DNA of 64,000 nt from Caldithrix abyssi DSM 13497. GTDB taxonomy: Bacteria > Calditrichota > Calditrichia > Calditrichales > Calditrichaceae. The stretch covers positions 496,001 through 560,000 of the forward strand of contig NZ_CP018099.1 of assembly GCF_001886815.1 (NCBI RefSeq), given 5' to 3'. A program made the translations under genes and the position numbers. The notes beneath the pieces are model-generated. The model worked only from the letters and a program-made list of their open reading frames with translations, was not told the DNA's origin and searched no databases. This document shows, one piece after another, positions 1 through 64,000 of the stretch (positions within the stretch are counted from its first letter, which is position 1; every line of letters begins with the position of its first letter).

Positions 1-99
1 TTAACAGGGTTAGGAGGGATGATAAGTTCTTTCTTATTTATTCTGTTTGTTTTGCCAGTACTTTTTTATTCTTTTCATAAAAAAAGAAAAACAATTTAA
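1..99 (+). CDS. C-terminal end of a possible membrane protein (partial)
   Basis: An open frame enters from the left edge and stops at 97-99 (TAA). The visible 32 residues hold one long hydrophobic segment (about residues 7-25) followed by a basic tail HKKRKT, as in a C-terminal membrane anchor or the last helix of a membrane protein. The frame is the same as that of the lon remnant that follows, but a stop separates them. Too little is visible to name a family; it could also be chance reading of AT-rich DNA. Confidence 0.25.
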   Translation, partial: LTGLGGMISSFLFILFVLPVLFYSFHKKRKTI

Positions 100-255
100 A
101 ACTATAAAGAAAAAAACTTACCCCATGGTATTAAACTCATTATTTTGCCGGCGGAAAACAAACCCGACGTGCGCGAAATGAACAAAGAACTACTGGAAGG
201 CCTGGAATTAATTTTTGTTAAGGATTGCGAGCAGATTTACGATTTGTTGTTTTAA
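100..255 (+). pseudogene. Remnant of the C-terminus of Lon protease
   Basis: The frame from 100 to the TAA at 253-255 encodes HGIKLIILPAENKPDVREMN then KELLEGLELIFVKDCEQIYD and ends LLF. This matches the extreme C-terminus of ATP-dependent Lon proteases (the I-ILP-EN--D---I---LL-GL-F-FV segment). Only about 43 codons survive. A stop at 97-99 and AT-rich sequence replace the remainder of the proteolytic domain, and no start codon with a ribosome binding site precedes it. A functional lon presumably lies elsewhere, so this is read as a decayed 3' fragment left by a rearrangement. The assignment is from motif memory and not from an alignment. Confidence 0.6.
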
Positions 256-540
256 AAAAAATAAATGAGTCCACTCTAAAAAGATATTATTATCGAATTT
301 CATTTAAATGGGATTCAAATTACATAAAATATATTCGTGTCCATTCGTGAAATTCGTGGTATTTATATTGAACTCATTCTTTTCCTCCATTTTTGGGTAC
401 AGCCCCTGACAATAATTTAAAAAGAAGGAAAAAGCTTTTTGTCCTACTCAAAAGCAATTTACCGGTTTTTTCTCTTGTCTTAAATATTTTTAATCTTTAT
501 TTTATTAAAACCGCTTTTTTATTTTCAGGAGAGTTGATCC
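256..540. repeat. Intergenic gap with a dispersed repeat fragment
   Basis: About 285 bases without a credible gene. Bases 310-375 (ending in CCATTCGTGAAATTCGTGG and a TATTGAACTCAT-like tail) recur with small changes at about 41679-41735 next to the IS1182-type element, so this is a dispersed repeat. The last bases before 541 supply the AGGAGAG ribosome binding site of the TPR gene. Confidence 0.5.
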
Positions 541-1821
541 ATGCGTTACCTGGTCATTTTTTTGCTTTTACTTTTGTCTCAACTTCTTTTCGCACAAAAC
601 CAGACCCTACAAAAAGCGCTTATCGATTTTTCACAGAATCGTTATGCACAGGCAGAAAAACTTCTCTTCCAGCATGCCCAAACCCATGCAGACGATCCCA
701 CGCCCTTAAATTTATTAGGCCACATTTACATGAACAGGCAAAATTTTAAAAAAGCAATTCAAGTTTTTCAAAAAGCGCAGGAATTACGTCCCGATGATGG
801 GGCCATTGCTTTGAATTTAGGAAAAGCGCTGGAAAAAACAGGATATTTTACCTTAGCCCAGCGGCAATATTTACGCGCCATGCAGGATACCTCGCTAACG
901 CGCCTGGCTAAAATGGCGCTGGCTCAACTATATTACAAACAAAGCCATTTTAAAAAAGCGCTTAAGTTATATCGGGAATTAATTAAATATGACGCCCGGA
1001 ACGGCTACTTTTTTAAACAAGCCGGGCGTTGCGCGTTAAAAGTATCAAAAGATATCGGGCAGGCTGAAACCTATTTACAACAAGCCTTACGGTTTACTCC
1101 GGGCGATCTGGACGTTTACGTTCTACTTTATAACCTGTACAAAAAGAAAAACGACTGGCCCAACGCCCTGCAAATCGCCCAGCAGGGACTGATTCAATTT
1201 CCGCAAAACAGACAACTATTACTTGTCGTTGGCGACAGTTATTTCGCCACGGGCAAATACGATCAGGCCATCTCCCCTTACCGAAGCGCTTTACAAGCTG
1301 GCGATTCCAGCGCTTATGTGTTTAAAAAATTGGGCGCCGCTTATTACTATCTCAACGACTATCCTTCCGCTCTTTTGTCTTTAAAAAAATCGGTTAAACG
1401 GGACGATCAGGACCCCATTACCTACTATTTTTTAGGCCTTACACAAAAAGCATTAAACCTTAAAAAAGCAGCCATTGTCTCGCTTAACAAAGCGGTTAGC
1501 CTTTCGTTGCCTGATTTTTTGACCGATATCTATTTTCATCTGGCCGAAGCCTATCAGAAGCAAAAAAAGTATACGCGGGCCATCGCCATGTACAAAAAGT
1601 TGATGGAAACCGATTCGTCGCAGGTCATGCCGCTTTTTTACCTGGCAACCATTTACGACGATTATTATGAAGACCGGCAAACGCCGCTGCGCTACTATAA
1701 AAAATTTTTGGAACAGGCAGGCGACTCTGTTGACGAGCGTTACAAAAACTACGCTCTGGAAAGGATGAAGATCATTCGCGAAAAACTACACTTTTTGAAA
1801 GGCAGAAAGGAAGCGCAATGA
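541..1821 (+). CDS. Secreted tetratricopeptide repeat protein
   Basis: 426 residues. An N-terminal signal peptide (hydrophobic residues 4-18, probable cleavage after LLFA) is followed by continuous TPR units from about residue 20 to 400, recognisable by repeated A-Y/F-----Y--A helices such as GHIYMNRQNFKKAIQVFQKA. The family provides protein-protein interaction scaffolds; here it would act in the periplasm or at the outer membrane. AGGAGAG lies seven bases before the ATG. The gene overlaps the next one by four bases (ATGA), so the two are translationally coupled, suggesting joint work with the thioredoxin-fold partner. No enzymatic domain is visible. Confidence 0.85.
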   Translation: MRYLVIFLLLLLSQLLFAQNQTLQKALIDFSQNRYAQAEKLLFQHAQTHADDPTPLNLLGHIYMNRQNFKKAIQVFQKAQELRPDDGAIALNLGKALEKTGYFTLAQRQYLRAMQDTSLTRLAKMALAQLYYKQSHFKKALKLYRELIKYDARNGYFFKQAGRCALKVSKDIGQAETYLQQALRFTPGDLDVYVLLYNLYKKKNDWPNALQIAQQGLIQFPQNRQLLLVVGDSYFATGKYDQAISPYRSALQAGDSSAYVFKKLGAAYYYLNDYPSALLSLKKSVKRDDQDPITYYFLGLTQKALNLKKAAIVSLNKAVSLSLPDFLTDIYFHLAEAYQKQKKYTRAIAMYKKLMETDSSQVMPLFYLATIYDDYYEDRQTPLRYYKKFLEQAGDSVDERYKNYALERMKIIREKLHFLKGRKEAQ

Positions 1822-2696
1822 AGATTAACATGCTCTTTGTCATTTTTGTCCTGATCGGCGGTCTGCATAGCCAGACGCTTCAGACGCCATGGTTTCAACA
1901 GCTCAGGCAAAGTTTTGAAAGCTGCCAGTCTCTTGAGCAACTGGATAGCCTCAGCAGGCAATTTGAAGCGCAAAATCAAAATCGTCCTCAACGATTGATT
2001 GCCTTTTATCAGATTTATTCCAATTATGTTTATGTCATTGCGCAAAAATATTTTATTTCGCTGAAGACAGATGAAGAGAAAGAGGCCTTTGCCCTTAAAG
2101 TAAAAAAACTTCACGAAATGAAAAAACAATACCTCCTGAAGGCCGATCAGCTTTGTCAGAAACTACAGGGCGACTCCATTGACGAAGAAATTCAGACCTT
2201 TTGTAAATATTTTAAAATGGCAGCCGGTAGAATACGTTTTGAGCGTCAATTAAAAGAACATCAACCGTTGCCCGATTTTGAATTTACCGATTCGCGGGGA
2301 CAACAACACAAGCTTTCGGATTTTCGCGGTCGGTATGTTTTGCTGCACTTCTGGAACATGCACAGTAAACCCTGTGTTGACGAGCTGACCTACCTGCTTC
2401 AGGCCTTCAATCAGTTCGACAGAAAAAAAATTCAGATCATCAGTATTCACATTTCGGTTGGTAAACCCGATTTAAAATGGGAGGCGGAGACGTTAAGCAA
2501 TTTGATTCAGGAGATGGGGCTAAACTGGATTCAGGTTTCCGGCGAACAGACACAAGCAATTAAAGAACTTTACTTTGTGCGCAACTTTCCCACCCTATAC
2601 CTGCTCGATGCGCAGGGCCGCGCCTTAAAATCTGGCAAGAGCCTAAGAGAATCGCAATTAATCGCTACGCTTTCAGAACTTTTTACAGACCAGTGA
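1818..2696 (+). CDS. TlpA/AhpC-like thioredoxin-fold protein lacking one active-site cysteine
   Basis: 292 residues: signal peptide (1-18), a helical N-terminal half with no recognised domain (about 20-145), and a thioredoxin-fold domain of the TlpA/ResA/AhpC-TSA type (about 148-290) starting with LPDFEFTDSRGQQHKLSDFR. The place of the usual W-x-x-x-C-x-x-C motif reads WNMHSKPC, so the first (nucleophilic) cysteine is serine and only the second remains. Normal dithiol exchange is therefore unlikely; a monothiol or non-redox role is more plausible. The cis-proline loop (NFPTLYLLD) is present. Coupled by overlap to the TPR gene upstream. Confidence 0.8.
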   Translation: MKINMLFVIFVLIGGLHSQTLQTPWFQQLRQSFESCQSLEQLDSLSRQFEAQNQNRPQRLIAFYQIYSNYVYVIAQKYFISLKTDEEKEAFALKVKKLHEMKKQYLLKADQLCQKLQGDSIDEEIQTFCKYFKMAAGRIRFERQLKEHQPLPDFEFTDSRGQQHKLSDFRGRYVLLHFWNMHSKPCVDELTYLLQAFNQFDRKKIQIISIHISVGKPDLKWEAETLSNLIQEMGLNWIQVSGEQTQAIKELYFVRNFPTLYLLDAQGRALKSGKSLRESQLIATLSELFTDQ

Positions 2697-3878
2697 AAAC
2701 TGCCTTGCGCTGAAACAGGATTTTTTACAATATGCAAAGTAAGTCTATAAAGGCAGGCTGCTTTAGAAATTAAAAAACGCGAATTTAGATCGTAGCGGAT
2801 TTTAAGTTTTTCAACTGATCCTGTGCTAAAATGTTACATCTTTTAGAGGGAAGTATTCCAGGGCAGCACAGCCGCAACCAAAATCAACCGCAACGCGCGC
2901 AGAGTAATTTTCTCGCAGATTACGCCAATAATCGCAGAAAATGATTTAACATTTAAGACAAAAGCTAAGCAAACCGGCGCTATTTACGCCGAGGGTGTCT
3001 CAAAAGCGACATCTAATGAAAAATTATACAAAGATAGGAAAAATCTTACAGTAGCCCTCACCCCCTGCCCCCCTCTCCCGAAAATCGGGAGAGGGGGAAT
3101 TAAAGGGGGTGAGGGAAAGAAAAAAATGTAAAAAAATACATTGTCTTTGACTTTTGGGACAGCCCCGGCTGGGGGATGAGTTTTTAAAACAGCACAAAAT
3201 TTTTCAAATGCTTTTACGTTAGATCTTTCAGAGGAAGTATTCCAGGGCCGCAAAGCCGCAACGTGCGCAAAGTAATTTTCTCGCAGATTACGCCAATAAT
3301 CGCAGAAAATGATTTAACATTTAAGACGCAAGCTAAGCAAACCGGCACTCTACTATCCGTAATCCGTAATTCGTAATTCGTAATTTTTAATTTGTAGTAC
3401 AGCATACCAGCAAACAAAAACATTCCCGCATGAATTTAAACAACCACAGAGCGCACAGATAATTCACAAAAGGCACAAAGAATGTTTTAAGTTAAAAATA
3501 GTTTCAATTGCCCCCCTGCTCTCTGGGGCTGTCCCAAAAGTCAAAGACAATGTATTTTTATAAAGTTTTTCTTTCCCTCACCCCCTTCCCAAAAAAAAGA
3601 ATCTGGGGGAGTAGGAAGAACTGTTCGTTGGAAATTTTTCTCCAATGATGTTCAATATTTGCGCATTTATAAATTTTTATTCAACCATTCAACTAATTAA
3701 CTATTCAACCAATACAGCAGCACAAAAATTTTCGCACGCTAAGGCATTACATTTTTTGAAGGAAGTATCCCAAGGCAGCATAGCCTCAGCCCAAAACTTC
3801 ATTAGACGCAGTTTTGGGAGTAAAAAATCAACCGCAAAGAACGCAAAGAAATTATTTGCCTTCACCCCCTCGATCCCG
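2697..3878. repeat. Gene-free composite repeat region
   Basis: This 1.2 kb has no credible gene and is built from dispersed pieces. Type A pieces (about 2840-2991 and 3225-3345) contain CTCGCAGATTACGCCAATAA and ATTTAACATTTAAGAC; a further copy is at 5761-5893 and an inverted copy at about 41785-41885. A type B piece (3043-3170) contains the palindrome CTCCCGAAAATCGGGAG and ends in CTTTTGGGACAGCCCC; a partial inverted copy is at 3526-3615, and the copy at 22490-24971 is interrupted by an insertion sequence. A linker with GGGGGATGAGTTTTTAAAAC occurs here, near 5920 and near 39852. Confidence 0.8.
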
Positions 3879-5681
3879 CTATCCGTGCAACTGCTGCAGG
3901 CGCGTTTTTATCTGCTCCTGGCGTTCGCGATATCCCCGGGGGAAAATGATGGTAAAAATACTACCCATTCCAACTTTGCTGCGATAGGTGATGTCTCCTT
4001 CATGCGCTTTCATGATTTTTTTACACAGAGCCAGTCCGATTCCGCCGCCGTCTTCTTTGGTGGTAAAATAGAGGTCGAAGATGCGTTCGCCGATTTCCGG
4101 CGCAATGCCCCGGCCGTTGTCTTTAACGTGAATGTAGATATTTTGTCTGTCCTGCGCGGTTTTGATGCTGACCTCGCCGCCCTTTTCCACCGCCTGAAAG
4201 GCATTGAGCACGATGTTTAGCAACACTTGCTGTACCTGATCTGCGTCGCCGTAAATAAAATCAAGCGAATCGTCCAGATCCAGATTGAGTTTGATCTGTT
4301 GTTCCAGGGCGAGATGCTGCACCAGACGCATTACATCTTCTACAAGGGCATTGGGCTTAAGGGTTGTTAATTTGATTTCTCTTTTGCGGGCCAGATTAAA
4401 AAATTGTGTGTGAATACGGTGGATGCGTTTGATCTCGTTTTGAATGAGGTTGAGCGATTTTTTTAATTTGGGATCCAGATCCGGGTATTCCTTTTGCAGA
4501 CGATTGCTCAAAATTTCGGCGTGAATCCCCACCGCGGAAAGCGGATTACGAATTTCGTGGCTGACTGACGAGACCAGATTGGCAATGAGGCCGTACTTCA
4601 TGGAGCGTAAAAGATTGCTCTCCAGCTCGCGCAATCGAGTCAGGTCTTTAAAGAGCAGCAGGTAGCCGCCTTCGGGGAGCTTCTGGATGGTAATATCCAC
4701 ATTGGCTTCTATATTTCCCGGAAGCCAGATCAATAGCTGTTTGCTCAATGATTTTTCGGGTAAAGCTTTACAGCGCAAAAGCAGTTGACGAAACTCCATG
4801 TTTTCGGCCAGAATATTTTCAAAGAATTCTTTAAAAATATGGGGCGAAGGACAATGCAGTAAACGCACCGCCGCAGGATTAAAAGTGGCAACCTTAAAAT
4901 CGGGATCCAGAATAACCAGGCTCTCTTCAAGCGCTTCTAACATATCTTCGATGTTTTTGACGCTTTTCTGGTAGCTTTCCGAAATCATGCCCATGCGTTC
5001 CAGCGATTGATTGAGGCGCATGAAAGTATCGGTGAATTCATCCTTACGGTCGTAATCAATACGATACTTAAAATCACCGGCGTTCAAGCGCTCGGCCAGG
5101 TTACGTACGGAGGCGATTGGTTTTTTGAAAGAGTAATAAACAATAAATAACATCAGGCCAAGCAAAACCGTTAGGTTAATTAAAATGGGAGCAAACAGTT
5201 TTAAGGCCTGTGTCGAAAATAATCCGGGCAGACGGGCCGGCTGGATGATGACCACCCGTAGCGTTTGTCTGGAAATGGGCAGTTCAAAAGCGGCCCATAG
5301 TATATCGGACTTTTCATCTAACTTGCCTGTTGAAGAAGCGTGTATTGAATCGGTCTTCAGCCGGTACAGGATGCTTTCCGGAAGGTTTTGCACGCGCTTG
5401 AAGATAATTTGATCCTGTACTTTGAGAATTACAATGCCAGAGGTCAGATGTAAATCGTTCAGAATTTGTGCAAATCGACTTTTTAATGTCTGCCTGTCAG
5501 TGGAGCTGTCGGCCACGTATTGCAGGCTGTTTTTTAACAAAATGATTTGCGAGTTAAACTGGGCAAGACGCATCTCCTTTTGCATATTGCGGTAGGTCAG
5601 ATTAAAGAAGATAGCAGAAATAACCAGCAATAAAACGGTGAGCAGTACCAATACCCAAAAGCGTTTAATAAAATAGGCCAA
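3879..5681 (-). CDS. Membrane-bound sensor histidine kinase (HAMP-PAS-HisKA-HATPase)
   Basis: 600 residues. Two transmembrane segments (about 8-29 and 163-186) bracket an extracytoplasmic sensor region with no recognised fold; a HAMP linker (about 187-240), a PAS-like domain (about 245-350), a HisKA helix with the phosphoacceptor in SVSHEIRNPLSAVG, and a HATPase_c domain with NIVLNAFQAV (N box), DNGRGIAP (G1) and GGGIGLALCKKI (G2) follow. The start is TTG, chosen because AAGGAG lies six bases before it. No response regulator is adjacent, so it is an orphan kinase in this window. Both flanks are repeat-rich gaps. The ligand cannot be read from the sequence. Confidence 0.9.
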   Translation of the reverse strand: MAYFIKRFWVLVLLTVLLLVISAIFFNLTYRNMQKEMRLAQFNSQIILLKNSLQYVADSSTDRQTLKSRFAQILNDLHLTSGIVILKVQDQIIFKRVQNLPESILYRLKTDSIHASSTGKLDEKSDILWAAFELPISRQTLRVVIIQPARLPGLFSTQALKLFAPILINLTVLLGLMLFIVYYSFKKPIASVRNLAERLNAGDFKYRIDYDRKDEFTDTFMRLNQSLERMGMISESYQKSVKNIEDMLEALEESLVILDPDFKVATFNPAAVRLLHCPSPHIFKEFFENILAENMEFRQLLLRCKALPEKSLSKQLLIWLPGNIEANVDITIQKLPEGGYLLLFKDLTRLRELESNLLRSMKYGLIANLVSSVSHEIRNPLSAVGIHAEILSNRLQKEYPDLDPKLKKSLNLIQNEIKRIHRIHTQFFNLARKREIKLTTLKPNALVEDVMRLVQHLALEQQIKLNLDLDDSLDFIYGDADQVQQVLLNIVLNAFQAVEKGGEVSIKTAQDRQNIYIHVKDNGRGIAPEIGERIFDLYFTTKEDGGGIGLALCKKIMKAHEGDITYRSKVGMGSIFTIIFPRGYRERQEQIKTRLQQLHG

Positions 5682-6104
5682 ATTGTACTCCTTGTAAAAT
5701 GAACGAATTTATTTTACACAGTTTTAGGGCAAAGTTCAATAAAAACAGAGAAACTTAAACTAAAGCAGCAAAGCTGCAACCAAAACAAACCGCAACGCGC
5801 GCAAAGAAATTTTCCCGCAGATTACGCCAATCATCGCAGAAAATTATTTAACATTTAAGACAAAAGCTAAACAAAACCGGCGCTATTTACGCCCCTTCTC
5901 TTTTTTAAAGAGAAGGGGCTGGGGGATGAGTTTTTAAAACAGCCCAAAAATTTTCAAATTCCTCCCGGGCAGGATTGATCTTTCAGAGTAAGTATTCTAA
6001 AACGCACAGGCAACGGTAATTTCTAATTAAACTGGACAGAGGATTTAAGAAAGGGAAGTTTGTTTATCCAACGATTGGAAAAACCAAAGATTTTACGCCA
6101 TAAA
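5682..6104. repeat. Gene-free gap with type A repeat and a perfect hairpin
   Basis: Holds a type A dispersed repeat (about 5761-5893). It runs directly into a perfect 12 bp inverted repeat with a 3 base loop, CCCCTTCTCTTT (5892-5903) and AAAGAGAAGGGG (5907-5918), and then the shared linker GGGGGATGAGTTTTTAAAAC. No gene is visible. The hairpin occupies the place that the type B palindrome takes in the 3 kb gap. Confidence 0.7.
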
Positions 6105-6569
6105 TCAACCCAAATTCCTTTTAATGCGATTCCACAATCCTTTACCCAAATAGTGATCGGCCACGGTCAGAATATTCTGGATGCTGGCTAAAACATCGCT
6201 TTTACCGGCCCAGTGTTCATGCACCAGATCCACGTCGCCCTGATTGATAAAGTCGTTTAAAACGTAGGCTGCCAGCGCCAGATCATCCATGTAGCCGATG
6301 GGGCCAAGGACCGCTTCAGGCAGGAGATCAAGCGGCGTAATAAAATAGGCCAGCACGGCGGCAAACTTCAATTTTTTGTCAGAAGGCACACGAGGGTCGC
6401 GCATTAATTTGTACAAAAGGTGAAAAAAATCGGGCACCAACAATAACAGATCGGCATATTCAAAATCCTTTTTTTTAAGATATGCCTCGATCTGTTTTCT
6501 CAATTTTTTATAAAAATCATCATATTGTTGATCGCTCATCGTTTCTGGCTGTACCGGTTTGTTCTCCAT
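6105..6569 (-). CDS. DUF1232 (YkvA-like) membrane-associated protein
   Basis: 154 residues. The C-terminal half carries the DUF1232 signature: LMRDPRVPSDKKLKFAAVLA, then YFITPLDLLPEAV and GYMDDLALAAYVL, which forms one or two hydrophobic helices. The function of the family is unknown; members are small membrane-associated proteins. The N-terminal 45 residues are charged and helical. The start is an ATG with a purine-rich GGAAAA just upstream. It lies 160 bases downstream of the TerB/DnaJ gene on the same strand and could be transcribed with it. Confidence 0.8.
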   Translation of the reverse strand: MENKPVQPETMSDQQYDDFYKKLRKQIEAYLKKKDFEYADLLLLVPDFFHLLYKLMRDPRVPSDKKLKFAAVLAYFITPLDLLPEAVLGPIGYMDDLALAAYVLNDFINQGDVDLVHEHWAGKSDVLASIQNILTVADHYLGKGLWNRIKRNLG

Positions 6570-6729
6570 TTTTCCTCCCCAAAAGTTGAGCTTTTATTTG
6601 TGGTTAACATTTCTTCTGTGTGTTTAATTAAAATCACCACAAAGCTGAACGAACTTTTGACTTTTCATTTGCCTTTCATGCGCTTTTCTTCTCCGTCGCA
6701 ACGTTGCGGCCCATGGTGGCCCGCAGCCC

Positions 6730-7572
6730 TCAAAACCCCCGCTCTTTACGGATCTGTTCGTAAGCGCTGTTAATCTCGATCATCTTCTCATTGGCCAGTT
6801 GAATAAAATCTTCGGGAATTCCTTTGGACATCAGGCGATCGGGGTGGTATTGATTGACCATCTTTTTATATGCGCTTTTAATCTCATCCACGCTGGCCTC
6901 CGGCGTGATGCCCAGCACCTGGTACGCCTGATGATTAACCTTAACAAACAGCGCTCGTATTTGTTCGAATTCGATGGGGCTTAAACCAAAAATTTCTGCT
7001 ACCTGTCGGATAAAATTTTCTTCGGCTGGCAGAAATCGGCCGTCGGCCATGGCAATGCGGAACAGAAGATGAATCATCTCCTGCATTATTTCTGGCTGGT
7101 GTCCGATCATCTGCCGAAACTGACGGGCGTAGGCCATGGGATCATCCGGCGAATTTTTAGCATTATTAAAAATTTGCGCTACAATTTTGCGTTCTTCGGT
7201 GGTTAGTTTTAAATCTTCCTTTAAAAAGCGATCGAAGACATGGATTTCTTCTTTGCTGACCACGCCGTCCACTTTGGCCATTTTGGCGGCCAGTGATGTC
7301 AGCGTAACGTAAAATAGAAACTGTCGCTCCATTTCGTTTTGCGGTTGACCGGCCGTGGTTTTTCGCATATCACTGCCGCACGCGGGGCAGTGTCCGTCGC
7401 TTAAAGGTTGAACATGACGCCCGCAGTGTGGGCAGCGCAGGCCGATGCCCGCCCGTTTGCCGTCTGTTTCCTCGTCGTACATGTGACCTAAAATGCCGCC
7501 AAAAACCGCGCCCAGCGGCCCGCCCAGCATAAAACCAAAACCGATTCCTATTGCCTTGCCCCAGAAGCCCAT
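6730..7572 (-). CDS. DjlA-like protein: glycine zipper, zinc ribbon, TerB and DnaJ domains
   Basis: 280 residues. The order is: a glycine-rich hydrophobic N-terminus (GIGFGFMLGGPLGAVFGGIL, residues 9-28) that may insert in the membrane; a double CxxC zinc ribbon (CPHCGRHV...CPACGSDM, about 47-69); a TerB-like helical domain (about 85-200) with acidic EEI and DGR motifs; and a C-terminal J domain (about 213-280) with the HPD motif in NQYHPDRL. This resembles DjlA, a membrane-anchored J-domain protein that recruits DnaK, but with an added zinc ribbon. A co-chaperone role is inferred from the HPD motif. Confidence 0.85.
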   Translation of the reverse strand: MGFWGKAIGIGFGFMLGGPLGAVFGGILGHMYDEETDGKRAGIGLRCPHCGRHVQPLSDGHCPACGSDMRKTTAGQPQNEMERQFLFYVTLTSLAAKMAKVDGVVSKEEIHVFDRFLKEDLKLTTEERKIVAQIFNNAKNSPDDPMAYARQFRQMIGHQPEIMQEMIHLLFRIAMADGRFLPAEENFIRQVAEIFGLSPIEFEQIRALFVKVNHQAYQVLGITPEASVDEIKSAYKKMVNQYHPDRLMSKGIPEDFIQLANEKMIEINSAYEQIRKERGF

Positions 7573-7785
7573 GGTAAAATTTTCTCCCGTATTATCTTAA
7601 TTTTTTACTCGCTTTGATCAATATTCCACCTGTGGTCATGTTATTAAATTAAACCGCTCAGTTCAAGGTTAAAATACTTATCAAATTTAAAAGAAGTTTC
7701 AAAAAAACCAGAAATTTTTTTGACTACAAATAATTAAACGCTTATAATAAAACATATTCTACCCTAATTGACTAAGGGGCATATC

Positions 7786-9606
7786 ATGAAGCAAAACAAA
7801 TCCACCCGAAAAATGATCAAAGGATGGCGATTGTTATTGCTCCTGCTCATTTTCCTGACATCGCTGTCCGCTCAATCACTGCAGGAAAAATTAAACCGCT
7901 ACGCTACTTTAAATATTAATGAGTGGTTGATGTATCATTCCAATCAGCGTCTTTCCATTACAGATTACAGAACACATTATCCCTCCGGCGGCGGTTTTTA
8001 TCCGATGGCTTCGGGCGTGCTCATATTTGAGGATGGGCTGGTGTGGGCCGCCAAAGTCCACGATGGGCGAGAGCCGGCGCTACGCGCCGGCGGCTGTATG
8101 TTTGTCAGCGGGGTACAGCCCGGCTGGATCGTAGAAGAAGGCAATGCCAATCAATGGCCTGTTGCCGTGGCTGCCGATGAACCCGGGGTAAGGATTTACC
8201 GCTGGCGCAAAGACTTTTTTGAAATAGATGATGCGCCATTAAAAGACGAAGTGGCGCTATTGCTGGAGATCGAGCCGGATGCGGTGACCAACGCGCAAAT
8301 CGACACCCTGCGCCGACAGTATTTACGGGACCTGCAAGAGTGGCCGGCAGAACATGGCGCGCCCTATTACGATCGAAATCGCAACGGTAAATATGATGCG
8401 GACTACGATGAGCCGGGCATTCTTGGGGCCGATCAGCTGCTGTGGTATGTGGTGAATGATGCCAATGAGGCCCGCGCCAGCCAGTTGTTCGGCAGCCCGC
8501 CCATTGGTCTTGAAGTTCAGGTAACCGCCTGGGCATACAAGGTGGGCCTGAGCCAGGTGGCCTTCAGACGCTATCGCATCATCAATAAATCGGGCTTTTT
8601 GCTCGATTCCATGTTGGTGGGGCAATACGTCAACTGCGATATCGGATACTTTGGGGATGATCTGGTGGGCTGTGATTCATCGCTTTCTTATGGATTCGCC
8701 TACAATGGTTATCCTTCCGATGACGTGTTTAATCAATTTTCCATGAGTCCGCCGGCGCTGGGGATCGTGCTGCTTCAGGGGCCAATCGTTCCGCAACAGG
8801 GCGCCACTGGCATACAGGATTTTAGGCAAATTACAGATTATGAAAACCTTCCCATGACCTCTTTCTGGTACCATGGTTCTGGAATGGCGACGGCTCCTCC
8901 ATCGTTAGGTACCTACTGGGGAACTTTAACCGTTTTTGCCAATTTACTGGGCTTTGCCGATTATCGTTACGGTCATTTTGAACCATTTACCAATGGCGCG
9001 ATCCCGACCTCTCCCTGGCCGCTGCAGGGCAATCCTTTAAGCGGCCAGGGCGAAATCGATGGAGCGAATGGGTATCCTTTACCCGGTGCCCGAATGCTCA
9101 TGGTTAACAGCGGACCGTTTAGCATGGAGCCGGGCGCCGTACAGGAAGTGATTTACGCCTTTGTGGCCGCCAATCCCTCCGCCGCCGGCAACCATCTGGA
9201 TGCCCTGGCCAATTTGATGAAAATAATCCCTACCCTTCACAAAGCTTATCAGGCCTTTTTGCAATTTGAAGCGCCGGTTGGCCCCAGACAGACGACGCCG
9301 CCCGATACGCATGATTCTACCGGTGTGGACTATTTCATCCTGGGCGATGGTTATCCCAACCCCTTTGCGCAGCAGGTTCAGCTTAAATTACGCCTGTTGA
9401 ATGACCTGGACGTGCGGCTGGAGGTTTTTAATGTGCTGGGGCAGCAGGTGCAAACCATTTATCAGGGACCTCTGTTAAAAGGCGATTATGTGCTGCAGTG
9501 GGATGGAAAAGATCGGCGGGGGAACGATCTGCCCTCTGGCGTTTACTTTGTGCGTTTGCAGCACGGCCCTTTAATGCGCTGGCGGAAAGTGATTTTACTG
9601 AAATGA
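7786..9606 (+). CDS. Secreted protein with C-terminal type IX-like sorting domain
   Basis: About 606 residues from ATG 7786, which is preferred over an in-frame TTG at 7768 because AAGGGG lies six bases upstream of it. A signal peptide (hydrophobic LLLLLIFLTSLSAQ) is followed by a long middle region with Asp-rich short loops (DRNRNGKYDADYDEPG, reminiscent of calcium-binding loops) and no recognised catalytic motif. The last 80 residues form a sorting domain: GYPNPFAQQVQLKL, LEVFNVLGQQV, a GDYVLQWDG strand and SGVYFVRLQ with a lysine-ended tail. Such tails direct export through the type IX pathway in FCB bacteria. The function of the mature protein is unknown. Confidence 0.8.
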   Translation: MKQNKSTRKMIKGWRLLLLLLIFLTSLSAQSLQEKLNRYATLNINEWLMYHSNQRLSITDYRTHYPSGGGFYPMASGVLIFEDGLVWAAKVHDGREPALRAGGCMFVSGVQPGWIVEEGNANQWPVAVAADEPGVRIYRWRKDFFEIDDAPLKDEVALLLEIEPDAVTNAQIDTLRRQYLRDLQEWPAEHGAPYYDRNRNGKYDADYDEPGILGADQLLWYVVNDANEARASQLFGSPPIGLEVQVTAWAYKVGLSQVAFRRYRIINKSGFLLDSMLVGQYVNCDIGYFGDDLVGCDSSLSYGFAYNGYPSDDVFNQFSMSPPALGIVLLQGPIVPQQGATGIQDFRQITDYENLPMTSFWYHGSGMATAPPSLGTYWGTLTVFANLLGFADYRYGHFEPFTNGAIPTSPWPLQGNPLSGQGEIDGANGYPLPGARMLMVNSGPFSMEPGAVQEVIYAFVAANPSAAGNHLDALANLMKIIPTLHKAYQAFLQFEAPVGPRQTTPPDTHDSTGVDYFILGDGYPNPFAQQVQLKLRLLNDLDVRLEVFNVLGQQVQTIYQGPLLKGDYVLQWDGKDRRGNDLPSGVYFVRLQHGPLMRWRKVILLK

Positions 9607-9673
9607 ATTTGATTATTAAAGAAAAAAACAACAAATTTATCTCCTCTTGTAAAATATTCAAAAGGAGTTTGTG

Positions 9674-10177
9674 ATGAAAAAGATGACGGAAAAATTTTTA
9701 ATGGACGCTTTTGCCGGCGAATCCATGGCGCACATGAAATACCTGGCATTTAGCGAAATTGCCGAACGAGAGGGATTTGAAGGCGTGGCAAAACTGTTTA
9801 AAGCCATTGCCTACGCCGAAAAGGTTCACGCCATTAATCATGCAAAAGAACTGGGACTGCTGGGCAAAACGGCGGATAATTTGCAAACTGGCATCGACGG
9901 CGAGAACTTTGAAATCACCGAAATGTACCCCGCCTACGCTGCTGTTGCAAAATTACAGGAAGAAAAAGGCGCGCAACGATCCATCCGCTTTGCCGAAGAA
10001 GCGGAAAAAATCCATGAAGAGTTGTACAAGCTGGCCCTGCAGGCGGTGTCCAGCGGCAAAGACTTTGATGTCGATGAGGTTTACATCTGTCCGTTATGCG
10101 GACACACGCACATTGGCAAACCGACCGAGCGCTGTCCGATTTGTAATCTGCCGCCTGAAAAATACGTTAAATTCTAA
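9674..10177 (+). CDS. Rubrerythrin
   Basis: 167 residues, the normal length. The N-terminal ferritin-like four-helix bundle (about 1-130) carries the diiron ligands in FAGESMAHMKY, AYAEKVHAINH and EEAEKIHEEL. The C-terminal rubredoxin-type domain has two CxxC pairs (CPLCGH and CPICNL) for one iron. Rubrerythrins reduce hydrogen peroxide in the cytoplasm of anaerobes and microaerophiles, with electrons from rubredoxin or NADH reductases. ATG 9674 is chosen over the adjacent GTG 9671 because AAAGGAG then has a six base spacing. A strong terminator follows at 10194, and a DtxR-family regulator converges from the other strand. Confidence 0.95.
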   Translation: MKKMTEKFLMDAFAGESMAHMKYLAFSEIAEREGFEGVAKLFKAIAYAEKVHAINHAKELGLLGKTADNLQTGIDGENFEITEMYPAYAAVAKLQEEKGAQRSIRFAEEAEKIHEELYKLALQAVSSGKDFDVDEVYICPLCGHTHIGKPTERCPICNLPPEKYVKF

Positions 10178-10193
10178 CAGTTAAAATCTTGCT

Positions 10194-10222
10194 AAAGCCT
10201 TCCTGCGGGGAGGCTTTTTTTT
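10194..10222 (+). terminator. Rho-independent terminator of rubrerythrin
   Basis: AAAGCCTTCC (10194-10203) pairs with GGGAGGCTTT (10208-10217) and is followed by T residues to 10222. It lies 16 bases after the rubrerythrin stop. Confidence 0.85.
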
Positions 10223-10283
10223 ACGTTGTAGGGAAAGCTACTCCGGAAAATAAAAAAATAGCAATTCAATCTTGAATAAACGA

Positions 10284-10820
10284 TTACCTCGAAGGGACGG
10301 TTTTTTTGCCGGCAAAAAAGCAGTGCAGCTCGCAAAATTCACAAGATTCCACGGTGTTGCAATCATAAATAAATTGATCCAGCGCCTTTTTAAAAGCAGT
10401 GGCTTCCTGCCGTTCGGAAAGGTAAAAGCCGATAAAATTCATCAATTTCTGGCCGGTTTCTTCTTCTAATAAATGTTCTACTTTACACGCTTCTTCCTCG
10501 GCTCTTTTACTCGGTAAATTGAGAACTTTTTCAAAAAAAAGGCGAATGATGCGCCGTTTGCTCAAAACGTCGTTAATTAAAGCCCGCCCTTTTTCGGTGA
10601 AATGGTAAAATTTATTTTCATCTTCACGAATGTAGCCTTTTTTCACTAATTTGTGAATGGTAATCGAAACACTGCTGCGGCTGATATTAAGATATTTTGC
10701 AATGTCAACGCCGCGGACATAGCCGTTGCGCGCTAAAAGCTCGTGCATGGCCATCAGGTGGTGAACGCTGCTGTGCGTCAATTCGATTTCATCAAATTTT
10801 TTCCAGGTATCTTTAAGCAT
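10284..10820 (-). CDS. DtxR/MntR-family metal-dependent transcriptional regulator
   Basis: 178 residues from ATG 10820, chosen because GGGAAG stands five bases upstream; longer in-frame starts would run through the promoter. An N-terminal winged helix (about 15-75, with YLNISRSSVSITIHKLVKKG as the recognition region) is followed by the metal-binding dimerisation domain (about 78-150) with EEEACKVEHLLEEE, where the cysteine matches the iron-type DtxR/IdeR ligand position more than the manganese type. There is no SH3-like third domain. The C-terminus has an unusual cysteine cluster, CNTVESCEFCELHCFF. It likely represses iron or manganese uptake genes and itself; the convergent rubrerythrin suggests a link to iron or peroxide. 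Confidence 0.85.
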   Translation of the reverse strand: MLKDTWKKFDEIELTHSSVHHLMAMHELLARNGYVRGVDIAKYLNISRSSVSITIHKLVKKGYIREDENKFYHFTEKGRALINDVLSKRRIIRLFFEKVLNLPSKRAEEEACKVEHLLEEETGQKLMNFIGFYLSERQEATAFKKALDQFIYDCNTVESCEFCELHCFFAGKKTVPSR

Positions 10821-10831
10821 TTTTGCTTCCC

Positions 10832-10886
10832 AACAATTGTTAGTTAAGTATAACAGTAATTTAGTTAATTTAATTTGCATTGTCAA
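10832..10886 (-). promoter_or_regulatory. Promoter and candidate operator of the DtxR-family gene
   Basis: On the minus strand TTGACA (10886-10881) and TAAATT (10863-10858) are separated by 17 bases. The top-strand octamer TTAGTTAA occurs twice, at 10840-10847 and 10861-10868, 21 bases apart or two helical turns; one copy overlaps the -10 box. A palindrome AACAATTGTT lies at 10832-10841. This fits autoregulation, but the site does not match a DtxR box I can recall exactly. Confidence 0.6.
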
Positions 10887-10973
10887 TTTTCGAACCAAAA
10901 GTGGAATTCAATTTTTGTATTGAACGGCAACAAGTTAGCGTGTTTCCTTCAAGATATCTAAACGATTTAAGTG

Positions 10974-12430
10974 GAGGAGAAATCTATTCTTTGCCATGTT
11001 TTGAGAAGATTTCTCCTCGTCCGTTGGACGGACTCGTCGAAATGACAGGGGAGGCGCCTACCGGCAATCCGACGAGCACCACGCATCTGTCATTTGGACG
11101 ACCGCTTCCCACTCTGTCATTTGGACGATCGCTTCCCACTCTGTAATTTCAACGATCGTCTCCCACTCTGTCATTTGGACGATCGCCCCCCCCACTCTGT
11201 CATTTCGACGAGCGCAGCGAGGAGAAATCTATTCTTTGCCATGTTTTGATAAGATTTCTCCTCGTCCGTTGGACGGACTCGTCGAAATGACAGGGGAGGC
11301 GCCTACCGGCAATCCGACGAGCGCCCCGCATCTGTCATTTGGACGACCGCTTCCCACTCTGTCATTTGGACGATCGCCCCCCCCCACTCTGTCATTTCGA
11401 CGAGCGTAGCGAGGAGAAATCTATTCTTTGCCATGTTTTGATAAGATTTCTCCTCGTCCGTTGGACGGACTCGTCGAAATGACAGGAGAGACGCTTACTG
11501 GCAATCCGAGGAGCGCTTCCCACTCTGTCATTTCAACGAGCGCCCTGCATCTGTCATTTCAACGATCGCCTCTCACTCTGTCATTTCGACGAGCGCAGCG
11601 AGGAGAAATCTTTTCTTTTCCGTGTTTTGATAAGATTTCTCCTCGTCCGTTGGACGGACTCGTCAAAATGACAGGAGAGACGCCTGCCGGCAATCCGACG
11701 AGCGCCTCCCGCCCTGTCATTTCAACGAACGCCCCGCATCTGTCATTTTGACGATCGCCCCCCCACTCTGTCATTTCGACGAGCGCAGCGAGGAGAAATC
11801 TATTCTTTCCCGTGTTTTGAGAAGATTTCTCCTCGTCCGTTGGACGGACTCGTCGAAAAGACAGGAGAGACGCCTACTGGCAATCTGAGGAGCGCCTCCC
11901 GCATCTGTCATTTCAACGAGCGCCCCCCACTCTGTCATTTCGACGAGCGCAGCGAGGAGAAATCTATTCTTTTCCGTGTTTTGATAAGATTTCTCCTCGT
12001 CCGTTGGACGGACTCGTCGAAATGACAGGTGAGACGCCTACCGGCAATCCGACGAGCGCTTCCCACTCTGTCATTTCAACGAGCGCCCCCCACTCTGTCA
12101 TTTGGACGAGCGCAGCGAGGAGAAATCTATTCTTTGCCATGTTTTGATAAGATTTCTCCTCGTTCGTTGGACGGACTCGTCGAAATGACAGGAGAGACGC
12201 CTACTGGCAATCTGTGGAGCTCTTCCCACTCTGTCATTTCAACAATCGTCTCCCACTCTGTCATTTGGACGATCGCCCCCCACTCTGTCATTTCGACGAG
12301 CGCAGCGAGGAGAAATCTATTCTTTTCCGTGTTTTGATAAGATTTCTCCTCGTCCGTTGGACGGACTCGTCGAAATGACAGGTGAGACGCCTACCGGCAA
12401 TCCGACGAGCGCAGCGAGGAGAAATCTTTT
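10974..12430. repeat. Tandem array of eight long hairpin repeats
   Basis: Eight copies of a 97 bp unit at about 10974-11049 (left end truncated), 11197-11293, 11389-11485, 11578-11674, 11768-11864, 11932-12028, 12095-12191 and 12285-12381, plus a ninth left arm at 12403-12430. Start-to-start spacing is 163-192 bases. Each unit is a long inverted repeat: CTGTCATTTCGACGAG and GAGGAGAAATCT in the left arm pair with their complements in the right arm, giving 16 plus 12 bp of stem. The right arm carries its own small hairpin, CGTCCGTTGGACG. The loop is ATTCTTT(T/G)CC(A/G)TGTTTTGA(T/G)A. Linkers contain ACGCCTACCGGCAATCC and degenerate half-arms. The short reading frames across it look accidental. 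Confidence 0.9.
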
Positions 12431-12441
12431 TCCCTTCCCTA

Positions 12442-12471
12442 CCGCTCCCTGAGCGTAGTCGAAGGGAGCGG
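12442..12471. repeat. Short palindrome at the end of the hairpin array
   Basis: CCGCTCCCT (12442-12450) pairs with AGGGAGCGG (12463-12471) around a 12 base loop. It differs in sequence from the main array units and directly follows the ninth left arm. Confidence 0.7.
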
Positions 12472-12527
12472 TTTCGATACCTACTGCTAACAAAAAAATC
12501 AACGTGGCAAATCTTTTCCGGTTAGCT

Positions 12528-12706
12528 AATTCATCATTTTATGTCAGAACGCCAAAGCGGGTCTGCTCAACGAGCGGATTGCTCACGGTGGCTGAGTAGG
12601 CGAGTTACAGCGGTAGTGCAGAGCGACACGGCAACCGCTTCACCAATACGCATTTTTTCTTAATTGTCCAATAAACTAACGGACGCTAATTATTTGGCCG
12701 TTAGTT
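12528..12706. other. Structured intergenic segment upstream of a secreted-protein gene
   Basis: About 180 bases without coding potential but with pairing. GCGG-A-TTGC (12574-12582) pairs with GCAACCGC (12631-12638) around one bulged A; CTCA and TGAG can pair inside that. A perfect 9 bp inverted repeat, AACTAACGG (12674-12682) and CCGTTAGTT (12698-12706), lies just before the next gene, and a related GGTTAG stands at the other end near 12530. It could be a 5' leader RNA, an operator, or a recombination-type site. It does not fold as a tRNA because no T arm is present, and no known riboswitch core is recognised. Confidence 0.35.
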
Positions 12707-12748
12707 CCGATATTAATTATGAAAACAAAAATCAAAAAGGAGAACATA

Positions 12749-14902
12749 ATGAAGCGATTGTTATGCGCGTTTTTTTTAATCACCCTGATGGGACAGTTCT
12801 CGTTTGCTACGACCTATTTTAAAAACTGGGTCAATGAAACGGAATCCAATACGCTCACTCAGGGAGATTTTTACGCCTGGGAGTACGACGTTTCAGTGCC
12901 GGGTGGTTCAGCGCTGCTTAAGATCATCGTGGATGTTAATTCTAACGCCGTTTATGATGCGGACGATGTGGTGCTGATCGTCTTTAAACAAACCGACGGC
13001 GAACCGGGCGAAGGTGCTCCGGGCGATTCAGGCGTGGTCGCCGATGGCATTATTTACACGCAATTAGGGCCATTTGGATTTGCGCCAGGCGATTATCTGT
13101 TTGAAGTGCAGGATCAAAACGACCAATCGACTGTGGTCGGAACGCTGCACATCGCTCCGCGGCCCAATGTAACGGTGTGGGTAAAGGGAACGCTGAGCAT
13201 CGAGGGCGTTACGCCGCCCGATCAACGTCTGGCTAATTACATGTTCGAAGCTTCCGAAGAAAACGATGCATTCGGCATTCTCAGCGGTTTGACCGATGAA
13301 AACGGCGATTTTATCATCAATCTGCCGGACGATGCGGTCGGTCATAATTTTAAAATCGGCTATATGTTTGAATCCCAGATCTCAGGTTATGAGCCGGATT
13401 CCATGTCATACCACAATGTCCTTATTCAGGCAGGCGAAAACAGCGGATTTAATTTTAATCTCTTTATTCCTGACGCCGTGGTTTACGGCAGCGTGGTTGA
13501 CGAGGCCGGTCAGCTTATTCCCGTGAATGGCTGGGGAAGTATTGAAAACCTGAATACATACGCCGAACTCGACTTTTCTGTGATCAACGGTTCGTACCAG
13601 ACCGCCGTTCCTTTTGGTTCCGGCGATTCCATTAACGTTACCTTTCAACTGCACTTCTGGTCGGAAGAATTGTTGCCCGATTATATGATGCCCGTGATGT
13701 GGAATAATCCGGCTTACACCTTTACCGTTAGTAAGGGCGACAGTTTGCAAAAGAATATCGAAGTGCTGAGCACGGACACCGTTATTTACGTTTACGGCGC
13801 AATTGACGGCAATCCACTTCCTTATGAATTTGAAGCCTGGGCGACCGATGATCAAACGGGGCAGGCCTTTGCCCGCTTTAACGGTCAATTTCTAACAACC
13901 ATACCCGTACGCAGCGGAAGAAGCTATTTTGTGAGTTTGACCAATACGGATTACGGCGAACTGCAGCCGCCTGCGGGCTACTACCTCGAAGGAGGAAACT
14001 GGCGTGAGGCCTGGCCGGGCGATACCGTACGATTCAACTTTTTACAAACCCAGGGCGCAATTAGCGGCGCCTTTCACTTTGATCCGGGAGACCCCACGGA
14101 TGCTTCTCTGGAAAGTTCCACCGTGCAGGCTTTTACGCAAACCTGGGACAGTTGGTACGAGGGCGTTATCAACTGGGATTCTCTGAAATACAGAATTTCT
14201 GTGCCCAGCGATACTTTTAATGTCCGCTTTCGCAACTGGGATTGGAACTATCTGGCCTTTCCGGATCTTTACGAAGGAGTAATTGTAAACAACGGCGAGG
14301 TGCAAAATCTTGATTTTACCTTAAACTATACGCATGCTACCATAGAAGTGCATCTAAAAAACGCGCATATTCAGGACATTAGTCAGTACTATCAACAAAT
14401 TTCCACACAGGGCGTTTATCCCAATGTTTACGTAACCGAGGCAACGCTAAAGAGCGACACCAGCTTTTACTTTAAAGTGTGCGAAGGTCAGTGGAACATT
14501 CCCGCTCCTTACGTTGGCAATGGTTATGTGCCCGAGGAACCGCAGGCTCAGGTAACCGTTACGGAAGACAGTAGCTATTATTATGTGGAATTTGTCTATC
14601 GGTTGGATACTGGTATTGAGGAGAGGAACATTACGCCTAAAGAATTTTATGTGAAACCGAACTATCCCAATCCGTTCAATCCCAGAACCACCATTGAGTT
14701 TGGTCTGCCCCAAAACGAGCATGTAACGGTAACCATTTACAACGTGAATGGTCAGAAAATCAGCAATCTATTTACGGGCCATCTACCGGCCGGTATCCAT
14801 CGCATCCAGTGGAATGCGCAGAATTTTGCCTCGGGGATTTACTTTTTCCAGGTTAAAACAGAAAAAAGGAATGTTATTAAACGCATGCTTTTAATTAAAT
14901 AA
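12749..14902 (+). CDS. Large secreted protein with carboxypeptidase-regulatory-like repeats and sorting domain
   Basis: 717 residues from ATG 12749, chosen over ATG 12719 because AAAGGAG immediately precedes it and the signal peptide MKRLLCAFFLITLMGQFSFA then starts cleanly. The body is made of beta-sandwich-like repeats with motifs such as GLTDENGDFIINLPDD and VYGSVVDEAGQLIPV, typical of carboxypeptidase-regulatory-like or Ig-like folds. No catalytic residues are recognised. The C-terminal 80 residues are a sorting domain: NYPNPFNPRTTIEFGLP, VTIYNVNGQKI and FASGIYFFQVK. Probably a cell-surface or extracellular structural or adhesive protein exported by a type IX-like route. Confidence 0.8.
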   Translation: MKRLLCAFFLITLMGQFSFATTYFKNWVNETESNTLTQGDFYAWEYDVSVPGGSALLKIIVDVNSNAVYDADDVVLIVFKQTDGEPGEGAPGDSGVVADGIIYTQLGPFGFAPGDYLFEVQDQNDQSTVVGTLHIAPRPNVTVWVKGTLSIEGVTPPDQRLANYMFEASEENDAFGILSGLTDENGDFIINLPDDAVGHNFKIGYMFESQISGYEPDSMSYHNVLIQAGENSGFNFNLFIPDAVVYGSVVDEAGQLIPVNGWGSIENLNTYAELDFSVINGSYQTAVPFGSGDSINVTFQLHFWSEELLPDYMMPVMWNNPAYTFTVSKGDSLQKNIEVLSTDTVIYVYGAIDGNPLPYEFEAWATDDQTGQAFARFNGQFLTTIPVRSGRSYFVSLTNTDYGELQPPAGYYLEGGNWREAWPGDTVRFNFLQTQGAISGAFHFDPGDPTDASLESSTVQAFTQTWDSWYEGVINWDSLKYRISVPSDTFNVRFRNWDWNYLAFPDLYEGVIVNNGEVQNLDFTLNYTHATIEVHLKNAHIQDISQYYQQISTQGVYPNVYVTEATLKSDTSFYFKVCEGQWNIPAPYVGNGYVPEEPQAQVTVTEDSSYYYVEFVYRLDTGIEERNITPKEFYVKPNYPNPFNPRTTIEFGLPQNEHVTVTIYNVNGQKISNLFTGHLPAGIHRIQWNAQNFASGIYFFQVKTEKRNVIKRMLLIK

Positions 14903-14919
14903 ACGCTCACTCCTCCAGG

Positions 14920-14954
14920 TAGGCCGTTTGAGCAATCAAGCGGCCTATTTTTTT
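14920..14954. terminator. Bidirectional terminator
   Basis: TAGGCCG-t-TTGA (14920-14931) pairs with TCAA-g-CGGCCTA (14936-14947), followed by seven T residues on the plus strand. It ends transcription of the secreted-protein gene and overlaps the stop codon (14945-14947) of the convergent nucleotidyltransferase gene. Confidence 0.8.
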
Positions 14955-15679
14955 AACCAATCCGCAAATAAAAGTTCGGCTTCCAGCAAGCTGCCTTTCT
15001 TGCCCACATCTAACCAGCGGGCCTGTTGTTCAATGACCGCGCAAACTTTTTGCTTTTGTGCGGCCAGCTGCAAATACGCTTCAATCAATGAAAACTTTGT
15101 TTCGGCCGGGAAGAAATCGAAAATGGCAGAAGACAACACCTGCACGCCCATGAAAGAGTATGGTTTTAAAGGACGATTATCCTCAACCATGATTCGCTTT
15201 TCGCCGCTCTGGATGTTTTGCCAGCCGCCGAGCGCAAGCCGGTCGTCAAATAACAGATAGCGCTGCGTATCTCTTTGCCGAACGGCCAGACAGGCCAGCG
15301 CCCTGGTTTCCTTTAGATTTTCAAAAAGATTTGTATAATCCATGTCGGTCAGCACATCCACATTATGCACCAGAAAAGCGTCGCAATCTTCAAAAAACCA
15401 GCGCGCCTTTTTGACCCCGCCGCCCGTGTCCAGCAGCTGTTCTTCCACAGAAAAAGCGATGCGCAATCCAAAGGCTTTGTTTTTTTTGACGAAGTCCATG
15501 ATTTGCTGCGCGTGATGGTGCACATTAATAATCAGCTCGTTAAAACCGGCCTCTTTTAAACGGCGAATATTGATCTCCAGCAAAGTTTTTCCGCCGATTT
15601 CAACCAGCGCTTTGGGCCGTTGGTCGGTCAGGGGACGCAGCCTCGTGCCGAGACCGGCCGCCAGAATCATGGCCTTCAT
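14945..15679 (-). CDS. Sugar-phosphate nucleotidyltransferase, MurU-like
   Basis: 244 residues from ATG 15679 (GGGAGA precedes it; the longer frame would overlap the upstream gene). The N-terminal MKAMILAAGLGTRLRPLTDQ is the nucleotide-binding signature GxGTRxxPxT of NTP-sugar transferases, PKALVEIGGKTLLE is the conserved lysine region, and the metal site is HNVDVLTD. MurU-type enzymes convert MurNAc-1-phosphate to UDP-MurNAc in the peptidoglycan recycling bypass. The assignment to MurU rather than another NTP transferase depends on its partner: it starts two bases after the stop of the AmgK-like kinase gene, which would supply the sugar-1-phosphate. Confidence 0.8.
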   Translation of the reverse strand: MKAMILAAGLGTRLRPLTDQRPKALVEIGGKTLLEINIRRLKEAGFNELIINVHHHAQQIMDFVKKNKAFGLRIAFSVEEQLLDTGGGVKKARWFFEDCDAFLVHNVDVLTDMDYTNLFENLKETRALACLAVRQRDTQRYLLFDDRLALGGWQNIQSGEKRIMVEDNRPLKPYSFMGVQVLSSAIFDFFPAETKFSLIEAYLQLAAQKQKVCAVIEQQARWLDVGKKGSLLEAELLFADWLKK

Positions 15680-15681
15680 GT

Positions 15682-17121
15682 TTATTCTCCCTGCCACATT
15701 TCCAGTTCACGATGTCTGAGCTGCACGTCGATGTCGTATTTTTTCTTTAAATATTCGGCAAGCTGGCTGGCACAGAACACAGAGCGATGTTGTCCGCCCG
15801 TACAGCCGAAAGCGACCATAATGTCCGTAAAATTGCGTTGCAGATAGTTGGGCACCATCAGGTCCAGCAAGCCCTGCACGTGTTGAAGAAATGTTTTTAC
15901 CTCCGGCGCTTTTTGCAGAAATTCAATAACCGGTCTGTCCAGTCCTGTCAGGTTTTTGTAGCGCGCTTCCCGGCCTGGGTTGGGCAGCATACGGCAATCG
16001 AACACAAAACCGCCGCCATGGCCTTTCTCGTCCACGGGAATGCCGCGTTTGTACGAAAAACTCTGGATGCGCACCGTCAGGCGCAGATGGGCATCGCCAA
16101 ACTGCCGCAAATAGCTGGAACGCACCAGTTGTTCCCACACAGCCGTCAGTTGTGGAATGTCGATGGGCAGGTCGGCGTTGTGAAGCAGCCATTCCAGGTT
16201 TTGGATGGCGTAAGGCACGCTTTTTAAAAAGTGCTCTTTACGCTCGTAAAAACCTCTAAATCCGTACGCGCCCAGGGCCTGCATGATGCGGATGTACACA
16301 TAGCCATAGTAGTATTGCAAAAATTTTTCGCGGTTTACGGGGACGTAATTTTCCAGCGCTTTCAGATATTCTTCTAATAATTGCTGCCGCACCTCGCTGG
16401 GAATATCGGCTTTGGCGTCAAACAACAAAGAGGCCAGATCGTACTGCAGGGCGCCCTTACGCCCGCCCTGGTAGTCGATAAAGTAAGGCTCGCCGTTGAC
16501 CAGCATAATATTGCGCGACTGAAAATCACGGTACAGAAAATAATCCCGATCGGTGGCCAGCAGAAAATCCATAAAGGTCTGGAAGTCGTTTTCCAGACTT
16601 TGTTCGTCAAACGGAATTTTAGCCAGTTTTAAGAAATAATATTTGAAATAATTCAGATCCCAGTGCATGGATTGGCGGTCGAAACTGGCGCGCGGATAAC
16701 ACACGCTGTAATCCAGTCCTTCATTGGCTTCCACCTGAAAGCGGGGCAAATAAGCCGCCACTTTTTTGTAAACGTCGATGATCTTTTGGGAAAAGCCCTC
16801 TTTTTGCCGCACCTCTGTTAAAAAAGAAAAAAGCGTGGTGTCGCCCAGGTCTTCTTCCAGGTAAATGTTCTTGTCCAGCTCCTGGAGATAGATCTCCGGC
16901 ACGTTCAACTTAAGTCGGCGAAAATGTTTGGTAAAGGTCACAAAGGCGATATTCTCTTTTAAATCGGGATTAAAAACGCCGATGGCCTGTTTGTCTTTGC
17001 CCTTGATGCGGTAATATTTGCGATCAGAGCCGTGCGCGGGCAACGGTTCAAAACTGGTGGCCTTTTCGCCGGCCCAGCGTTCGAATAGATTTAATAAATG
17101 TCCTTTAATTTCCTGATTCAC
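15682..17121 (-). CDS. AmgK-like sugar kinase fused to a RapZ C-terminal domain
   Basis: 479 residues with a GTG start (AAAGG about seven bases upstream). Residues about 15-330 are an aminoglycoside-phosphotransferase-type kinase: YLYRDFQSRNIML-like catalytic loop (seen as YFLYRDFQSRNIMLV) and FIDYQGGRKGALQYDLASLL as the metal-binding segment. AmgK enzymes phosphorylate MurNAc or GlcNAc at the anomeric position. Residues about 345-479 match the RapZ C-terminal domain, with SFSYKRGIP, GGFVFDCRMLPNPG, GCTGGQHRSV and RHRELE. In RapZ that domain senses glucosamine-6-phosphate. The fusion thus pairs an amino-sugar kinase with a possible amino-sugar sensor, next to a MurU-like gene. Confidence 0.85.
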   Translation of the reverse strand: MNQEIKGHLLNLFERWAGEKATSFEPLPAHGSDRKYYRIKGKDKQAIGVFNPDLKENIAFVTFTKHFRRLKLNVPEIYLQELDKNIYLEEDLGDTTLFSFLTEVRQKEGFSQKIIDVYKKVAAYLPRFQVEANEGLDYSVCYPRASFDRQSMHWDLNYFKYYFLKLAKIPFDEQSLENDFQTFMDFLLATDRDYFLYRDFQSRNIMLVNGEPYFIDYQGGRKGALQYDLASLLFDAKADIPSEVRQQLLEEYLKALENYVPVNREKFLQYYYGYVYIRIMQALGAYGFRGFYERKEHFLKSVPYAIQNLEWLLHNADLPIDIPQLTAVWEQLVRSSYLRQFGDAHLRLTVRIQSFSYKRGIPVDEKGHGGGFVFDCRMLPNPGREARYKNLTGLDRPVIEFLQKAPEVKTFLQHVQGLLDLMVPNYLQRNFTDIMVAFGCTGGQHRSVFCASQLAEYLKKKYDIDVQLRHRELEMWQGE

Positions 17122-17273
17122 GGTTTACCTTTCTGTTAGCCCTGTTTGCACTCATTCTGTCCCTAATTTAGCGCAGGCAAGCTAAGAGTTAAAATAAAAA
17201 AAAGCAAATTGTAAAAAATGTCAACTACCGTTTCGTGCATTTGAAGCGCTTTTTGATTAAATTGGGCTCTAAG

Positions 17274-19085
17274 ATGAAGAAAAGATCGGTATTTATGTTG
17301 CGCATTATTTTAATCTTTTTATTAATAATGAGCGTTCGTTTTTTGGGACAGGCCCGCGCGGACGACTGGCAAACATATTGTGAAAAATCTCAATTTAAAG
17401 CCACGCCCGATTACGCGCAAACCATGGCTTTTTGTGAAAAATTGGCCGATTTCTCTCCGTGGATTCAATTTATCTCTTTCGGAAAAAGCGCACAGGGGCG
17501 TGATTTGCCGCTGTTGATTGTGAACAAGGACGGCCGCTTCGATCCGCAAGCCATCAATCGAGAGCAGAAATTGGTGGTGCTGATTCAGGCGGGCATTCAT
17601 GCCGGAGAGATTGATGGCAAAGATGCAGGATTCATCTTTTTGCGCGATCTGGTTGTGCACAAAAAACATGCCTCACTGTTGGACCACGTGGTTTTATTGT
17701 TCATCCCCATTTTTAATGTGGACGGCCACGAACGCAGCGGCCCTTACAATCGTATTAATCAGAACGGTCCGCAGGAAATGGGCTGGCGGACGACCGCGGT
17801 TAACCTGAACCTGAATCGGGATCATCTTAAGGCCGATGCAGTCGAAATGCAGGCCTGGCTTAAACTATTCAACCGCTGGCTGCCCGATTTTTTTGTGGAT
17901 ATTCATGTTACCGATGGCGCCGATTATCAGTATGTTGTAACCTACAATATGGATACGCATGGCGTATTGGACAGCGGATTAAATCAATTTTTGAAATCGC
18001 GCTTCATCCCGGCGCTGGAACACGCCATGCAAGAAAATAATCTGCCAATTATTCAATACGTCATGTTTAAAAATCACCACGATCCTAAAAGCGGCATGCT
18101 CAACTGGGTGCCATCCCCTCGTTTTTCTAACGGCTACACGCTTTTGCACAATCGCCCCGGTCTTTTGATCGAAAACCACATGCTTAAAGATTACCGCACG
18201 CGCGTGAACGCCACTTACCATATGTTGGAGACGCTGTTCGATCTTATGAACGATTTTCAAGGCCCTCTCAGACGGTTAATCAAACAGGCCGATCGGGCTA
18301 CGTTAGATGCGGACTTTCTGGCGCGCCCCTTTCCGCTTACCTTTCGTCGAACCGGAGACAGTACGATGATTGATTTCCTTGGATTTGAATATCAAACGCT
18401 AAAAAGCGATGTGAGCGGCGGCCTCTGGTACCGATATGACAATGCGCGGCCAAAAACCTTCCGCATTCCGTTTTATGATTTTTTTGTGCCGGAGCGCGTG
18501 GTCAATCTGCCGCTGGCCTATCTGGTACCGGTGGAATGGAAAACAGTTATTGACCGTCTGGCGCTGCACGGCATTACTTATTTTGAGCTTTCGCAGGATA
18601 TGGAATTGAATCTGGAAACATATCGTTTTAAAGAAGTAAAGTTTGCTTCGTCGCCTTACGAGGGACGGCAAATGGTTCGATTTAAAAGCGAGCCGATGCG
18701 CTTTAAACGGATTTATTATAAAGGTTCGGTAATTGTTCCTGTAAAGCAGCGAACGGCGCGCGTAATCGCCCACATTTTTGAACCGGATGCGCCGGATTCG
18801 TTTGTTCGCTGGGGCTTTTTTAACGCCATTTTCGAAAAAAAAGAATACGCGGAGTCCTACGTTATGGAAGCGCTGGCCCGCAAGATGCTGGCAGAAGATG
18901 ACCAACTGCGCGCCCGGTTTCAGGAAAAAATGCAGGCCGATTCTGCTTTTGCCCGCAATCCGCGCGCCATTTTAAATTGGTTTTACCGCCATTCCCCTTA
19001 TTGGGATCGTTTTAAAGACATCTATCCTGTAGGAAAAATTACAGATGCACAGTTACTAAACCATCTTTTGAAAGGAGTTAATTAA
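17274..19085 (+). CDS. Secreted M14-family zinc carboxypeptidase
   Basis: About 603 residues from ATG 17274; an in-frame GTG at 17235 would only lengthen the signal peptide. Signal peptide: hydrophobic MLRIILIFLLIMSVRFLG. The M14 domain (about 40-330) shows the zinc ligands in IQAGIHAGEIDG (HxxE) and DIHVTDG (second His), with NLNLNRDHLKAD as the substrate-binding arginine segment. The C-terminal 250 residues have no recognised domain and there is no sorting tail. It is followed without a gap (TAATG) by a DUF1460 amidase-like gene, so the two are coupled. A role in peptide or cell-wall peptide hydrolysis is inferred. Confidence 0.85.
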   Translation: MKKRSVFMLRIILIFLLIMSVRFLGQARADDWQTYCEKSQFKATPDYAQTMAFCEKLADFSPWIQFISFGKSAQGRDLPLLIVNKDGRFDPQAINREQKLVVLIQAGIHAGEIDGKDAGFIFLRDLVVHKKHASLLDHVVLLFIPIFNVDGHERSGPYNRINQNGPQEMGWRTTAVNLNLNRDHLKADAVEMQAWLKLFNRWLPDFFVDIHVTDGADYQYVVTYNMDTHGVLDSGLNQFLKSRFIPALEHAMQENNLPIIQYVMFKNHHDPKSGMLNWVPSPRFSNGYTLLHNRPGLLIENHMLKDYRTRVNATYHMLETLFDLMNDFQGPLRRLIKQADRATLDADFLARPFPLTFRRTGDSTMIDFLGFEYQTLKSDVSGGLWYRYDNARPKTFRIPFYDFFVPERVVNLPLAYLVPVEWKTVIDRLALHGITYFELSQDMELNLETYRFKEVKFASSPYEGRQMVRFKSEPMRFKRIYYKGSVIVPVKQRTARVIAHIFEPDAPDSFVRWGFFNAIFEKKEYAESYVMEALARKMLAEDDQLRARFQEKMQADSAFARNPRAILNWFYRHSPYWDRFKDIYPVGKITDAQLLNHLLKGVN

Positions 19086-19993
19086 TGCGCCTGATTTTAA
19101 TCATCATTTCGGTTGCTTTTGTGTTTACAATAGCCAACGCTCAGTCCGTTTCTAAAAAATTTTACCAGATGAGCCACCAGGAAATCGACTCCGTTCTGCG
19201 GGAAATTAGTAAAAAGCCCCTGACCATTACCGAAAAGATGAATCTCTTTTCTGAATACTTTCTGGGGATGCCCTACAACCTGCATTGCGTGGGAGACGGC
19301 CCCTATGCCCTTTACGAAGCCTGGCCGCTGGTCAATTTTAAGGAAACCAATTGCATGTCCTATTGCGAACACGTGCTCGCGTTGTCCATTTCGGATTACT
19401 GGGATAATTTCTTTAACAATCTGCAGCAAATCCGCTACCGGGATGGGCTGATCGGTATGAAGACGCGTAACCACTACACCATGGCCGACTGGCTGCCGCA
19501 AAATAGCTGGCTGTTGCAGGATGTTACCCGCAAAGTGGGCGGAGCGCTCACGCGTAAGGTTACGCGAACGATTTCGCACCGCAAGTTTTTTGCCGGCAAA
19601 GGCATTAGCGATACGATTGACGTGTTACCGGATCGTAAATTAACCATTGATTACATCCCTTTGCAGGATTTAATCAAGGTTAAGGAGCGATTGAAAAACG
19701 GTGATATTTGCGCTTTAATTTTCAATAACAAGGATGATATTTTTTCGGCGCACATGGTGATGATTATGGATAACAACGGCCAGCAGGTTGTGCGCGAATC
19801 GACCACCAGAGGCATGAGCACCTTTGACACGGCGTATGATACCTGGGTTGAACAGCTCAACACAAAATACAAAGATCGGTACATCGGTCTGGCGGTCATG
19901 CGCGTGCGCGATGAGTTAAACACCCCGGGAAAAATCATTAAGCCCTGGGAAATTGCCGGTCTAAAAAACAAGTTGAGAAGGGGAGGCAAATAG
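19085..19993 (+). CDS. DUF1460 family (NlpC/P60-like amidase) secreted protein
   Basis: 302 residues. A signal peptide (MRLILIIISVAFVFTIANAQ) precedes a DUF1460 domain, recognised by YFLGMPYNLHCVGDGPYALY, the probable catalytic cysteine in FKETNCMSYCEHVLAL, RNHYTMADWLPQN, and a later histidine in SAHMVMIMD. DUF1460 members are N-acetylmuramoyl-L-alanine amidase-like papain-fold enzymes thought to trim cell-wall material in the periplasm. The start codon overlaps the stop of the M14 gene, and the next M14 gene begins two bases after its stop, making a three-gene unit of wall- or protein-degrading enzymes. Confidence 0.85.
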   Translation: MRLILIIISVAFVFTIANAQSVSKKFYQMSHQEIDSVLREISKKPLTITEKMNLFSEYFLGMPYNLHCVGDGPYALYEAWPLVNFKETNCMSYCEHVLALSISDYWDNFFNNLQQIRYRDGLIGMKTRNHYTMADWLPQNSWLLQDVTRKVGGALTRKVTRTISHRKFFAGKGISDTIDVLPDRKLTIDYIPLQDLIKVKERLKNGDICALIFNNKDDIFSAHMVMIMDNNGQQVVRESTTRGMSTFDTAYDTWVEQLNTKYKDRYIGLAVMRVRDELNTPGKIIKPWEIAGLKNKLRRGGK

Positions 19994-19994
19994 A

Positions 19995-22430
19995 TTGTTT
20001 CGTTTCGCTATTTTGTTAATCAGCTTTTGGCTTTTAGCCGGGCTGGTTTACGCAGATTTTCCCGCGCAATCTGCGCGCACTTATTCCGAAGTCGAAGTGT
20101 TTTTGGATAAAACATCTTCATTCGAAACGCTGGCTGCCGCAGGACTCATTTTCGATCATATTAAAATTCTGGAAAAGTCGGCGGAAGGTTTGCGCTTTAA
20201 GACGGTTGTCAATAGTTCGGAAATGGAAATTTTAAAACAATCCGGTTTGAGTTTTAAAGTGCTCATTGCGGATGTGGTTCAGGACTTTTTGGCGCGGCAA
20301 AAGCAGATCAACGCCGCGAGCCTGGTGCGCGAGGATTTGCCGGCCGGTTTCGAATACGGCAGCATTGGCGGCTATTACACTTTTGACGAAGTCGTAAACG
20401 AACTGGATTCCATGCGCCTGAATTATCCGCATCTGATAACGGCTAAACAATCGATCGGTAAGTCCATAGAAAACCGGGATCTGTGGATGGTGAAAATCTC
20501 GGACAATCCGGATGTGGATGAAGAGGAGCCGGAGGTGTTTTTTACGGCGCTGCATCACGCTCGTGAGCCGGGCGGCTTAATGACGTTGATGTATTTTATG
20601 GATTATATTCTGGAACAATACGGCGTGGATGCGCAGGTCACCTATTTAATCGATCACCGCGAAATTTACTTTGTGCCGGTGGTCAATCCTGATGGGTATG
20701 TTTACAACGAGCAAACCAATCCGGATGGCGGCGGCCAGTGGCGCAAAAATCGCCGTCCGGTTCAGAGCTGGTACGGGATTGATTTGAATCGCAACTACGG
20801 TTACCAGTGGGGCTACGACGATGCCGGTTCCAGTCCCTATCCTTTTAGCGATACCTACCGCGGAAGCGCGCCGTTTTCCGAGCCGGAAACTCAGGCCATC
20901 CGCGATTTTATTAACAGTCGTAATATCAAATGTGTGTTGAATTATCACACCTACTCCAATGTGCTGATCTACCCCTGGTCGTATATTGCCGCCTTAACGC
21001 CAGATTCGATTACTTACATGGAATACGGCGATCTGTTGACGTCTCAAAACCGTTATGGCTTTGGCAACTGCAATCAAACGATTAATTACAACGCCAATGG
21101 CGACGCAGACGACTGGATGTACGGCGAGCAGTCGGAAAAGGCGAAAATTTTCGCCTTAACCCCGGAGGTCGGCGACGATAGCGACGGCTTCTGGCCGGAT
21201 CAGAGCCGCATTGTTCCCCTTTGCGAAGAAAATCTAAAATCGAACCTCAACCTTACCTGGCTGGCCGGGGCGTACCCCCGGGCCCGTTCGTTTCAGATCA
21301 TTTTTGACGACAATGGCAATGGATTTGCGGAGCCGGGAGAACAGATAAAAATCGTTTGCCAGAGTAAGAATATCGGCCTGAGCAACGGGCAAAATATTTC
21401 CGTGGCAATCGGCAGCGATCTTGCAGAGATTCAGCCCGTCAATAGCGCATCAGGCATTGTGCATGCCAGCTTTCCGGCGCATAGCACGGTTAACGATACC
21501 TTTTTGTTGGGCATTGATGAAAATCTGGCTGAGGGCAGCAAGGCCGTGTTGACGCTAAATTACACGATGGATGGCTACACTTTGATTGATACGCTCGGTT
21601 ATCTGGTGGTGGGTACGCCGCTGGTGGTTTTTATGGACAATGCCGAAAACGGTCTGGAAAACTGGCACACCGGCGAAGAATGGGGGCTGGAAAACGACGC
21701 TCTGAATAGCGGGAACACAGTTTTTAGCGACAGCCCCGATAAACTGTATGAAAATAACGCCAATAACCGTTTAACGCTCAAAGATGCCCTGCAACTGCCG
21801 ACAGCGGATCGTATTTATTTAAGCTATTTAACGCGCTGGAATGTGGAAAGGGGGTTTGATTTTGCCACGGTGCAGATTTCCACGGATTCTGTAAACTGGG
21901 AAACGTTGCAAACTTCCAGCATGCAACCGGCTTCTGGCAAAGGGCAGCAGGCTTCGGGCGATTTTGGCTACGACGGTTTTACCAGCTTCTGGAAGTGGGA
22001 ATGGATTGACATCACCGATTATCAGACGGCTGACAGGCTGTTTTTGCGTTTTCGATTACAAAGCGATGGCGGCGAGGCTAAAGACGGCTGGCGTCTGGAC
22101 AATATTCAGGTGCTGGCTTACAATACGCTGCCTTCTTCCGTTGCAGATCAGGGAGGTTTAACGGCAAAAACGGCTTATCTGTCGCCGGCTTTTCCCAATC
22201 CATTTAACGCCGTTACCACTTTGCGTTATTATTTGCCGCGTGGCGCTTTTGTGCAACTAAATGTTTTCGATGTTAAAGGACAAAAAATTGCCGTGCTGGT
22301 TAACAAAGTGCAAAAAGCCGGTCGGCACACGCTACGCTTTGATGCCAGCGGATTGGCCAGCGGTTTGTATTTTATTCAGTTAAAAACGGAAAACCAGAAT
22401 CAGATAAGAAAGGCGCTTCTTTTAAAATAG
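19995..22430 (+). CDS. Secreted M14 carboxypeptidase T-like protein with sorting domain
   Basis: 811 residues with a TTG start; GGGAGG lies eight bases before it, inside the end of the upstream gene. A signal peptide is followed by a propeptide-like region (to about 115) and an M14 catalytic domain (about 120-425): zinc ligands in TALHHAREPGG (HxxE) and NYHTYSN (His), the substrate site GIDLNRNYGYQW, and the catalytic glutamate in LTPEVGDDSDGF. A CARDB/jelly-roll-like region (about 430-720) precedes the C-terminal sorting domain (FPNPFNAVTTLRYYLPRG, VFDVKGQKI, ASGLYFIQLK). This is an exported peptidase; the order of domains is typical of carboxypeptidase T homologues of FCB bacteria. Confidence 0.9.
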   Translation: MFRFAILLISFWLLAGLVYADFPAQSARTYSEVEVFLDKTSSFETLAAAGLIFDHIKILEKSAEGLRFKTVVNSSEMEILKQSGLSFKVLIADVVQDFLARQKQINAASLVREDLPAGFEYGSIGGYYTFDEVVNELDSMRLNYPHLITAKQSIGKSIENRDLWMVKISDNPDVDEEEPEVFFTALHHAREPGGLMTLMYFMDYILEQYGVDAQVTYLIDHREIYFVPVVNPDGYVYNEQTNPDGGGQWRKNRRPVQSWYGIDLNRNYGYQWGYDDAGSSPYPFSDTYRGSAPFSEPETQAIRDFINSRNIKCVLNYHTYSNVLIYPWSYIAALTPDSITYMEYGDLLTSQNRYGFGNCNQTINYNANGDADDWMYGEQSEKAKIFALTPEVGDDSDGFWPDQSRIVPLCEENLKSNLNLTWLAGAYPRARSFQIIFDDNGNGFAEPGEQIKIVCQSKNIGLSNGQNISVAIGSDLAEIQPVNSASGIVHASFPAHSTVNDTFLLGIDENLAEGSKAVLTLNYTMDGYTLIDTLGYLVVGTPLVVFMDNAENGLENWHTGEEWGLENDALNSGNTVFSDSPDKLYENNANNRLTLKDALQLPTADRIYLSYLTRWNVERGFDFATVQISTDSVNWETLQTSSMQPASGKGQQASGDFGYDGFTSFWKWEWIDITDYQTADRLFLRFRLQSDGGEAKDGWRLDNIQVLAYNTLPSSVADQGGLTAKTAYLSPAFPNPFNAVTTLRYYLPRGAFVQLNVFDVKGQKIAVLVNKVQKAGRHTLRFDASGLASGLYFIQLKTENQNQIRKALLLK

Positions 22431-22593
22431 AGTGCGGCGGGAAAGAATGAGGGGTTTTTTTAAAATCCCGCAGGGATGAAATGATTATAGGGGCTGTCCC
22501 AAAAGTCAAAGAAAATGTATTTTTATAAAGTTTTTCTTTCCCTCACCCCCTTTAATTCCCCCTCTCCCGAAAATCGCTGGACCTGGCACACAC

Positions 22594-22622
22594 TTGACAC
22601 AGGGGGAATAATTTGTTAAATT
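22594..22622 (+). promoter_or_regulatory. Promoter of the Tn5-like transposase gene (probably leaderless)
   Basis: TTGACA (22594-22599), 17 bases, TAAATT (22617-22622). The ATG at 22629 lies six bases after the -10 box, where transcription should start, so the mRNA is expected to begin at or next to the start codon. No Shine-Dalgarno sequence is present at a usable distance. Confidence 0.65.
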
Positions 22623-22628
22623 TTCTAC

Positions 22629-24887
22629 ATGCAAATATATGGGAAAATTTTTAGCGAACCAATACTTAAGAGTATTAATGCGATCATTGCCCGGCAGCCG
22701 CAGATATCTCGCAGGAAATTATCGCGAGAGGTATGCGAACTGATGGACTGGAAATCTCCCAATGGTAAACTGCAGGAGATGAGCTGCCGTAAAGCCTTGC
22801 TAGAGCTGGATCGACGAGGTTTAATAAAATTACCAGAAAGAAAAAAAAGCTATGCTTTTGAAAAAAAGAAAAAGCGTAAGCTTGATGTTCCAATCGCCTC
22901 CATTGAAGGCCATTTATCGGTTTTGGGCGAAATTGTAATCGAGCCGATCAAAAGCCGCTACAGCAAGGATTCGCGCGCATGGTTTCAGTTAATAGAGAAT
23001 TTCCATTACCTTAAAAGCGCAAAACTTTGTGGCGCTCAGATTCGCTATATTGTAAAAAGCGAGAAGTATGGCTATATTGGCGCTTTAGGCTTTAGTTCAG
23101 CGACTTATAAGTTACGAGCCAGGGATGCCTATATTGGCTGGAGCGAAAAGGCGCGAAGGGAGAATATCCAGTATGTGATCAGTAATGATCGTTTTTTGAT
23201 CGTACCTACGGTTAAGGTCAAGAATCTGGCTTCATTTCTGTTGAGTAAAGCCTTGCAGCGTATTGGAACCGATTGGGAGAGTCGTTATGGTTATCGCCCG
23301 GTTTTGGTAGAAAGTTATGTGGATTCTAGTGTTTTCAAAGGCATCGGTTACCTGGCTTCCAACTGGCTTTATGTAGGAAATACCAGCGGTCGTCGTGACG
23401 GTATCGCCAAAAAGGTATTTCTTTATCCATTGCAAAGGAACTGGCGAAAGATTTTATGTCAGGAGAGTGCGGACGGTTTAGGCCATGGACGATTAATCAA
23501 AGACTCATCGAATTGGGCGGAGCGGGAATTTGGCAGCATTCGCTTATATGACAATCGTCTCAAACAGCGTTTGTACGCCATTGCGGATGATTTTTACAAC
23601 AAGCCGCAGGCCAACATACCGGAGGCCTGTGGTGGTAAGGCGCGCACGATGGGCGCCTATCGATTTTTTCAAAACGAGAAGGTAACCATGGATATTATTT
23701 TAGATGCACATACCGAGGCGACGATAGATCGCATAAAAGAACACAAGGTGGTTTTAGCGCCTCAGGACACGACCATTTTAGACTACAGCACGCATCCCAT
23801 GACCAAAGACTTGGGGCCGACAAGCCATTTAGATCACCAGAGCATTGGCTTGATTTTACATGATACATTGGCCTTTAGTGAGGATGGCACGCCGTTAGGC
23901 GTATTGGATGCCCAGGTATGGGCTCGTGATCCGAAGGATCGAGGCAAGACGCGTCGTCGTAAGGAATTACCCATTGAGCAAAAAGAGAGTATGAAATGGT
24001 TACGTAGTTATCGCCGGGTCAACGAGATAGCTAAGTTATGTCCGGAGACGCTTATCGTAAGCATTGGCGATCGCGAGGCGGATATCTACGAATTATTTCA
24101 TGAAGCTCAAAGGAAAGATAGCAAGGCTGGTCTTTTGGTACGCGTGGGCAAGCGCCGCAATCGCAAAGTGGCCGGAATCGATCTGTGGGATTACATGTCC
24201 AGTCAAGAAGAGCGCGGTCAATTTCAAATTCATGTACCTCGAAGGGGCAATATCAGGGCGCGTGAAGCCCAGATGTCTTTGCGTTATTCGTCGATAGATT
24301 TAGAGCCTCCGAAACGATTTTCGTCCTCTGATCCAATAAAGGTCTGGGCTGTTTATATCCGAGAGATTAATCCACCACCTGATATTAAGAGCCCAATAGA
24401 GTGGATGTTATTGACCACGGTCTCGGTAGATAATTTTTCTGAAGCTTATCAAAGAGTGCAGTGGTACACGCGTCGTTGGGGTATAGAGATATATCATCGA
24501 ACCTTAAAGAGCGGCTGTCGCATAAAGGATCGCCAATTAGGTAGTGCGGATCGTTTAGAGACGGCCTTAGCCGTCGATATGGTAGTAGCCTGGCGCATTT
24601 ATCATATGACCATGTTGGGTCGTGAAGTACCGGATTCGCCGGCGAGCGTATTTTTCAAAGAAGAGGAATGGAAAGCGTTGTATTGCTATGTGCATAAGAC
24701 GCCCATAGCGCCGGAGGAGCCGATGAGTTTACGAGAAGCCATCCGTATGGTAGGTCAGATCGGAGGCCATTTAGGCAGAAAGAGTGATGGCGAGCCTGGC
24801 ACAGTAACGCTCTGGCGAGGGATACAGCGATTAGATACGGCAACCGAGATGTATATTATTTTTACTTCAAGCCGAGACGGCCCATAA
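22629..24887 (+). CDS. Tn5-type (IS4 family) transposase with N-terminal DUF4338 domain
   Basis: 752 residues, far longer than the about 480 of Tn5 transposase. Residues about 1-85 resemble a small helical N-terminus. Residues about 93-275 match DUF4338 (the DruA-type domain): FHYLKSAKLCGAQIRYIV, ARDAYIGWSEKARRENIQYV, SNDRFLIVPTVKVKNLASF and RYGYRPVLVESYVD. From about 296 a Tn5 DNA-binding domain begins (WAEREFGSIRLYDNRLKQRL). The RNase H-like core has D in APQDTTILDY (about 379), D in IGDREADIYE (about 479) and E in RRWGIEIYHRTLKSG (about 620). All three catalytic acids are kept, so it looks active. A leaderless mRNA is likely. Confidence 0.9.
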   Translation: MQIYGKIFSEPILKSINAIIARQPQISRRKLSREVCELMDWKSPNGKLQEMSCRKALLELDRRGLIKLPERKKSYAFEKKKKRKLDVPIASIEGHLSVLGEIVIEPIKSRYSKDSRAWFQLIENFHYLKSAKLCGAQIRYIVKSEKYGYIGALGFSSATYKLRARDAYIGWSEKARRENIQYVISNDRFLIVPTVKVKNLASFLLSKALQRIGTDWESRYGYRPVLVESYVDSSVFKGIGYLASNWLYVGNTSGRRDGIAKKVFLYPLQRNWRKILCQESADGLGHGRLIKDSSNWAEREFGSIRLYDNRLKQRLYAIADDFYNKPQANIPEACGGKARTMGAYRFFQNEKVTMDIILDAHTEATIDRIKEHKVVLAPQDTTILDYSTHPMTKDLGPTSHLDHQSIGLILHDTLAFSEDGTPLGVLDAQVWARDPKDRGKTRRRKELPIEQKESMKWLRSYRRVNEIAKLCPETLIVSIGDREADIYELFHEAQRKDSKAGLLVRVGKRRNRKVAGIDLWDYMSSQEERGQFQIHVPRRGNIRAREAQMSLRYSSIDLEPPKRFSSSDPIKVWAVYIREINPPPDIKSPIEWMLLTTVSVDNFSEAYQRVQWYTRRWGIEIYHRTLKSGCRIKDRQLGSADRLETALAVDMVVAWRIYHMTMLGREVPDSPASVFFKEEEWKALYCYVHKTPIAPEEPMSLREAIRMVGQIGGHLGRKSDGEPGTVTLWRGIQRLDTATEMYIIFTSSRDGP

Positions 24888-25098
24888 CCCACGGTGCTAT
24901 GTGTGGGTAAAGGTCAGCGAAAATCGGGAGAGGGGGAAAGGGGGTGAGGGCTACTGTAAGCTTTTACCTATCCCATCTTGAACAAAATTTAAGCCCAAAT
25001 CACCAAATTTCCACCTTCGGTTTTTGTAAGTTATTGGTTTTTTTGGATCGAGTTTTCGAGATGTCGTTGTAGTGCCCCATACTATATTGGTTTCCCCC

Positions 25099-25127
25099 TT
25101 GACTTAATTGACTGATATGATTATATT
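25099..25127 (+). promoter_or_regulatory. Promoter of the IS1634-type transposase gene (probably leaderless)
   Basis: TTGACT (25099-25104), 17 bases, TATATT (25122-25127). The ATG at 25133 is five bases after the -10 box and no Shine-Dalgarno sequence precedes it, so the transcript probably starts at the initiation codon, as for the neighbouring transposase. Confidence 0.65.
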
Positions 25128-25132
25128 TGAAC

Positions 25133-26929
25133 ATGTTTATTAAAGAAGTCACAAAAAAGAATAAAGGGTACGATAAAACCTTCGTTTACCATCAATTGGT
25201 CGAATCCTATCGTACTGAAAAAGGCCCAAGACAAAGAAAATTGCTCAACCTGGGCAAGCTTACCATTCCTAAAGACCAATGGAAAACACTTGCCAATCGC
25301 ATCGAAGAGATCATAAGCGGACAAACTTCACTGATCGAAGTGGATGAGCAAATTGAACAATTAGCCCAGCGCTATGCCTCGCTTTTAATTCAAAACAAAC
25401 TAAAACAAGAAAAGGTAGAAAAAAAAGAAAGCCCACAGGAAACCGAGACCATTTTTACGGGCTCTGTCAAATTCAGAGATGCTAGCAGTATAGGAGGCGA
25501 ATACATCAGTTTGATGATGTTAAGAAAGCTTAAGTTCAATGAACTTTTAAAAAAGCTGGGCTTTAAGGAGAAGGATATTAAACTGGCCGAACTGTTGATC
25601 GTTGGGCGCCTGGTGCACCCCTCAAGCGAATGGGCGACCTTACGCTGGGTCAAAAAGCAAAGCGCCATCGATGAGCTTTTAGAGTTAGACCTTTCAAGAC
25701 TTTCTCACAATAAACTTTATCGAATTACGGATCAATTATTAGAACATAAGGACAAAATCGAGAATGGTTTAGTAGAGCAAGAGCGTCTGTTATTTTCCTT
25801 GCAGGAAAAGATCATCCTGTACGATTTAACCAATACGTATTTTGAGAGTAGCCGTACCAGTGAACTCAAGGCTCGCGGACGTAGTAAAGATAAGCGTCAC
25901 GATATGCCCCTGGTTACTTTAGGCCTGGTATTGGATGAGGATGGATTCCCCAAGGAGAGTCGTCTTTTCTCTGGCAATGTTTCCGAACCAGAGACTTTGT
26001 CTAAAATTCTGGATACGATAGGCGGCAAAGTCAGGAAATTGATTATTTTAGATGCCGGGATTGCCACAGAAGAGAACTTGCAACTGATCACAAAGCGTGG
26101 ACACGACTATCTGGTTGTCTCACGCAGTAAACCGGAAATCGAGATCGAAGAAAATGCTTTTAAAGAGATTAATCACGATCAACGCCATAAAGTGGAAGCC
26201 TATCTTTACCGTAAGGATAAAGAGCTTTATTTATACTGTCGCAGCGCCTCAAGGCAAAAGAAAGAGGAAGCCATTCGACAATTTCATCAGCAGCGCTTTG
26301 AGGCGGAGTTGAAATATGCGGCGGAGAGTTTGCACAAGAAACGAGGCACGAAGAAATATCCCAAGGTTTTAGAACGCATTGGCCGCATAAAGGAACGTCA
26401 TGCAAAGGTGGCCTATTTTTATGATATTACGGTTGAGCATCACAATGGTATCGTGACAGAGATCAGCTGGAAGATAAAAGATGAGCAAAAGATGGATGAT
26501 CGATTTTCCGGCACGTATTATTTACGGACGAGTCGTCTGGATTTAACGGATCGTGAGATTTGGCAGCTCTACATCAGTTTAACGGATGTGGAGGATGGAT
26601 TTCGCTCGTTGAAGAGTGAATTAGGCTTAAGGCCTAATTTTCACCAGAAGGATAAACGCATTGAAGGGCATATTTTCATTTCGATTTTAGCCTTTCATGT
26701 ATTGATAAGTCTTCAAAAACAATTACATGATGCAGGCGTTTATCATCGCTGGACAACCATTCGTGAATTACTTTCCGTACAGCAGCGAGTAAGCGTGGAG
26801 ATGAAAACGCAGAAAGGAGATTTATTAGTTATAAGAGATACGACCGAACCGGAGGCGATCCATTATTTAATGGCGCAGGCATTTAAGATCAAGCCCAAGC
26901 CATTAGGTATGAAAAAGATAAGAATTTAA
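25133..26929 (+). CDS. IS1634-family transposase
   Basis: 598 residues from ATG 25133 (a TTG two codons earlier overlaps the -10 box). The N-terminus (FVYHQLVESYRTEKGPRQRK, LLNLGKL) is typical of IS1634 transposases of the DDE superfamily. Catalytic acids are seen in LYDLTNTYFESSR (about residue 226), IILDAGIATEENL (about 305) and the YREK-like region DVEDGFRSLKSELGLRP (about 490). The reading frame is intact, so the element may be mobile. Confidence 0.9.
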   Translation: MFIKEVTKKNKGYDKTFVYHQLVESYRTEKGPRQRKLLNLGKLTIPKDQWKTLANRIEEIISGQTSLIEVDEQIEQLAQRYASLLIQNKLKQEKVEKKESPQETETIFTGSVKFRDASSIGGEYISLMMLRKLKFNELLKKLGFKEKDIKLAELLIVGRLVHPSSEWATLRWVKKQSAIDELLELDLSRLSHNKLYRITDQLLEHKDKIENGLVEQERLLFSLQEKIILYDLTNTYFESSRTSELKARGRSKDKRHDMPLVTLGLVLDEDGFPKESRLFSGNVSEPETLSKILDTIGGKVRKLIILDAGIATEENLQLITKRGHDYLVVSRSKPEIEIEENAFKEINHDQRHKVEAYLYRKDKELYLYCRSASRQKKEEAIRQFHQQRFEAELKYAAESLHKKRGTKKYPKVLERIGRIKERHAKVAYFYDITVEHHNGIVTEISWKIKDEQKMDDRFSGTYYLRTSRLDLTDREIWQLYISLTDVEDGFRSLKSELGLRPNFHQKDKRIEGHIFISILAFHVLISLQKQLHDAGVYHRWTTIRELLSVQQRVSVEMKTQKGDLLVIRDTTEPEAIHYLMAQAFKIKPKPLGMKKIRI

Positions 26930-27003
26930 ATATTGTAGTGGTAATAAAAAAGAACGACATGTTGTTTTTAAATAACTTAAACCGTTTTAGTGTTCAAGAT
27001 GGG

Positions 27004-27069
27004 CTAGATCTTTTTAAGGAACTATTCTAAAACTGCACAAAATTTTTGCCAGCCAAGTCAACTAACATT
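27004..27069. other. Short spacer after the IS1634-type element
   Basis: AACTGCACAAAATTTTTGCCAG resembles the AACAGCACAAAATTTTTC phrase of the composite repeats at about 3190, 5945 and 39870. No gene or terminator is obvious. Confidence 0.4.
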
Positions 27070-28899
27070 TTACTGAGAAATGGATTTCAGCAGTTTTTGG
27101 GCTTCTTTGTTTTGCGGATTGAAGGCAAGGACTCTGCGCGCCAGATTGGCCGCTTTGCCGTAATTGCCCTGTGCTTCAAAAACTTTGGCCAAAACCAGAT
27201 TGGCCCGCACATCGTTGGGGTTTTTCTGTAACGTTTCTTCCAGTTCTTTTTTAAACTTATCCAGAATGTTTAAATAGCGAAACTCCGGCCCCAACGAAGG
27301 ATGCTTTACAATGTAAGCCGGATTCAAATAAAATATTTTACGATATTGTTCCAGCGCCAGGTCTTTTTTCCCGATTTCGGTGTAAAGTTCCGCTAATTTG
27401 AGATAAACGCGTAACAAAGAATCGTCTAAGGTCAGAACCAGAATATAGTATTTTTCAGCAAGATCATAACTTCCCATTTCATGGTAGGTAAGAGCCAGGT
27501 TAAAGATCGCTTCTTTAAAGTCCGGTTTATATTTTACGGCGTTGGTAAAAGCGATGGCCATATCCAGATAGACCTGTTTTTTCTTAATGGGATCCATTGT
27601 AATATCAGAGTTCCGGCGCCGGGGTTTGTTTACCTTAACCAGGTCGGCGTTTGACTGGTTCTGAGCGTCCAGCAATTCCAGAAAAGCGGAAATGAGTTCT
27701 TCGATGACGGCCTGTTTATAAATGGTTAAGCCTTTTAAGAAATAAGCGTACGGATTGTCTGGTTGTAATTCAATCGATTTGTTCAGTTCGTTCAGAGCGC
27801 TGTAAAATATTTGAGAGCGGTAGTAGCAATCACCCAGACGTAAATGGTATTCGGAGTTTTTCGGATTCAGTTCCGCCGCGTTGCGATAATACTCAATGGC
27901 TTTGCGGAAGTTTTTTTTATCGTAGTAGATATTCCCCCATTCAAAAAAAGTGGGGGCAAAATCGGGGTTGATTTCCGATGCTTTTTTCAGCGCTTTTTCC
28001 GCTTCGACAAATTTCTTTTGTTTGCGTAAAACACGCCCGATGTAGTAATAGGCCTGGTAATCATTGGGATTTAATTCTTTAACGCGTTCAAAATCTTTTA
28101 AAGCCTTGTCGTATGCTCCCTGTTTAATAAAAATGAGCCCCCGTCCATAGTAGGGCTTGGAAAAATTAGGCAGGGCATTAATGACTTTATTGAATTGCTC
28201 CAGGGCTTTTGTGTATTTCTGGGCGTTAAAATAGACGATGCCCAAATTGTAATAGGCTTCCCAGAACTCCGGGTCTTTTTGAATGGCCTGCCGGAACAGG
28301 CCGGTTACTTTTTCAATACGCGCATTGGGTTTACTGTTTTCCATGTAAGCCCGGATAAAGGATTCAAAGGCGCTTACAGAATTGGTAAGAGTAAAAGAGA
28401 GTAGACGTTTTTCGGTGGCGCTAACCGGAATTCCGGTTAAGGAAATTAATTGCTCGATGACCTGGTTGCCCAGTTCAAAAAATTTATCCACCGGCTGCCT
28501 GAACTGACTGGAAAGAATGGGCGTACCGTTATAGGCGTTGCTGTAAAGTATTTTGAGCGTGATAAGGTTGTTTTCTACAAAAAAAGAGCCCGATACCGTC
28601 ATTTCCACATTAGCATAGCGCCCGATACGATAGATCATCTGTTCGTTTAAAGGCGCTTTACCAAAGCCGACTTCATCCAGCACTTTTTTTAGCACTTTCT
28701 TTTCTGGCAGGTAAAAACCGGAAAGTACGCTCAATTTATTTCTCAGGTAATATTCCAGCCCAAAGGCCATCCAGCTATTGCGGCTACTGGGTTTTTCATT
28801 AAAAAAAGGTAAAAGCGCAATTTTCCTTTTATCCTGAGCTAAAATAGAGCCTGCCAATATGAAAAGGATTAAAACCGATATTGTTATTCTTCTCATCAT
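27070..28899 (-). CDS. CsgG/TolB-like N-terminal domain plus TPR protein
   Basis: About 609 residues from the ATG pair at 28899/28896, chosen because MMRRITISVLILFILAGSIL then forms a normal signal peptide; an ATG at 28935 is possible. Residues about 25-175 look like the alpha/beta domain found in CsgG- and TolB-N-like proteins (KIALLPFFNEKPSSRNSWMA and later ANVEMTVSGSFFVENNLITL). From about 190 to the end there are at least ten TPR units, including PKNSEYHLRLGDCYYRSQIF and PDFKEAIFNLALTYHEMGSY. Periplasmic or outer-membrane assembly scaffold is the likely role. It precedes no obvious partner; the rodA-mre block starts 271 bases away upstream on the same strand. Confidence 0.8.
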   Translation of the reverse strand: MMRRITISVLILFILAGSILAQDKRKIALLPFFNEKPSSRNSWMAFGLEYYLRNKLSVLSGFYLPEKKVLKKVLDEVGFGKAPLNEQMIYRIGRYANVEMTVSGSFFVENNLITLKILYSNAYNGTPILSSQFRQPVDKFFELGNQVIEQLISLTGIPVSATEKRLLSFTLTNSVSAFESFIRAYMENSKPNARIEKVTGLFRQAIQKDPEFWEAYYNLGIVYFNAQKYTKALEQFNKVINALPNFSKPYYGRGLIFIKQGAYDKALKDFERVKELNPNDYQAYYYIGRVLRKQKKFVEAEKALKKASEINPDFAPTFFEWGNIYYDKKNFRKAIEYYRNAAELNPKNSEYHLRLGDCYYRSQIFYSALNELNKSIELQPDNPYAYFLKGLTIYKQAVIEELISAFLELLDAQNQSNADLVKVNKPRRRNSDITMDPIKKKQVYLDMAIAFTNAVKYKPDFKEAIFNLALTYHEMGSYDLAEKYYILVLTLDDSLLRVYLKLAELYTEIGKKDLALEQYRKIFYLNPAYIVKHPSLGPEFRYLNILDKFKKELEETLQKNPNDVRANLVLAKVFEAQGNYGKAANLARRVLAFNPQNKEAQKLLKSISQ

Positions 28900-29170
28900 A
28901 ATTAAATAATATTCCTGTAATTTTTGCTTTTCCATCTTTTTGTTTTCGGCATAAATTTGAACAATTTTAATCAGGATTAAAAATATGGCTCCTTTTTTTT
29001 AATTACCAGTTATTGTTCTTTAAATTTGTGACTACCGGGATCAAGTTTGGAATTAATGCCGATTTTTCTTGGTAAACTACATTCTATAAAATTTAACAGT
29101 AATGCCTTCTACCTCCAAAATTTAAAGATAAAGATAAAAAATAAAAAAATAAATTGCACATTTCTGTGCG

Positions 29171-30394
29171 CTAAATACTAAATTTGTTCCGTGAAAAGTT
29201 TAAAGTAATTCCCATGGCAACACACACCGTTAATAAAAATGATCCGCCATAGCTTAAAAATGGTAACGGCAGTCCTGTTACCGGAGCAAAACCAATGGTC
29301 ATTCCAATGTTAATCATGGTATGAAACGCTAAAATGGTGGTAATGCCCACGATTGTCAGGCGGGAGTAATCGGATTTAACGGAGTGAGCCAGCCACAATA
29401 GATACAGAAATAAGAATAAAAAGATAAACAGGACAATCGTAATTCCAAAAAATCCCCATTCTTCACCCAAAACCGAAAAGATAAAGTCGGTGTGGTGCGC
29501 CGGCAAAAAGTTTAGCTGCGACTGCGATCCCTGCAAAAACCCCTTACCCCAGATGCCGCCGGAACCAATGGCTACCTTGCTTTGAATGATCTGATAACCG
29601 GCGCCTTGCGGATCGTTTTCGGGCTGAATGAAGGTTAAAATCCGTTTTTTCTGATATGCTTTTAATGAATTCCACAAAAGCGGGGTAATGCTGCCCACGG
29701 CAAGATGTTGTAAAAAAACAAAAATTTTTAAATATAGTTTCTGGTTCGTAAAAATCAGGATTAAAAAAATCACAAACAACCAGATCACATAAGCATAAAT
29801 GTTAAAAGAGGCGAGCATCGTAATCAGCGGCGGGATGAGCACAAACAAAACAAACCAGGAAACACCAGCCAGATACAACATGGGAATAATCAGCGCTAAA
29901 AATACCAGAGACGTTCCCAGATCAGGCTGTTTGACAATTAACGCAAAAGGCAGCAAAACGAGTAAAAAGACTACAAATAGATGCTTTAATTGATTGACTT
30001 TTCTGCCGTTCAGCGACAAATAGCGGGCGACGGCTAAAACCGTGGCGATTTTGGCGAATTCCGAAGGTTGCAGGCGAATGGGGCCGATTTTTAACCAGCG
30101 TTCGGCGCCGTACCCTTTGACTCCCAAAAACAATACCATAACCAAACTCAGCAGAGCCAATAGATAAAAGAAATAACTGCTTTTCTGGATGAGCTTGTAA
30201 GGCATAAAATTGATGGCCAGCATTAAAAAAACGCCAACAAAAGCGTAAACCAGTTGTTTGGTAAAATACCTTTGATCGGCCGCAGAGTAATAGGTGGCGC
30301 TAAAAATGGTGATCAGCCCGATGCCAATTAATAACAGTACGGGCAAAAAGATAAACCAGTCTATTTTTTTCAAATGATCGTAAATTTGTGCCAT
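29171..30394 (-). CDS. rodA: Rod-shape peptidoglycan polymerase RodA
   Basis: 407 residues with about ten membrane segments, the normal SEDS layout. Conserved segments include RWLKIGPIRLQPSEFAKIA, IVKQPDLGTSLVFLALI (the catalytic-region aspartate), FLPAHHTDFIFSVLGEEWGF and a C-terminal LPFLSYGGS motif. RodA polymerises lipid II into glycan strands and acts with its cognate class B penicillin-binding protein. The gene starts one base after the PBP2 stop with GGAGATACATTAAC as ribosome binding region, the conserved elongasome order. Confidence 0.95.
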   Translation of the reverse strand: MAQIYDHLKKIDWFIFLPVLLLIGIGLITIFSATYYSAADQRYFTKQLVYAFVGVFLMLAINFMPYKLIQKSSYFFYLLALLSLVMVLFLGVKGYGAERWLKIGPIRLQPSEFAKIATVLAVARYLSLNGRKVNQLKHLFVVFLLVLLPFALIVKQPDLGTSLVFLALIIPMLYLAGVSWFVLFVLIPPLITMLASFNIYAYVIWLFVIFLILIFTNQKLYLKIFVFLQHLAVGSITPLLWNSLKAYQKKRILTFIQPENDPQGAGYQIIQSKVAIGSGGIWGKGFLQGSQSQLNFLPAHHTDFIFSVLGEEWGFFGITIVLFIFLFLFLYLLWLAHSVKSDYSRLTIVGITTILAFHTMINIGMTIGFAPVTGLPLPFLSYGGSFLLTVCVAMGITLNFSRNKFSI

Positions 30395-30395
30395 G

Positions 30396-32261
30396 TTAAT
30401 GTATCTCCGGTATCCTGAGTATGGGAGTAGGCGCCAGGCTGTCTATGGGCAGAGGGTTAATCCCTTCTTCAACCTGCAGGGTATCTTTTTTGATCACAGG
30501 CCTGGGTATTAACCGGTTGTAAAAATACATTTCCAGAAACTTGCGGGCAATGGGCGCGGCCACTCCGCCTCCGCTTCCTCCGTTTTCAACAATAACCGCA
30601 ATGGCCACTTCTGGATGGGAATAGGGCGCAAAGGCCATAAACCAGGCGTGCGGTTCGCCGTGCGGATTTTGCGAGGTGCCCGTTTTGCCGGCCATATCGA
30701 TGCCGGGCACTTTACCCAGCCAGCCGGTGCCGCCGTTGACCACCTGATGCATCCCCTCGCGCACAATGTCGAACACTTCGCTGGAAACTTCCGAAACCAC
30801 TCTGGATTCCGTGGGGAAATAAATGGTTTTGTGCGTCTGGTAGTTGTAAAGGTGATCGACCAGATGGGGACGGTAGTACACCCCGCGATTGGCCAGAATC
30901 ATGACAAATTGCGCAATTTGCAGGGGCGTGGTCAAAAGCTCGCCCTGACCGATGGCCAGGTTGGCCAGATTTCCCCTGGTCCAGCCATTTTCCCCGTAAA
31001 TGCGATTAAAATATTGAATGGTGGGCACCAGTCCGGCGTTTTCGTTAGGCAAATCGATGCCGGTTTTTTGGCCGAAGCCCAGAATTTTGCTGTATTTAGA
31101 CCAGGTTTCCAGGCCGATTTTTAAACCGAGCTGGTAAAAATAGACATTACAACTGTTTTTGATGGCGCCGTACAAATCGAGCTCGCCGTGGCCTTTAGGA
31201 TTCCAGCAGCGGATAACTTTTCGGCCCAGACGAAAATAACCGGGGCAATAGGCCTTCCAGGAAGGGGTGATGATGTTTTCTTGCAGAGCTGCAATCGCCG
31301 CCACAATTTTGTAAGTAGAACCCGGCGGATAGGCGCTTTGAATGGAGCGGCTATAAAGCGGATGCGCTTTATCTTCGATTAAAGCCTTCCATACATCGGC
31401 GTCAATCTTTCCGCTCAACGCCCGAATGTCGTAATCGGGTTTGCTCACCAGGGCCAGTATGCCACCGGTTCGCACATCAATGGCCACCAGCGAACCCCGT
31501 CGGTCGATCATCAGGCTTTCAGCGAATTTTTGCAGGTCGTAATCGAGCGTCAGGTAAAGGTCGCTGCCGTGAATGGCCGGCACATTGAGTTCCGGATCGT
31601 AATCGCCAAGCATCTTGCCGCTGGCGTCAACCCGTACATATCTTACGCCTTTAATGCCCCGCAGCTCAATATCGTAGTAGCGTTCCAAACCGGCTTTGCC
31701 AATCATATCGCCCAGCTCGTAACGCGGATCCTGTTTCTGTTCTCTCTCATTTACTTCGCCAATGTAACCGAATATATGGGGCGAATTGATTTCTTGCGGA
31801 TAATAGCGCTTAAAATCAAGGATGAGTTCGAATCCCGGTAAAAAATATTGATTCTCTTCCAGCAGGGTACGCGTTTGCTCGTCAAGGTCTCTGCGGATGA
31901 TGGTGGGGGCAAATCGGGGGCTTTTCCGCAGGCGAGCTTTTATATCATTGACGTTCATTCCTAAAAAATGGGCTACTCTGTTGATGGTGCTGTCGGCGGT
32001 GTGCGCGCGAATTAAGGCGGCCGAAAAAGAAGGGCGGTTGTCCACTAAAATGTCGCCGTCCCGGTCCAGAATCAAGCCTCTGACCGGATTAATCTTGACC
32101 TGCCGAATGACGTTGTGAATGGAAATGTCCAGATAATATTGACGATGCAGCACCTGCAGGTTAAAAAATCCGAGCAGTAAAATGAAAAAACTGATGACCA
32201 AAAACGTTGCTGAAATCAAAAACCTACGGGAACGCTGCGTCTGGTCAAAATATCTCATCAC
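30396..32261 (-). CDS. mrdA: Penicillin-binding protein 2 (elongasome transpeptidase)
   Basis: 621 residues: one N-terminal membrane anchor (about 14-35), a PBP dimerisation domain (about 55-230), and a transpeptidase domain with SxxK in YPPGSTYKIVAA, SxN in IKNSCNVYFYQ and KTG in MAGKTGTSQNP. The length and motif spacing fit PBP2. It cross-links peptides of glycan made by RodA. GTG 32261 overlaps the mreD stop; ATG 32258 is an equally good start. Confidence 0.95.
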   Translation of the reverse strand: MMRYFDQTQRSRRFLISATFLVISFFILLLGFFNLQVLHRQYYLDISIHNVIRQVKINPVRGLILDRDGDILVDNRPSFSAALIRAHTADSTINRVAHFLGMNVNDIKARLRKSPRFAPTIIRRDLDEQTRTLLEENQYFLPGFELILDFKRYYPQEINSPHIFGYIGEVNEREQKQDPRYELGDMIGKAGLERYYDIELRGIKGVRYVRVDASGKMLGDYDPELNVPAIHGSDLYLTLDYDLQKFAESLMIDRRGSLVAIDVRTGGILALVSKPDYDIRALSGKIDADVWKALIEDKAHPLYSRSIQSAYPPGSTYKIVAAIAALQENIITPSWKAYCPGYFRLGRKVIRCWNPKGHGELDLYGAIKNSCNVYFYQLGLKIGLETWSKYSKILGFGQKTGIDLPNENAGLVPTIQYFNRIYGENGWTRGNLANLAIGQGELLTTPLQIAQFVMILANRGVYYRPHLVDHLYNYQTHKTIYFPTESRVVSEVSSEVFDIVREGMHQVVNGGTGWLGKVPGIDMAGKTGTSQNPHGEPHAWFMAFAPYSHPEVAIAVIVENGGSGGGVAAPIARKFLEMYFYNRLIPRPVIKKDTLQVEEGINPLPIDSLAPTPILRIPEIH

Positions 32262-32746
32262 TCTTCGCTCAGATATTTTTTAACAAACAGATTGATTACC
32301 AATAAGGCGATCATGGTGTAAATGACGTCCGGTAGTGCGCGCGTGATAAGGATTTCGGTGATGTTTAGTTCCGCTTTAATGCCCAGAAAAATGTAGAAGA
32401 TAATTTCATGAATGAGAATGAACAGCACGAACCAAAGATCCATGAAAAGGCCTTTGATGTGCTGACCATGAAATTTCCCGGCAAGATAGCCGACAAAAGC
32501 TTTCGGGAAGGCGGACATGCCCACGGGTAAGCCGGTGAGAGCGTCTTGCAATAGCCCCAGGAAAAAACCCGATGTGCTGCCGTGCATGGCGCCGAAACGT
32601 TTAGAGAGCAGCAGCACAATACACAGCACCACGTCCGGCTGCCAGATGTTAATGCGCAGCAACGGCACGATTAGCGCCTGGGCCAGAATGGCCGGAACTC
32701 CAAAGAGCAAAAGTAAAACCAGAAACCATTTATTTTCGTGCTTCAT
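32258..32746 (-). CDS. mreD: Rod-shape-determining membrane protein MreD
   Basis: 162 residues with about five membrane helices (hydrophobic runs throughout) and the MreD-like AFPKAFVGYLAGKF loop and PVGMSAF segment. MreD is the membrane partner linking MreC to RodA/PBP2. Its start overlaps the end of mreC by 17 bases and its end overlaps the PBP2 gene by four, so translation is coupled along the block. Confidence 0.9.
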   Translation of the reverse strand: MKHENKWFLVLLLLFGVPAILAQALIVPLLRINIWQPDVVLCIVLLLSKRFGAMHGSTSGFFLGLLQDALTGLPVGMSAFPKAFVGYLAGKFHGQHIKGLFMDLWFVLFILIHEIIFYIFLGIKAELNITEILITRALPDVIYTMIALLVINLFVKKYLSEE

Positions 32747-33539
32747 CTACCGACGGCTCCATTTCAACGATGAAAACTTCTTCCAGGGCGCCAAAGTTCA
32801 CGCTGGGTTTTACGCGTATTTTTTGAAACATTTCATTGGGATTTTTTTCGATGGCAGTAACTACGCCAACTTTGATGTTCGGCGGGTAAATCTGGCTTAA
32901 TCCGGAAGTGAAGATAATGTCGCCCGGTAAAACCTCTATGGTGTTGGGAATATAGTTTAGCTGTAGCCCGTTTTCGCCATCCCAGCTAACTACGCCTACT
33001 TCGCGATTACGCTGAATACGCACGCTGACGCGCGAGGTGGGATCCAGTAAAATCTGGCAAATGGCAAAGGGCGGCGAGGTCTCCACAACGCGGCCCACCA
33101 GTCCGCCCACCGTCATTACGGCGGCGCCTTTGTGCTTTTCGGTTATGCCTTTGGCAATAATCCGAAAACCGGTTACTATTTCGTGCGGGCTGTAGCCGAT
33201 GACTTTGGCCGGGATGAGTTTGTACTTGAACTGGTAGCTGATCTTTAAGAATTTTTTAAGACGGATGTTCTCCAGTAATGCTTCCTGTAGCTGAAAATTT
33301 TCAAAAGAGAGCAACGTGTTCTGCCGGCGCAATTCGGAATTTTTTTCGTAAAGATTAAAGTAAGAGCGGAAGATGGATACCGTGGATTCTATTCGACCGA
33401 TGGTCTGCACAGAAACGCGACGAAGCCCCTCAACAAGCGCCCGGTCGCTGGTGGTCATAAACAAAAACGAAAGCAGCAAATAAAAGAATAGCGTCAGGCC
33501 TTCTTTATTTCTGATAAAAAATGAACTGAATATATTCAC
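32730..33539 (-). CDS. mreC: Rod-shape-determining protein MreC
   Basis: 269 residues from a GTG start: an N-terminal membrane helix (about 14-32), a coiled coil (about 55-95, IRLKKFL at its end), and the beta-rich periplasmic domain (about 100-260) with GAAVMTVGGLVGRVVE, VGVVSWDG and LPGDIIFTSGLSQIYPPNI. MreC bridges MreB and PBP2 and activates the elongasome. Normal length. The Shine-Dalgarno sequence is weak, which may reflect coupling to the mreB transcript. Confidence 0.95.
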   Translation of the reverse strand: MNIFSSFFIRNKEGLTLFFYLLLSFLFMTTSDRALVEGLRRVSVQTIGRIESTVSIFRSYFNLYEKNSELRRQNTLLSFENFQLQEALLENIRLKKFLKISYQFKYKLIPAKVIGYSPHEIVTGFRIIAKGITEKHKGAAVMTVGGLVGRVVETSPPFAICQILLDPTSRVSVRIQRNREVGVVSWDGENGLQLNYIPNTIEVLPGDIIFTSGLSQIYPPNIKVGVVTAIEKNPNEMFQKIRVKPSVNFGALEEVFIVEMEPSVDEARK

Positions 33540-33656
33540 GGAACATCAATCAACTTTTTAAATTATTATCCTAACCCCTTGAAAATTCATTTCCGCCGCG
33601 CAACCTTAAAGTCACCCATAATTAATAACGCTTTTCAGGTTGCCGGTTTCCCCTTA

Positions 33657-33681
33657 TTTACCGTTCGGTTGTAACGGTAAA
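33657..33681 (-). other. Hairpin between mreB and mreC
   Basis: TTTACCGTT (33657-33665) and AACGGTAAA (33673-33681) form a perfect 9 bp stem with a 7 base loop, 24 bases after the mreB stop. No T run follows on the minus strand, so it is more likely a stabilising or processing hairpin than a full terminator. Confidence 0.5.
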
Positions 33682-33705
33682 CGATTGCAGGGCTTTTCGA
33701 TCTTT

Positions 33706-34740
33706 TTAGAACGGCCGCTTTTGTCTTAACAGCACCTTTTCATATTGTTCGGGCGTGTCAAGAATTTTACCGCAACCGCGCGCCACGCAGGTTAATGGGT
33801 CGTCTGCCACATGAATGGCCATGGAAGTCTCTTCCCGTAAGCGGACATCCAGATTCCTCAACAACGAACCGCCGCCGGTTAAAATAATCCCTCTGTCCAG
33901 AATATCGGCTGCCAGTTCGGGAGGCGTACGTTCCAGCGAAAGTTTGACCGCTTCCACAATGGCATTAATCGCATCATTGAGCGCTTCGCGGATTTCGACG
34001 GAGCTAACTTCAATGGTTTTGGGAATGCCATTGATCAGGTCGCGTCCTTTAACCTCTGTGGTTACCTCTTCTTCCAGTGGGGCGGCCGATCCGATGGTGC
34101 ACTTGATCTCTTCAGCCGTTTTTTCCCCGATTAAAAGGTTGTGATTTTTTTTGAAATGTTGAATAATCGACTGGTTCATTTCATCGCCGGCAATGCGAAT
34201 GGAGGTGTGCGTAACAATACCGCTAAGAGAGATTACCGCTATTTCGGAAGTGCCTCCGCCAATATCGACAATCATATTGCCCACGGGTTCGTCGATATCC
34301 AGCCCAACGCCAATGGCAGAGGCCATGGCTTCGGCAACCAGATCCACCTGCCGGGCGCCGGCGCGTTCGGCGGCATCGCGCACCGCCCGTTTTTCAACCT
34401 CGGTAATGCCCGAAGGAACGCAAACCAGAATTTTGCCCAGCATCATGCGGTTTACATTGGCCTTTTTGATGAATTCGCGAATCATAATTTCATTGGCTTC
34501 AAAATCGGCAATCACGCCGTCCTTCAAAGGGCGAATGGTAATAATGTCCTGATGTGTGCGCCCCAACATCTGCCGGGCTTCGTTGCCCACGGCGACCACG
34601 CGATCGCTGTTTTCTTCCAGGGCAATTACCGATGGCTCGTTTACAACAATCCCTTTGCCTTTTACATAAATGAGCGTATTGGCCGTCCCTAAATCTATTC
34701 CAATATCAGAAGAAAAAAAGTCAAAAAATGAAAATCCCAT
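33706..34740 (-). CDS. mreB: Actin-like rod-shape protein MreB
   Basis: 344 residues, the usual length. Actin-fold ATP-binding motifs: IGIDLGTANTLIYVKGKGIV (phosphate 1, split here as GIDLGTANTL), VDIGGGTSEIAVISLSG (phosphate 2), and TGGGSLLRNLD (adenosine). MreB filaments guide lateral wall synthesis on the inner face of the membrane. First gene of the mreBCD-mrdA-rodA block; the 110 bases upstream should hold the promoter. Confidence 0.97.
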   Translation of the reverse strand: MGFSFFDFFSSDIGIDLGTANTLIYVKGKGIVVNEPSVIALEENSDRVVAVGNEARQMLGRTHQDIITIRPLKDGVIADFEANEIMIREFIKKANVNRMMLGKILVCVPSGITEVEKRAVRDAAERAGARQVDLVAEAMASAIGVGLDIDEPVGNMIVDIGGGTSEIAVISLSGIVTHTSIRIAGDEMNQSIIQHFKKNHNLLIGEKTAEEIKCTIGSAAPLEEEVTTEVKGRDLINGIPKTIEVSSVEIREALNDAINAIVEAVKLSLERTPPELAADILDRGIILTGGGSLLRNLDVRLREETSMAIHVADDPLTCVARGCGKILDTPEQYEKVLLRQKRPF

Positions 34741-34850
34741 ATCGAAGCTCCCTGCTCCTAAAATTCATGTGTCTAATTTCTTAAAAAGCTTAAAGTTACT
34801 AAAAACACTACAGACAAGCAAACTAATCATCTGCCCATTCGACAAAAATT

Positions 34851-35792
34851 TTATTTACTTAAATGTTTATCAAACGGATTCTGTAGTTTCAAAACTTTTT
34901 GTTCGGTATTTAGTTCCGCTTTAACGCCGATGGGCATGGTAAATTTTCGCATTCCATGACCATAGGGAAATCGGTAAAGCACCGGATAGGGCGTGTTGTC
35001 GAAGTAATCATGCAGCACGTCTTCTACCGAAACTTCCTTTCTGGAAGTGGAGTCATCCACACAATCAATAAACTCTCCCAGAATCAAGGCGGACAGCCGA
35101 TCGAAAATCCCAGCCTGTTTCAGCTGGGCAAGATATCGATCAATTTTGTACGGCGCCTCGCCCACGTCTTCTAAAAACAAAATGGCATTGGTCAAATCCG
35201 GCATAAAAGGCGTGCCCAGTTGGTGGGCCAGCATGGAAAGACAGCCACCAATCAGCCGGCCGGAAGCCCGCCCCGCCTGCCAGAGTTCCACGTTTTCTCT
35301 GGCGAATGAAAATTCGTACCAGGGATCGTCGTTAAAAACTTGCCCCCAGAAATGCCGTTCGGTAAAGGGATCGATGCCGCTGCCCATTTCCACGGCGACC
35401 ATGGGCCCGGAAAAAGCCGGCACACGGCTTTTAGCCCAAAAAGCAAGCTGAAGAGTGGTTACGTCGGAATAACCGACAAAGGGTTTTGGATTTTGACCTA
35501 TCAGTTCGTAATCAAGCTGATCCAGAATGCGCAGCGCCCCCCAGCCGCCGCGGGCGCAGACAATCATGTCAACTTCAGGGTCGGCAAAAAAGGTTTCAAT
35601 GTCTTTAACGCGCAGGCTATCCGAACCGCTAAAATACATGTGAGCGGCGCTTAAACTTTTCCCTCTTTTGACGTTGAAGCCCATCGATTCCAGATACTGG
35701 ATTCCTTTTTCCAGGCGCGCCGCGTCAGGAGGAAAGGCCGGCGCCAGCACGCCAATGGTGGCGTTCTTTTGAATGGCTGAAAAATATCTCAT
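34851..35792 (-). CDS. LD-carboxypeptidase (peptidase family S66)
   Basis: 313 residues from ATG 35792 (GAGG about nine bases upstream; an in-frame GTG lies at 35807). S66 motifs: nucleophile serine in VGYSDVTTLQLA, glutamate in LEDVGEAPYKIDRYL, and histidine in FPYGHGMRK. Cytoplasmic LD-carboxypeptidases cut the terminal D-alanine from murein tetrapeptides during recycling, which fits the cell-wall genes on both sides (mre block, AmgK-RapZ with MurU). Some S66 members instead cleave microcin C-type peptides. Confidence 0.9.
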   Translation of the reverse strand: MRYFSAIQKNATIGVLAPAFPPDAARLEKGIQYLESMGFNVKRGKSLSAAHMYFSGSDSLRVKDIETFFADPEVDMIVCARGGWGALRILDQLDYELIGQNPKPFVGYSDVTTLQLAFWAKSRVPAFSGPMVAVEMGSGIDPFTERHFWGQVFNDDPWYEFSFARENVELWQAGRASGRLIGGCLSMLAHQLGTPFMPDLTNAILFLEDVGEAPYKIDRYLAQLKQAGIFDRLSALILGEFIDCVDDSTSRKEVSVEDVLHDYFDNTPYPVLYRFPYGHGMRKFTMPIGVKAELNTEQKVLKLQNPFDKHLSK

Positions 35793-36001
35793 TTTGTCAA
35801 ACCTCACTGTTTTTTACAAAGTTAAGCCATCGTAAAATTTAATGCCAGTGTTTCTATGGGCGGAATCGAAAAAAGTTGAATTTTTTGTTTGCGAACTCCG
35901 AACATGTAGGAAAGCAAGGGGGATGGCTGGGCAATCATAAAATAAAATGTAACCTCATTGGCCGCGCAGTATCTAAAGCAAAAAACAGAATGGAGATAGC
36001 A

Positions 36002-36301
36002 ATGGAAGAACTGTTGCAGCAATTGGAAAAGGTCAAGTACCTGGCAATCACGCCGGAACAGGTGCAGTGGTTGTTAGACCATTGCAGACTTGTGGTTGAG
36101 CACGATACCATGGTTGCAGATAAAATAAGACTCCTGCAGTGCGGCGAGAGCTACGTTGTTCAGGAAAAATCCGATAAAGGCGAGTTTTTGGCGCGTCGCT
36201 TTGCTACGGAGCTGCAGGCCCGAGATTTTGTCATGGCCCGCATGAAAATCTATGAAGATATGTGGGACGGCTGCGGGTGCAAGGTTTATTATTACGAATA
36301 A
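36002..36301 (+). CDS. Small protein of unknown function
   Basis: 99 residues from ATG 36002, chosen because GGAGA lies six bases before it; the longer frame to 35876 reads through non-coding DNA. The sequence is soluble and mixed alpha/beta (MEELLQQLEKVKYLAITPEQ, then QWLLDHCRLVVEHD and a glycine-cysteine turn WDGCGCKVYYYE at the end). Not recognised. It ends five bases before the stop of a convergent small gene. Confidence 0.6.
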   Translation: MEELLQQLEKVKYLAITPEQVQWLLDHCRLVVEHDTMVADKIRLLQCGESYVVQEKSDKGEFLARRFATELQARDFVMARMKIYEDMWDGCGCKVYYYE

Positions 36302-36306
36302 TGCGC

Positions 36307-36495
36307 TTAAATGATGGCGCCCATGCCGATGTGATGGTTGATGGTCTGGTTGATCACTTCGTCGATGTTTAATTCACAGTGAAGAGCGAACCGTGTTTCC
36401 CTTTTGTCTTTGGATGGCAAGGAACCCTTTTTAAGGACATCCCTTTTTTCTTTTAATGATTTCGCCTCTTTATTGGATTTTGAAAAGGTGGCCAT
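36307..36495 (-). CDS. Small basic protein of unknown function
   Basis: 62 residues from ATG 36495, supported by GGGAGA eight bases upstream; a longer start at 36522 is possible. The first half is lysine-rich (SKSNKEAKSLKEKRDVLKKG), the second half ELNIDEVINQTINHHIGMGA is not. It resembles small cytosolic proteins of FCB bacteria but no family is recognised. Confidence 0.4.
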   Translation of the reverse strand: MATFSKSNKEAKSLKEKRDVLKKGSLPSKDKRETRFALHCELNIDEVINQTINHHIGMGAII

Positions 36496-36669
36496 AGGGC
36501 TTTCTCCCGGCTTTTGTTTCATGCTCAAATATTCGGCCGTTATACGGTAAAGTAAAGCGCAAAAACAAAAATGGGCAAAAATTGGGGGATGGATCACAAA
36601 AAACTAAGTTGTCATTCACGGTAAGAAATTTGTAAATTGATCTTTCACGAAAAAATATAAAGGATTTTT

Positions 36670-37611
36670 ATGAGAACGTGGTATGCGATTAGTTTAAGTC
36701 TGTTTTTAATCTTTGTTCAATGTAATAAAAGAGTCGTTGACAGCGATGCCGATAATGGTACTACTTTACCCGACAGCACGGTGCTGGTTGATCGTTTGGG
36801 GCTGACGGATCGTTTTGAAATTGCCACCTGGAATATTGAGAATTTTCCCAAAGCCGGAACGCAAACGGTGAACGACGTGGCTCAAATAATCAAAGACCTG
36901 GATATCGATCTGATTGGCGTGCAGGAGATTGCCAGCATCCGTTCGTTTAACGATCTTCTGGATCAAATGCCCGGCTGGAAGGGCGTTTTGTCTAATGACG
37001 TGTACAGCAGCGGGACGTATCAAAAAACAGGAATTTTGTACAAATCCGATTTTATTTCGGTTTCCGGCATTAAGAATATTTTTGAAAACGACTGGTACGC
37101 CTTTCCGCGTCCCCCGCTTCAGGCCTATGTGCAGGTGAAGGATCTGGACAGCGTTAAGTTCGATTTTAACATCATTGTCCTGCATCTGAAAGCCAGCGGC
37201 GGCAGCGAAAATGAAGCGCGCCGCAAAGAGGCGATAAACGATCTTTCACAATATATTAAAAACGAAATTGCCAGGGGAGCCGATCCCGATTTTGTTGTGC
37301 TGGGCGACTGGAACGATGTTTTAAGCGATCCGGAGAGCACCAATGTATTTCTGGCAATGCTCAACGATCCGCAGACGTTCACCTTTTTAACCCTGGGCTT
37401 AAGCAATCAATATTCTTACATTTCATACACCTACCGAAGCCTGATCGATCATATTATGATTACAAAGGACGCCGAAGCAGAATATGGAGCGGGCGAGTGT
37501 CGCGTTTTGTACCTGGATCAGCAATACCTTTCGTACCCTTCAAACGTCTCCGATCATCGACCGGTATTTGCTCGTTTTAACGGATTCCGGTTGAACCTTA
37601 GTGGGAATTGA
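36670..37611 (+). CDS. Endonuclease/exonuclease/phosphatase-family lipoprotein
   Basis: 313 residues. The signal peptide ends in a lipobox-like FVQC (Cys about residue 18). The EEP fold (about 50-305) shows IATWNIENFP, the metal glutamate in IGVQEIAS, VLHLKAS, the catalytic VVLGDWNDVL, and SDHRPVFARF at the end. Members hydrolyse phosphodiesters of nucleic acids or lipids; a surface or periplasmic nuclease or phosphodiesterase is inferred. A promoter is expected in the short gap upstream; its last 14 bases overlap the convergent VanZ gene. Confidence 0.85.
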   Translation: MRTWYAISLSLFLIFVQCNKRVVDSDADNGTTLPDSTVLVDRLGLTDRFEIATWNIENFPKAGTQTVNDVAQIIKDLDIDLIGVQEIASIRSFNDLLDQMPGWKGVLSNDVYSSGTYQKTGILYKSDFISVSGIKNIFENDWYAFPRPPLQAYVQVKDLDSVKFDFNIIVLHLKASGGSENEARRKEAINDLSQYIKNEIARGADPDFVVLGDWNDVLSDPESTNVFLAMLNDPQTFTFLTLGLSNQYSYISYTYRSLIDHIMITKDAEAEYGAGECRVLYLDQQYLSYPSNVSDHRPVFARFNGFRLNLSGN

Positions 37612-37987
37612 CGGCGCGCATTTTGTTCTGTTTGCGCTTAAAAAGATAGGTGAAGTAGAAAATGCCAAGGATGTCGGCCAGCAAATCTAAAATATCGGCA
37701 TCTCGTTGAAGGTTAAGGGATTGGTGCCATTCATCGCTAATGGCAAATAAGATGGCGATGACCAGCGTAACCAGCACGCGGTTTTTGTGAAGCCATGGCT
37801 GTGTTTCCAGCGACATGCCGCGTATCAATAACCATCCCAAAATCCCGAATACAAAAAAATGCATCAGTTTGTCTTCGATCTGAAGGCCAAGGGGCGGCAT
37901 TTTAAAGCCGCTCATCGAAGATTGGATGGTAATTAAAATCATCAATAAAATCCAGGGTAAATGCGCGTTAAGTCTATTTCCGTTCAT
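37598..37987 (-). CDS. VanZ-family membrane protein
   Basis: 129 residues from ATG 37987 (GAGG five bases upstream). Four membrane helices; the VanZ-like core reads KLMHFFVFGILGWLL, with AILFAISDEWHQSLN and RDADILDLLADILG. VanZ-like proteins occur in many bacteria without glycopeptide resistance and their function is unclear. Convergent with, and slightly overlapping, the EEP lipoprotein gene. Confidence 0.85.
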   Translation of the reverse strand: MNGNRLNAHLPWILLMILITIQSSMSGFKMPPLGLQIEDKLMHFFVFGILGWLLIRGMSLETQPWLHKNRVLVTLVIAILFAISDEWHQSLNLQRDADILDLLADILGIFYFTYLFKRKQNKMRAVNSH

Positions 37988-38102
37988 GCTCGCCTCATTT
38001 TTATCAGGGACAAACATAGCAATCCTGACGAGTAAAATCAATTTCTTTTGACATCGTTGTAGCGCGTTTCTAAATTGGTATTTTACAACAGGGGAACAAT
38101 GA

Positions 38103-38534
38103 ATGGGATTATTAAAAAAAGGGGAATACCGGGTCGTATTTCCGAGCCATGTCAAATATTTGCCCAGGATCGAACAGTTGACAACCAAAATCTCGGAAGA
38201 GTTGCATTTTAATGAAGACGACCGGGACGATCTTTCGATTGCGATTACGGAGTTGTTTAATAATGCCTTGCATCACGGTAATCGCGACGATGAATCAAAA
38301 AAGATCGTCGTTACCTTTAAAGTGTTAAGCAAGGGACTACAAATTTCGGTACAGGATGAGGGCGGGGGCTTCAGGCGCGAGAATGTACGCGATCCCCTTG
38401 CCGAAGAAAATATCATGAAAACGAGCGGTCGGGGATTATTTTTGGTTGAACAATTAGTTGATAAGATTAGTTACCATACTTCGCCTACAGGAAGCGAAGT
38501 CATTATCTTTAAAAAATTTTCACAGTTGAATTAA
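38103..38534 (+). CDS. Anti-sigma-factor-type serine kinase (HATPase_c_2)
   Basis: 143 residues forming a single GHKL ATPase domain: AITELFNNALHHGN (N box), VQDEGGGFR (G1) and TSGRGLFLVEQLVDKISY (G2). This is the RsbW/SpoIIAB-type family that phosphorylates anti-sigma antagonists or acts in partner switching. No sigma factor or STAS antagonist is adjacent, so its partner lies elsewhere. It precedes mnmA by 16 bases and may share its transcript. Confidence 0.85.
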   Translation: MGLLKKGEYRVVFPSHVKYLPRIEQLTTKISEELHFNEDDRDDLSIAITELFNNALHHGNRDDESKKIVVTFKVLSKGLQISVQDEGGGFRRENVRDPLAEENIMKTSGRGLFLVEQLVDKISYHTSPTGSEVIIFKKFSQLN

Positions 38535-38550
38535 GGATTTTTTTACATAG

Positions 38551-39675
38551 ATGACAGACATTCAGCAAAAAACGGTGGTGGTTGCCATGAGCGGCGGGGT
38601 CGATAGCTCGGTGGCCGCCCTGCTCCTCAAGGAACAGGGGTACCATTGCATTGGCATCACCATGAAGTTGTGGGATTACGAACTGGTGGGCGGCAACGTA
38701 AATCATGAAAGCGGTTGCTGTTCGCTGGATTCGATTAACGACGCCCGTCAGGTGTGCGCTAAAATCGGCATTCCTCATTATGTGTTGAATTTTAGCCGGG
38801 AATTTCACGAAAGCGTGGTGGATAATTTTATCACCGAGTATCTGGAAGGCAAAACGCCCAATCCGTGTGTTCTGTGCAATACCAAAATCAAGTGGCAAAC
38901 GCTGATCGAGCGGGCACAGGAGCTGGGCGCCGATTACATTGCCACAGGACATTACGCACGTGTGGTGTACAATGCGCAAACACAGCGCTACGAGCTGTGG
39001 CAGGGAAAGTACAAAGAGAAGGATCAATCCTATGCTCTGTGGGGGATTAAGCAATCCAGCCTGGCCAGAACGTTGTTCCCTCTGGGCGAGTTAACCAAGC
39101 CCGAAGTGCGGGACATTGCCGAAAAGTACGGTTTAAAAACGGCCACTAAAAAAGAGAGCATGGAAATCTGTTTCGTGCCGGATAACGATTACCGACGATT
39201 TTTAACCCAGGTTGTGGATGGACTGGAAGAGAAGGTGAAAGATGGGGAGCTGGTGACGGTTGACGGGGAAACCGTAGGGCAGCACAAGGGATACCCCTTT
39301 TTTACCATTGGTCAGCGCAGAGGGCTGGGCAGGGGCTTTGGGAAACCCATGTACGTTGTGGAAACCGATCCGCAGCATAACCGAGTGGTGATCGGCGACG
39401 AAAAGCATCTCTACTCTACAGAACTGATCGCCCGGTCGGTTAATTTTATCAGCATTCCGCACGCTCGCGGTGGGGTAAAATGCCTGGTGAAAATACGGTA
39501 CAAATCTCCGGCCGCGCCGGCCACCATTTATTCCATGGAAGGCGAACGGGTGCGCGTGGTATTTGACGCGCCGCAAAAAGCGGTTACGCCGGGGCAATCT
39601 GCCGTGTTTTACGACGGCGAAAAAGTGCTGGGCGGCGGAATTATTGAATCTTTTAAACGAGCGACGGAAGAATAG
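38551..39675 (+). CDS. mnmA: tRNA 2-thiouridine synthase MnmA
   Basis: 374 residues, the normal length. PP-loop ATP pyrophosphatase signature VAMSGGVDSSVAALLLKEQG, catalytic cysteines in NPCVLCNTKIKW and MEICFVPDNDYR, the TGHYARV loop, and DQSYALWGI. MnmA transfers sulfur to uridine 34 of tRNA-Lys, -Glu and -Gln. Start ATG with a weak purine-rich upstream region. Confidence 0.95.
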   Translation: MTDIQQKTVVVAMSGGVDSSVAALLLKEQGYHCIGITMKLWDYELVGGNVNHESGCCSLDSINDARQVCAKIGIPHYVLNFSREFHESVVDNFITEYLEGKTPNPCVLCNTKIKWQTLIERAQELGADYIATGHYARVVYNAQTQRYELWQGKYKEKDQSYALWGIKQSSLARTLFPLGELTKPEVRDIAEKYGLKTATKKESMEICFVPDNDYRRFLTQVVDGLEEKVKDGELVTVDGETVGQHKGYPFFTIGQRRGLGRGFGKPMYVVETDPQHNRVVIGDEKHLYSTELIARSVNFISIPHARGGVKCLVKIRYKSPAAPATIYSMEGERVRVVFDAPQKAVTPGQSAVFYDGEKVLGGGIIESFKRATEE

Positions 39676-39714
39676 TCGTTCCCCGGACAACACAAGCCTA
39701 AACATCAAAAGCAA

Positions 39715-39895
39715 AATACTAAGGCAGCGTAGCCGCAACCAAAACTAACCGCAAAGAGCACAAAGAAGTCACAAAGTACGCAAAGAAAAAATAAAACCAA
39801 TTATTCAACATGTAAGTAAAAAACTCATCATGCCGGCAAGATTGACGCCCCGGGGGATGAGTTTTTAAAACAGCACAAAAACTTTCGAATCCCGC
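39715..39895. repeat. Composite repeat left of the IS1182-type element
   Basis: Partial type A repeat (AAGGCAGCGTAGCCGCAACC, then AACCGCAAAGAGCACAAAGAA), followed by the shared phrase GGGGGATGAGTTTTTAAAAC and AGCACAAAAACTTTCGAATC. The end CCCGCCAGG forms the left half of a palindrome that the insertion sequence split. Confidence 0.65.
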
Positions 39896-39899
39896 CAGG

Positions 39900-41606
39900 G
39901 AGGCTGTTGCAAATTCAGTTTGAGTAAAATTCAAAAAATTTGTAAATTCTGGGCGACAGATAAAACAAGTAATAACAAAGGAATTCCATGAGTTTTATTA
40001 CTTATAATCGCTCACAAATGAATCTCTTTGGCTATAGTGTGGAAGATTTTGCCAGAGACGATCCAAAGAGTCGATTTGTAGTGGAGTTGGTTTCGCGCCT
40101 TGATTTAAGTGCACTTTATTCCCGTTATAGTTCGCAAGGCGGTGATTCTTATGCCCCAGACATGATGCTTGCCTTATGGTTTTATGCTTATAGTAACGGC
40201 ATTACCAGCACCCGTAAGCTGGAGGAATTGTGTAAATTTGATACGCGCTACATTTATATCACTGGGAATCAGCATCCGGATCATAGTACATTAAGTCGTT
40301 TTCGCAAGGCACATTTGGATTTATTAGACCAATATTTTGTAGAGATACTTTTAATTGCCCAGGCCGAAGGCATAAGTAGTTTCAACCAGATAGCCATAGA
40401 TGGCACGAAAATCAAAGCGCACAGCAGTAAGCGTCATGGCTACACTGAGGATCAATTAGACAAACGTATAGAGAAGTTAAGAGCAGAGATCAAGCAATAC
40501 ATGCAGCGCTGTAATTTTGTAGAACAGGGGGCCACGGATGAATTAGATTTAGAAACTCTTCGAGCGGAGAAAGAACGGCTTGAGCGCTTAGAGAAAGAGA
40601 TATTAGAACGTAAAGCCCAATTGAAAGAGCGTAAGAAACAGCTCAAATCAGAACATCGTTCAAGACATCAAATAAATGTAAAAGAGCCGGATGCCCGCAT
40701 GATGCCTTCGGTGGATGGGCCGGGTTATAACGCACAATTAGGCGTAGATATGTCCAGTCATTTAATTGTAGCCCATGAAGTGGTAAGCCAGCCCAACGAC
40801 CAGGGTCAATTCATACCGATTCAAGAACAAGTAGAGAAGAATCTTGGTTCAGATGATAAGCGATCTTACACGGCCGATTCCGGTTATCACAATAGCACAG
40901 ACCTAAAAGAATTGGAAGAAAAGCAGATTGATGCCGTAATAGCCGATCCCCAGTTATCCAATCGTTCGATAAAGGAGACACCAACCTCCAAGGAAGAATT
41001 GCAAAAAGAAGAAAGAAAACTAAAACGAAGTGATTTTGTGTATCATGAACAGGGAGATTACTATGAATGTCCGACGGGTAAGAAGCTTTTTCCAGTTGAG
41101 AGGAATAGCGAACGGATCGTATATCGTTCCAATGATTGTCAGGACTGTCCCTTAATTAATTTATGCATTTCCAGTAAAAAGAAAGTTAAGCAAATCCATC
41201 GTTCAGTTAATGAGAGTTATTGCGAACGTATGGCGAAAAAGTTACAAACTTCAGCGGCGCAGGAACGACTAAAAAAGCGTTCGGTGACAGTTGAACCTGT
41301 TTTTGGTAACTTGAAGCATAATTTAGGCTATCGTGGATTTTCCTTATCTGGTCTTAATAATGTTCGTAGTGAATTTACGTTAATGTGTATTGGGCATAAT
41401 ATTAATGTTCTATTTAAAAATATGTTAGGGAAACGTTTAGCAGCGTTTATAACAGCATCACAAGAAAAAGATGATCTATTAATTTTATTTTCAAAGAATA
41501 TTTTGGCGTTTTTAATTCTATATTTTGCCCAACGCTTAAGAATGAGAAAAAATTATCAATATCGGAGAATATAAGCATTAATTCCTCCCCCCCATGCAAC
41601 AGCCTC
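39900..41606 (+). mobile_element. IS1182-type insertion sequence
   Basis: 1707 bp with perfect 12 bp terminal inverted repeats, GAGGCTGTTGCA (39900-39911) and TGCAACAGCCTC (41595-41606), flanked by a 4 bp direct repeat CAGG (39896-39899 and 41607-41610). The rejoined target would read CCCGCCAGGGCGGG, a palindrome with the duplicated bases at its centre, matching the known habit of IS1182 elements for palindromic targets. Confidence 0.9.
39988..41574 (+). CDS. IS1182-family transposase
   Basis: 528 residues; AAAGGA precedes the ATG at a normal distance, unlike the two leaderless transposase genes at 22-27 kb. The N-terminal DUF772-type domain (SRLDLSALYSRYS, YSNGITSTRKLEELC) precedes a DDE core with D in IAIDGTKIKAHSSK (about 138), D in TADSGYHNSTDLK (about 298) and E in TVEPVFGNLKHNLGYRGF (about 434). 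A long charged coiled coil (about 155-220) and a cysteine pair motif CQDCPLINLC are present. The frame is complete. Confidence 0.92.
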   Translation: MSFITYNRSQMNLFGYSVEDFARDDPKSRFVVELVSRLDLSALYSRYSSQGGDSYAPDMMLALWFYAYSNGITSTRKLEELCKFDTRYIYITGNQHPDHSTLSRFRKAHLDLLDQYFVEILLIAQAEGISSFNQIAIDGTKIKAHSSKRHGYTEDQLDKRIEKLRAEIKQYMQRCNFVEQGATDELDLETLRAEKERLERLEKEILERKAQLKERKKQLKSEHRSRHQINVKEPDARMMPSVDGPGYNAQLGVDMSSHLIVAHEVVSQPNDQGQFIPIQEQVEKNLGSDDKRSYTADSGYHNSTDLKELEEKQIDAVIADPQLSNRSIKETPTSKEELQKEERKLKRSDFVYHEQGDYYECPTGKKLFPVERNSERIVYRSNDCQDCPLINLCISSKKKVKQIHRSVNESYCERMAKKLQTSAAQERLKKRSVTVEPVFGNLKHNLGYRGFSLSGLNNVRSEFTLMCIGHNINVLFKNMLGKRLAAFITASQEKDDLLILFSKNILAFLILYFAQRLRMRKNYQYRRI

Positions 41607-42041
41607 CAGGGCGGGACTAGATTCTACGAAGGAAGTATTCTAATTTCATTTAATTGGTCTATTGTTTTTATTTAAATTACATAAAAAATATTCGTGCCCA
41701 TTCGTGAAATTCGTGGTTATTATACTGAACTCATACATTGTCTTTGACTTTTGGGGCAGCCTCGGGTAAATTGCGCTGAAGTGTTTAGCTTTGGCCTCAG
41801 AATAATTTGTTTAATCTTTTTCTGCCATTATTGCGAGAAAATTATTCTGCGCGCGTTGCGGTTAATTTTGGTTGCGGCCTTGTTCTCTTAGGCGTTTTAT
41901 TGACGGGTCGATTTGAGTGTGCGGAAACGGCGTGTGATTTTTGCGCGGCCTGGCAGACGGGTTAAATGAAATGTTTGCCCCTGATGATTAAGCTTCGTAA
42001 TTTACTGAGAAAAAAAGTTTAATCTACAGCATTGGAAAATC
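41607..42041. repeat. Repeat-rich gap upstream of panB
   Basis: Contains the CCATTCGTGAAATTCGTGG repeat (41679-41735), a type B tail (CATTGTCTTTGACTTTTGGG, about 41735-41765), and an inverted degenerate type A copy (about 41785-41885). The last 150 bases should hold the panB promoter, but no strong box is evident. Confidence 0.65.
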
Positions 42042-42857
42042 ATGTCGGTACAAAGAGAAGTCAAGCGCATTACGGTGCCCGTAATCAAACGTATGAAGGC
42101 GCAGGGCGAGCCCATTGCCATGCTCACGGCTTACGATACGTTGATGGCCGAATTACTGGATGAAAGCGGGGTGGATATTATCCTGGTTGGCGATTCGGGC
42201 GGGATGGTGATGGCCGGACACGAAAATACGCTTTCGGTAACCATGGAAGAGATGTTGCACTATGTAAAGGCGGTGCGCAAAGGGGTTAATCGCGCTTTGC
42301 TGGTGGCAGATATGCCCTTTCTAAGTTATCAGGTGAGCGTGGAAGAGGGCGTGCGCAACGCGGGTCGCTTTTTACAGGAAGGCGGCGCCGAAGCGGTAAA
42401 GATCGAAGGCGGCAGGTCCGTTGCGCCATTGATTGAGCGGCTGGTTGAAATTGGCATCCCGGTGATGGGCCATCTGGGGCTTACGCCGCAATCTGTTCAT
42501 TTGTTTGGCGGTTATGGCGTGCAGGGCAAAGAGGCGGAAATTGCCGAGAAACTGAAACAGGAAGCAAAATCACTGGAAGACGCCGGCGTGTTTTCGCTGG
42601 TGTTGGAAAAGATACCCGCCAGGCTGGCGAAAGAGATCAGTGAAAACTTAAAAATCCCCACCATTGGCATTGGCGCCGGAAAATACTGTGACGGACAGGT
42701 TCTGGTCAGCCATGATATGCTGGGGCTGTACGAAAAATTCAAGCCCAAATTTGTACGTCGATATGCGCAGCTCGCTAAAACCATGCGGGAAGCCTTTATT
42801 AATTATGTACAGGATGTAAAACAAAGAGATTTTCCCGATGACCATGAAAGTTATTAA
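42042..42857 (+). CDS. panB: Ketopantoate hydroxymethyltransferase PanB
   Basis: 271 residues. Conserved blocks: MLTAYDTLMAELLDESGVDI, VGDSGGMVMAGHENTLSVTM, VKIEGGRSV, GHLGLTPQSVHLFGGYGVQG and GIGAGKYCDGQVLV. PanB transfers a hydroxymethyl group from methylene-tetrahydrofolate to ketoisovalerate, the first step to pantothenate and coenzyme A. Overlaps panC by 20 bases, so the pair is an operon. Confidence 0.97.
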   Translation: MSVQREVKRITVPVIKRMKAQGEPIAMLTAYDTLMAELLDESGVDIILVGDSGGMVMAGHENTLSVTMEEMLHYVKAVRKGVNRALLVADMPFLSYQVSVEEGVRNAGRFLQEGGAEAVKIEGGRSVAPLIERLVEIGIPVMGHLGLTPQSVHLFGGYGVQGKEAEIAEKLKQEAKSLEDAGVFSLVLEKIPARLAKEISENLKIPTIGIGAGKYCDGQVLVSHDMLGLYEKFKPKFVRRYAQLAKTMREAFINYVQDVKQRDFPDDHESY

Positions 42858-43692
42858 AACCATCCCAGAAATGCGCGCATGGACGCAGGCCGTAAAAGCC
42901 AGAGGCGAAACGGTTGGTTTTGTGCCGACCATGGGCTTTTTGCACGAAGGCCATTTGAGCTTGATCCGCCAGGCCAAAAAACGCGCGCAACGCGTGGTGG
43001 TTAGCATTTACGTGAACCCAACGCAGTTTGGACCCAATGAAGATTTTGAAAAATACCCGCGTGATTTTGAGCGGGACGAACAATTATGTAAGGCCGAAGG
43101 CGTGGACGCCGTATTCTATCCGGACGACAATGAGATGTACTCCTCTTTGCACAAAACCTATGTCATTACCGAAGATTTAAGCCAGGTGCTTTGCGGCCGG
43201 TCGCGTCCCACGCATTTCAGAGGAGTAACGACCGTTGTGGCCAAGCTTTTCAATATTGTGCAGCCAGATTTTGCCGTGTTTGGACAAAAAGACGCCCAAC
43301 AGGCCATTATCATCAAACGCATGGCAGAAGATCTGAATTTCCCGGTGGAAATTGTTGTGGCGCCGATTATCCGCGAAAAAGACGGACTGGCTATGAGTTC
43401 GCGCAACAAGTACCTGAGTCCTCGCCAGCGAAAAGAAGCCACGGTGCTTTACCGCAGCTTAAAAATGGCCGAGCAAGAATACAGCAACGGCAATCACGAC
43501 ATTGAGGACATCAAGAAAAAAATGCGGCAATTGATCGAAGCAGAATCTTCGGGGAAAATAGATTACATCGAAGCGGTGGATGCCGAAACGCTGGGCCCGC
43601 CCCGCCCGGGCGAGAGACCGATTCTCATTGCCCTGGCTGTTTATTTTGAGCCGGCGCGATTGATTGACAATATTATTCTACAGAAAGGTTGA
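42838..43692 (+). CDS. panC: Pantothenate synthetase PanC
   Basis: 284 residues. ATP-site motif PTMGFLHEGHLSLIRQA, SIYVNPTQFGPNEDF, VFGQKDAQQAIIIKRM and the KMSKS-equivalent AMSSRNKYLSPRQR. It joins pantoate and beta-alanine. ATG 42838 lies within the end of panB; ATG 42844 is an alternative two codons later. Confidence 0.97.
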   Translation: MTMKVIKTIPEMRAWTQAVKARGETVGFVPTMGFLHEGHLSLIRQAKKRAQRVVVSIYVNPTQFGPNEDFEKYPRDFERDEQLCKAEGVDAVFYPDDNEMYSSLHKTYVITEDLSQVLCGRSRPTHFRGVTTVVAKLFNIVQPDFAVFGQKDAQQAIIIKRMAEDLNFPVEIVVAPIIREKDGLAMSSRNKYLSPRQRKEATVLYRSLKMAEQEYSNGNHDIEDIKKKMRQLIEAESSGKIDYIEAVDAETLGPPRPGERPILIALAVYFEPARLIDNIILQKG

Positions 43693-43986
43693 TTCCGAGG
43701 CGGAAAAGATACAGGTAAAAATCAACCGCAAGGGATAAAAAGAAATCGCGGAGCAGACCACCTGGTAATGAGTGAGGGGTGATCTGTAATGTGTATTGAC
43801 GGGTCTAAGTAATTTTGTAAAACCTTCTCACGCACGGTGCAGCCTGCAATATTTTGGGGACAGGAATATTGTAAAATTGGCAATAATTTAAAGAGTTGAG
43901 CGAAACCAACGTTAAATGTAAAATATTTTTCACACGGCAATTGATTTACAGAACATATGTAGAAACGTAAACCTGAATTACAAGAT

Positions 43987-44255
43987 CGGAAATTGCCGAT
44001 ACACTGAATGTCCCCCAAATTTTTTAAGATTACAATATTTTTTCTAAGATCATTTTTACAACTCACCCCCTAACCTCATACTTATTAACACGTTATGGGT
44101 GCTCTTGTCCCCCTCTCTTTGCAAAAAGACTCATAGAGCAAGGCGGGGAATGAGGTGAGTTTTTCATACATTCAGCTAATGTACTCTCTTAAATATCAAT
44201 CGATTATAAGTTCTTTGTTTGAAATTTTGGGGGACATTCGGAAATTGCCGATACA
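43987..44255. mobile_element. MITE-like element flanked by 17 bp direct repeats
   Basis: CGGAAATTGCCGATACA occurs at 43987-44003 and 44239-44255. The 235 bases between begin, after CT, with GAATGTCCCCCAAA and end with the reverse complement TTTGGGGGACATTC (with one extra T beside it). Inside is a further inverted piece, AACTCACCCCCTAACCTCAT against GAATGAGGTGAGTT. There is no gene. The layout suggests a small non-autonomous element, though a 17 bp direct repeat is long for a target duplication. Confidence 0.5.
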
Positions 44256-44357
44256 GGCTTGCCTTTTGTTGTGAACTGTTTTATTTTTAAGAAACAAATA
44301 AAAAAAATCGGAGTTAAAACATCTGATTTTGAAGAATAAAAACGTGAGGTCGGAATC
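44256..44357. other. Spacer upstream of a secreted-protein gene
   Basis: About 100 AT-rich bases after the MITE-like element; GAGG eight bases before ATG 44358 is the ribosome binding site. No promoter can be named with confidence. Confidence 0.4.
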
Positions 44358-44825
44358 ATGGAAAAAAAATTACAGGTGATATTGTTTGTAATTGTGTTTT
44401 TTATTATGACCTTACCGCTTTCTGCGCAGTTTAGAAATCAACCGACCCATCCGAATATTTCGACCATTCTCAGCAATCCGCAGCCATCATTATTTAGTGG
44501 ATTTTTAAATCCCGATAAATTACAGATGCATCATTCGGTGTCCATGTCTTTTGGCGCCATGGGCGGCCAAAGCATGATGTTAAGCAGCTACATGAACACC
44601 ATTGATTATCAGTTTTCCGACAAGTTGTGGCTGCGCGCTAACATTGGCATTATGTCTTCGCCCTATAATACCTTTGGTCAGGAGTTTTATCTGAACAAGC
44701 CGCAATTTTTCGGCGGAGCGCAATTACATTACAAAATTTCAGAAAATAGCAAGATAACGCTGGAATTTAACAGCGCTCCTTTTTATCGGCCCATGCTGGG
44801 GGAGTTTTCCGCATTTGGATATTAA
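44358..44825 (+). CDS. Secreted or outer-membrane protein of unknown function
   Basis: 155 residues: signal peptide (MEKKLQVILFVIVFFIMTLP, cleavage after LSA) then alternating hydrophobic strands (LQMHHSVSMSFGAMGGQSMM, LWLRANIGIM, AQLHYKISENSKITLEFNSA), which suggests a small beta-barrel or beta-sandwich in the outer membrane. No family recognised. It stands alone, with a gap of 216 bases to the next operon. Confidence 0.7.
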   Translation: MEKKLQVILFVIVFFIMTLPLSAQFRNQPTHPNISTILSNPQPSLFSGFLNPDKLQMHHSVSMSFGAMGGQSMMLSSYMNTIDYQFSDKLWLRANIGIMSSPYNTFGQEFYLNKPQFFGGAQLHYKISENSKITLEFNSAPFYRPMLGEFSAFGY

Positions 44826-45041
44826 GGGAAAAAGATTTAATACGATTTGTGGTTCGCTAAAAACGATCATTTTAAACAGAACCGCACTTATTGAACGGGG
44901 CTAAACAAAAAGTGCTCCGTTTTCCCACTTAACGAAATAGGCGGCAAATCTGAATATTTTCAAAAATATTAGAATTTAAACTTGATTTTCATTAAATTCC
45001 GCACGTTTAATAGACTAATCAGGTAAACGCAGGAAGATAAA

Positions 45042-45686
45042 TTGAGACATCGCAGAAGGATAAGTACGCAAACAATCAACCGCAGTAAAACCATTCGCGT
45101 AAAAGGTAGAAAACGGCCGCAGAAAAGCAATCGGGCATGGGCTTTTTTAAAGAATGCGATTTTCTTTGCCGTGGTCATTGGAATTTTGTACCTGGGTTAC
45201 ATTTACTTACTGCCCGTGGTAAAAGAAAAATTACCGGCCCTTGACCAGTTGAGCTCCGGCGTTTCCACACCGATGGAAAAAGTTATCGAGCGACCGGAAC
45301 TTCCTGTGGACAAAACCGATGCGCAAGAAGCGCCTCCGGCGGAGCCGTTTTTACCCGCCCTCCAGGTCGAAATACTCAACGGCTGCGGGGAGCAGGGAGT
45401 GGCCAAAATGTTAAGCGACAAATTAATGGCTTTAAATTACGACGTGGTGAATACAGGCAATTATTTAAAAAAGGGCAAGCCGTTTTTTGAGGTAAAAAAA
45501 ACGCGCATTATCGATCAGGTTAATTCTGAAAAAACCAGGGAAAAGGCCCAAAAACTGGCCGAGCAAATCGGTATTTCAAATGAACAGATCGAATCGTTTA
45601 ATAATCCCAATCCCATTGCCGATATTACAATTATTATTGGTCAGGATTTTAAAACATTAAAAATTTTTAAAGGAAAGAGTGAATGA
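45042..45686 (+). CDS. LytR C-terminal-domain protein
   Basis: 214 residues with a TTG start (AGGAAG seven bases upstream). A basic N-terminus (RHRRRISTQTINRSKTIRVK), one membrane helix (about 45-65, AIFFAVVIGILYLGYIYLLP), a proline-rich linker, and a LytR_C domain (about 105-210) with LQVEILNGCGEQGVAKMLSD and ADITIIIGQDFKTL. The domain occurs on cell-envelope LytR-CpsA-Psr proteins and as a stand-alone anchor; its function is not known. First gene of a four-gene operon. Confidence 0.8.
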   Translation: MRHRRRISTQTINRSKTIRVKGRKRPQKSNRAWAFLKNAIFFAVVIGILYLGYIYLLPVVKEKLPALDQLSSGVSTPMEKVIERPELPVDKTDAQEAPPAEPFLPALQVEILNGCGEQGVAKMLSDKLMALNYDVVNTGNYLKKGKPFFEVKKTRIIDQVNSEKTREKAQKLAEQIGISNEQIESFNNPNPIADITIIIGQDFKTLKIFKGKSE

Positions 45687-46036
45687 CATCAGATGAACTG
45701 GTAAAAAAAATAGCCGATCTGGCTTTAGATAAAAAAGCCAAACAAATAACCATCTTAAATTTAAAAGAAATTATCGATTACGCAGATTATTTTATTTTGA
45801 TGACCGGCGAATCCAGCCTGCAAATCAAGGCGATTAGCGATCATATTGAAGACGAGCTGGCCAAACAGGGTATTAAAGCCTACAGCAAAGAAGGATATGA
45901 CTATTTGCGGTGGGTATTACTGGATTATGTGGATGTGGTTGTCCACATTTTTAACCATGAAACACGCGAGTTTTACGGCATTGAACGACTTTATGCAGAC
46001 GCAAAAATGGAATTAATTACCGAAGAGGAACTATGA
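45683..46036 (+). CDS. rsfS: Ribosomal silencing factor RsfS
   Basis: 117 residues. Iojap-family signature: ILNLKEIIDYADYFILMTGE, then SSLQIKAISDHIEDEL and WVLLDYVDVVVHIFNHETRE. RsfS binds ribosomal protein uL14 and blocks subunit joining under nutrient limitation. It overlaps both neighbours by four bases (ATGA). Confidence 0.95.
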   Translation: MTSDELVKKIADLALDKKAKQITILNLKEIIDYADYFILMTGESSLQIKAISDHIEDELAKQGIKAYSKEGYDYLRWVLLDYVDVVVHIFNHETREFYGIERLYADAKMELITEEEL

Positions 46037-47667
46037 CCACCCAGGAATATATTGTTCAGGAGCTGCAGCGATTTCTAAAGGCTCATAATATTAAAGATGT
46101 AGAAATCATTCTCGAACGTCCCAGAGAGGAAAAGTTTGGCGATTTTGCTTCCAACCTGGCATTGCAACTGGCACGCCATCTCAAAAAAAATCCACGGCAG
46201 ATTGCCGAGGAGATAAAAGATTTTATCAATCAAAATCCGGATTACATTTCCGCGGTTGAAATTGCCGGTCCCGGTTTTATCAACTTTTTTGCTTCCAATG
46301 TAAGTTTGTACAAACAGCTGGGCGAAATATTAGAAAAGAAGGCGGCCTTCGGAAAATCTGCTTACGGCAGGGGCAAAAAAGCAAATATCGAGTTTGTGAG
46401 CGCCAACCCTACCGGCCCATTGACTATTGGTCACGGAAGAGGCGCAGTGTTAGGCGATACGATTGCCCGACTGTTGGAGACCATCGGTTATCAGGTAACG
46501 CGCGAATACTATTTTAACAATGCCGGCCGTCAGATGCGTATTTTAGGCGATTCCGTCCGCCTGCGCTATCGTGAACTGTGCGGTGAGCAGATCGAATTTC
46601 CTGAGGACTATTATCAGGGCCAGTATATTATTGATATTGCCCGCCGTATTTTTGAAGAAAAAGGCGATGCGCTGAAGGACGAAGAAGATGTTGCCTTTTT
46701 TAAAGATTATGCGGAAGACGTCATCTTTGAAGACATCAAAAAAACCATCAAGCGCCTTGGATTCGAGTTCGATGTTTTTTACAATGAAAAGTCGCTGTAC
46801 GATGAAGGTAAGATTGATGAAGTGGTCAAACAGCTAAAAGAGAAAGGGCTGGTGGCCGAGCGGGATGGCGCGGTCTGGTTTTTAACCAGCAAGCTTGGTT
46901 TTGAGAAAGACCGGGTCATTATTAAAAGCACGGGAGAACCCACCTACCGTTTGCCCGATATTGCCTACCATGTGGAAAAGGTGAAAAGAGGATTCGATTT
47001 AATCATCGATATTTTTGGCGCCGATCATATTGCAACCTATCCTGATGTGCTGGCCGCTGTTAAAGCCCTTGGTTATGACGCCGACAAAATAAAGGTGCTC
47101 ATTCATCAATTTGTTACGCTTTATGAGGGCGAAGAAAAAGTGAAGATGTCCACGCGTAAGGCTAATTTTGTCACGCTTGATGAACTGATGGATGAGGTGG
47201 GCGTGGATGTAACGCGCTTTTTCTTTTTAATGCGCAGTATGAACTCGCACCTCAATTTCGATTTAACTCTGGCCAAAAAGCAGTCGGACGAAAATCCGGT
47301 ATTTTACATCCAATATGCCCATGCGCGCATTTGCAGCATTTTGAAATTGGCGGAAAGCAGAGGAATCGAGCTTCAGGCCAGTCGTAATTTTAATCTGCTT
47401 AAAGCGCCAGAAGAATTGAATTTAATTAAACATCTTGTCCAGTTTCCGCAGACTATTGAGACGGCTGCATTGAGTTTTGAACCGCATCGGATGGTAAATT
47501 ATTTATTCGATCTGGCCACTCTGTTTCATAAGTTTTATACAGAGTGCCGCGTCATCAGCGACGATCAGGCGTTGACTCAGGCCCGGCTGGCATTGATCGA
47601 TGCCGTGCGCATCGTTATTGCCAATGGATTGGGAGTATTAGGGATTAGCGCTCCGGAACACATGTAA
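46033..47667 (+). CDS. argS: Arginyl-tRNA synthetase
   Basis: 544 residues. Class I motifs: VSANPTGPLTIGHGRGAVLG carries the HIGH-equivalent GHGR, and KMSTRKANFVTLDEL is the KMSKS loop. An N-terminal additional domain (about 1-100) and C-terminal DALR domain (about 425-544, with QYAHARICSI) are in place. Coupled by overlap to rsfS. Confidence 0.97.
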   Translation: MTTQEYIVQELQRFLKAHNIKDVEIILERPREEKFGDFASNLALQLARHLKKNPRQIAEEIKDFINQNPDYISAVEIAGPGFINFFASNVSLYKQLGEILEKKAAFGKSAYGRGKKANIEFVSANPTGPLTIGHGRGAVLGDTIARLLETIGYQVTREYYFNNAGRQMRILGDSVRLRYRELCGEQIEFPEDYYQGQYIIDIARRIFEEKGDALKDEEDVAFFKDYAEDVIFEDIKKTIKRLGFEFDVFYNEKSLYDEGKIDEVVKQLKEKGLVAERDGAVWFLTSKLGFEKDRVIIKSTGEPTYRLPDIAYHVEKVKRGFDLIIDIFGADHIATYPDVLAAVKALGYDADKIKVLIHQFVTLYEGEEKVKMSTRKANFVTLDELMDEVGVDVTRFFFLMRSMNSHLNFDLTLAKKQSDENPVFYIQYAHARICSILKLAESRGIELQASRNFNLLKAPEELNLIKHLVQFPQTIETAALSFEPHRMVNYLFDLATLFHKFYTECRVISDDQALTQARLALIDAVRIVIANGLGVLGISAPEHM

Positions 47668-47679
47668 AAAGGAGAAGAG

Positions 47680-48579
47680 ATGAGCTTGTTAGTAGTCGGT
47701 TCCATAGCTTACGATACCATTGAAACACCAACCGCCAGAGTGGAAGACTCTCTGGGCGGCTCGGCGCTTTATTTTAGCGCGGCAGCCAGCTTGTTCACGC
47801 CGGTTAACGTAGTGGGCGTGGTTGGCTCGGATTTTGACGCTTCCAAAATCTCATTTTTGAAAAAAAGAGGAGTGAATTTTGACGGCCTTTACATGGAAAG
47901 CGGTAAAACCTTTCGCTGGGGCGGCCGATACTTTGACGACATGAACAAAAGAGAGACGCTGTTCACGTATTTAAATGTTTTTGAGCGCTTTCAGCCGGTC
48001 ATTCCTGAGCACTACCAGAAGGCCGAATTCGTTTTTCTGGCCAATATCGATCCGGAACTTCAACTGGAAGTCTTAAAGCAAATTGAAAACCCCAAATTAA
48101 TTGTGCTGGATACGATGAATTTTTGGATCAGCGGTAAACGTAAAAAGCTGGAAGAGGTGCTGGCTTACACCGATATTATTGTTTTAAATGATGAAGAGGT
48201 CAGAGAAATTACGGGCGAGAACGGTCTGATTAAAGCGGCAAGGGCCATCCCCCAAATGGGTCCCAAAAGTGTAATTGTTAAAAAAGGAGAACATGGGGCC
48301 ATGCTTTATCATGAAGAAGAATTCTTTTTTGTTCCGGCTTTTCCTCTGGAAAATGTGGTTGATCCTACCGGCGCCGGGGACAGCTTTGCCGGCGGTTTTA
48401 TGGGCTTTCTGGCTAAAGCGCAAACTCTGGATTTACCGACTTTGAAAAAAGCCATCGTTTACGGCAGCACCATTGCCTCGTTTAATGTGGAAGATTTTAG
48501 CTTTAAACGGCTGGAAAAGATAAAGATGAAAGAAATTAAAGAACGCGTAAAATTATTTAAAAAGATGACGGCTTTTTGA
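47680..48579 (+). CDS. PfkB-family carbohydrate/nucleoside kinase
   Basis: 299 residues. The C-terminal PfkB signature DPTGAGDSFAGGFMGFLAK contains the catalytic aspartate; the N-terminus has GSIAYDTIETPTARVEDSLG and a GGSALYFSAAA sugar-binding segment. The substrate is not fixed by the motifs; the form resembles adenosine-kinase- or ribokinase-like members. An AAAGGAG site precedes the ATG 12 bases after the argS stop. It ends next to the convergent kinase gene. Confidence 0.9.
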   Translation: MSLLVVGSIAYDTIETPTARVEDSLGGSALYFSAAASLFTPVNVVGVVGSDFDASKISFLKKRGVNFDGLYMESGKTFRWGGRYFDDMNKRETLFTYLNVFERFQPVIPEHYQKAEFVFLANIDPELQLEVLKQIENPKLIVLDTMNFWISGKRKKLEEVLAYTDIIVLNDEEVREITGENGLIKAARAIPQMGPKSVIVKKGEHGAMLYHEEEFFFVPAFPLENVVDPTGAGDSFAGGFMGFLAKAQTLDLPTLKKAIVYGSTIASFNVEDFSFKRLEKIKMKEIKERVKLFKKMTAF

Positions 48580-49773
48580 TCAGGTTTTGGCTTTAAGAAG
48601 AATGGTAAAAACACTGCCTTTGCCGGGATTGCTTTCTACCATCACTTCTCCGTTGTGCGCTTCTACAATTTCTTTCACTATGGAGAGGCCAACGCCAATG
48701 CCGCCTCCCATAAACTGCACTTTAGAAGTTGAATGATGCATTTCGTCCTGAACTTCGTAAAATGGCTCAAAAATCAGCTCCAGCTTGTCGTGCGGGATGC
48801 CGATGCCAGTATCAGCAACAGACAGATACACCACATTTTTAAGATGATCAAATTTGACGCGCAGTAAAACCTTGCCGCCTTCGGGCGTGTATTTCAAAGC
48901 GTTTTGCACCAGTTCGCCAACGGCTCGCTCTAACTTTTGCGGATCGATGCTTACAACCGGATCATTGGGATCCAGCTTGTAAGAAAACTGGATCTTTCTT
49001 AGATCAAATAACGAGTGCATTTTTTTGTAAACATTCAAAACCAGATTATTAATTTTAAAATCTTTCTTTTGCAGGGCGCTGTTGTAATTGCTAAGCAGCG
49101 TCAGATCGTGCATATTCTCAATCATTTCGCTCATTTCATTCAGCGTTGATTGGATGATGTTGAGATATTCCTGTACGTTTTCAGAGTTTGGATTTTCATT
49201 TAATTCCATCGCTAAAAGATCGAAATAACCTTTCAAAACGGCCAGAGGAGTGCGCAGCTCGTGATTGGTAAGCGTGATGAATTTATTTTTCATTTCGTTT
49301 AATTCGCGCAGCTGGTGGTTCAGGTCTTTTAGCTTTTGATTTTCGCGCCGGGCGTTGATGTTTTGAATGCAGCGATTTAAAACGATGCGCACATGTTCAA
49401 AAGAAACCGGTTTGGTGATGTAATCAAAGGCGCCCTGTTTCATTGCTTTAATGGCATTTTCGATGGTAGCAAAGCCGGTGATGACAATCACTTCGGTTTC
49501 CGGATATTTTTTCTTGATTAATCGTAAAGTTTGTAGCCCATCCATTACCGGCATGTTCAAATCGGTAAATACAATTTGATAGGCTTTCTTTTTAAGCTTC
49601 TCAAGCCCGGCCATGCCATTCTCGGCTACATCTACCTGGTAGCCTAAAAATTCAAACATATCAATATAGCTTTCGCGAACTTCTGGTTCGTCTTCAATAA
49701 CCAAAATATTGGGCTTAAAATCGCGGTTTAATTGGGTTCTGGTGTTATTAGCTTCTATCTTCTCTTCTAACAC
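48580..49773 (-). CDS. Soluble response regulator-histidine kinase hybrid
   Basis: 397 residues from a GTG start with AGGAG eight bases upstream. An N-terminal receiver domain (about 20-140) carries the phosphoacceptor aspartate in IVFTDLNMPVMDG, with ITGFATIENA and the lysine in ITKPVSFEH. A coiled segment leads to HisKA (HELRTPLAVLKG, about 180-245) and HATPase_c (ELVQNALKYTPEGG, ADTGIGIPHDK, GGGIGVGLSIVKEIVEAH). There is no membrane segment. The receiver may regulate the attached kinase. A small 68 residue protein directly precedes it. Confidence 0.9.
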   Translation of the reverse strand: MLEEKIEANNTRTQLNRDFKPNILVIEDEPEVRESYIDMFEFLGYQVDVAENGMAGLEKLKKKAYQIVFTDLNMPVMDGLQTLRLIKKKYPETEVIVITGFATIENAIKAMKQGAFDYITKPVSFEHVRIVLNRCIQNINARRENQKLKDLNHQLRELNEMKNKFITLTNHELRTPLAVLKGYFDLLAMELNENPNSENVQEYLNIIQSTLNEMSEMIENMHDLTLLSNYNSALQKKDFKINNLVLNVYKKMHSLFDLRKIQFSYKLDPNDPVVSIDPQKLERAVGELVQNALKYTPEGGKVLLRVKFDHLKNVVYLSVADTGIGIPHDKLELIFEPFYEVQDEMHHSTSKVQFMGGGIGVGLSIVKEIVEAHNGEVMVESNPGKGSVFTILLKAKT

Positions 49774-49980
49774 TTAATTACTCCTGAGATTTTCAGGTAC
49801 ATCGATGATGATTTGTCTAATTCGTTCCAGTTCGTTGTTAATTTTTTCCAGATATTCGTTGGCTTTGGGATCATTGATATTCAAATTCTCTTCTAATAAA
49901 AAGATTGATGTATTTAGAACGCTTAATCTTGTTCGCAAAAGCTCTAATAATTGTTCATAATTTGAAATATTTTGTGACAT
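49774..49980 (-). CDS. Small helical protein preceding the hybrid kinase
   Basis: 68 residues, probably one or two long helices (YEQLLELLRTRLSVLNTSIF, then ANEYLEKINNELERIRQIII). Heptad-like leucine spacing and overall shape resemble a HisKA dimerisation helix or a histidine-phosphotransfer-like bundle without its histidine. Its last codons contain the AGGAG for the kinase start and its stop abuts it, so the two are coupled. Not recognised as a named family. Confidence 0.65.
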   Translation of the reverse strand: MSQNISNYEQLLELLRTRLSVLNTSIFLLEENLNINDPKANEYLEKINNELERIRQIIIDVPENLRSN

Positions 49981-50161
49981 ATTGCTTTTCCTTCATCCCT
50001 GAGTTTTGTTACTCACTTATTTACCTTTTCGGCATAATTTTTTTTTAATTGAATATTTTCATTCTAAAACGACGCAATTCTGCTCACTTCTTTAAAAGTT
50101 GAAACTATTCATAAATTTTCGCATAATACAATTGTCAGGATACCAAAGACAGGTAAAAGCC

Positions 50162-51187
50162 ATGGAAAACGCAATGAACGCCAGAGAAGCCCGATGGTGG
50201 GAAGCACAAGAAAACCATCGAGTTTTATGTACTTTGTGCCCGAGATATTGCATTATTCCTGAAGGCAAGGTTGGATTTTGTTTTGTGCGCAAAAATATCG
50301 ACGGCAGGCTTTACACAACGGCTTATGGGAGACCCACTGGCTTTGCTGTGGATCCGATCGAAAAGAAGCCGCTAAATCATTTTTATCCGGGCACAAACAT
50401 TTTAAGTTTTGGAACGGCAGGGTGTAATCTGGGCTGTAAGTTCTGTCAGAACTGGACAATGAGCAAAGCCCGCCTGGACGAAATGAAAGCGCTTAATGTA
50501 TCTCCGGAAGAGGTTGTGCGGCTGGCGCAAAAGTACGGCTGCCCGTCAATTGCTTTTACCTACAACGATCCGGTGATTTTTGGCGAATATGTGATGGACA
50601 TTTCAAAACTGGCTCATCAGGTTGGCATTAAGACGGTGATGGTAACTAACGGTTATATTGACAAAAAAGCAAGGGAAGAGGTGTTTCGGGATATTGACGG
50701 AGCCAATGTGGATTTAAAGGCGTTTAGCGAACAATTTTATCATAACCTGACCAATGCCCATTTGCAGCCTGTTTTAGACACCCTGGAATGGTTGAAAAAA
50801 GAGACCGGGGTGTGGATCGAAATTACTACGTTGTTGATACCCGGAGAAAATGATTCCATGGAAGAAATTGCCAGAATGTGCGAATGGATACTCAATACTC
50901 TGGGAGATGAAGTGCCCTTACATTTTACAGCTTTTCATCCAGATTTTAAAATGCTCGATCACCCTCCCACTCCTTATTCAACATTGCAAAAAGCAAGAGA
51001 GACGGCCCTTAAGACGGGAATTAAATATTGTTACACGGGCAATGTGCACGATCCTGAAGGTCAAACTACCTATTGCCCATCCTGCGGGCGCCAGTTGATA
51101 GAACGTAACTGGTATCGTGTGAAAATCACAGGACTGAAAAACGGACGTTGTGAACATTGTGCTGAAATCATTGCCGGCCGCTGGTAA
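50162..51187 (+). CDS. amrS: AmmeMemoRadiSam-system radical SAM enzyme
   Basis: 341 residues from ATG 50162; the upstream frame lacks a ribosome binding site. The N-terminus has a zinc-type CTLCPRYCIIPEGKVGFCFV, and the radical SAM cluster is GTAGCNLGCKFCQNW (CxxxCxxC). A second CPSCG...CEHC cluster ends the protein. This form matches AmrS of the AmmeMemoRadiSam system, a homologue of pyruvate-formate-lyase activators. The partner proteins (MEMO1-like, AMMECR1-like) are not in this window. Function of the system is not known. Confidence 0.85.
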   Translation: MENAMNAREARWWEAQENHRVLCTLCPRYCIIPEGKVGFCFVRKNIDGRLYTTAYGRPTGFAVDPIEKKPLNHFYPGTNILSFGTAGCNLGCKFCQNWTMSKARLDEMKALNVSPEEVVRLAQKYGCPSIAFTYNDPVIFGEYVMDISKLAHQVGIKTVMVTNGYIDKKAREEVFRDIDGANVDLKAFSEQFYHNLTNAHLQPVLDTLEWLKKETGVWIEITTLLIPGENDSMEEIARMCEWILNTLGDEVPLHFTAFHPDFKMLDHPPTPYSTLQKARETALKTGIKYCYTGNVHDPEGQTTYCPSCGRQLIERNWYRVKITGLKNGRCEHCAEIIAGRW

Positions 51188-51214
51188 AAAATTTAATTTT
51201 TTGCGAATTTAATA

Positions 51215-51243
51215 TTGACAGAACTAAAAAGATTATTTATATT
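51215..51243 (+). promoter_or_regulatory. Strong promoter of the tRNA-Asn array
   Basis: TTGACA (51215-51220), 17 bases, TATATT (51238-51243), close to the consensus. Transcription should start near 51250, so the whole repeat array and the tRNA would lie on one transcript that ends at the terminator at 51750. Confidence 0.8.
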
Positions 51244-51253
51244 TGACACCTCA

Positions 51254-51338
51254 TTTGAGCATGGGACGCGGTAAAAGCCGAAAAATTGGATGCTCAAAAC
51301 GGCAATGGCTTGTAAGCTCGCCAGTCGTTTTGGCATGG
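51254..51338 (+). other. Structured leader of the tRNA-Asn transcript
   Basis: Two hairpins can form: TTGAGCAT against ATGCTCAA (perfect 8 bp, about 51254-51293) and AAAACG against CGTTTT (about 51295-51331) with further internal pairing. The first tRNA-like repeat unit lacks its 5' part here, and the leader sequence stands in its place. Confidence 0.5.
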
Positions 51339-51672
51339 GCAGAGCGGGTGGCTGTTATCCCGCCTTGGCGGGATGTAGGTTCGAGTCTCTGTTAAAAAAA
51401 CAAGAAAATCCGGCGTAGCTCAATTGGCAGAGCGGGTGGCTGTTATCCCGCCGTGGCGGGATGTAGGTTCGAGGCTCTGTTAAAAAAACAAGAAAATCCG
51501 GCGTAGCTCAATTGGCAGAGCGGGTGGCTGTTATCCCGCCGTGGCGGGATGTAGGTTCGAGGCTCTGTTAAAAAAACAAGAAAATCCGGCGTAGCTCAAT
51601 TGGCAGAGCGGGTGGCTGTTATCCCGCCGTGGCGGGATGTAGGTTCGAGGCTCTGTTAAAAAAACAAGAAAA
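51321..51672 (+). repeat. Four tandem tRNA-Asn-like defective repeats
   Basis: Units of exactly 88 bases at 51321 (5' part divergent), 51409, 51497 and 51585, directly followed in the same register by the intact gene at 51673. Each unit matches tRNA-Asn through acceptor 5' strand, D arm, anticodon stem 5' strand and anticodon GTT, then has the palindrome TCCCGCCGTGGCGGGAT (TCCCGCCTTGGCGGGAT in the first) in place of the 3' stem and variable loop, resumes with GTAGGTTCGAG, and loses the 3' T-stem and acceptor strands to TTAAAAAAACAAGAAAA. They cannot fold as mature tRNAs. Confidence 0.9.
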
Positions 51673-51745
51673 TCCGGCGTAGCTCAATTGGCAGAGCGGG
51701 TGGCTGTTAACCACTAGGTTGTAGGTTCGAGTCCTACCGCCGGAG
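51673..51745 (+). tRNA. tRNA-Asn (GTT)
   Basis: 73 bases. Acceptor TCCGGCG pairs with CGCCGGA; D arm GCTC/GAGC; anticodon stem GGTGG/CCACT with loop CTGTTAA, anticodon GTT; T arm GTAGG/CCTAC with TTCGAGT. G is the discriminator, and CCA is not encoded. It is the only intact tRNA gene in the window. Confidence 0.97.
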
Positions 51746-51749
51746 CAAG

Positions 51750-51788
51750 AAGCCTTCAGGGAAGAATAATTCTTGAAGGCTTTTTTTT
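51750..51788 (+). terminator. Rho-independent terminator after tRNA-Asn
   Basis: AAGCCTTCA (51750-51758) pairs with TGAAGGCTT (51774-51782) and is followed by T residues to 51788. It lies four bases after the tRNA. Confidence 0.9.
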
Positions 51789-51793
51789 ATTTG

Positions 51794-52073
51794 ATGAAAG
51801 ACTATTATTTATACATCCTTTATTCTTCTCGACTTGACCGCTATTACGTTGGAATCTCGCACGATCCCGAGGAGCGGTTGAAGTACCACAACAGCTTTCC
51901 CAGAGGCTGGACGGTTCGCGGCCGCCCGTGGCAACTGGTTTTTACAAAGAAATTCGCGGATCGTCCGACGGCAGAAAAGTGAGAACGATTTATTTAATAA
52001 GAAACGCACTCTTTTTTTGAAATTTAATAAAAAAAATAGTACACTTAGCAAGTGCATCCGCGGGGGAAAAGGC
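51794..52073 (+). pseudogene. Broken GIY-YIG endonuclease gene
   Basis: The frame from ATG 51794 gives 62 residues with the GIY-YIG core (YYLYILYSSRLDRYYVGISH, PEERLKYHN, GWTVRGRPWQLVFTKKF) and a stop at 51980-51982. Small single-domain GIY-YIG proteins normally continue with about 25 residues of EA---E--IK--K-R--I. Related sequence (KKRTLF, then KKNSTLSKCIRGGKG) appears in other frames up to 52073, which points to frameshifts. There is no ribosome binding site, and the start lies just past the tRNA terminator. Confidence 0.6.
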
Positions 52074-52670
52074 ATGAGAATAATTTTTATTGGAATCGCG
52101 TTAATCTCTTTTTTTAAAGTCTCCGTCCGGGCTCAGCTAATGGAGCCGGTTAAGATCAAAACGCCCCACGGAATTTTGAAAATCGAAGCGAATCTTAAAT
52201 GGCACACTTTAAGAGTTCGCGCTGAAACATCGATTCCCGGTGAAAACGGCGCCATCGCTGAAGCCGATCTGCTAAAATTAATTGAAAAATTGGTGACGGA
52301 GAAGGATTCCCTGCTTAATGGGCAAACGTTTTCCTCGCTGTATTTAGGGCGGCTGGTTGAATATCCCTGGCTGGTAACATTTTTAATGCGCCGCGCGGCC
52401 GAATCTCCGGAATGGCAGGCAGAACGCGGGAGGCTGAAAATAGACAGCGTAAATATTAATGATTGGGTAGCGACAATTCTTTTCACTCACCCGATCCGGG
52501 ATAAAATAGACCGACTGTTTCGCAAAAGCGGCTATCGCGTGACGGGAATTTCCGCGGAAAAGGTGCTGGTTAATGACGCTTCAAAAGTCGAGCGGAAGTC
52601 GGTTAAATATCTAACAGGAAAATTACCATTTGACGCACAAACCTGGTTAATTCTAAAAAAAATTAAGTAG
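52074..52670 (+). CDS. Secreted protein of unknown function
   Basis: 198 residues from ATG 52074 (GGGGAAAAGGC upstream; the longer frame belongs to the broken GIY-YIG gene). Signal peptide MRIIFIGIALISFFKVSVRA, then a mixed alpha/beta body with a charged helix (EADLLKLIEKLVTEKDSLLN) and a central TFSSLYLGRLVEYPWLVTFL segment. No family recognised. It stands alone before the AtuA-type pair. Confidence 0.65.
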   Translation: MRIIFIGIALISFFKVSVRAQLMEPVKIKTPHGILKIEANLKWHTLRVRAETSIPGENGAIAEADLLKLIEKLVTEKDSLLNGQTFSSLYLGRLVEYPWLVTFLMRRAAESPEWQAERGRLKIDSVNINDWVATILFTHPIRDKIDRLFRKSGYRVTGISAEKVLVNDASKVERKSVKYLTGKLPFDAQTWLILKKIK

Positions 52671-52826
52671 AGTGGGATTTTAAAGATAGGTTAAAATTGC
52701 CAGGTGATGAGATGAATGTGGGATGGATTAATAAGAACTTTAACATTTTAATTCTGTGTTCCTGAACAATCTTAAATAAGATTTAAACAGGTAGATTTAA
52801 CAACTTAAATAAAGCAGGAGCCTTAC

Positions 52827-54191
52827 ATGAAAGAATTCATTCGTATTGCCAGTGGACAGGGATACTGGGGGGATCGTTTTGATGCGCCGATTGATCAGGT
52901 GCGCGAGGGGCCGATTGATTACCTGGTCATGGATTATCTGGCCGAGGTAACCATGTCCATTATGCAAAAACAGAAATCACGCGATCCAAATTTGGGTTAT
53001 GCCAAAGATTTTATTCGCCTGATGGAGGTCTTGCTTCCGGAGCTGGTAGAGAAAAACGTCAAATTAATAACCAATGCCGGCGGAGTTAATCCTGTGGCCT
53101 GCATGTTAGCCGTGCGCGAAATTGCGGAGCGCAAAGGATTGGAAGGCGTGCGCATTGCGGCGGTTTACGGCGATGACATTTTGAATCACATTGACGGCCT
53201 GGTGGCCTCCGGTAATGAACTGCGTAATATGGAGACCGGAGAGCCGATTGAGAAGATACGCGATCGAATCAGCAGCGCTAATGTGTATTTTGGCGCCAGG
53301 CCGGTTGTGGAAGCGCTGGAACAGGGGGCGCAGGTGATTATCACCGGCCGCGTTACCGATACGGGACTAACTCTGGCGCCAATGATTCACGAATTTGGCT
53401 GGCAATGGGATGAATGGGACAAACTGGCAGCCGGAATTGTCGGCGGACATATTAATGAGTGTGGCGCGCAGGCCAGCGGCGGTAACTTTCTGGCCGGCTG
53501 GAAAGAAGTGCCCAACATGGAACGCATCGGCTTTCCTATTGTCGAGGCCTTTCCGGACGGAACTTTAATCATCACCAAACACGAATCACTGGGCGGCCTG
53601 GTGGATGAACGGACGGTTAAAGAACAGTTGGTGTACGAACTGGGCGATCCCCGAGATTACATCACGCCAGACGTGGTAGCTGATTTTACTTCTATTCAGT
53701 TGCGGCAGATAGGTGAAAATCGCGTAAAAGTCTTTGGCATTAAAGGTCAACCCTTCACCGAATTTTACAAGGTTTCCATCTCCTATTTTGACGGCTACAC
53801 ATGCATCGGGCAGTTAACCTACGCCTGGCCCGAGGCTCTGGAAAAAGCCAAAAAAGCGGACGAAATTATTCGTAAAAGAATTGAATATCTTGGCCTGAAC
53901 TTTGAAGAGATACATACGGAATTCTTAGGATACAACGCCTGTCACGGCACAACGGCACATCAGATTGCGGATCCGAATGAAGTCGTGTTTTTGATCGGCG
54001 TTCGCGGCCAGAATAAAAAACACATGGAAACCTTTGCCAATGAAATTGTGCCTCTGGTTTTGACCGGTCCGCCGACGGTCACCGGTTTTGGCGGCGGGCG
54101 GCCACGTGTGCGTGAAGTGATCGCCTACTGGCCGGCTTTGCTTAAAAAAGAAGAGGTGACGCCTAAAGTGCTGACCATTGAGGTGGTGTAA
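52827..54191 (+). CDS. AtuA-family protein (DUF1446)
   Basis: 454 residues; AGGAG six bases before the ATG. DUF1446 hallmarks: IRIASGQGYWGDRFDAPIDQ, LITNAGGVNPVACMLAVREI, VIITGRVTDTGLTLAPMIHE, GGHINECGAQASGGNF and a glycine-rich C-terminus FGGGRPRVREVI. AtuA is needed for catabolism of acyclic terpenes such as citronellol in Pseudomonas, but the biochemical role of the family is not settled. The C-terminal ferredoxin-like part of long AtuA proteins is encoded separately just downstream. Confidence 0.9.
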   Translation: MKEFIRIASGQGYWGDRFDAPIDQVREGPIDYLVMDYLAEVTMSIMQKQKSRDPNLGYAKDFIRLMEVLLPELVEKNVKLITNAGGVNPVACMLAVREIAERKGLEGVRIAAVYGDDILNHIDGLVASGNELRNMETGEPIEKIRDRISSANVYFGARPVVEALEQGAQVIITGRVTDTGLTLAPMIHEFGWQWDEWDKLAAGIVGGHINECGAQASGGNFLAGWKEVPNMERIGFPIVEAFPDGTLIITKHESLGGLVDERTVKEQLVYELGDPRDYITPDVVADFTSIQLRQIGENRVKVFGIKGQPFTEFYKVSISYFDGYTCIGQLTYAWPEALEKAKKADEIIRKRIEYLGLNFEEIHTEFLGYNACHGTTAHQIADPNEVVFLIGVRGQNKKHMETFANEIVPLVLTGPPTVTGFGGGRPRVREVIAYWPALLKKEEVTPKVLTIEVV

Positions 54192-54297
54192 ACGGCATGG
54201 TAAAACGCCAATATAAAATCGAAGAAAAACAAAAGACGCAACAAATGGGCTCGAGTGAGCTTAAGCGCAACATTGAATAGCAGTTAGAGGAGTAAGG

Positions 54298-54636
54298 ATG
54301 AAAGTTAAATTAATAAAACTGGCGCATGCCCGCTCCGGGGATAAAGGCGATACGGCCAATGTGGGCGTTATTGCCCTGAAAGCGGAATTTTATGAAATTT
54401 TAAAAAAAGAAGTAACCGCCGAGCGCGTTAAAGCACATTTCGGCGAAATGGTTAAAGGGCCGGTGGAACGTTTTGAGATGCCCAACATCGGCGCGCTTAA
54501 TTTTTTGCTGCACAACGCGCTGGGCGGGGGCGGCACCACCACCCTCAAGCACGATGCCCAGGGGAAGACCATGAGCACCGCCCTGCTTCGTATGGAAATT
54601 GAAGTGCCCGATGAGCTGTTTGCTGGAAAGGACTGA
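54298..54636 (+). CDS. AtuA-like ferredoxin-fold domain protein
   Basis: 112 residues. KVKLIKLAHARSGDKGDTAN is the start of the domain that is fused to the C-terminus of DUF1446 in many AtuA proteins; ALNFLLHNALGGGGTTTLKH and GKTMSTALLRMEIEVP follow. Preceded by GGAG and separated from the DUF1446 gene by 106 bases, so the pair is a split AtuA. Expected to form a complex with the upstream product. Confidence 0.85.
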   Translation: MKVKLIKLAHARSGDKGDTANVGVIALKAEFYEILKKEVTAERVKAHFGEMVKGPVERFEMPNIGALNFLLHNALGGGGTTTLKHDAQGKTMSTALLRMEIEVPDELFAGKD

Positions 54637-54731
54637 TAAATTTTGACTAATTTTCCAATGGAAACGGTCGATTAAACAGTACAGTCAGTTAATTCGTAAA
54701 AAATGCATTGCAAAATACAGGAGATGCCTGC

Positions 54732-55679
54732 ATGAAGAAAATGCTTGTTTTTATCAGCTTACTATTATTGGCCTGCTCTTTGCCCGAACCAGCAGATATC
54801 ATTCCGCCTGTGGTGCGCGTTATTTTTCCGTATGAAGGCGCAGTTATTTCGGACAATGTACAGTTTACTGTGGAGGCCTCGGACGACGATCAGGTGGAAT
54901 CGGTGTGGATTTACGTGGATGGCGAAGAAGTGGGAAGGACAAGCACATCGCCGTACAAAGTCAATTTTAATATTCAGGGCTACGAAAAGAAGATACCGCA
55001 TGTGATGCTGGCCGCAGCCAGAGATAAGGAAGGCAATATTGGCTTTTCGCCAACGGTTACCTTTGTGATTGCCGATGGTGAAGATAACGTGGATCCCACG
55101 GTGGTTATTTTAAATCCGCAGTCCGGGCAAACGGTGGAAGGCATTGTAAATGTGGTGGCCCATGCCGATGATGATCGCTCGGTGCAGGAAGTGCGGTTTT
55201 ACATCGATGGCCAGCAGGTACACAGCACGTCCGATTATCCTTATATCTACAACTGGAACACCACGGGTTATTCCGATTCGACCAGCCACACCATTTATGC
55301 CGAAGCCATCGACGGCGGAAACAACAATGCTTTTTCGCCGGTGGTAACGGTTACCGTTTACCCGCGCACCGGTCCCACGGCGGATAATGTGGCGCCCAGA
55401 GCCCTCTTCCTGTATCCGATCGCAGGCTCAACCGTTAAGGGTACGATTAATGTTTCGGTTGATTTGCAGGACAATGTAAAGGTCACAAAAGCAGAGTTCT
55501 TTGTGGATGGTATTTTGACCAATTCGGTAACCGATCCCGCATCGCCCTGGGTATTCCAGTGGAATACGGCGACGGTTGCGGATACAGTCCCCACCACGCA
55601 CTCCTTATATGTTAAGGCTTATGACGAAGCCGGAAATCTTGGAACGAGCGGCTTAATTGTGATAACAGTTACTCAATAA
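54732..55679 (+). CDS. Lipoprotein with three Ig-like domains
   Basis: 315 residues from ATG 54732, chosen because CAGGAG lies upstream and a lipoprotein signal (LLLLACS, Cys about residue 16) then begins correctly. Three repeated beta-sandwich units of about 95 residues follow (each starting PPVVRVIFPYEGAVIS, DPTVVILNPQSGQTVEG or APRALFLYPIAGSTVKG and each having a V--V-FYIDG strand and YAEAIDGG-like end). These are bacterial Ig-like adhesion or binding modules on the cell surface. A terminator follows. Confidence 0.85.
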   Translation: MKKMLVFISLLLLACSLPEPADIIPPVVRVIFPYEGAVISDNVQFTVEASDDDQVESVWIYVDGEEVGRTSTSPYKVNFNIQGYEKKIPHVMLAAARDKEGNIGFSPTVTFVIADGEDNVDPTVVILNPQSGQTVEGIVNVVAHADDDRSVQEVRFYIDGQQVHSTSDYPYIYNWNTTGYSDSTSHTIYAEAIDGGNNNAFSPVVTVTVYPRTGPTADNVAPRALFLYPIAGSTVKGTINVSVDLQDNVKVTKAEFFVDGILTNSVTDPASPWVFQWNTATVADTVPTTHSLYVKAYDEAGNLGTSGLIVITVTQ

Positions 55680-55705
55680 AGCATGGCAGATGGAAAACTA
55701 CTTTG

Positions 55706-55735
55706 AAAAAGGGGCGTTGATGCCCCTTTTTCTTT
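55706..55735 (+). terminator. Rho-independent terminator
   Basis: AAAAAGGGGC (55706-55715) pairs with GCCCCTTTTT (55722-55731) and the T run continues to 55735. It ends the Ig-domain lipoprotein transcript. Confidence 0.85.
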
Positions 55736-55739
55736 TACT

Positions 55740-56007
55740 TTAATTTTGAAACGGCTAAGAACATTAGAAGGATCGCACAGCTTTTGGTTGTGTTTGCTTT
55801 ATCTTTAATGCTTTGCGGCCCGAGCTTTGACAGGTGTTTTGCATTTTCACGACGGATTTAAGCATCCGCAAAAGGAAGGCAGTAGTCGTTAAAACGATGA
55901 CAGGTCAAAATTGAAAGCGGCATTTTTTTAGAAGAAAATTGAGTCTTATTTACATTGCTTTCAATTTGCTCATTTCTACTGGAGTTTTGGCTACCTTGAG
56001 ATCTCCA
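55740..56007. other. Gap without a visible gene
   Basis: About 270 bases without coding potential between the terminator and the convergent haem-protein gene. No repeat from the families above is present. Confidence 0.5.
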
Positions 56008-56463
56008 TTAATCGTCTTCATAAGCTTTGCTGCTTGTTTCCTCACCGCCAAATGTCGCTTTAAGCCCTTTTATTAATTCATTTTTTTCACCTTCCGATAA
56101 TCTGGCTTTGGGATGAAGAATCACGTAAAACCAGAGAGGCATTTCGCCCTCTGTGAGTTCTTCCGCCGCCTCGTCGCCCTCATTCCGTTTTTGTACGCCC
56201 CACATTGAAACATTAAAATGCTCGCGACCTTCATTTACGTCGTATTGAACCAGCCAGGACACAGGGGCAATATGGCTGTACCACGGCCACTGCGTCTGGT
56301 TGCTGTGGCAGTCGGCGCATGCCCGAAAAAACAAAGCGCGCGTTTTAGGGCTGTCCCAGTTCGGCTCTCTGACAACCGGCGGATTATCGTGATCTCTGCC
56401 ATAAGGCACCAGTTGAATGCCGATTATTATGAACGCCAGAATAATTAAAATATTGCGCTTCAT
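56008..56463 (-). CDS. Haem-binding domain protein (cytochrome-like)
   Basis: 151 residues from ATG 56463 (AAAGG about nine bases upstream). An N-terminal hydrophobic signal or anchor ([15 protein letters not shown]) precedes a haem-binding domain of the Haem_bd type with a CxxCH haem site in [20 protein letters not shown], followed by [20 protein letters not shown]. Typically a periplasmic c-type haem protein linked to respiration. No cytochrome oxidase genes are adjacent. Confidence 0.85.
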
Positions 56464-56502
56464 GATGCCATTCCTTTCGCCAATTGAATCGCACAATTGC
56501 AA

Positions 56503-56806
56503 AGTTTATTAAAATTCTTCCAGACGCTGAACGTCTTTATTTGACGTAATAAATATACTTTTCAAAGCATGCTATTGCAAGCATCGGTTTTTTAAGCGCA
56601 GTCGGTGGAATTGGAGTTTTAATTAAATGGATAAGACAGCATGGCGGCAAGAAAAAAATCGGAAATGAAAAGAGCGCAAAGAAGTTGTAAAGTTCGCAAA
56701 AATCTCACAATGGTTAAACTTTTAACTCTTCCACTCCTGTCATCCAACGGTGCCGGAGTAACATTCACCCGGCCATTCTTGTCAATCACAGTCGCCTCCA
56801 CAAGCT
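56503..56806. other. Gap with fragments of dispersed repeat
   Basis: About 300 bases. AAAGAGCGCAAAGAAGTTGTAAAG and TTCGCAAAAATCTCAC recall the type A repeats, heavily diverged. No gene is credible. Confidence 0.4.
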
Positions 56807-56839
56807 AAAAAGGCATCCCGCGTTTGCGAGATGCCTTTT
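56807..56839. terminator. Terminator of the subtilase gene
   Basis: AAAAAGGCATC (56807-56817) pairs with GATGCCTTTT (56830-56839). T residues flank both sides; it ends the minus-strand subtilase gene 34 bases after its stop. Confidence 0.8.
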
Positions 56840-56872
56840 CCATAATAAACGGTTGGTAGGTAGCCAAACGCT

Positions 56873-58981
56873 TTATTTAATCAGCACCATCTTTCTGGTA
56901 AGCTGGCCCTGTTCGGTTTTTAACCGGTAAAAATAGATGCCGCTGGCCAGGTTTGAAGCGTTAAAGACGATTTTTTTCGTCCCTTTAAACTGCTGCCCTT
57001 CAACCAGCGTCTGGATGAGTTGGCCTCTGGCGTTGTAAACGCGGAGGGTCACTCTTTGCGTTTTGGGCAAATAGTATTCGATGGTGGTCAGCGGATTGAA
57101 GGGATTCGGATAGTTCTGGAGTAGAGCAAAAGTTTCAGGACTTTGCGTTGTTTGCTCGTTAATATCCGTAACAAAGGCGTCGTTTAAATCGATGGCGCCA
57201 TAACCGAAAACCCGGTCCCAAGTGTTGGGATTGTCTTTCACCTTCAGCTCATCGGCCGTGACGCCGGCTTCACGTTGCGTGCCCTGCGCATGATTGTGGA
57301 GATAGTCAAACAACTCATTCGGGCCCCAATCCGGATTTTTTTCCAGCAGAAGGGCAATGGCGCCGGAAGCAACCGGCGAAGCCATAGAAGTGCCCTGCAT
57401 GTATGCGTAGTGATCGGTGTACGGCGCAGGGGGCAAAAATTCCACCCCATAGCTGGCGTCCTGGCTGCGGGCCGAAAGAATAATGGCGCCGCCGGCAATG
57501 ACGTCCGGTTTCTGCCCTTCGCTGCCTGTCGGGCCGATGGAGCTAAAAGATGCAATGCCGCCATTATCGCCGCTATTGGGATAATGGTAAGTATAGCCAT
57601 TACTGGCCGGCCAGCTTGCGCGCGTAATAAAAGCGCCCACGGTAACCACCAGCGGATTGCAGGCGTCGTTAGACAGGGTGTAAGGATAAAAATTATTGCC
57701 GTACAATGTGCCCTGTGAAAAGGCGCCGTAAGGAGACTCAAAAACAGAGCTGTCGGCCCAGGCATGTCGAACAATACGATTATTGCCATTGCTATCCTGC
57801 AATCCGTTTAAGGTAAGGGTAAAGGTTTCGTTTTTAAGAGTGTTGTTATCCATAAAAACATAAACCGCAATTTTTCCGTTGTTATGCGCGGTGCCGGGTA
57901 TTAAATAAAGATCGATTCCGCTACTTGTTTTGTGGCCGTTTAAGGTTACATTGGTAATGGAGCCGGACGACCAGCTAAGGCTTACGCTGGTCAGGCGGTC
58001 GCCATTTTCCAGCCACAAGGTCAAATAGTCGGTGTATAAAAAACGAATACTCTCGCTGCTGACTTCTGTGTCATTGAAATAGTGGACGGCTTTGGCGCCA
58101 TCGTTACCGGCGGCGCGCACCACAATGCGTCCCGGCCCCACTAAATTTTGCACGGCGCTATTGAAATCATCGGTGCCGTCGTGAGGGCCGTATTGATGCC
58201 CAAGGCTGATGTTAATGACGCAGGGTTTGTTTTGCTGTTCGGCAATATCAAAGATGTAGTTGATGGCATCCAGAATGTCAGCGTTCTGAAAGGTGGTTTT
58301 GACCACCACAATGCTGGCGTCTCGCGCGCCGCCATCGAGCGTGTCGGCAGGCGTTGCCGTAGGATCTGCGCCAACAAAAGAGCCGGCCACATGCGTGCCA
58401 TGGCCGTCGGTATCGTGATGATTGACAATGCTGTAAGGCGAACCGGATTGTAAGTCCTGATTGATTTGCGCCTCTGTAAACTCGGTGCCATAGCTATAAC
58501 CTTGGGGTGGATTGCCGTCAAGGCTCTGGTCCCAGATGGCCAGAATGCGTGTTTGACCGTTTTTAATAAACATGGGATGATAAAAATCAATGCCTGTGTC
58601 AATAATGCCGGCAATTACATTGGAGCCCGTGTAGCCTTTTTCATAAGCAGAAAAAACATTTTGATAGCGAACGGCTACGGAGTTAAGCGGTTTGCTCTTA
58701 ACGCCATAGAATATTTTTTTAATGCCTTTCACCGTAAGTAAATCGTTGATCCGTTGTTGCGGCACACGGACCGTGGCGAACTCGCCCACGGCGCTTTGAA
58801 CGTCAAAGCCGTTCTGGTACAGCGCATGCGCAATATTTTCATCGCCTTTGACGATCATATTCAAAATTCGCGGTTCACTCGTCTTACTCAACGAAGTTTT
58901 AGAAAGGTGAGTTAAGTAAGGATCGATATATTGAGCAAAAAGAAGGGACACGCTTAAAAAAAGCAGCACAAAAAAACGCAT
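56873..58981 (-). CDS. Secreted subtilisin-like serine protease (S8) with sorting domain
   Basis: 702 residues from ATG 58981 (GGAG six bases upstream; an in-frame ATG at 58993 is the alternative). Signal peptide MRFFVLLFLSVSLLFA, an I9-like propeptide (about 30-100), and the S8 domain with Asp in IAGIIDTGIDFYHP, His in DGHGTHVAGSFVG and Ser in GTSMASPVASGAIALL. An insert (about 320-420) may be a PA-like or beta domain. The C-terminal sorting domain reads NYPNPFNPLTTIEYYLP, VYNARGQLI and ASGIYFYRLK. An extracellular protease exported by a type IX-like route. Confidence 0.92.
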   Translation of the reverse strand: MRFFVLLFLSVSLLFAQYIDPYLTHLSKTSLSKTSEPRILNMIVKGDENIAHALYQNGFDVQSAVGEFATVRVPQQRINDLLTVKGIKKIFYGVKSKPLNSVAVRYQNVFSAYEKGYTGSNVIAGIIDTGIDFYHPMFIKNGQTRILAIWDQSLDGNPPQGYSYGTEFTEAQINQDLQSGSPYSIVNHHDTDGHGTHVAGSFVGADPTATPADTLDGGARDASIVVVKTTFQNADILDAINYIFDIAEQQNKPCVINISLGHQYGPHDGTDDFNSAVQNLVGPGRIVVRAAGNDGAKAVHYFNDTEVSSESIRFLYTDYLTLWLENGDRLTSVSLSWSSGSITNVTLNGHKTSSGIDLYLIPGTAHNNGKIAVYVFMDNNTLKNETFTLTLNGLQDSNGNNRIVRHAWADSSVFESPYGAFSQGTLYGNNFYPYTLSNDACNPLVVTVGAFITRASWPASNGYTYHYPNSGDNGGIASFSSIGPTGSEGQKPDVIAGGAIILSARSQDASYGVEFLPPAPYTDHYAYMQGTSMASPVASGAIALLLEKNPDWGPNELFDYLHNHAQGTQREAGVTADELKVKDNPNTWDRVFGYGAIDLNDAFVTDINEQTTQSPETFALLQNYPNPFNPLTTIEYYLPKTQRVTLRVYNARGQLIQTLVEGQQFKGTKKIVFNASNLASGIYFYRLKTEQGQLTRKMVLIK

Positions 58982-58996
58982 AATTTTCTCCATGGT

Positions 58997-59314
58997 TTAG
59001 TGTTGAAGTTTTTGCTCGCCGCCAGAAATGCGGAGAACGCGTTTGTCGTTTAAAAGTAGTTTTAATTGATCACGAGTCAGGCGACCCGTGTAATAGTTTC
59101 CTTTGTTGTGTTTCAAAAAACCGTATTCTTTTAGCGATTCTTTGCTTAGCACCAGAACGGCGATTTTTTCGGATGAAAGAGCTGCCGGTTTTTTAAACCA
59201 GTTCATTACATAAGGATCAACCGAAATGACCGGCTTTGTTTCCAGCGGCTTGTTGGTTGAAATGCAACCGAACATTAAAATAACAATGAAACTAAATACG
59301 ACGAACCTTTTCAT
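58997..59314 (-). CDS. Lipoprotein adjacent to the subtilase, possible I9-like inhibitor
   Basis: 105 residues from ATG 59314 (AGGGAAG five bases upstream). Lipobox in LMFGC (Cys about residue 17). The mature part (EKIAVLVLSKESLKEYGF, then YTGRLTRDQLKLLLNDKRVL ending in RISGGE) has the pattern of subtilisin propeptides of the I9 fold, which end in LS---LK-L--DPRV--VE. It sits 15 bases upstream of the subtilase gene in the same operon, so a membrane-bound chaperone or inhibitor of the protease is a reasonable guess. The family link is from pattern only. Confidence 0.65.
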   Translation of the reverse strand: MKRFVVFSFIVILMFGCISTNKPLETKPVISVDPYVMNWFKKPAALSSEKIAVLVLSKESLKEYGFLKHNKGNYYTGRLTRDQLKLLLNDKRVLRISGGEQKLQH

Positions 59315-59453
59315 GATTCTTCCCTGTTTTTTATTTACCTCAATCTTACTTAATCGACATGATATCCTAAAATTTAACAAACTTTAAAATAATGTCTGTG
59401 ATATTGATTAAATTGCATTTTTTTTAGGTCTTTTTTTAACTTAAACGGAAACC

Positions 59454-60320
59454 TTACCGCCTGTATTCCTTTGCGGGCGTTTCTTTAATATAAACATCCT
59501 GCTGTGGAAAGGGGATTTCGATTTTCCGTTCGCGGAATTTGCGCACAATTGCGCAGTTTAGTTCCGAACGAATGCGGTGGTGTTGATGCGGATCCGGCAG
59601 CCAGACGCGCAGGTTCAAATTCCAGGCAGAATCGCCAAAACTTTCGAATATCACTTCAGGCTCAGGATGTTTTAATACACCGGGATGCTCCGCTGCAATT
59701 TCCTTTAAAGTGCGCAAAACCAGGTCCAGGTCAGAACTGTAAGCCACGCCCACTTTTACTTCAATGCGCACGCGCGTATCGCCGTGCGACCAATTCACCA
59801 CCTTATTAGAAATGAATTCGGAATTGGGAACAATAATGGAAACATTGTTCAGTGTGCGGATGGTGGTGGAGCGCATGTTGATGTCGGTCACATCGCCTTC
59901 CAGATCGCCGATCATCACGCGGTCGCCGATTTGAATGGGCCGCTCAAAAAGCAGAATAAGGCCGGCCACAAAGTTCGATGTAATGTTTTGCAGGCCAAAG
60001 CCAATACCAACCGATAGCAGCCCGAAGATGAAAGCCAGACCGCTAAGGTCGATCCCGATGAACTGAAAGGCAATGACAACGCCGGTAATCATCAGCAAGT
60101 AGTGCGTAACGCGAATAACCGCAAATTGAACGCCGGTTTCAATGTTAAAGTTGCTCAAAATCCTTTTCAGCAAAAAGCGGTTAAAGAACTTGGAAGCGGC
60201 ATAAAAGAAGATAATCATGGCAAAAAATAAAAGGATTGAGGCCAGGGTTACCGGAGTTTGGTTGATCGAAAAGAGCGTAAAAGTAAAAAGTGTGTCTAAT
60301 TTCTGGAAAATGCCTTCCAT
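59454..60320 (-). CDS. Small-conductance mechanosensitive channel (MscS)
   Basis: 288 residues from ATG 60320 (AAAGGAG eight bases upstream; the longer frame has no such site). Three membrane helices (about 20-45, 65-85 and 95-120); the third holds the pore sequence GLAFIFGLLSVGIGFGLQNI, and the beta domain FERPIQIGDRVMIGDLEGDV follows. It releases solutes when membrane tension rises. The C-terminal cage domain is of normal length. Confidence 0.92.
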   Translation of the reverse strand: MEGIFQKLDTLFTFTLFSINQTPVTLASILLFFAMIIFFYAASKFFNRFLLKRILSNFNIETGVQFAVIRVTHYLLMITGVVIAFQFIGIDLSGLAFIFGLLSVGIGFGLQNITSNFVAGLILLFERPIQIGDRVMIGDLEGDVTDINMRSTTIRTLNNVSIIVPNSEFISNKVVNWSHGDTRVRIEVKVGVAYSSDLDLVLRTLKEIAAEHPGVLKHPEPEVIFESFGDSAWNLNLRVWLPDPHQHHRIRSELNCAIVRKFRERKIEIPFPQQDVYIKETPAKEYRR

Positions 60321-60555
60321 AATCCGAACTCCTTTTTGGAAAAGCTGATTAAATATAATCGACCAGTGGCTAAAATGAAAATTTCTGTTCATTTTTATGG
60401 CGATCGTTTGCCGCGCCACGGTCCATTAATTTAAAAGTTTAAACGAATGCCGAATTTAAATCGGCATAAAACCATTTTAAATGGTATCATTAATTTGCTA
60501 ATTGAGGTGTAAAATTATTATCTTTAAAGCTACTTTAATTTTCCAGGAGCGACCG

Positions 60556-61719
60556 ATGGTAGAAAGAAGTGATTTTTTAGGCGTGTTTGAACAGCTTTCT
60601 GAAGAAGAACGCATGATCATGGAAAGCCTGCGCGCCTTTGTTGACGAACAGTACCTTCCGATTATTCGCGAGTATCATGCCCGTGGCGAATTCCCGTTTG
60701 AAATGGTACCTCAACTGGCCGAACTGGGGTTGTTCGGCATTACCATTCCTGAGGAATATGGCGGCGCCGGATTAAGTTATTTTATTTACGGACTGGCCAT
60801 GCAGGAGCTGGAGCGGGGCGATAGCGGTCTTCGTTCGCTGGCTTCCGTGCAGAACAGCCTGGTTATGTTTCCCATTTTCAAATACGGTTCAGAAGAACAA
60901 AAACAGAAGTGGCTGCCGCTGCTGGCCAGCGGTCAGAAAATAGGTTGCTTTGGCTTAACCGAGCCCGACCATGGGTCTGATCCCGGCGGGATGGAGACCA
61001 GAGCGGAAAAGGTGTCCGGCGGCTGGCGTTTAAACGGCAGCAAAATGTGGATCACCAACGGCACGGTGGCCGATGTGGCGGTGGTCTGGGCTAAAACGAG
61101 CGAAGGCGTATCCGGTTTTCTGGTGGAAAAGGGGACAAAAGGCTTTATTCAAAATAAAATCCACGGCAAGTTTTCGCTGCGCGCATCCGATACGGGCGAG
61201 CTGGTTTTTGAGGATTGTGAGATTCCGGAAGAAAACCGCCTGCCGCAGGCCAGAGGATTACGCGCTCCTCTTTCATGTTTAAACGAAGCGCGCTACGGCA
61301 TTGCCTGGGGCGCTATTGGGGCGGCCATGGCCTGTTATGAAGAAGCCCGCGATTACGCCCTGACGCGCACTCAGTTTTCCAAACCGATTGCCGGCTTTCA
61401 ACTGGTGCAGCACAAACTGGTTGAGATGATCAGCGAAATTACCAAAGGTCTGTTGCTCAATTTGCAATTAGGGCGTATGAAGGATGCCGGAAAGGCGAAG
61501 CACTACCACATATCCATGGCCAAACGCAACAACGTGCATCAGGCGCTGCAAATCGCCCGCAGCGCGCGATCCATCCTGGCGGCCAACGGCATCATCGACG
61601 AATATCAGACCATTCGTCACATGTTAAACCTGGAATCGGTTTACACCTATGAAGGAACACACGACATTCACACTTTAATTATTGGCGAAGCAATAACAGG
61701 AATCGAGGCCTTTCGATGA
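60556..61719 (+). CDS. Acyl-CoA dehydrogenase, glutaryl-CoA dehydrogenase type
   Basis: 387 residues from ATG 60556 (AGGAG with six base spacing). FAD-linked acyl-CoA dehydrogenase with CFGLTEPDHGSDPGGMETRA (flavin loop), LNGSKMWITNG, and YEGTHDIHTLIIGEAITG, where the glutamate is the catalytic base. Long segments match glutaryl-CoA dehydrogenases (SCLNEARYGIAWGAIGAAM, QLGRMKDAGKA, NGIIDEYQTIRHMLNLE). Glutaryl-CoA dehydrogenases oxidise and may decarboxylate glutaryl-CoA to crotonyl-CoA. The substrate is inferred from overall resemblance. It overlaps the following gene by four bases. Confidence 0.88.
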   Translation: MVERSDFLGVFEQLSEEERMIMESLRAFVDEQYLPIIREYHARGEFPFEMVPQLAELGLFGITIPEEYGGAGLSYFIYGLAMQELERGDSGLRSLASVQNSLVMFPIFKYGSEEQKQKWLPLLASGQKIGCFGLTEPDHGSDPGGMETRAEKVSGGWRLNGSKMWITNGTVADVAVVWAKTSEGVSGFLVEKGTKGFIQNKIHGKFSLRASDTGELVFEDCEIPEENRLPQARGLRAPLSCLNEARYGIAWGAIGAAMACYEEARDYALTRTQFSKPIAGFQLVQHKLVEMISEITKGLLLNLQLGRMKDAGKAKHYHISMAKRNNVHQALQIARSARSILAANGIIDEYQTIRHMLNLESVYTYEGTHDIHTLIIGEAITGIEAFR

Positions 61720-62735
61720 ACAAGGATAAAACCATTTTACTGGTGGAAGACGAACAAATTGCCTTTCATACCATTCTGGAAACGCTTGATTTTTACAACT
61801 ACCGTTGCCATGGGGTTACAACGCTGCAAGAGGCGCTGGAAATCATTAAAAAGGTACCGTTTGACCTGATTCTGGCCGATTATATGCTGCCGGACGGCAC
61901 CTGTCTGGAGCTGTTGGATGCGGTTCGTAAATTTCGTTTTGATTTGCCCTTTGTGGTCATTACGGCTTCTGATGACACCGAGATCATTCACAAAGCGCTC
62001 GACCGCGGCGCTTCCGACTTTCTGAAAAAGCCCTTTAATTTAAAAAACTTGCCGTCCATTATCGAACGGAATTTAGAAAGAAGACGTCTGGAGCAAAAGA
62101 AAAATTCTCCTCAAAAGGCAACGGTTCTGCTTAAAACGATTAAGGCCCTGATTGCCGCGCTGGAGGCCAAAGATCCTTACACATCCGGCCATTCCTTGCG
62201 CGTGGCGCGCCATGCCCGCATGATGGCTATTGCGCTGGACCTCTCGGAAGAGGAACAATTTACCCTGGAGCTGGCGGCCATTTTGCACGACATCGGCAAG
62301 ATCGGCATGCCAGACTATATTTTAAACAAAGCGTCGCATCTGCATGAGCTGGAGTACCGAATCGCCAAAGAACATCCGATTGTGGGCAGCAACATCGTGG
62401 GCAAAATTGACGAGCTGAAAGAAGTGGCCGCCATCATTCGCCATCATCACGAGCGATTTGACGGCAGCGGCTATCCGGACGGCCTGCAGGGCGAGGTCAT
62501 TCCACGGCTTGCGCGCATCCTGACCATTGTAGATGCTTACGAGTCCATCGTGTCGCGCCGCGTGTACCGCGACGCGAAATCATCCGAAGAAGCGCTGCAT
62601 GAATTGGCCAAATCCGCAGGTACGCAGTTCGACCCGGAGCTGGTGAAAGTGTTTAACGCGGTAATGCATTCTGAGCTGGCTGGCAAAAAGATGCGTTTAA
62701 AAATTGAAGATTTTACGGATATTTCGGATACGTAA
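61716..62735 (+). CDS. Response regulator with HD-GYP phosphodiesterase domain
   Basis: 339 residues. Receiver domain (about 1-125) with phosphoacceptor in DLILADYMLPDG; HD-GYP domain (about 145-330) with HSLRVARHARMM, the HD pair in AAILHDIGKIGMP, and HHHERFDGSGYPDGLQGEVI (the GYP motif). Predicted to hydrolyse cyclic di-GMP under phosphorylation control. Overlaps the dehydrogenase gene by four bases (ATGA), an unusual pairing of metabolism and signalling. Confidence 0.92.
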   Translation: MNKDKTILLVEDEQIAFHTILETLDFYNYRCHGVTTLQEALEIIKKVPFDLILADYMLPDGTCLELLDAVRKFRFDLPFVVITASDDTEIIHKALDRGASDFLKKPFNLKNLPSIIERNLERRRLEQKKNSPQKATVLLKTIKALIAALEAKDPYTSGHSLRVARHARMMAIALDLSEEEQFTLELAAILHDIGKIGMPDYILNKASHLHELEYRIAKEHPIVGSNIVGKIDELKEVAAIIRHHHERFDGSGYPDGLQGEVIPRLARILTIVDAYESIVSRRVYRDAKSSEEALHELAKSAGTQFDPELVKVFNAVMHSELAGKKMRLKIEDFTDISDT

Positions 62736-63164
62736 AAAACCTTGACTTATTGGAACGCTACCCCTACTTTGAACGAGCGTTTGTCGAACAACTGTCGCCG
62801 GTTTTGAAAAACGATTTTAATTTTGCTTATGGAGGCGCTGAACGGAAATTTTTTGCCGGCAAGGTTCGTTTTATTGATGTTGAATTCATGCAAAATAAAG
62901 TTCATCGCTTTGGTATTCGAAACGGGCGCTCTCCTTATTTAAAGTAGAGCGTAAAGTTGTGGTTTAATCGTTCTTTGATAGATTTAGTCTAAGATTTCTC
63001 CGGTTTTGGAAGCCCAGTCCATTGACCTTCATCCTGTTTTAATCGAATCCCTTCGTCTTTCCGAAACCTGCTGTTTGAATTTTGTGCAATTTGATCTGAC
63101 GGTGAGCATAAATCCGTAATCATAAATTTCACTAAACTTCAACTAACCGGGAGGAGGACCCCCT
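62736..63164. other. Gap upstream of the second subtilase
   Basis: About 430 bases. A reading frame at 62750-62947 (65 codons, TTG start) has no ribosome binding site and no recognised motif, so it is not called. The last 20 bases contain CGGGAGGAGG, the strong ribosome binding site of the next gene. No terminator is evident. Confidence 0.5.
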
Positions 63165-64000
63165 ATGAAGTATTTTATTCGTTTTTTTGTCCTGAGTATT
63201 TTCATGTTTAGCCTTGCTGCCGCGCAGCAGGCGCAAATTGCTCAGGTGCAAAAACCAGACAAACAGGCTCCGCGTTTTGTCGGATTTAAAGAGCGCGAAA
63301 TCGTGCTTAAAGTGAGTTCGGCGTTTCTGGAGCGCATGGATAAAGAGCAAGCTAAGCGTCTGGGCATTACCGGCATTGCGTCGTTAGACCGCCTTAGCCG
63401 GCAGTTTGACGTGAGCTCCATCATTCAAAAATATCCCCACCTGCAATCTCGTTTTTATCAGGGACGCTCCATCGATCCGCGGCAGTGGTTTAAGGTAAAG
63501 TTTAAGGCGGATGTGGACGCGGAACAGGTGGCCCGCGCCTATCGTCGTCTTTCCGGCGTTGTGGACGCCCAGCCCATTGGCATTCATTCGGTAGATGCCG
63601 CACTGCCCAACGACCCTGATTTTGGCCAGCAATGGCATCTGAACCAGAGCAACGATCACGACATGGACGCCCCCGAAGCCTGGGAAATTGAAGACGGCAA
63701 CGAAAACATCATCGTGGCCATTCTCGATACGGGCGTTCGCTATTACCACAAAGACCTGGGCGGCGCCAATGCCTCTTCGTCCAATCCCGAAGCGGCCAGG
63801 GGCAACATGTGGATTAACTGGGCCGAAAAGAATGGCGTAAGCGGCGTGGATGACGATGGCAACGGTTTTGTGGATGACTGGATTGGCTGGGATTTTGTGG
63901 ACGGCGTAAACGGTTACCCGGGCGAAGACGATACCACGCCAGACAATGATCCGCGCGATTTTAACGGTCACGGCACCCATACTTCCGGCATTGTGGGCGC
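63165..64000 (+). CDS. Secreted subtilisin-like serine protease (partial, runs off the window)
   Basis: At least 278 residues; GGAGGAGG lies eight bases before the ATG. Signal peptide MKYFIRFFVLSIFMFSLAAA, a propeptide-like region to about residue 135 (VDAEQVARAYRRLSGVVDAQ at its end), and the start of an S8 domain with Asp in VAILDTGVRYYHKDLGG and His in NGHGTHTSGIVGA. A calcium-loop-like DDDGNGFVDDWIGWDFVDG insert lies between them. The serine region and any sorting domain are beyond the window. Confidence 0.92.
   Translation, partial: MKYFIRFFVLSIFMFSLAAAQQAQIAQVQKPDKQAPRFVGFKEREIVLKVSSAFLERMDKEQAKRLGITGIASLDRLSRQFDVSSIIQKYPHLQSRFYQGRSIDPRQWFKVKFKADVDAEQVARAYRRLSGVVDAQPIGIHSVDAALPNDPDFGQQWHLNQSNDHDMDAPEAWEIEDGNENIIVAILDTGVRYYHKDLGGANASSSNPEAARGNMWINWAEKNGVSGVDDDGNGFVDDWIGWDFVDGVNGYPGEDDTTPDNDPRDFNGHGTHTSGIVG

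Follow-up and report, generated by a model that had tools for sequence, protein, structure and literature searches.

Palindrome-marked copies of a tRNA-Asn gene in Caldithrix abyssi as the probable remains of a homing-like element with a GIY-YIG nuclease

A tandem array of broken tRNA-Asn copies in Caldithrix abyssi DSM 13497 is probably what remains of a small, homing-like selfish element that specialises in the tRNA-Asn gene and whose cleavage and mobility we infer. The array lies within the stretch of 64,000 nucleotides analysed here (the window). Our reading is built from sequence: the anatomy of the array, the replacement of a tRNA segment by a palindrome, the linkage of a small nuclease gene to tRNA genes and the strand bias of this linkage, nuclease clades that follow the tRNA isotype, a replaced segment that is largely specific for the isotype, and the presence or absence of the array among relatives. 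The broken copies appear to be part of a family of small nuclease genes that is widespread and, it seems, undescribed, and in which every lineage is tied to one kind of tRNA gene. Statements about whole genomes rest on searches and on selected stretches of these genomes.

Three identical 88-bp units and one 5'-truncated unit, all bearing a palindrome, precede the intact tRNA-Asn gene on the same (+) strand. Tandem Repeats Finder places the array at 51338-51709, with a period of 88, 4.2 copies and 99% matches. Units 2 to 4 (51409-51496, 51497-51584 and 51585-51672) are 100% identical to each other, and unit 1 (51335-51408) is 96% identical to these and has lost the acceptor strand together with the greater part of the D arm. 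A complete unit consists of the tRNA-Asn 5' half through the anticodon, followed by ATCCCGCCGTGGCGGGAT, which stands where the intact gene has AACCACTAGGTT, and after this by GTAGGTTCGAG and a spacer. At the junction, GGCTGTT/AACCACTAGGTT/GTAGG of the intact gene has become GGCTGTT/ATCCCGCCNNGGCGGGAT/GTAGG in the units, so that the 12 nt after the anticodon are exchanged for an 18-nt palindrome. The palindromes occupy 51357-51374 (unit 1, loop TT), 51445-51462, 51533-51550 and 51621-51638, and all four are exact; a search allowing two mismatches gave five matches in the window against a chance expectation of 0.19. The intact tRNA-Asn(GTT) gene (51673-51746, +) was found by ARAGORN and scores 70.7 bits with the Rfam tRNA model (RF00005), which matches none of the palindrome-bearing units. 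A promoter-like sequence, TTGACA-17-TATATT, with 11 of 12 consensus matches lies 5' of the whole array (51215-51243, +), and a terminator-like hairpin with a T run follows the tRNA gene (51747-51785, +). The units contain the tRNA 5' half and 23-bp spacers with no gene within them, a point looked at with integrase-type tRNA islands in mind.

Repeat finding, ARAGORN, Rfam and the palindrome positions bear out the first-pass annotation in its description of four palindrome-bearing defective copies before an intact tRNA-Asn, and in the identity of the three complete units over 51409-51672. It had rightly put the palindrome directly after the anticodon; its further idea of an insertion fails, since the 12-nt segment is replaced and not interrupted. 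The array it described is real, with a start near 51335 rather than 51321, and consists of three complete units and a truncated one. A tRNA intron was considered because of the junction after the anticodon and was set aside; the units in the window are without the 3' half.

What the first-pass annotation overlooked is a truncated GIY-YIG nuclease gene directly downstream (51794-51982, +; PF01541, 46.5 bits), which starts 47 bp after tRNA-Asn and is assigned by its position in the nuclease trees to the tRNA-Asn clade. It comprises 62 codons, compared with 83-93 amino acids in relatives, stops at codon 63, ahead of the conserved Glu and the C-terminal helix, and has more in-frame stops behind, as its reading frames show; the family match over it holds one TGA and two TAA. 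Among 15 aligned relatives, Tyr, Tyr-x-Gly, Arg and His are invariant and Glu is near-invariant. The GIY-YIG domain known from homing endonuclease elements (PF01541) was found in all three nuclease proteins tested, and NCBIfam gave no family above its cut-off for the nuclease. Since the gene is truncated in the window, the locus is probably a relic and the local element at tRNA-Asn probably dead.

The gene upstream of the array, encoding a radical-SAM protein, is common to the window and four related genomes (G003, G004, G006 and G010). Of these, G003 shares 5' units with the window, and none are present in G004, G006 and G010; this means either that the Caldithrix lineage acquired the array, between promoter and tRNA, or that it disappeared elsewhere. 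No nuclease match was obtained in G006, nor in G004 on the contig with the shared upstream gene. As in homing elements, the nuclease is linked to its presumed target gene, and both occupied and empty alleles exist.

The same anatomy occurs far beyond this locus. The tandem amplification of a palindrome-bearing copy, as proposed at first, holds as far as it goes, but the possibility then raised that it is local to this genome does not: arrays of this kind were found beside tRNA-Asn in other Calditrichota genomes, as had been suggested as a check, and also in other FCB phyla, tied to a GIY-YIG nuclease. A scan of 84,980 species genomes turned up 52 stretches with the Asn-type junction, almost all of them belonging to Chlorobi, Ignavibacteria, Bacteroidetes and Calditrichota, and in many of these a nuclease ORF separates the intact tRNA from a palindrome-marked 3' half. 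A congener carries one 5' unit beside tRNA-Asn, members of other families either carry 3' units or have, between the tRNA and the palindrome-marked 3' half, an intact GIY-YIG gene, and several Chlorobiaceae loci show 5' units, intact tRNA and 3' units in succession. At one locus (L091), 494-bp nuclease-bearing units alternate with 68-bp nuclease-less units in a single array, which points to a route by which short units like those of the window can arise. The same junction pattern was not found in viral contigs, and phage records held no relative of the Asn-clade nuclease at E 1e-5.

Several further observations were made at such loci. At three of them (L060, L073, L075) the palindromes of the 5' units (core ACAAGT) are the reverse complement of those of the 3' units (core ACTTGT), like the ends of an inverted element. 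Contigs of many relatives (L019, L020, L021, L027, L032, L035) end about 150 bp or less from tRNA-Asn, as if arrays had broken the short-read assemblies. Within the Caldithrix genome, the tRNA-Ser(GCT) gene has palindrome-marked copies on both sides, in which the palindrome family of the Asn array replaces AGGCGCTCGCCT (L038, genome 4,124,024-4,124,513); no GIY-YIG gene was found near this array. The tRNA-Ser(CGA) gene of the same genome (L051, about 3,698,435) is preceded by eight units of about 115 bp with a hairpin other than the Asn type, and an intact GIY-YIG ORF starts at its 3' end, followed by a further hairpin-marked fragment.

In a protein-first survey, an alignment of 15 small GIY-YIG domains was searched in 40 Calditrichota genomes and in 25 others; the latter had been picked for carrying an Asn or Met junction, a bias that does not touch the Calditrichota figure. 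Of the 86 distinct nuclease copies of Calditrichota, 45 have a tRNA within 700 bp. In the joint set of 40 and 25 genomes, 129 nucleases leave enough room for a judgement, and 72 of these are preceded by a tRNA of the same strand at no more than 500 bp; chance linkage, by a rough estimate from about 45 tRNAs in 4 Mb, is well under 1%. Nearby tRNAs number 115, every one of them on the strand of the nuclease and none on the opposite strand. A partial copy of the linked tRNA is present at 67 of 71 tRNA-nuclease loci, and 101 of the 141 gaps in the partial copies hold a stem of six or more pairs, compared with 3.2% in shuffled sequences.

The nuclease clades follow the tRNA isotype in both trees computed. 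In a tree of 101 domains, the isotype of the 60 tRNA-linked nucleases changes nine times, the minimum for ten isotypes, and the host label changes 30 times. A larger tree shows 15 isotype changes for 13 isotypes (minimum 12; mean of 52.8 when shuffled). Both trees rest on 85 columns, and their deep forks are weak. The segment replaced in the copies is also largely isotype-specific, in Calditrichota as well as in other phyla. Asn and Met copies lose 10-12 nt after the anticodon, those of Glu, Val, Gln, Lys and Pro(CGG) lose the 17-nt anticodon arm, and Asp and Cys copies lose 8 nt of the T arm and 18 nt, respectively. For Ser, Leu, Thr and Pro(GGG) the replaced segment is more varied, and double hairpins are often found.

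The palindromes themselves have to be considered apart from the nuclease, as the main rival to a homing-like element takes them for independent mobile or template-switch repeats, similar to REP or other small dispersed repeats, that landed in dead tRNA copies, with neutral tandem duplication and with the GIY-YIG gene as a hitchhiker or as an enzyme serving palindromes in general. This reading is supported by the motif ATCCCGN{2,10}CGGGAT, which is enriched in each of the 40 Calditrichota genomes (2-53 sites, where the reversed control gives about 0), and by the density of palindromes within 400 bp of GIY-YIG genes, which is 2.8 per kb where a tRNA is present and still 2.4 per kb where it is not, compared with 0.34 per kb at a distance of 900-1500 bp. 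The occurrence of one palindrome family on both the tRNA-Asn and the tRNA-Ser(GCT) copies of the Caldithrix genome points the same way. However, mobile palindromes alone leave unexplained why nuclease clades follow the isotype, why every nearby tRNA lies on the strand of the nuclease and why the replaced segment is constant for an isotype across phyla, and we regard this explanation as unlikely, though deserving serious consideration.

In most copies counted in the 52 stretches, the palindrome is preceded by CTGTT (67) or CTCAT (9), which is the position directly after the anticodon of tRNA-Asn or tRNA-Met. At the inner positions that the search pattern did not fix, the bases are complementary in 30 and 28 of the 34 distinct versions, and the second palindrome pair occurs as C-G, T-A or A-T; pairing, therefore, has been kept rather than sequence. 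The palindrome is unlikely to be the sequence-specific site of the nuclease itself: its sequence depends on the host genome, as the family shared by Asn and Ser(GCT) copies illustrates, whereas the nuclease lineages follow the tRNA. The 18-nt palindrome described in the genome paper of C. abyssi (PMC5317091) differs from that of the array.

Palindromes also surround nuclease genes that have no tRNA beside them. A tRNA-free sister clade of GIY-YIG genes (including L050, L052, L053 and L054) lies among dispersed palindromic repeats (GTCATTTCGA.., CATTCCCGCGAAAGCGGGAATCC.. and others), with palindromes about seven times denser within 400 bp than at 900-1500 bp. A large tandem array of TCTGTCATTTCGACGAGCGC.. 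at 11086-12402 of the window is of the repeat type that flanks two near-identical GIY-YIG genes (L052 and L053, genome about 598-600 kb), where palindromes replace or split the arms of the repeat. At sites apart from any tRNA or nuclease gene, a dispersed repeat (AGCACAAAAATTTTCAAATCCCGCCCGGGCGGGAT.GATCTT) has the palindrome of the Asn array at its centre (L011 and L039-L042; genome 284,896, 1,558,877, 4,357,962 and 4,378,618).

Several known systems resemble parts of this picture. The RtT or tyrT repeats of E. coli (RF00391) are arranged in tandem next to a tRNA gene and contain a portion of this tRNA, namely its 3' end, and lie downstream; in the arrays of the window it is the tRNA 5' half, upstream and with a palindrome. 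RtT RNA was rejected as a candidate, as Rfam matched only the tRNA over 50000-53000, up to E = 1. Fungal mitochondria, for example in Allomyces, contain endonuclease elements that replace the end of a gene, and double-hairpin elements; the analogy lies in an endonuclease gene at a gene with a displaced duplicate end and in hairpins in RNA genes, but these elements belong to eukaryotic organelles and, to our knowledge, have no link to one tRNA isotype. In the RAYT/REP system (TnpA-REP; PMC2817692, PMC3733652), a small nuclease gene likewise lies amid short palindromes, which recur at scattered places of the genome, but the enzyme is a Y1 HUH transposase rather than a GIY-YIG protein, and here the palindromes are inside tRNA gene copies. 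For the array, identity with REP/RAYT was rejected because of the enzyme, and the tetranucleotide tag was rejected as well: the GTAG that follows the palindrome in Asn copies belongs to the tRNA T stem and is absent at Glu, Val and Asp copies. The tRNA-free clade described above suggests a GIY-YIG counterpart of RAYT/REP.

The closest parallel is SegB of T-even phages, a free-standing GIY-YIG homing endonuclease whose gene adjoins a tRNA gene, which frequently has tRNA neighbours, and which has been shown by experiment to cause a tRNA locus of phage T6 to be amplified in tandem (PMC13096335). SegB differs in acting in phage genomes and on full tRNA copies, and palindrome-marked partial copies are not among the features described in the passages of that account considered here; the family of the array consists of isotype-dedicated lineages in bacterial chromosomes. 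The findings reported here agree with a nuclease directed against its own tRNA gene and with duplication in the course of repair, as with SegB in phage T6.

By this analogy, the element at tRNA-Asn would work like a free-standing homing endonuclease element. Its sole protein, a GIY-YIG nuclease with one domain and from a lineage associated with tRNA-Asn, would break the tRNA gene at an isotype-specific site, and recombinational repair would then duplicate a tRNA segment beside the nuclease gene. One tRNA copy would stay intact because the cell needs it, and the spare partial copies, with a palindrome in place of the putative target segment, would be neither cut nor read as tRNA. Unequal recombination could afterwards expand short, nuclease-less units. 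Some findings count against such a homing-like model. With regard to resistance of the own allele, the spare copies are altered at the isotype-typical segment and the intact gene is unaltered; as the intact tRNA keeps the supposed target, self-cutting needs an explanation. The Asn-clade nucleases are grouped roughly by phylum, which would also fit old vertical descent with losses. The tRNA-Ser(GCT) array is without a nuclease gene nearby, and the replaced segment is variable for Ser, Leu, Thr and Pro(GGG). Palindromes, moreover, flank the tRNA-free nuclease clade too and so are not only a matter of tRNA targets.

Other explanations concern the units as RNA. They might be functional, as decoys, as sources of tRNA-derived RNAs or as regulators of tRNA-Asn supply. 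With a good promoter-like site before them and the tRNA behind, the units are plausibly transcribed along with the tRNA, as initially proposed; each folds as one nested hairpin (z = -2.6; the isolated hairpin from the unit 4 palindrome has a predicted energy of -11 kcal/mol), and palindrome pairing is kept while the sequence varies. Yet copy number, side (5' or 3'), spacer and even presence differ between close relatives, and 3' units sit behind a terminator. The early ideas of decoys and tRNA-derived RNAs gained no support, and we consider a function as RNA improbable. In the window (51585-51672) and at L073 and L068, the spacers, different in sequence, are complementary to the tRNA 5' half of their own unit, and the whole unit is foldable as one long hairpin through this complementarity.

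A related and very improbable proposal is that palindrome and spacer are under selection because broken upstream copies fold on themselves and spare the folding of the tRNA in a shared transcript. Pairing of spacers with the tRNA 5' half at these three loci is in line with it, and in the predicted promoter-to-terminator transcript the acceptor-stem pairing was 0.935 for the native array compared with 0.17-0.54 for altered palindromes or spacers. The value for the window dropped to 0.42 with slightly different transcript ends, however, and over 24 tRNA genes native sequences gave 0.44 and shuffled palindromes 0.40; the strong first result thus failed in a wider, slightly different test, and the proposal was not adopted. 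An assembly artefact in copy number, which the three identical units and the contigs of relatives ending close to tRNA-Asn might suggest, is hardly credible for a genome in a single contig of 4,978,541 bp and with the same structures in many independent assemblies.

In the literature searched, most subscription journals being outside its range, we found no published description of palindrome-marked tRNA copies or of isotype-dedicated nuclease clades. Across the FCB group, tiny GIY-YIG nucleases may well comprise several distinct lineages, each specialised on a single tRNA isotype, that persist selfishly on essential tRNA genes by means of palindrome-replaced spare copies and would form a distinct class of tRNA-gene parasites with hairpin scars. 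Such a class would raise the testable question of how the cell tolerates a nuclease aimed at an essential gene. It would offer a bacterial counterpart to the SegB-driven tRNA amplification in phages, as well as ready-made isotype-specific nucleases for asking how so small a domain recognises one tRNA gene, and it would unite the tRNA fragments, palindromes and small GIY-YIG ORFs of many Bacteroidota, Chlorobi and Calditrichota as one system.
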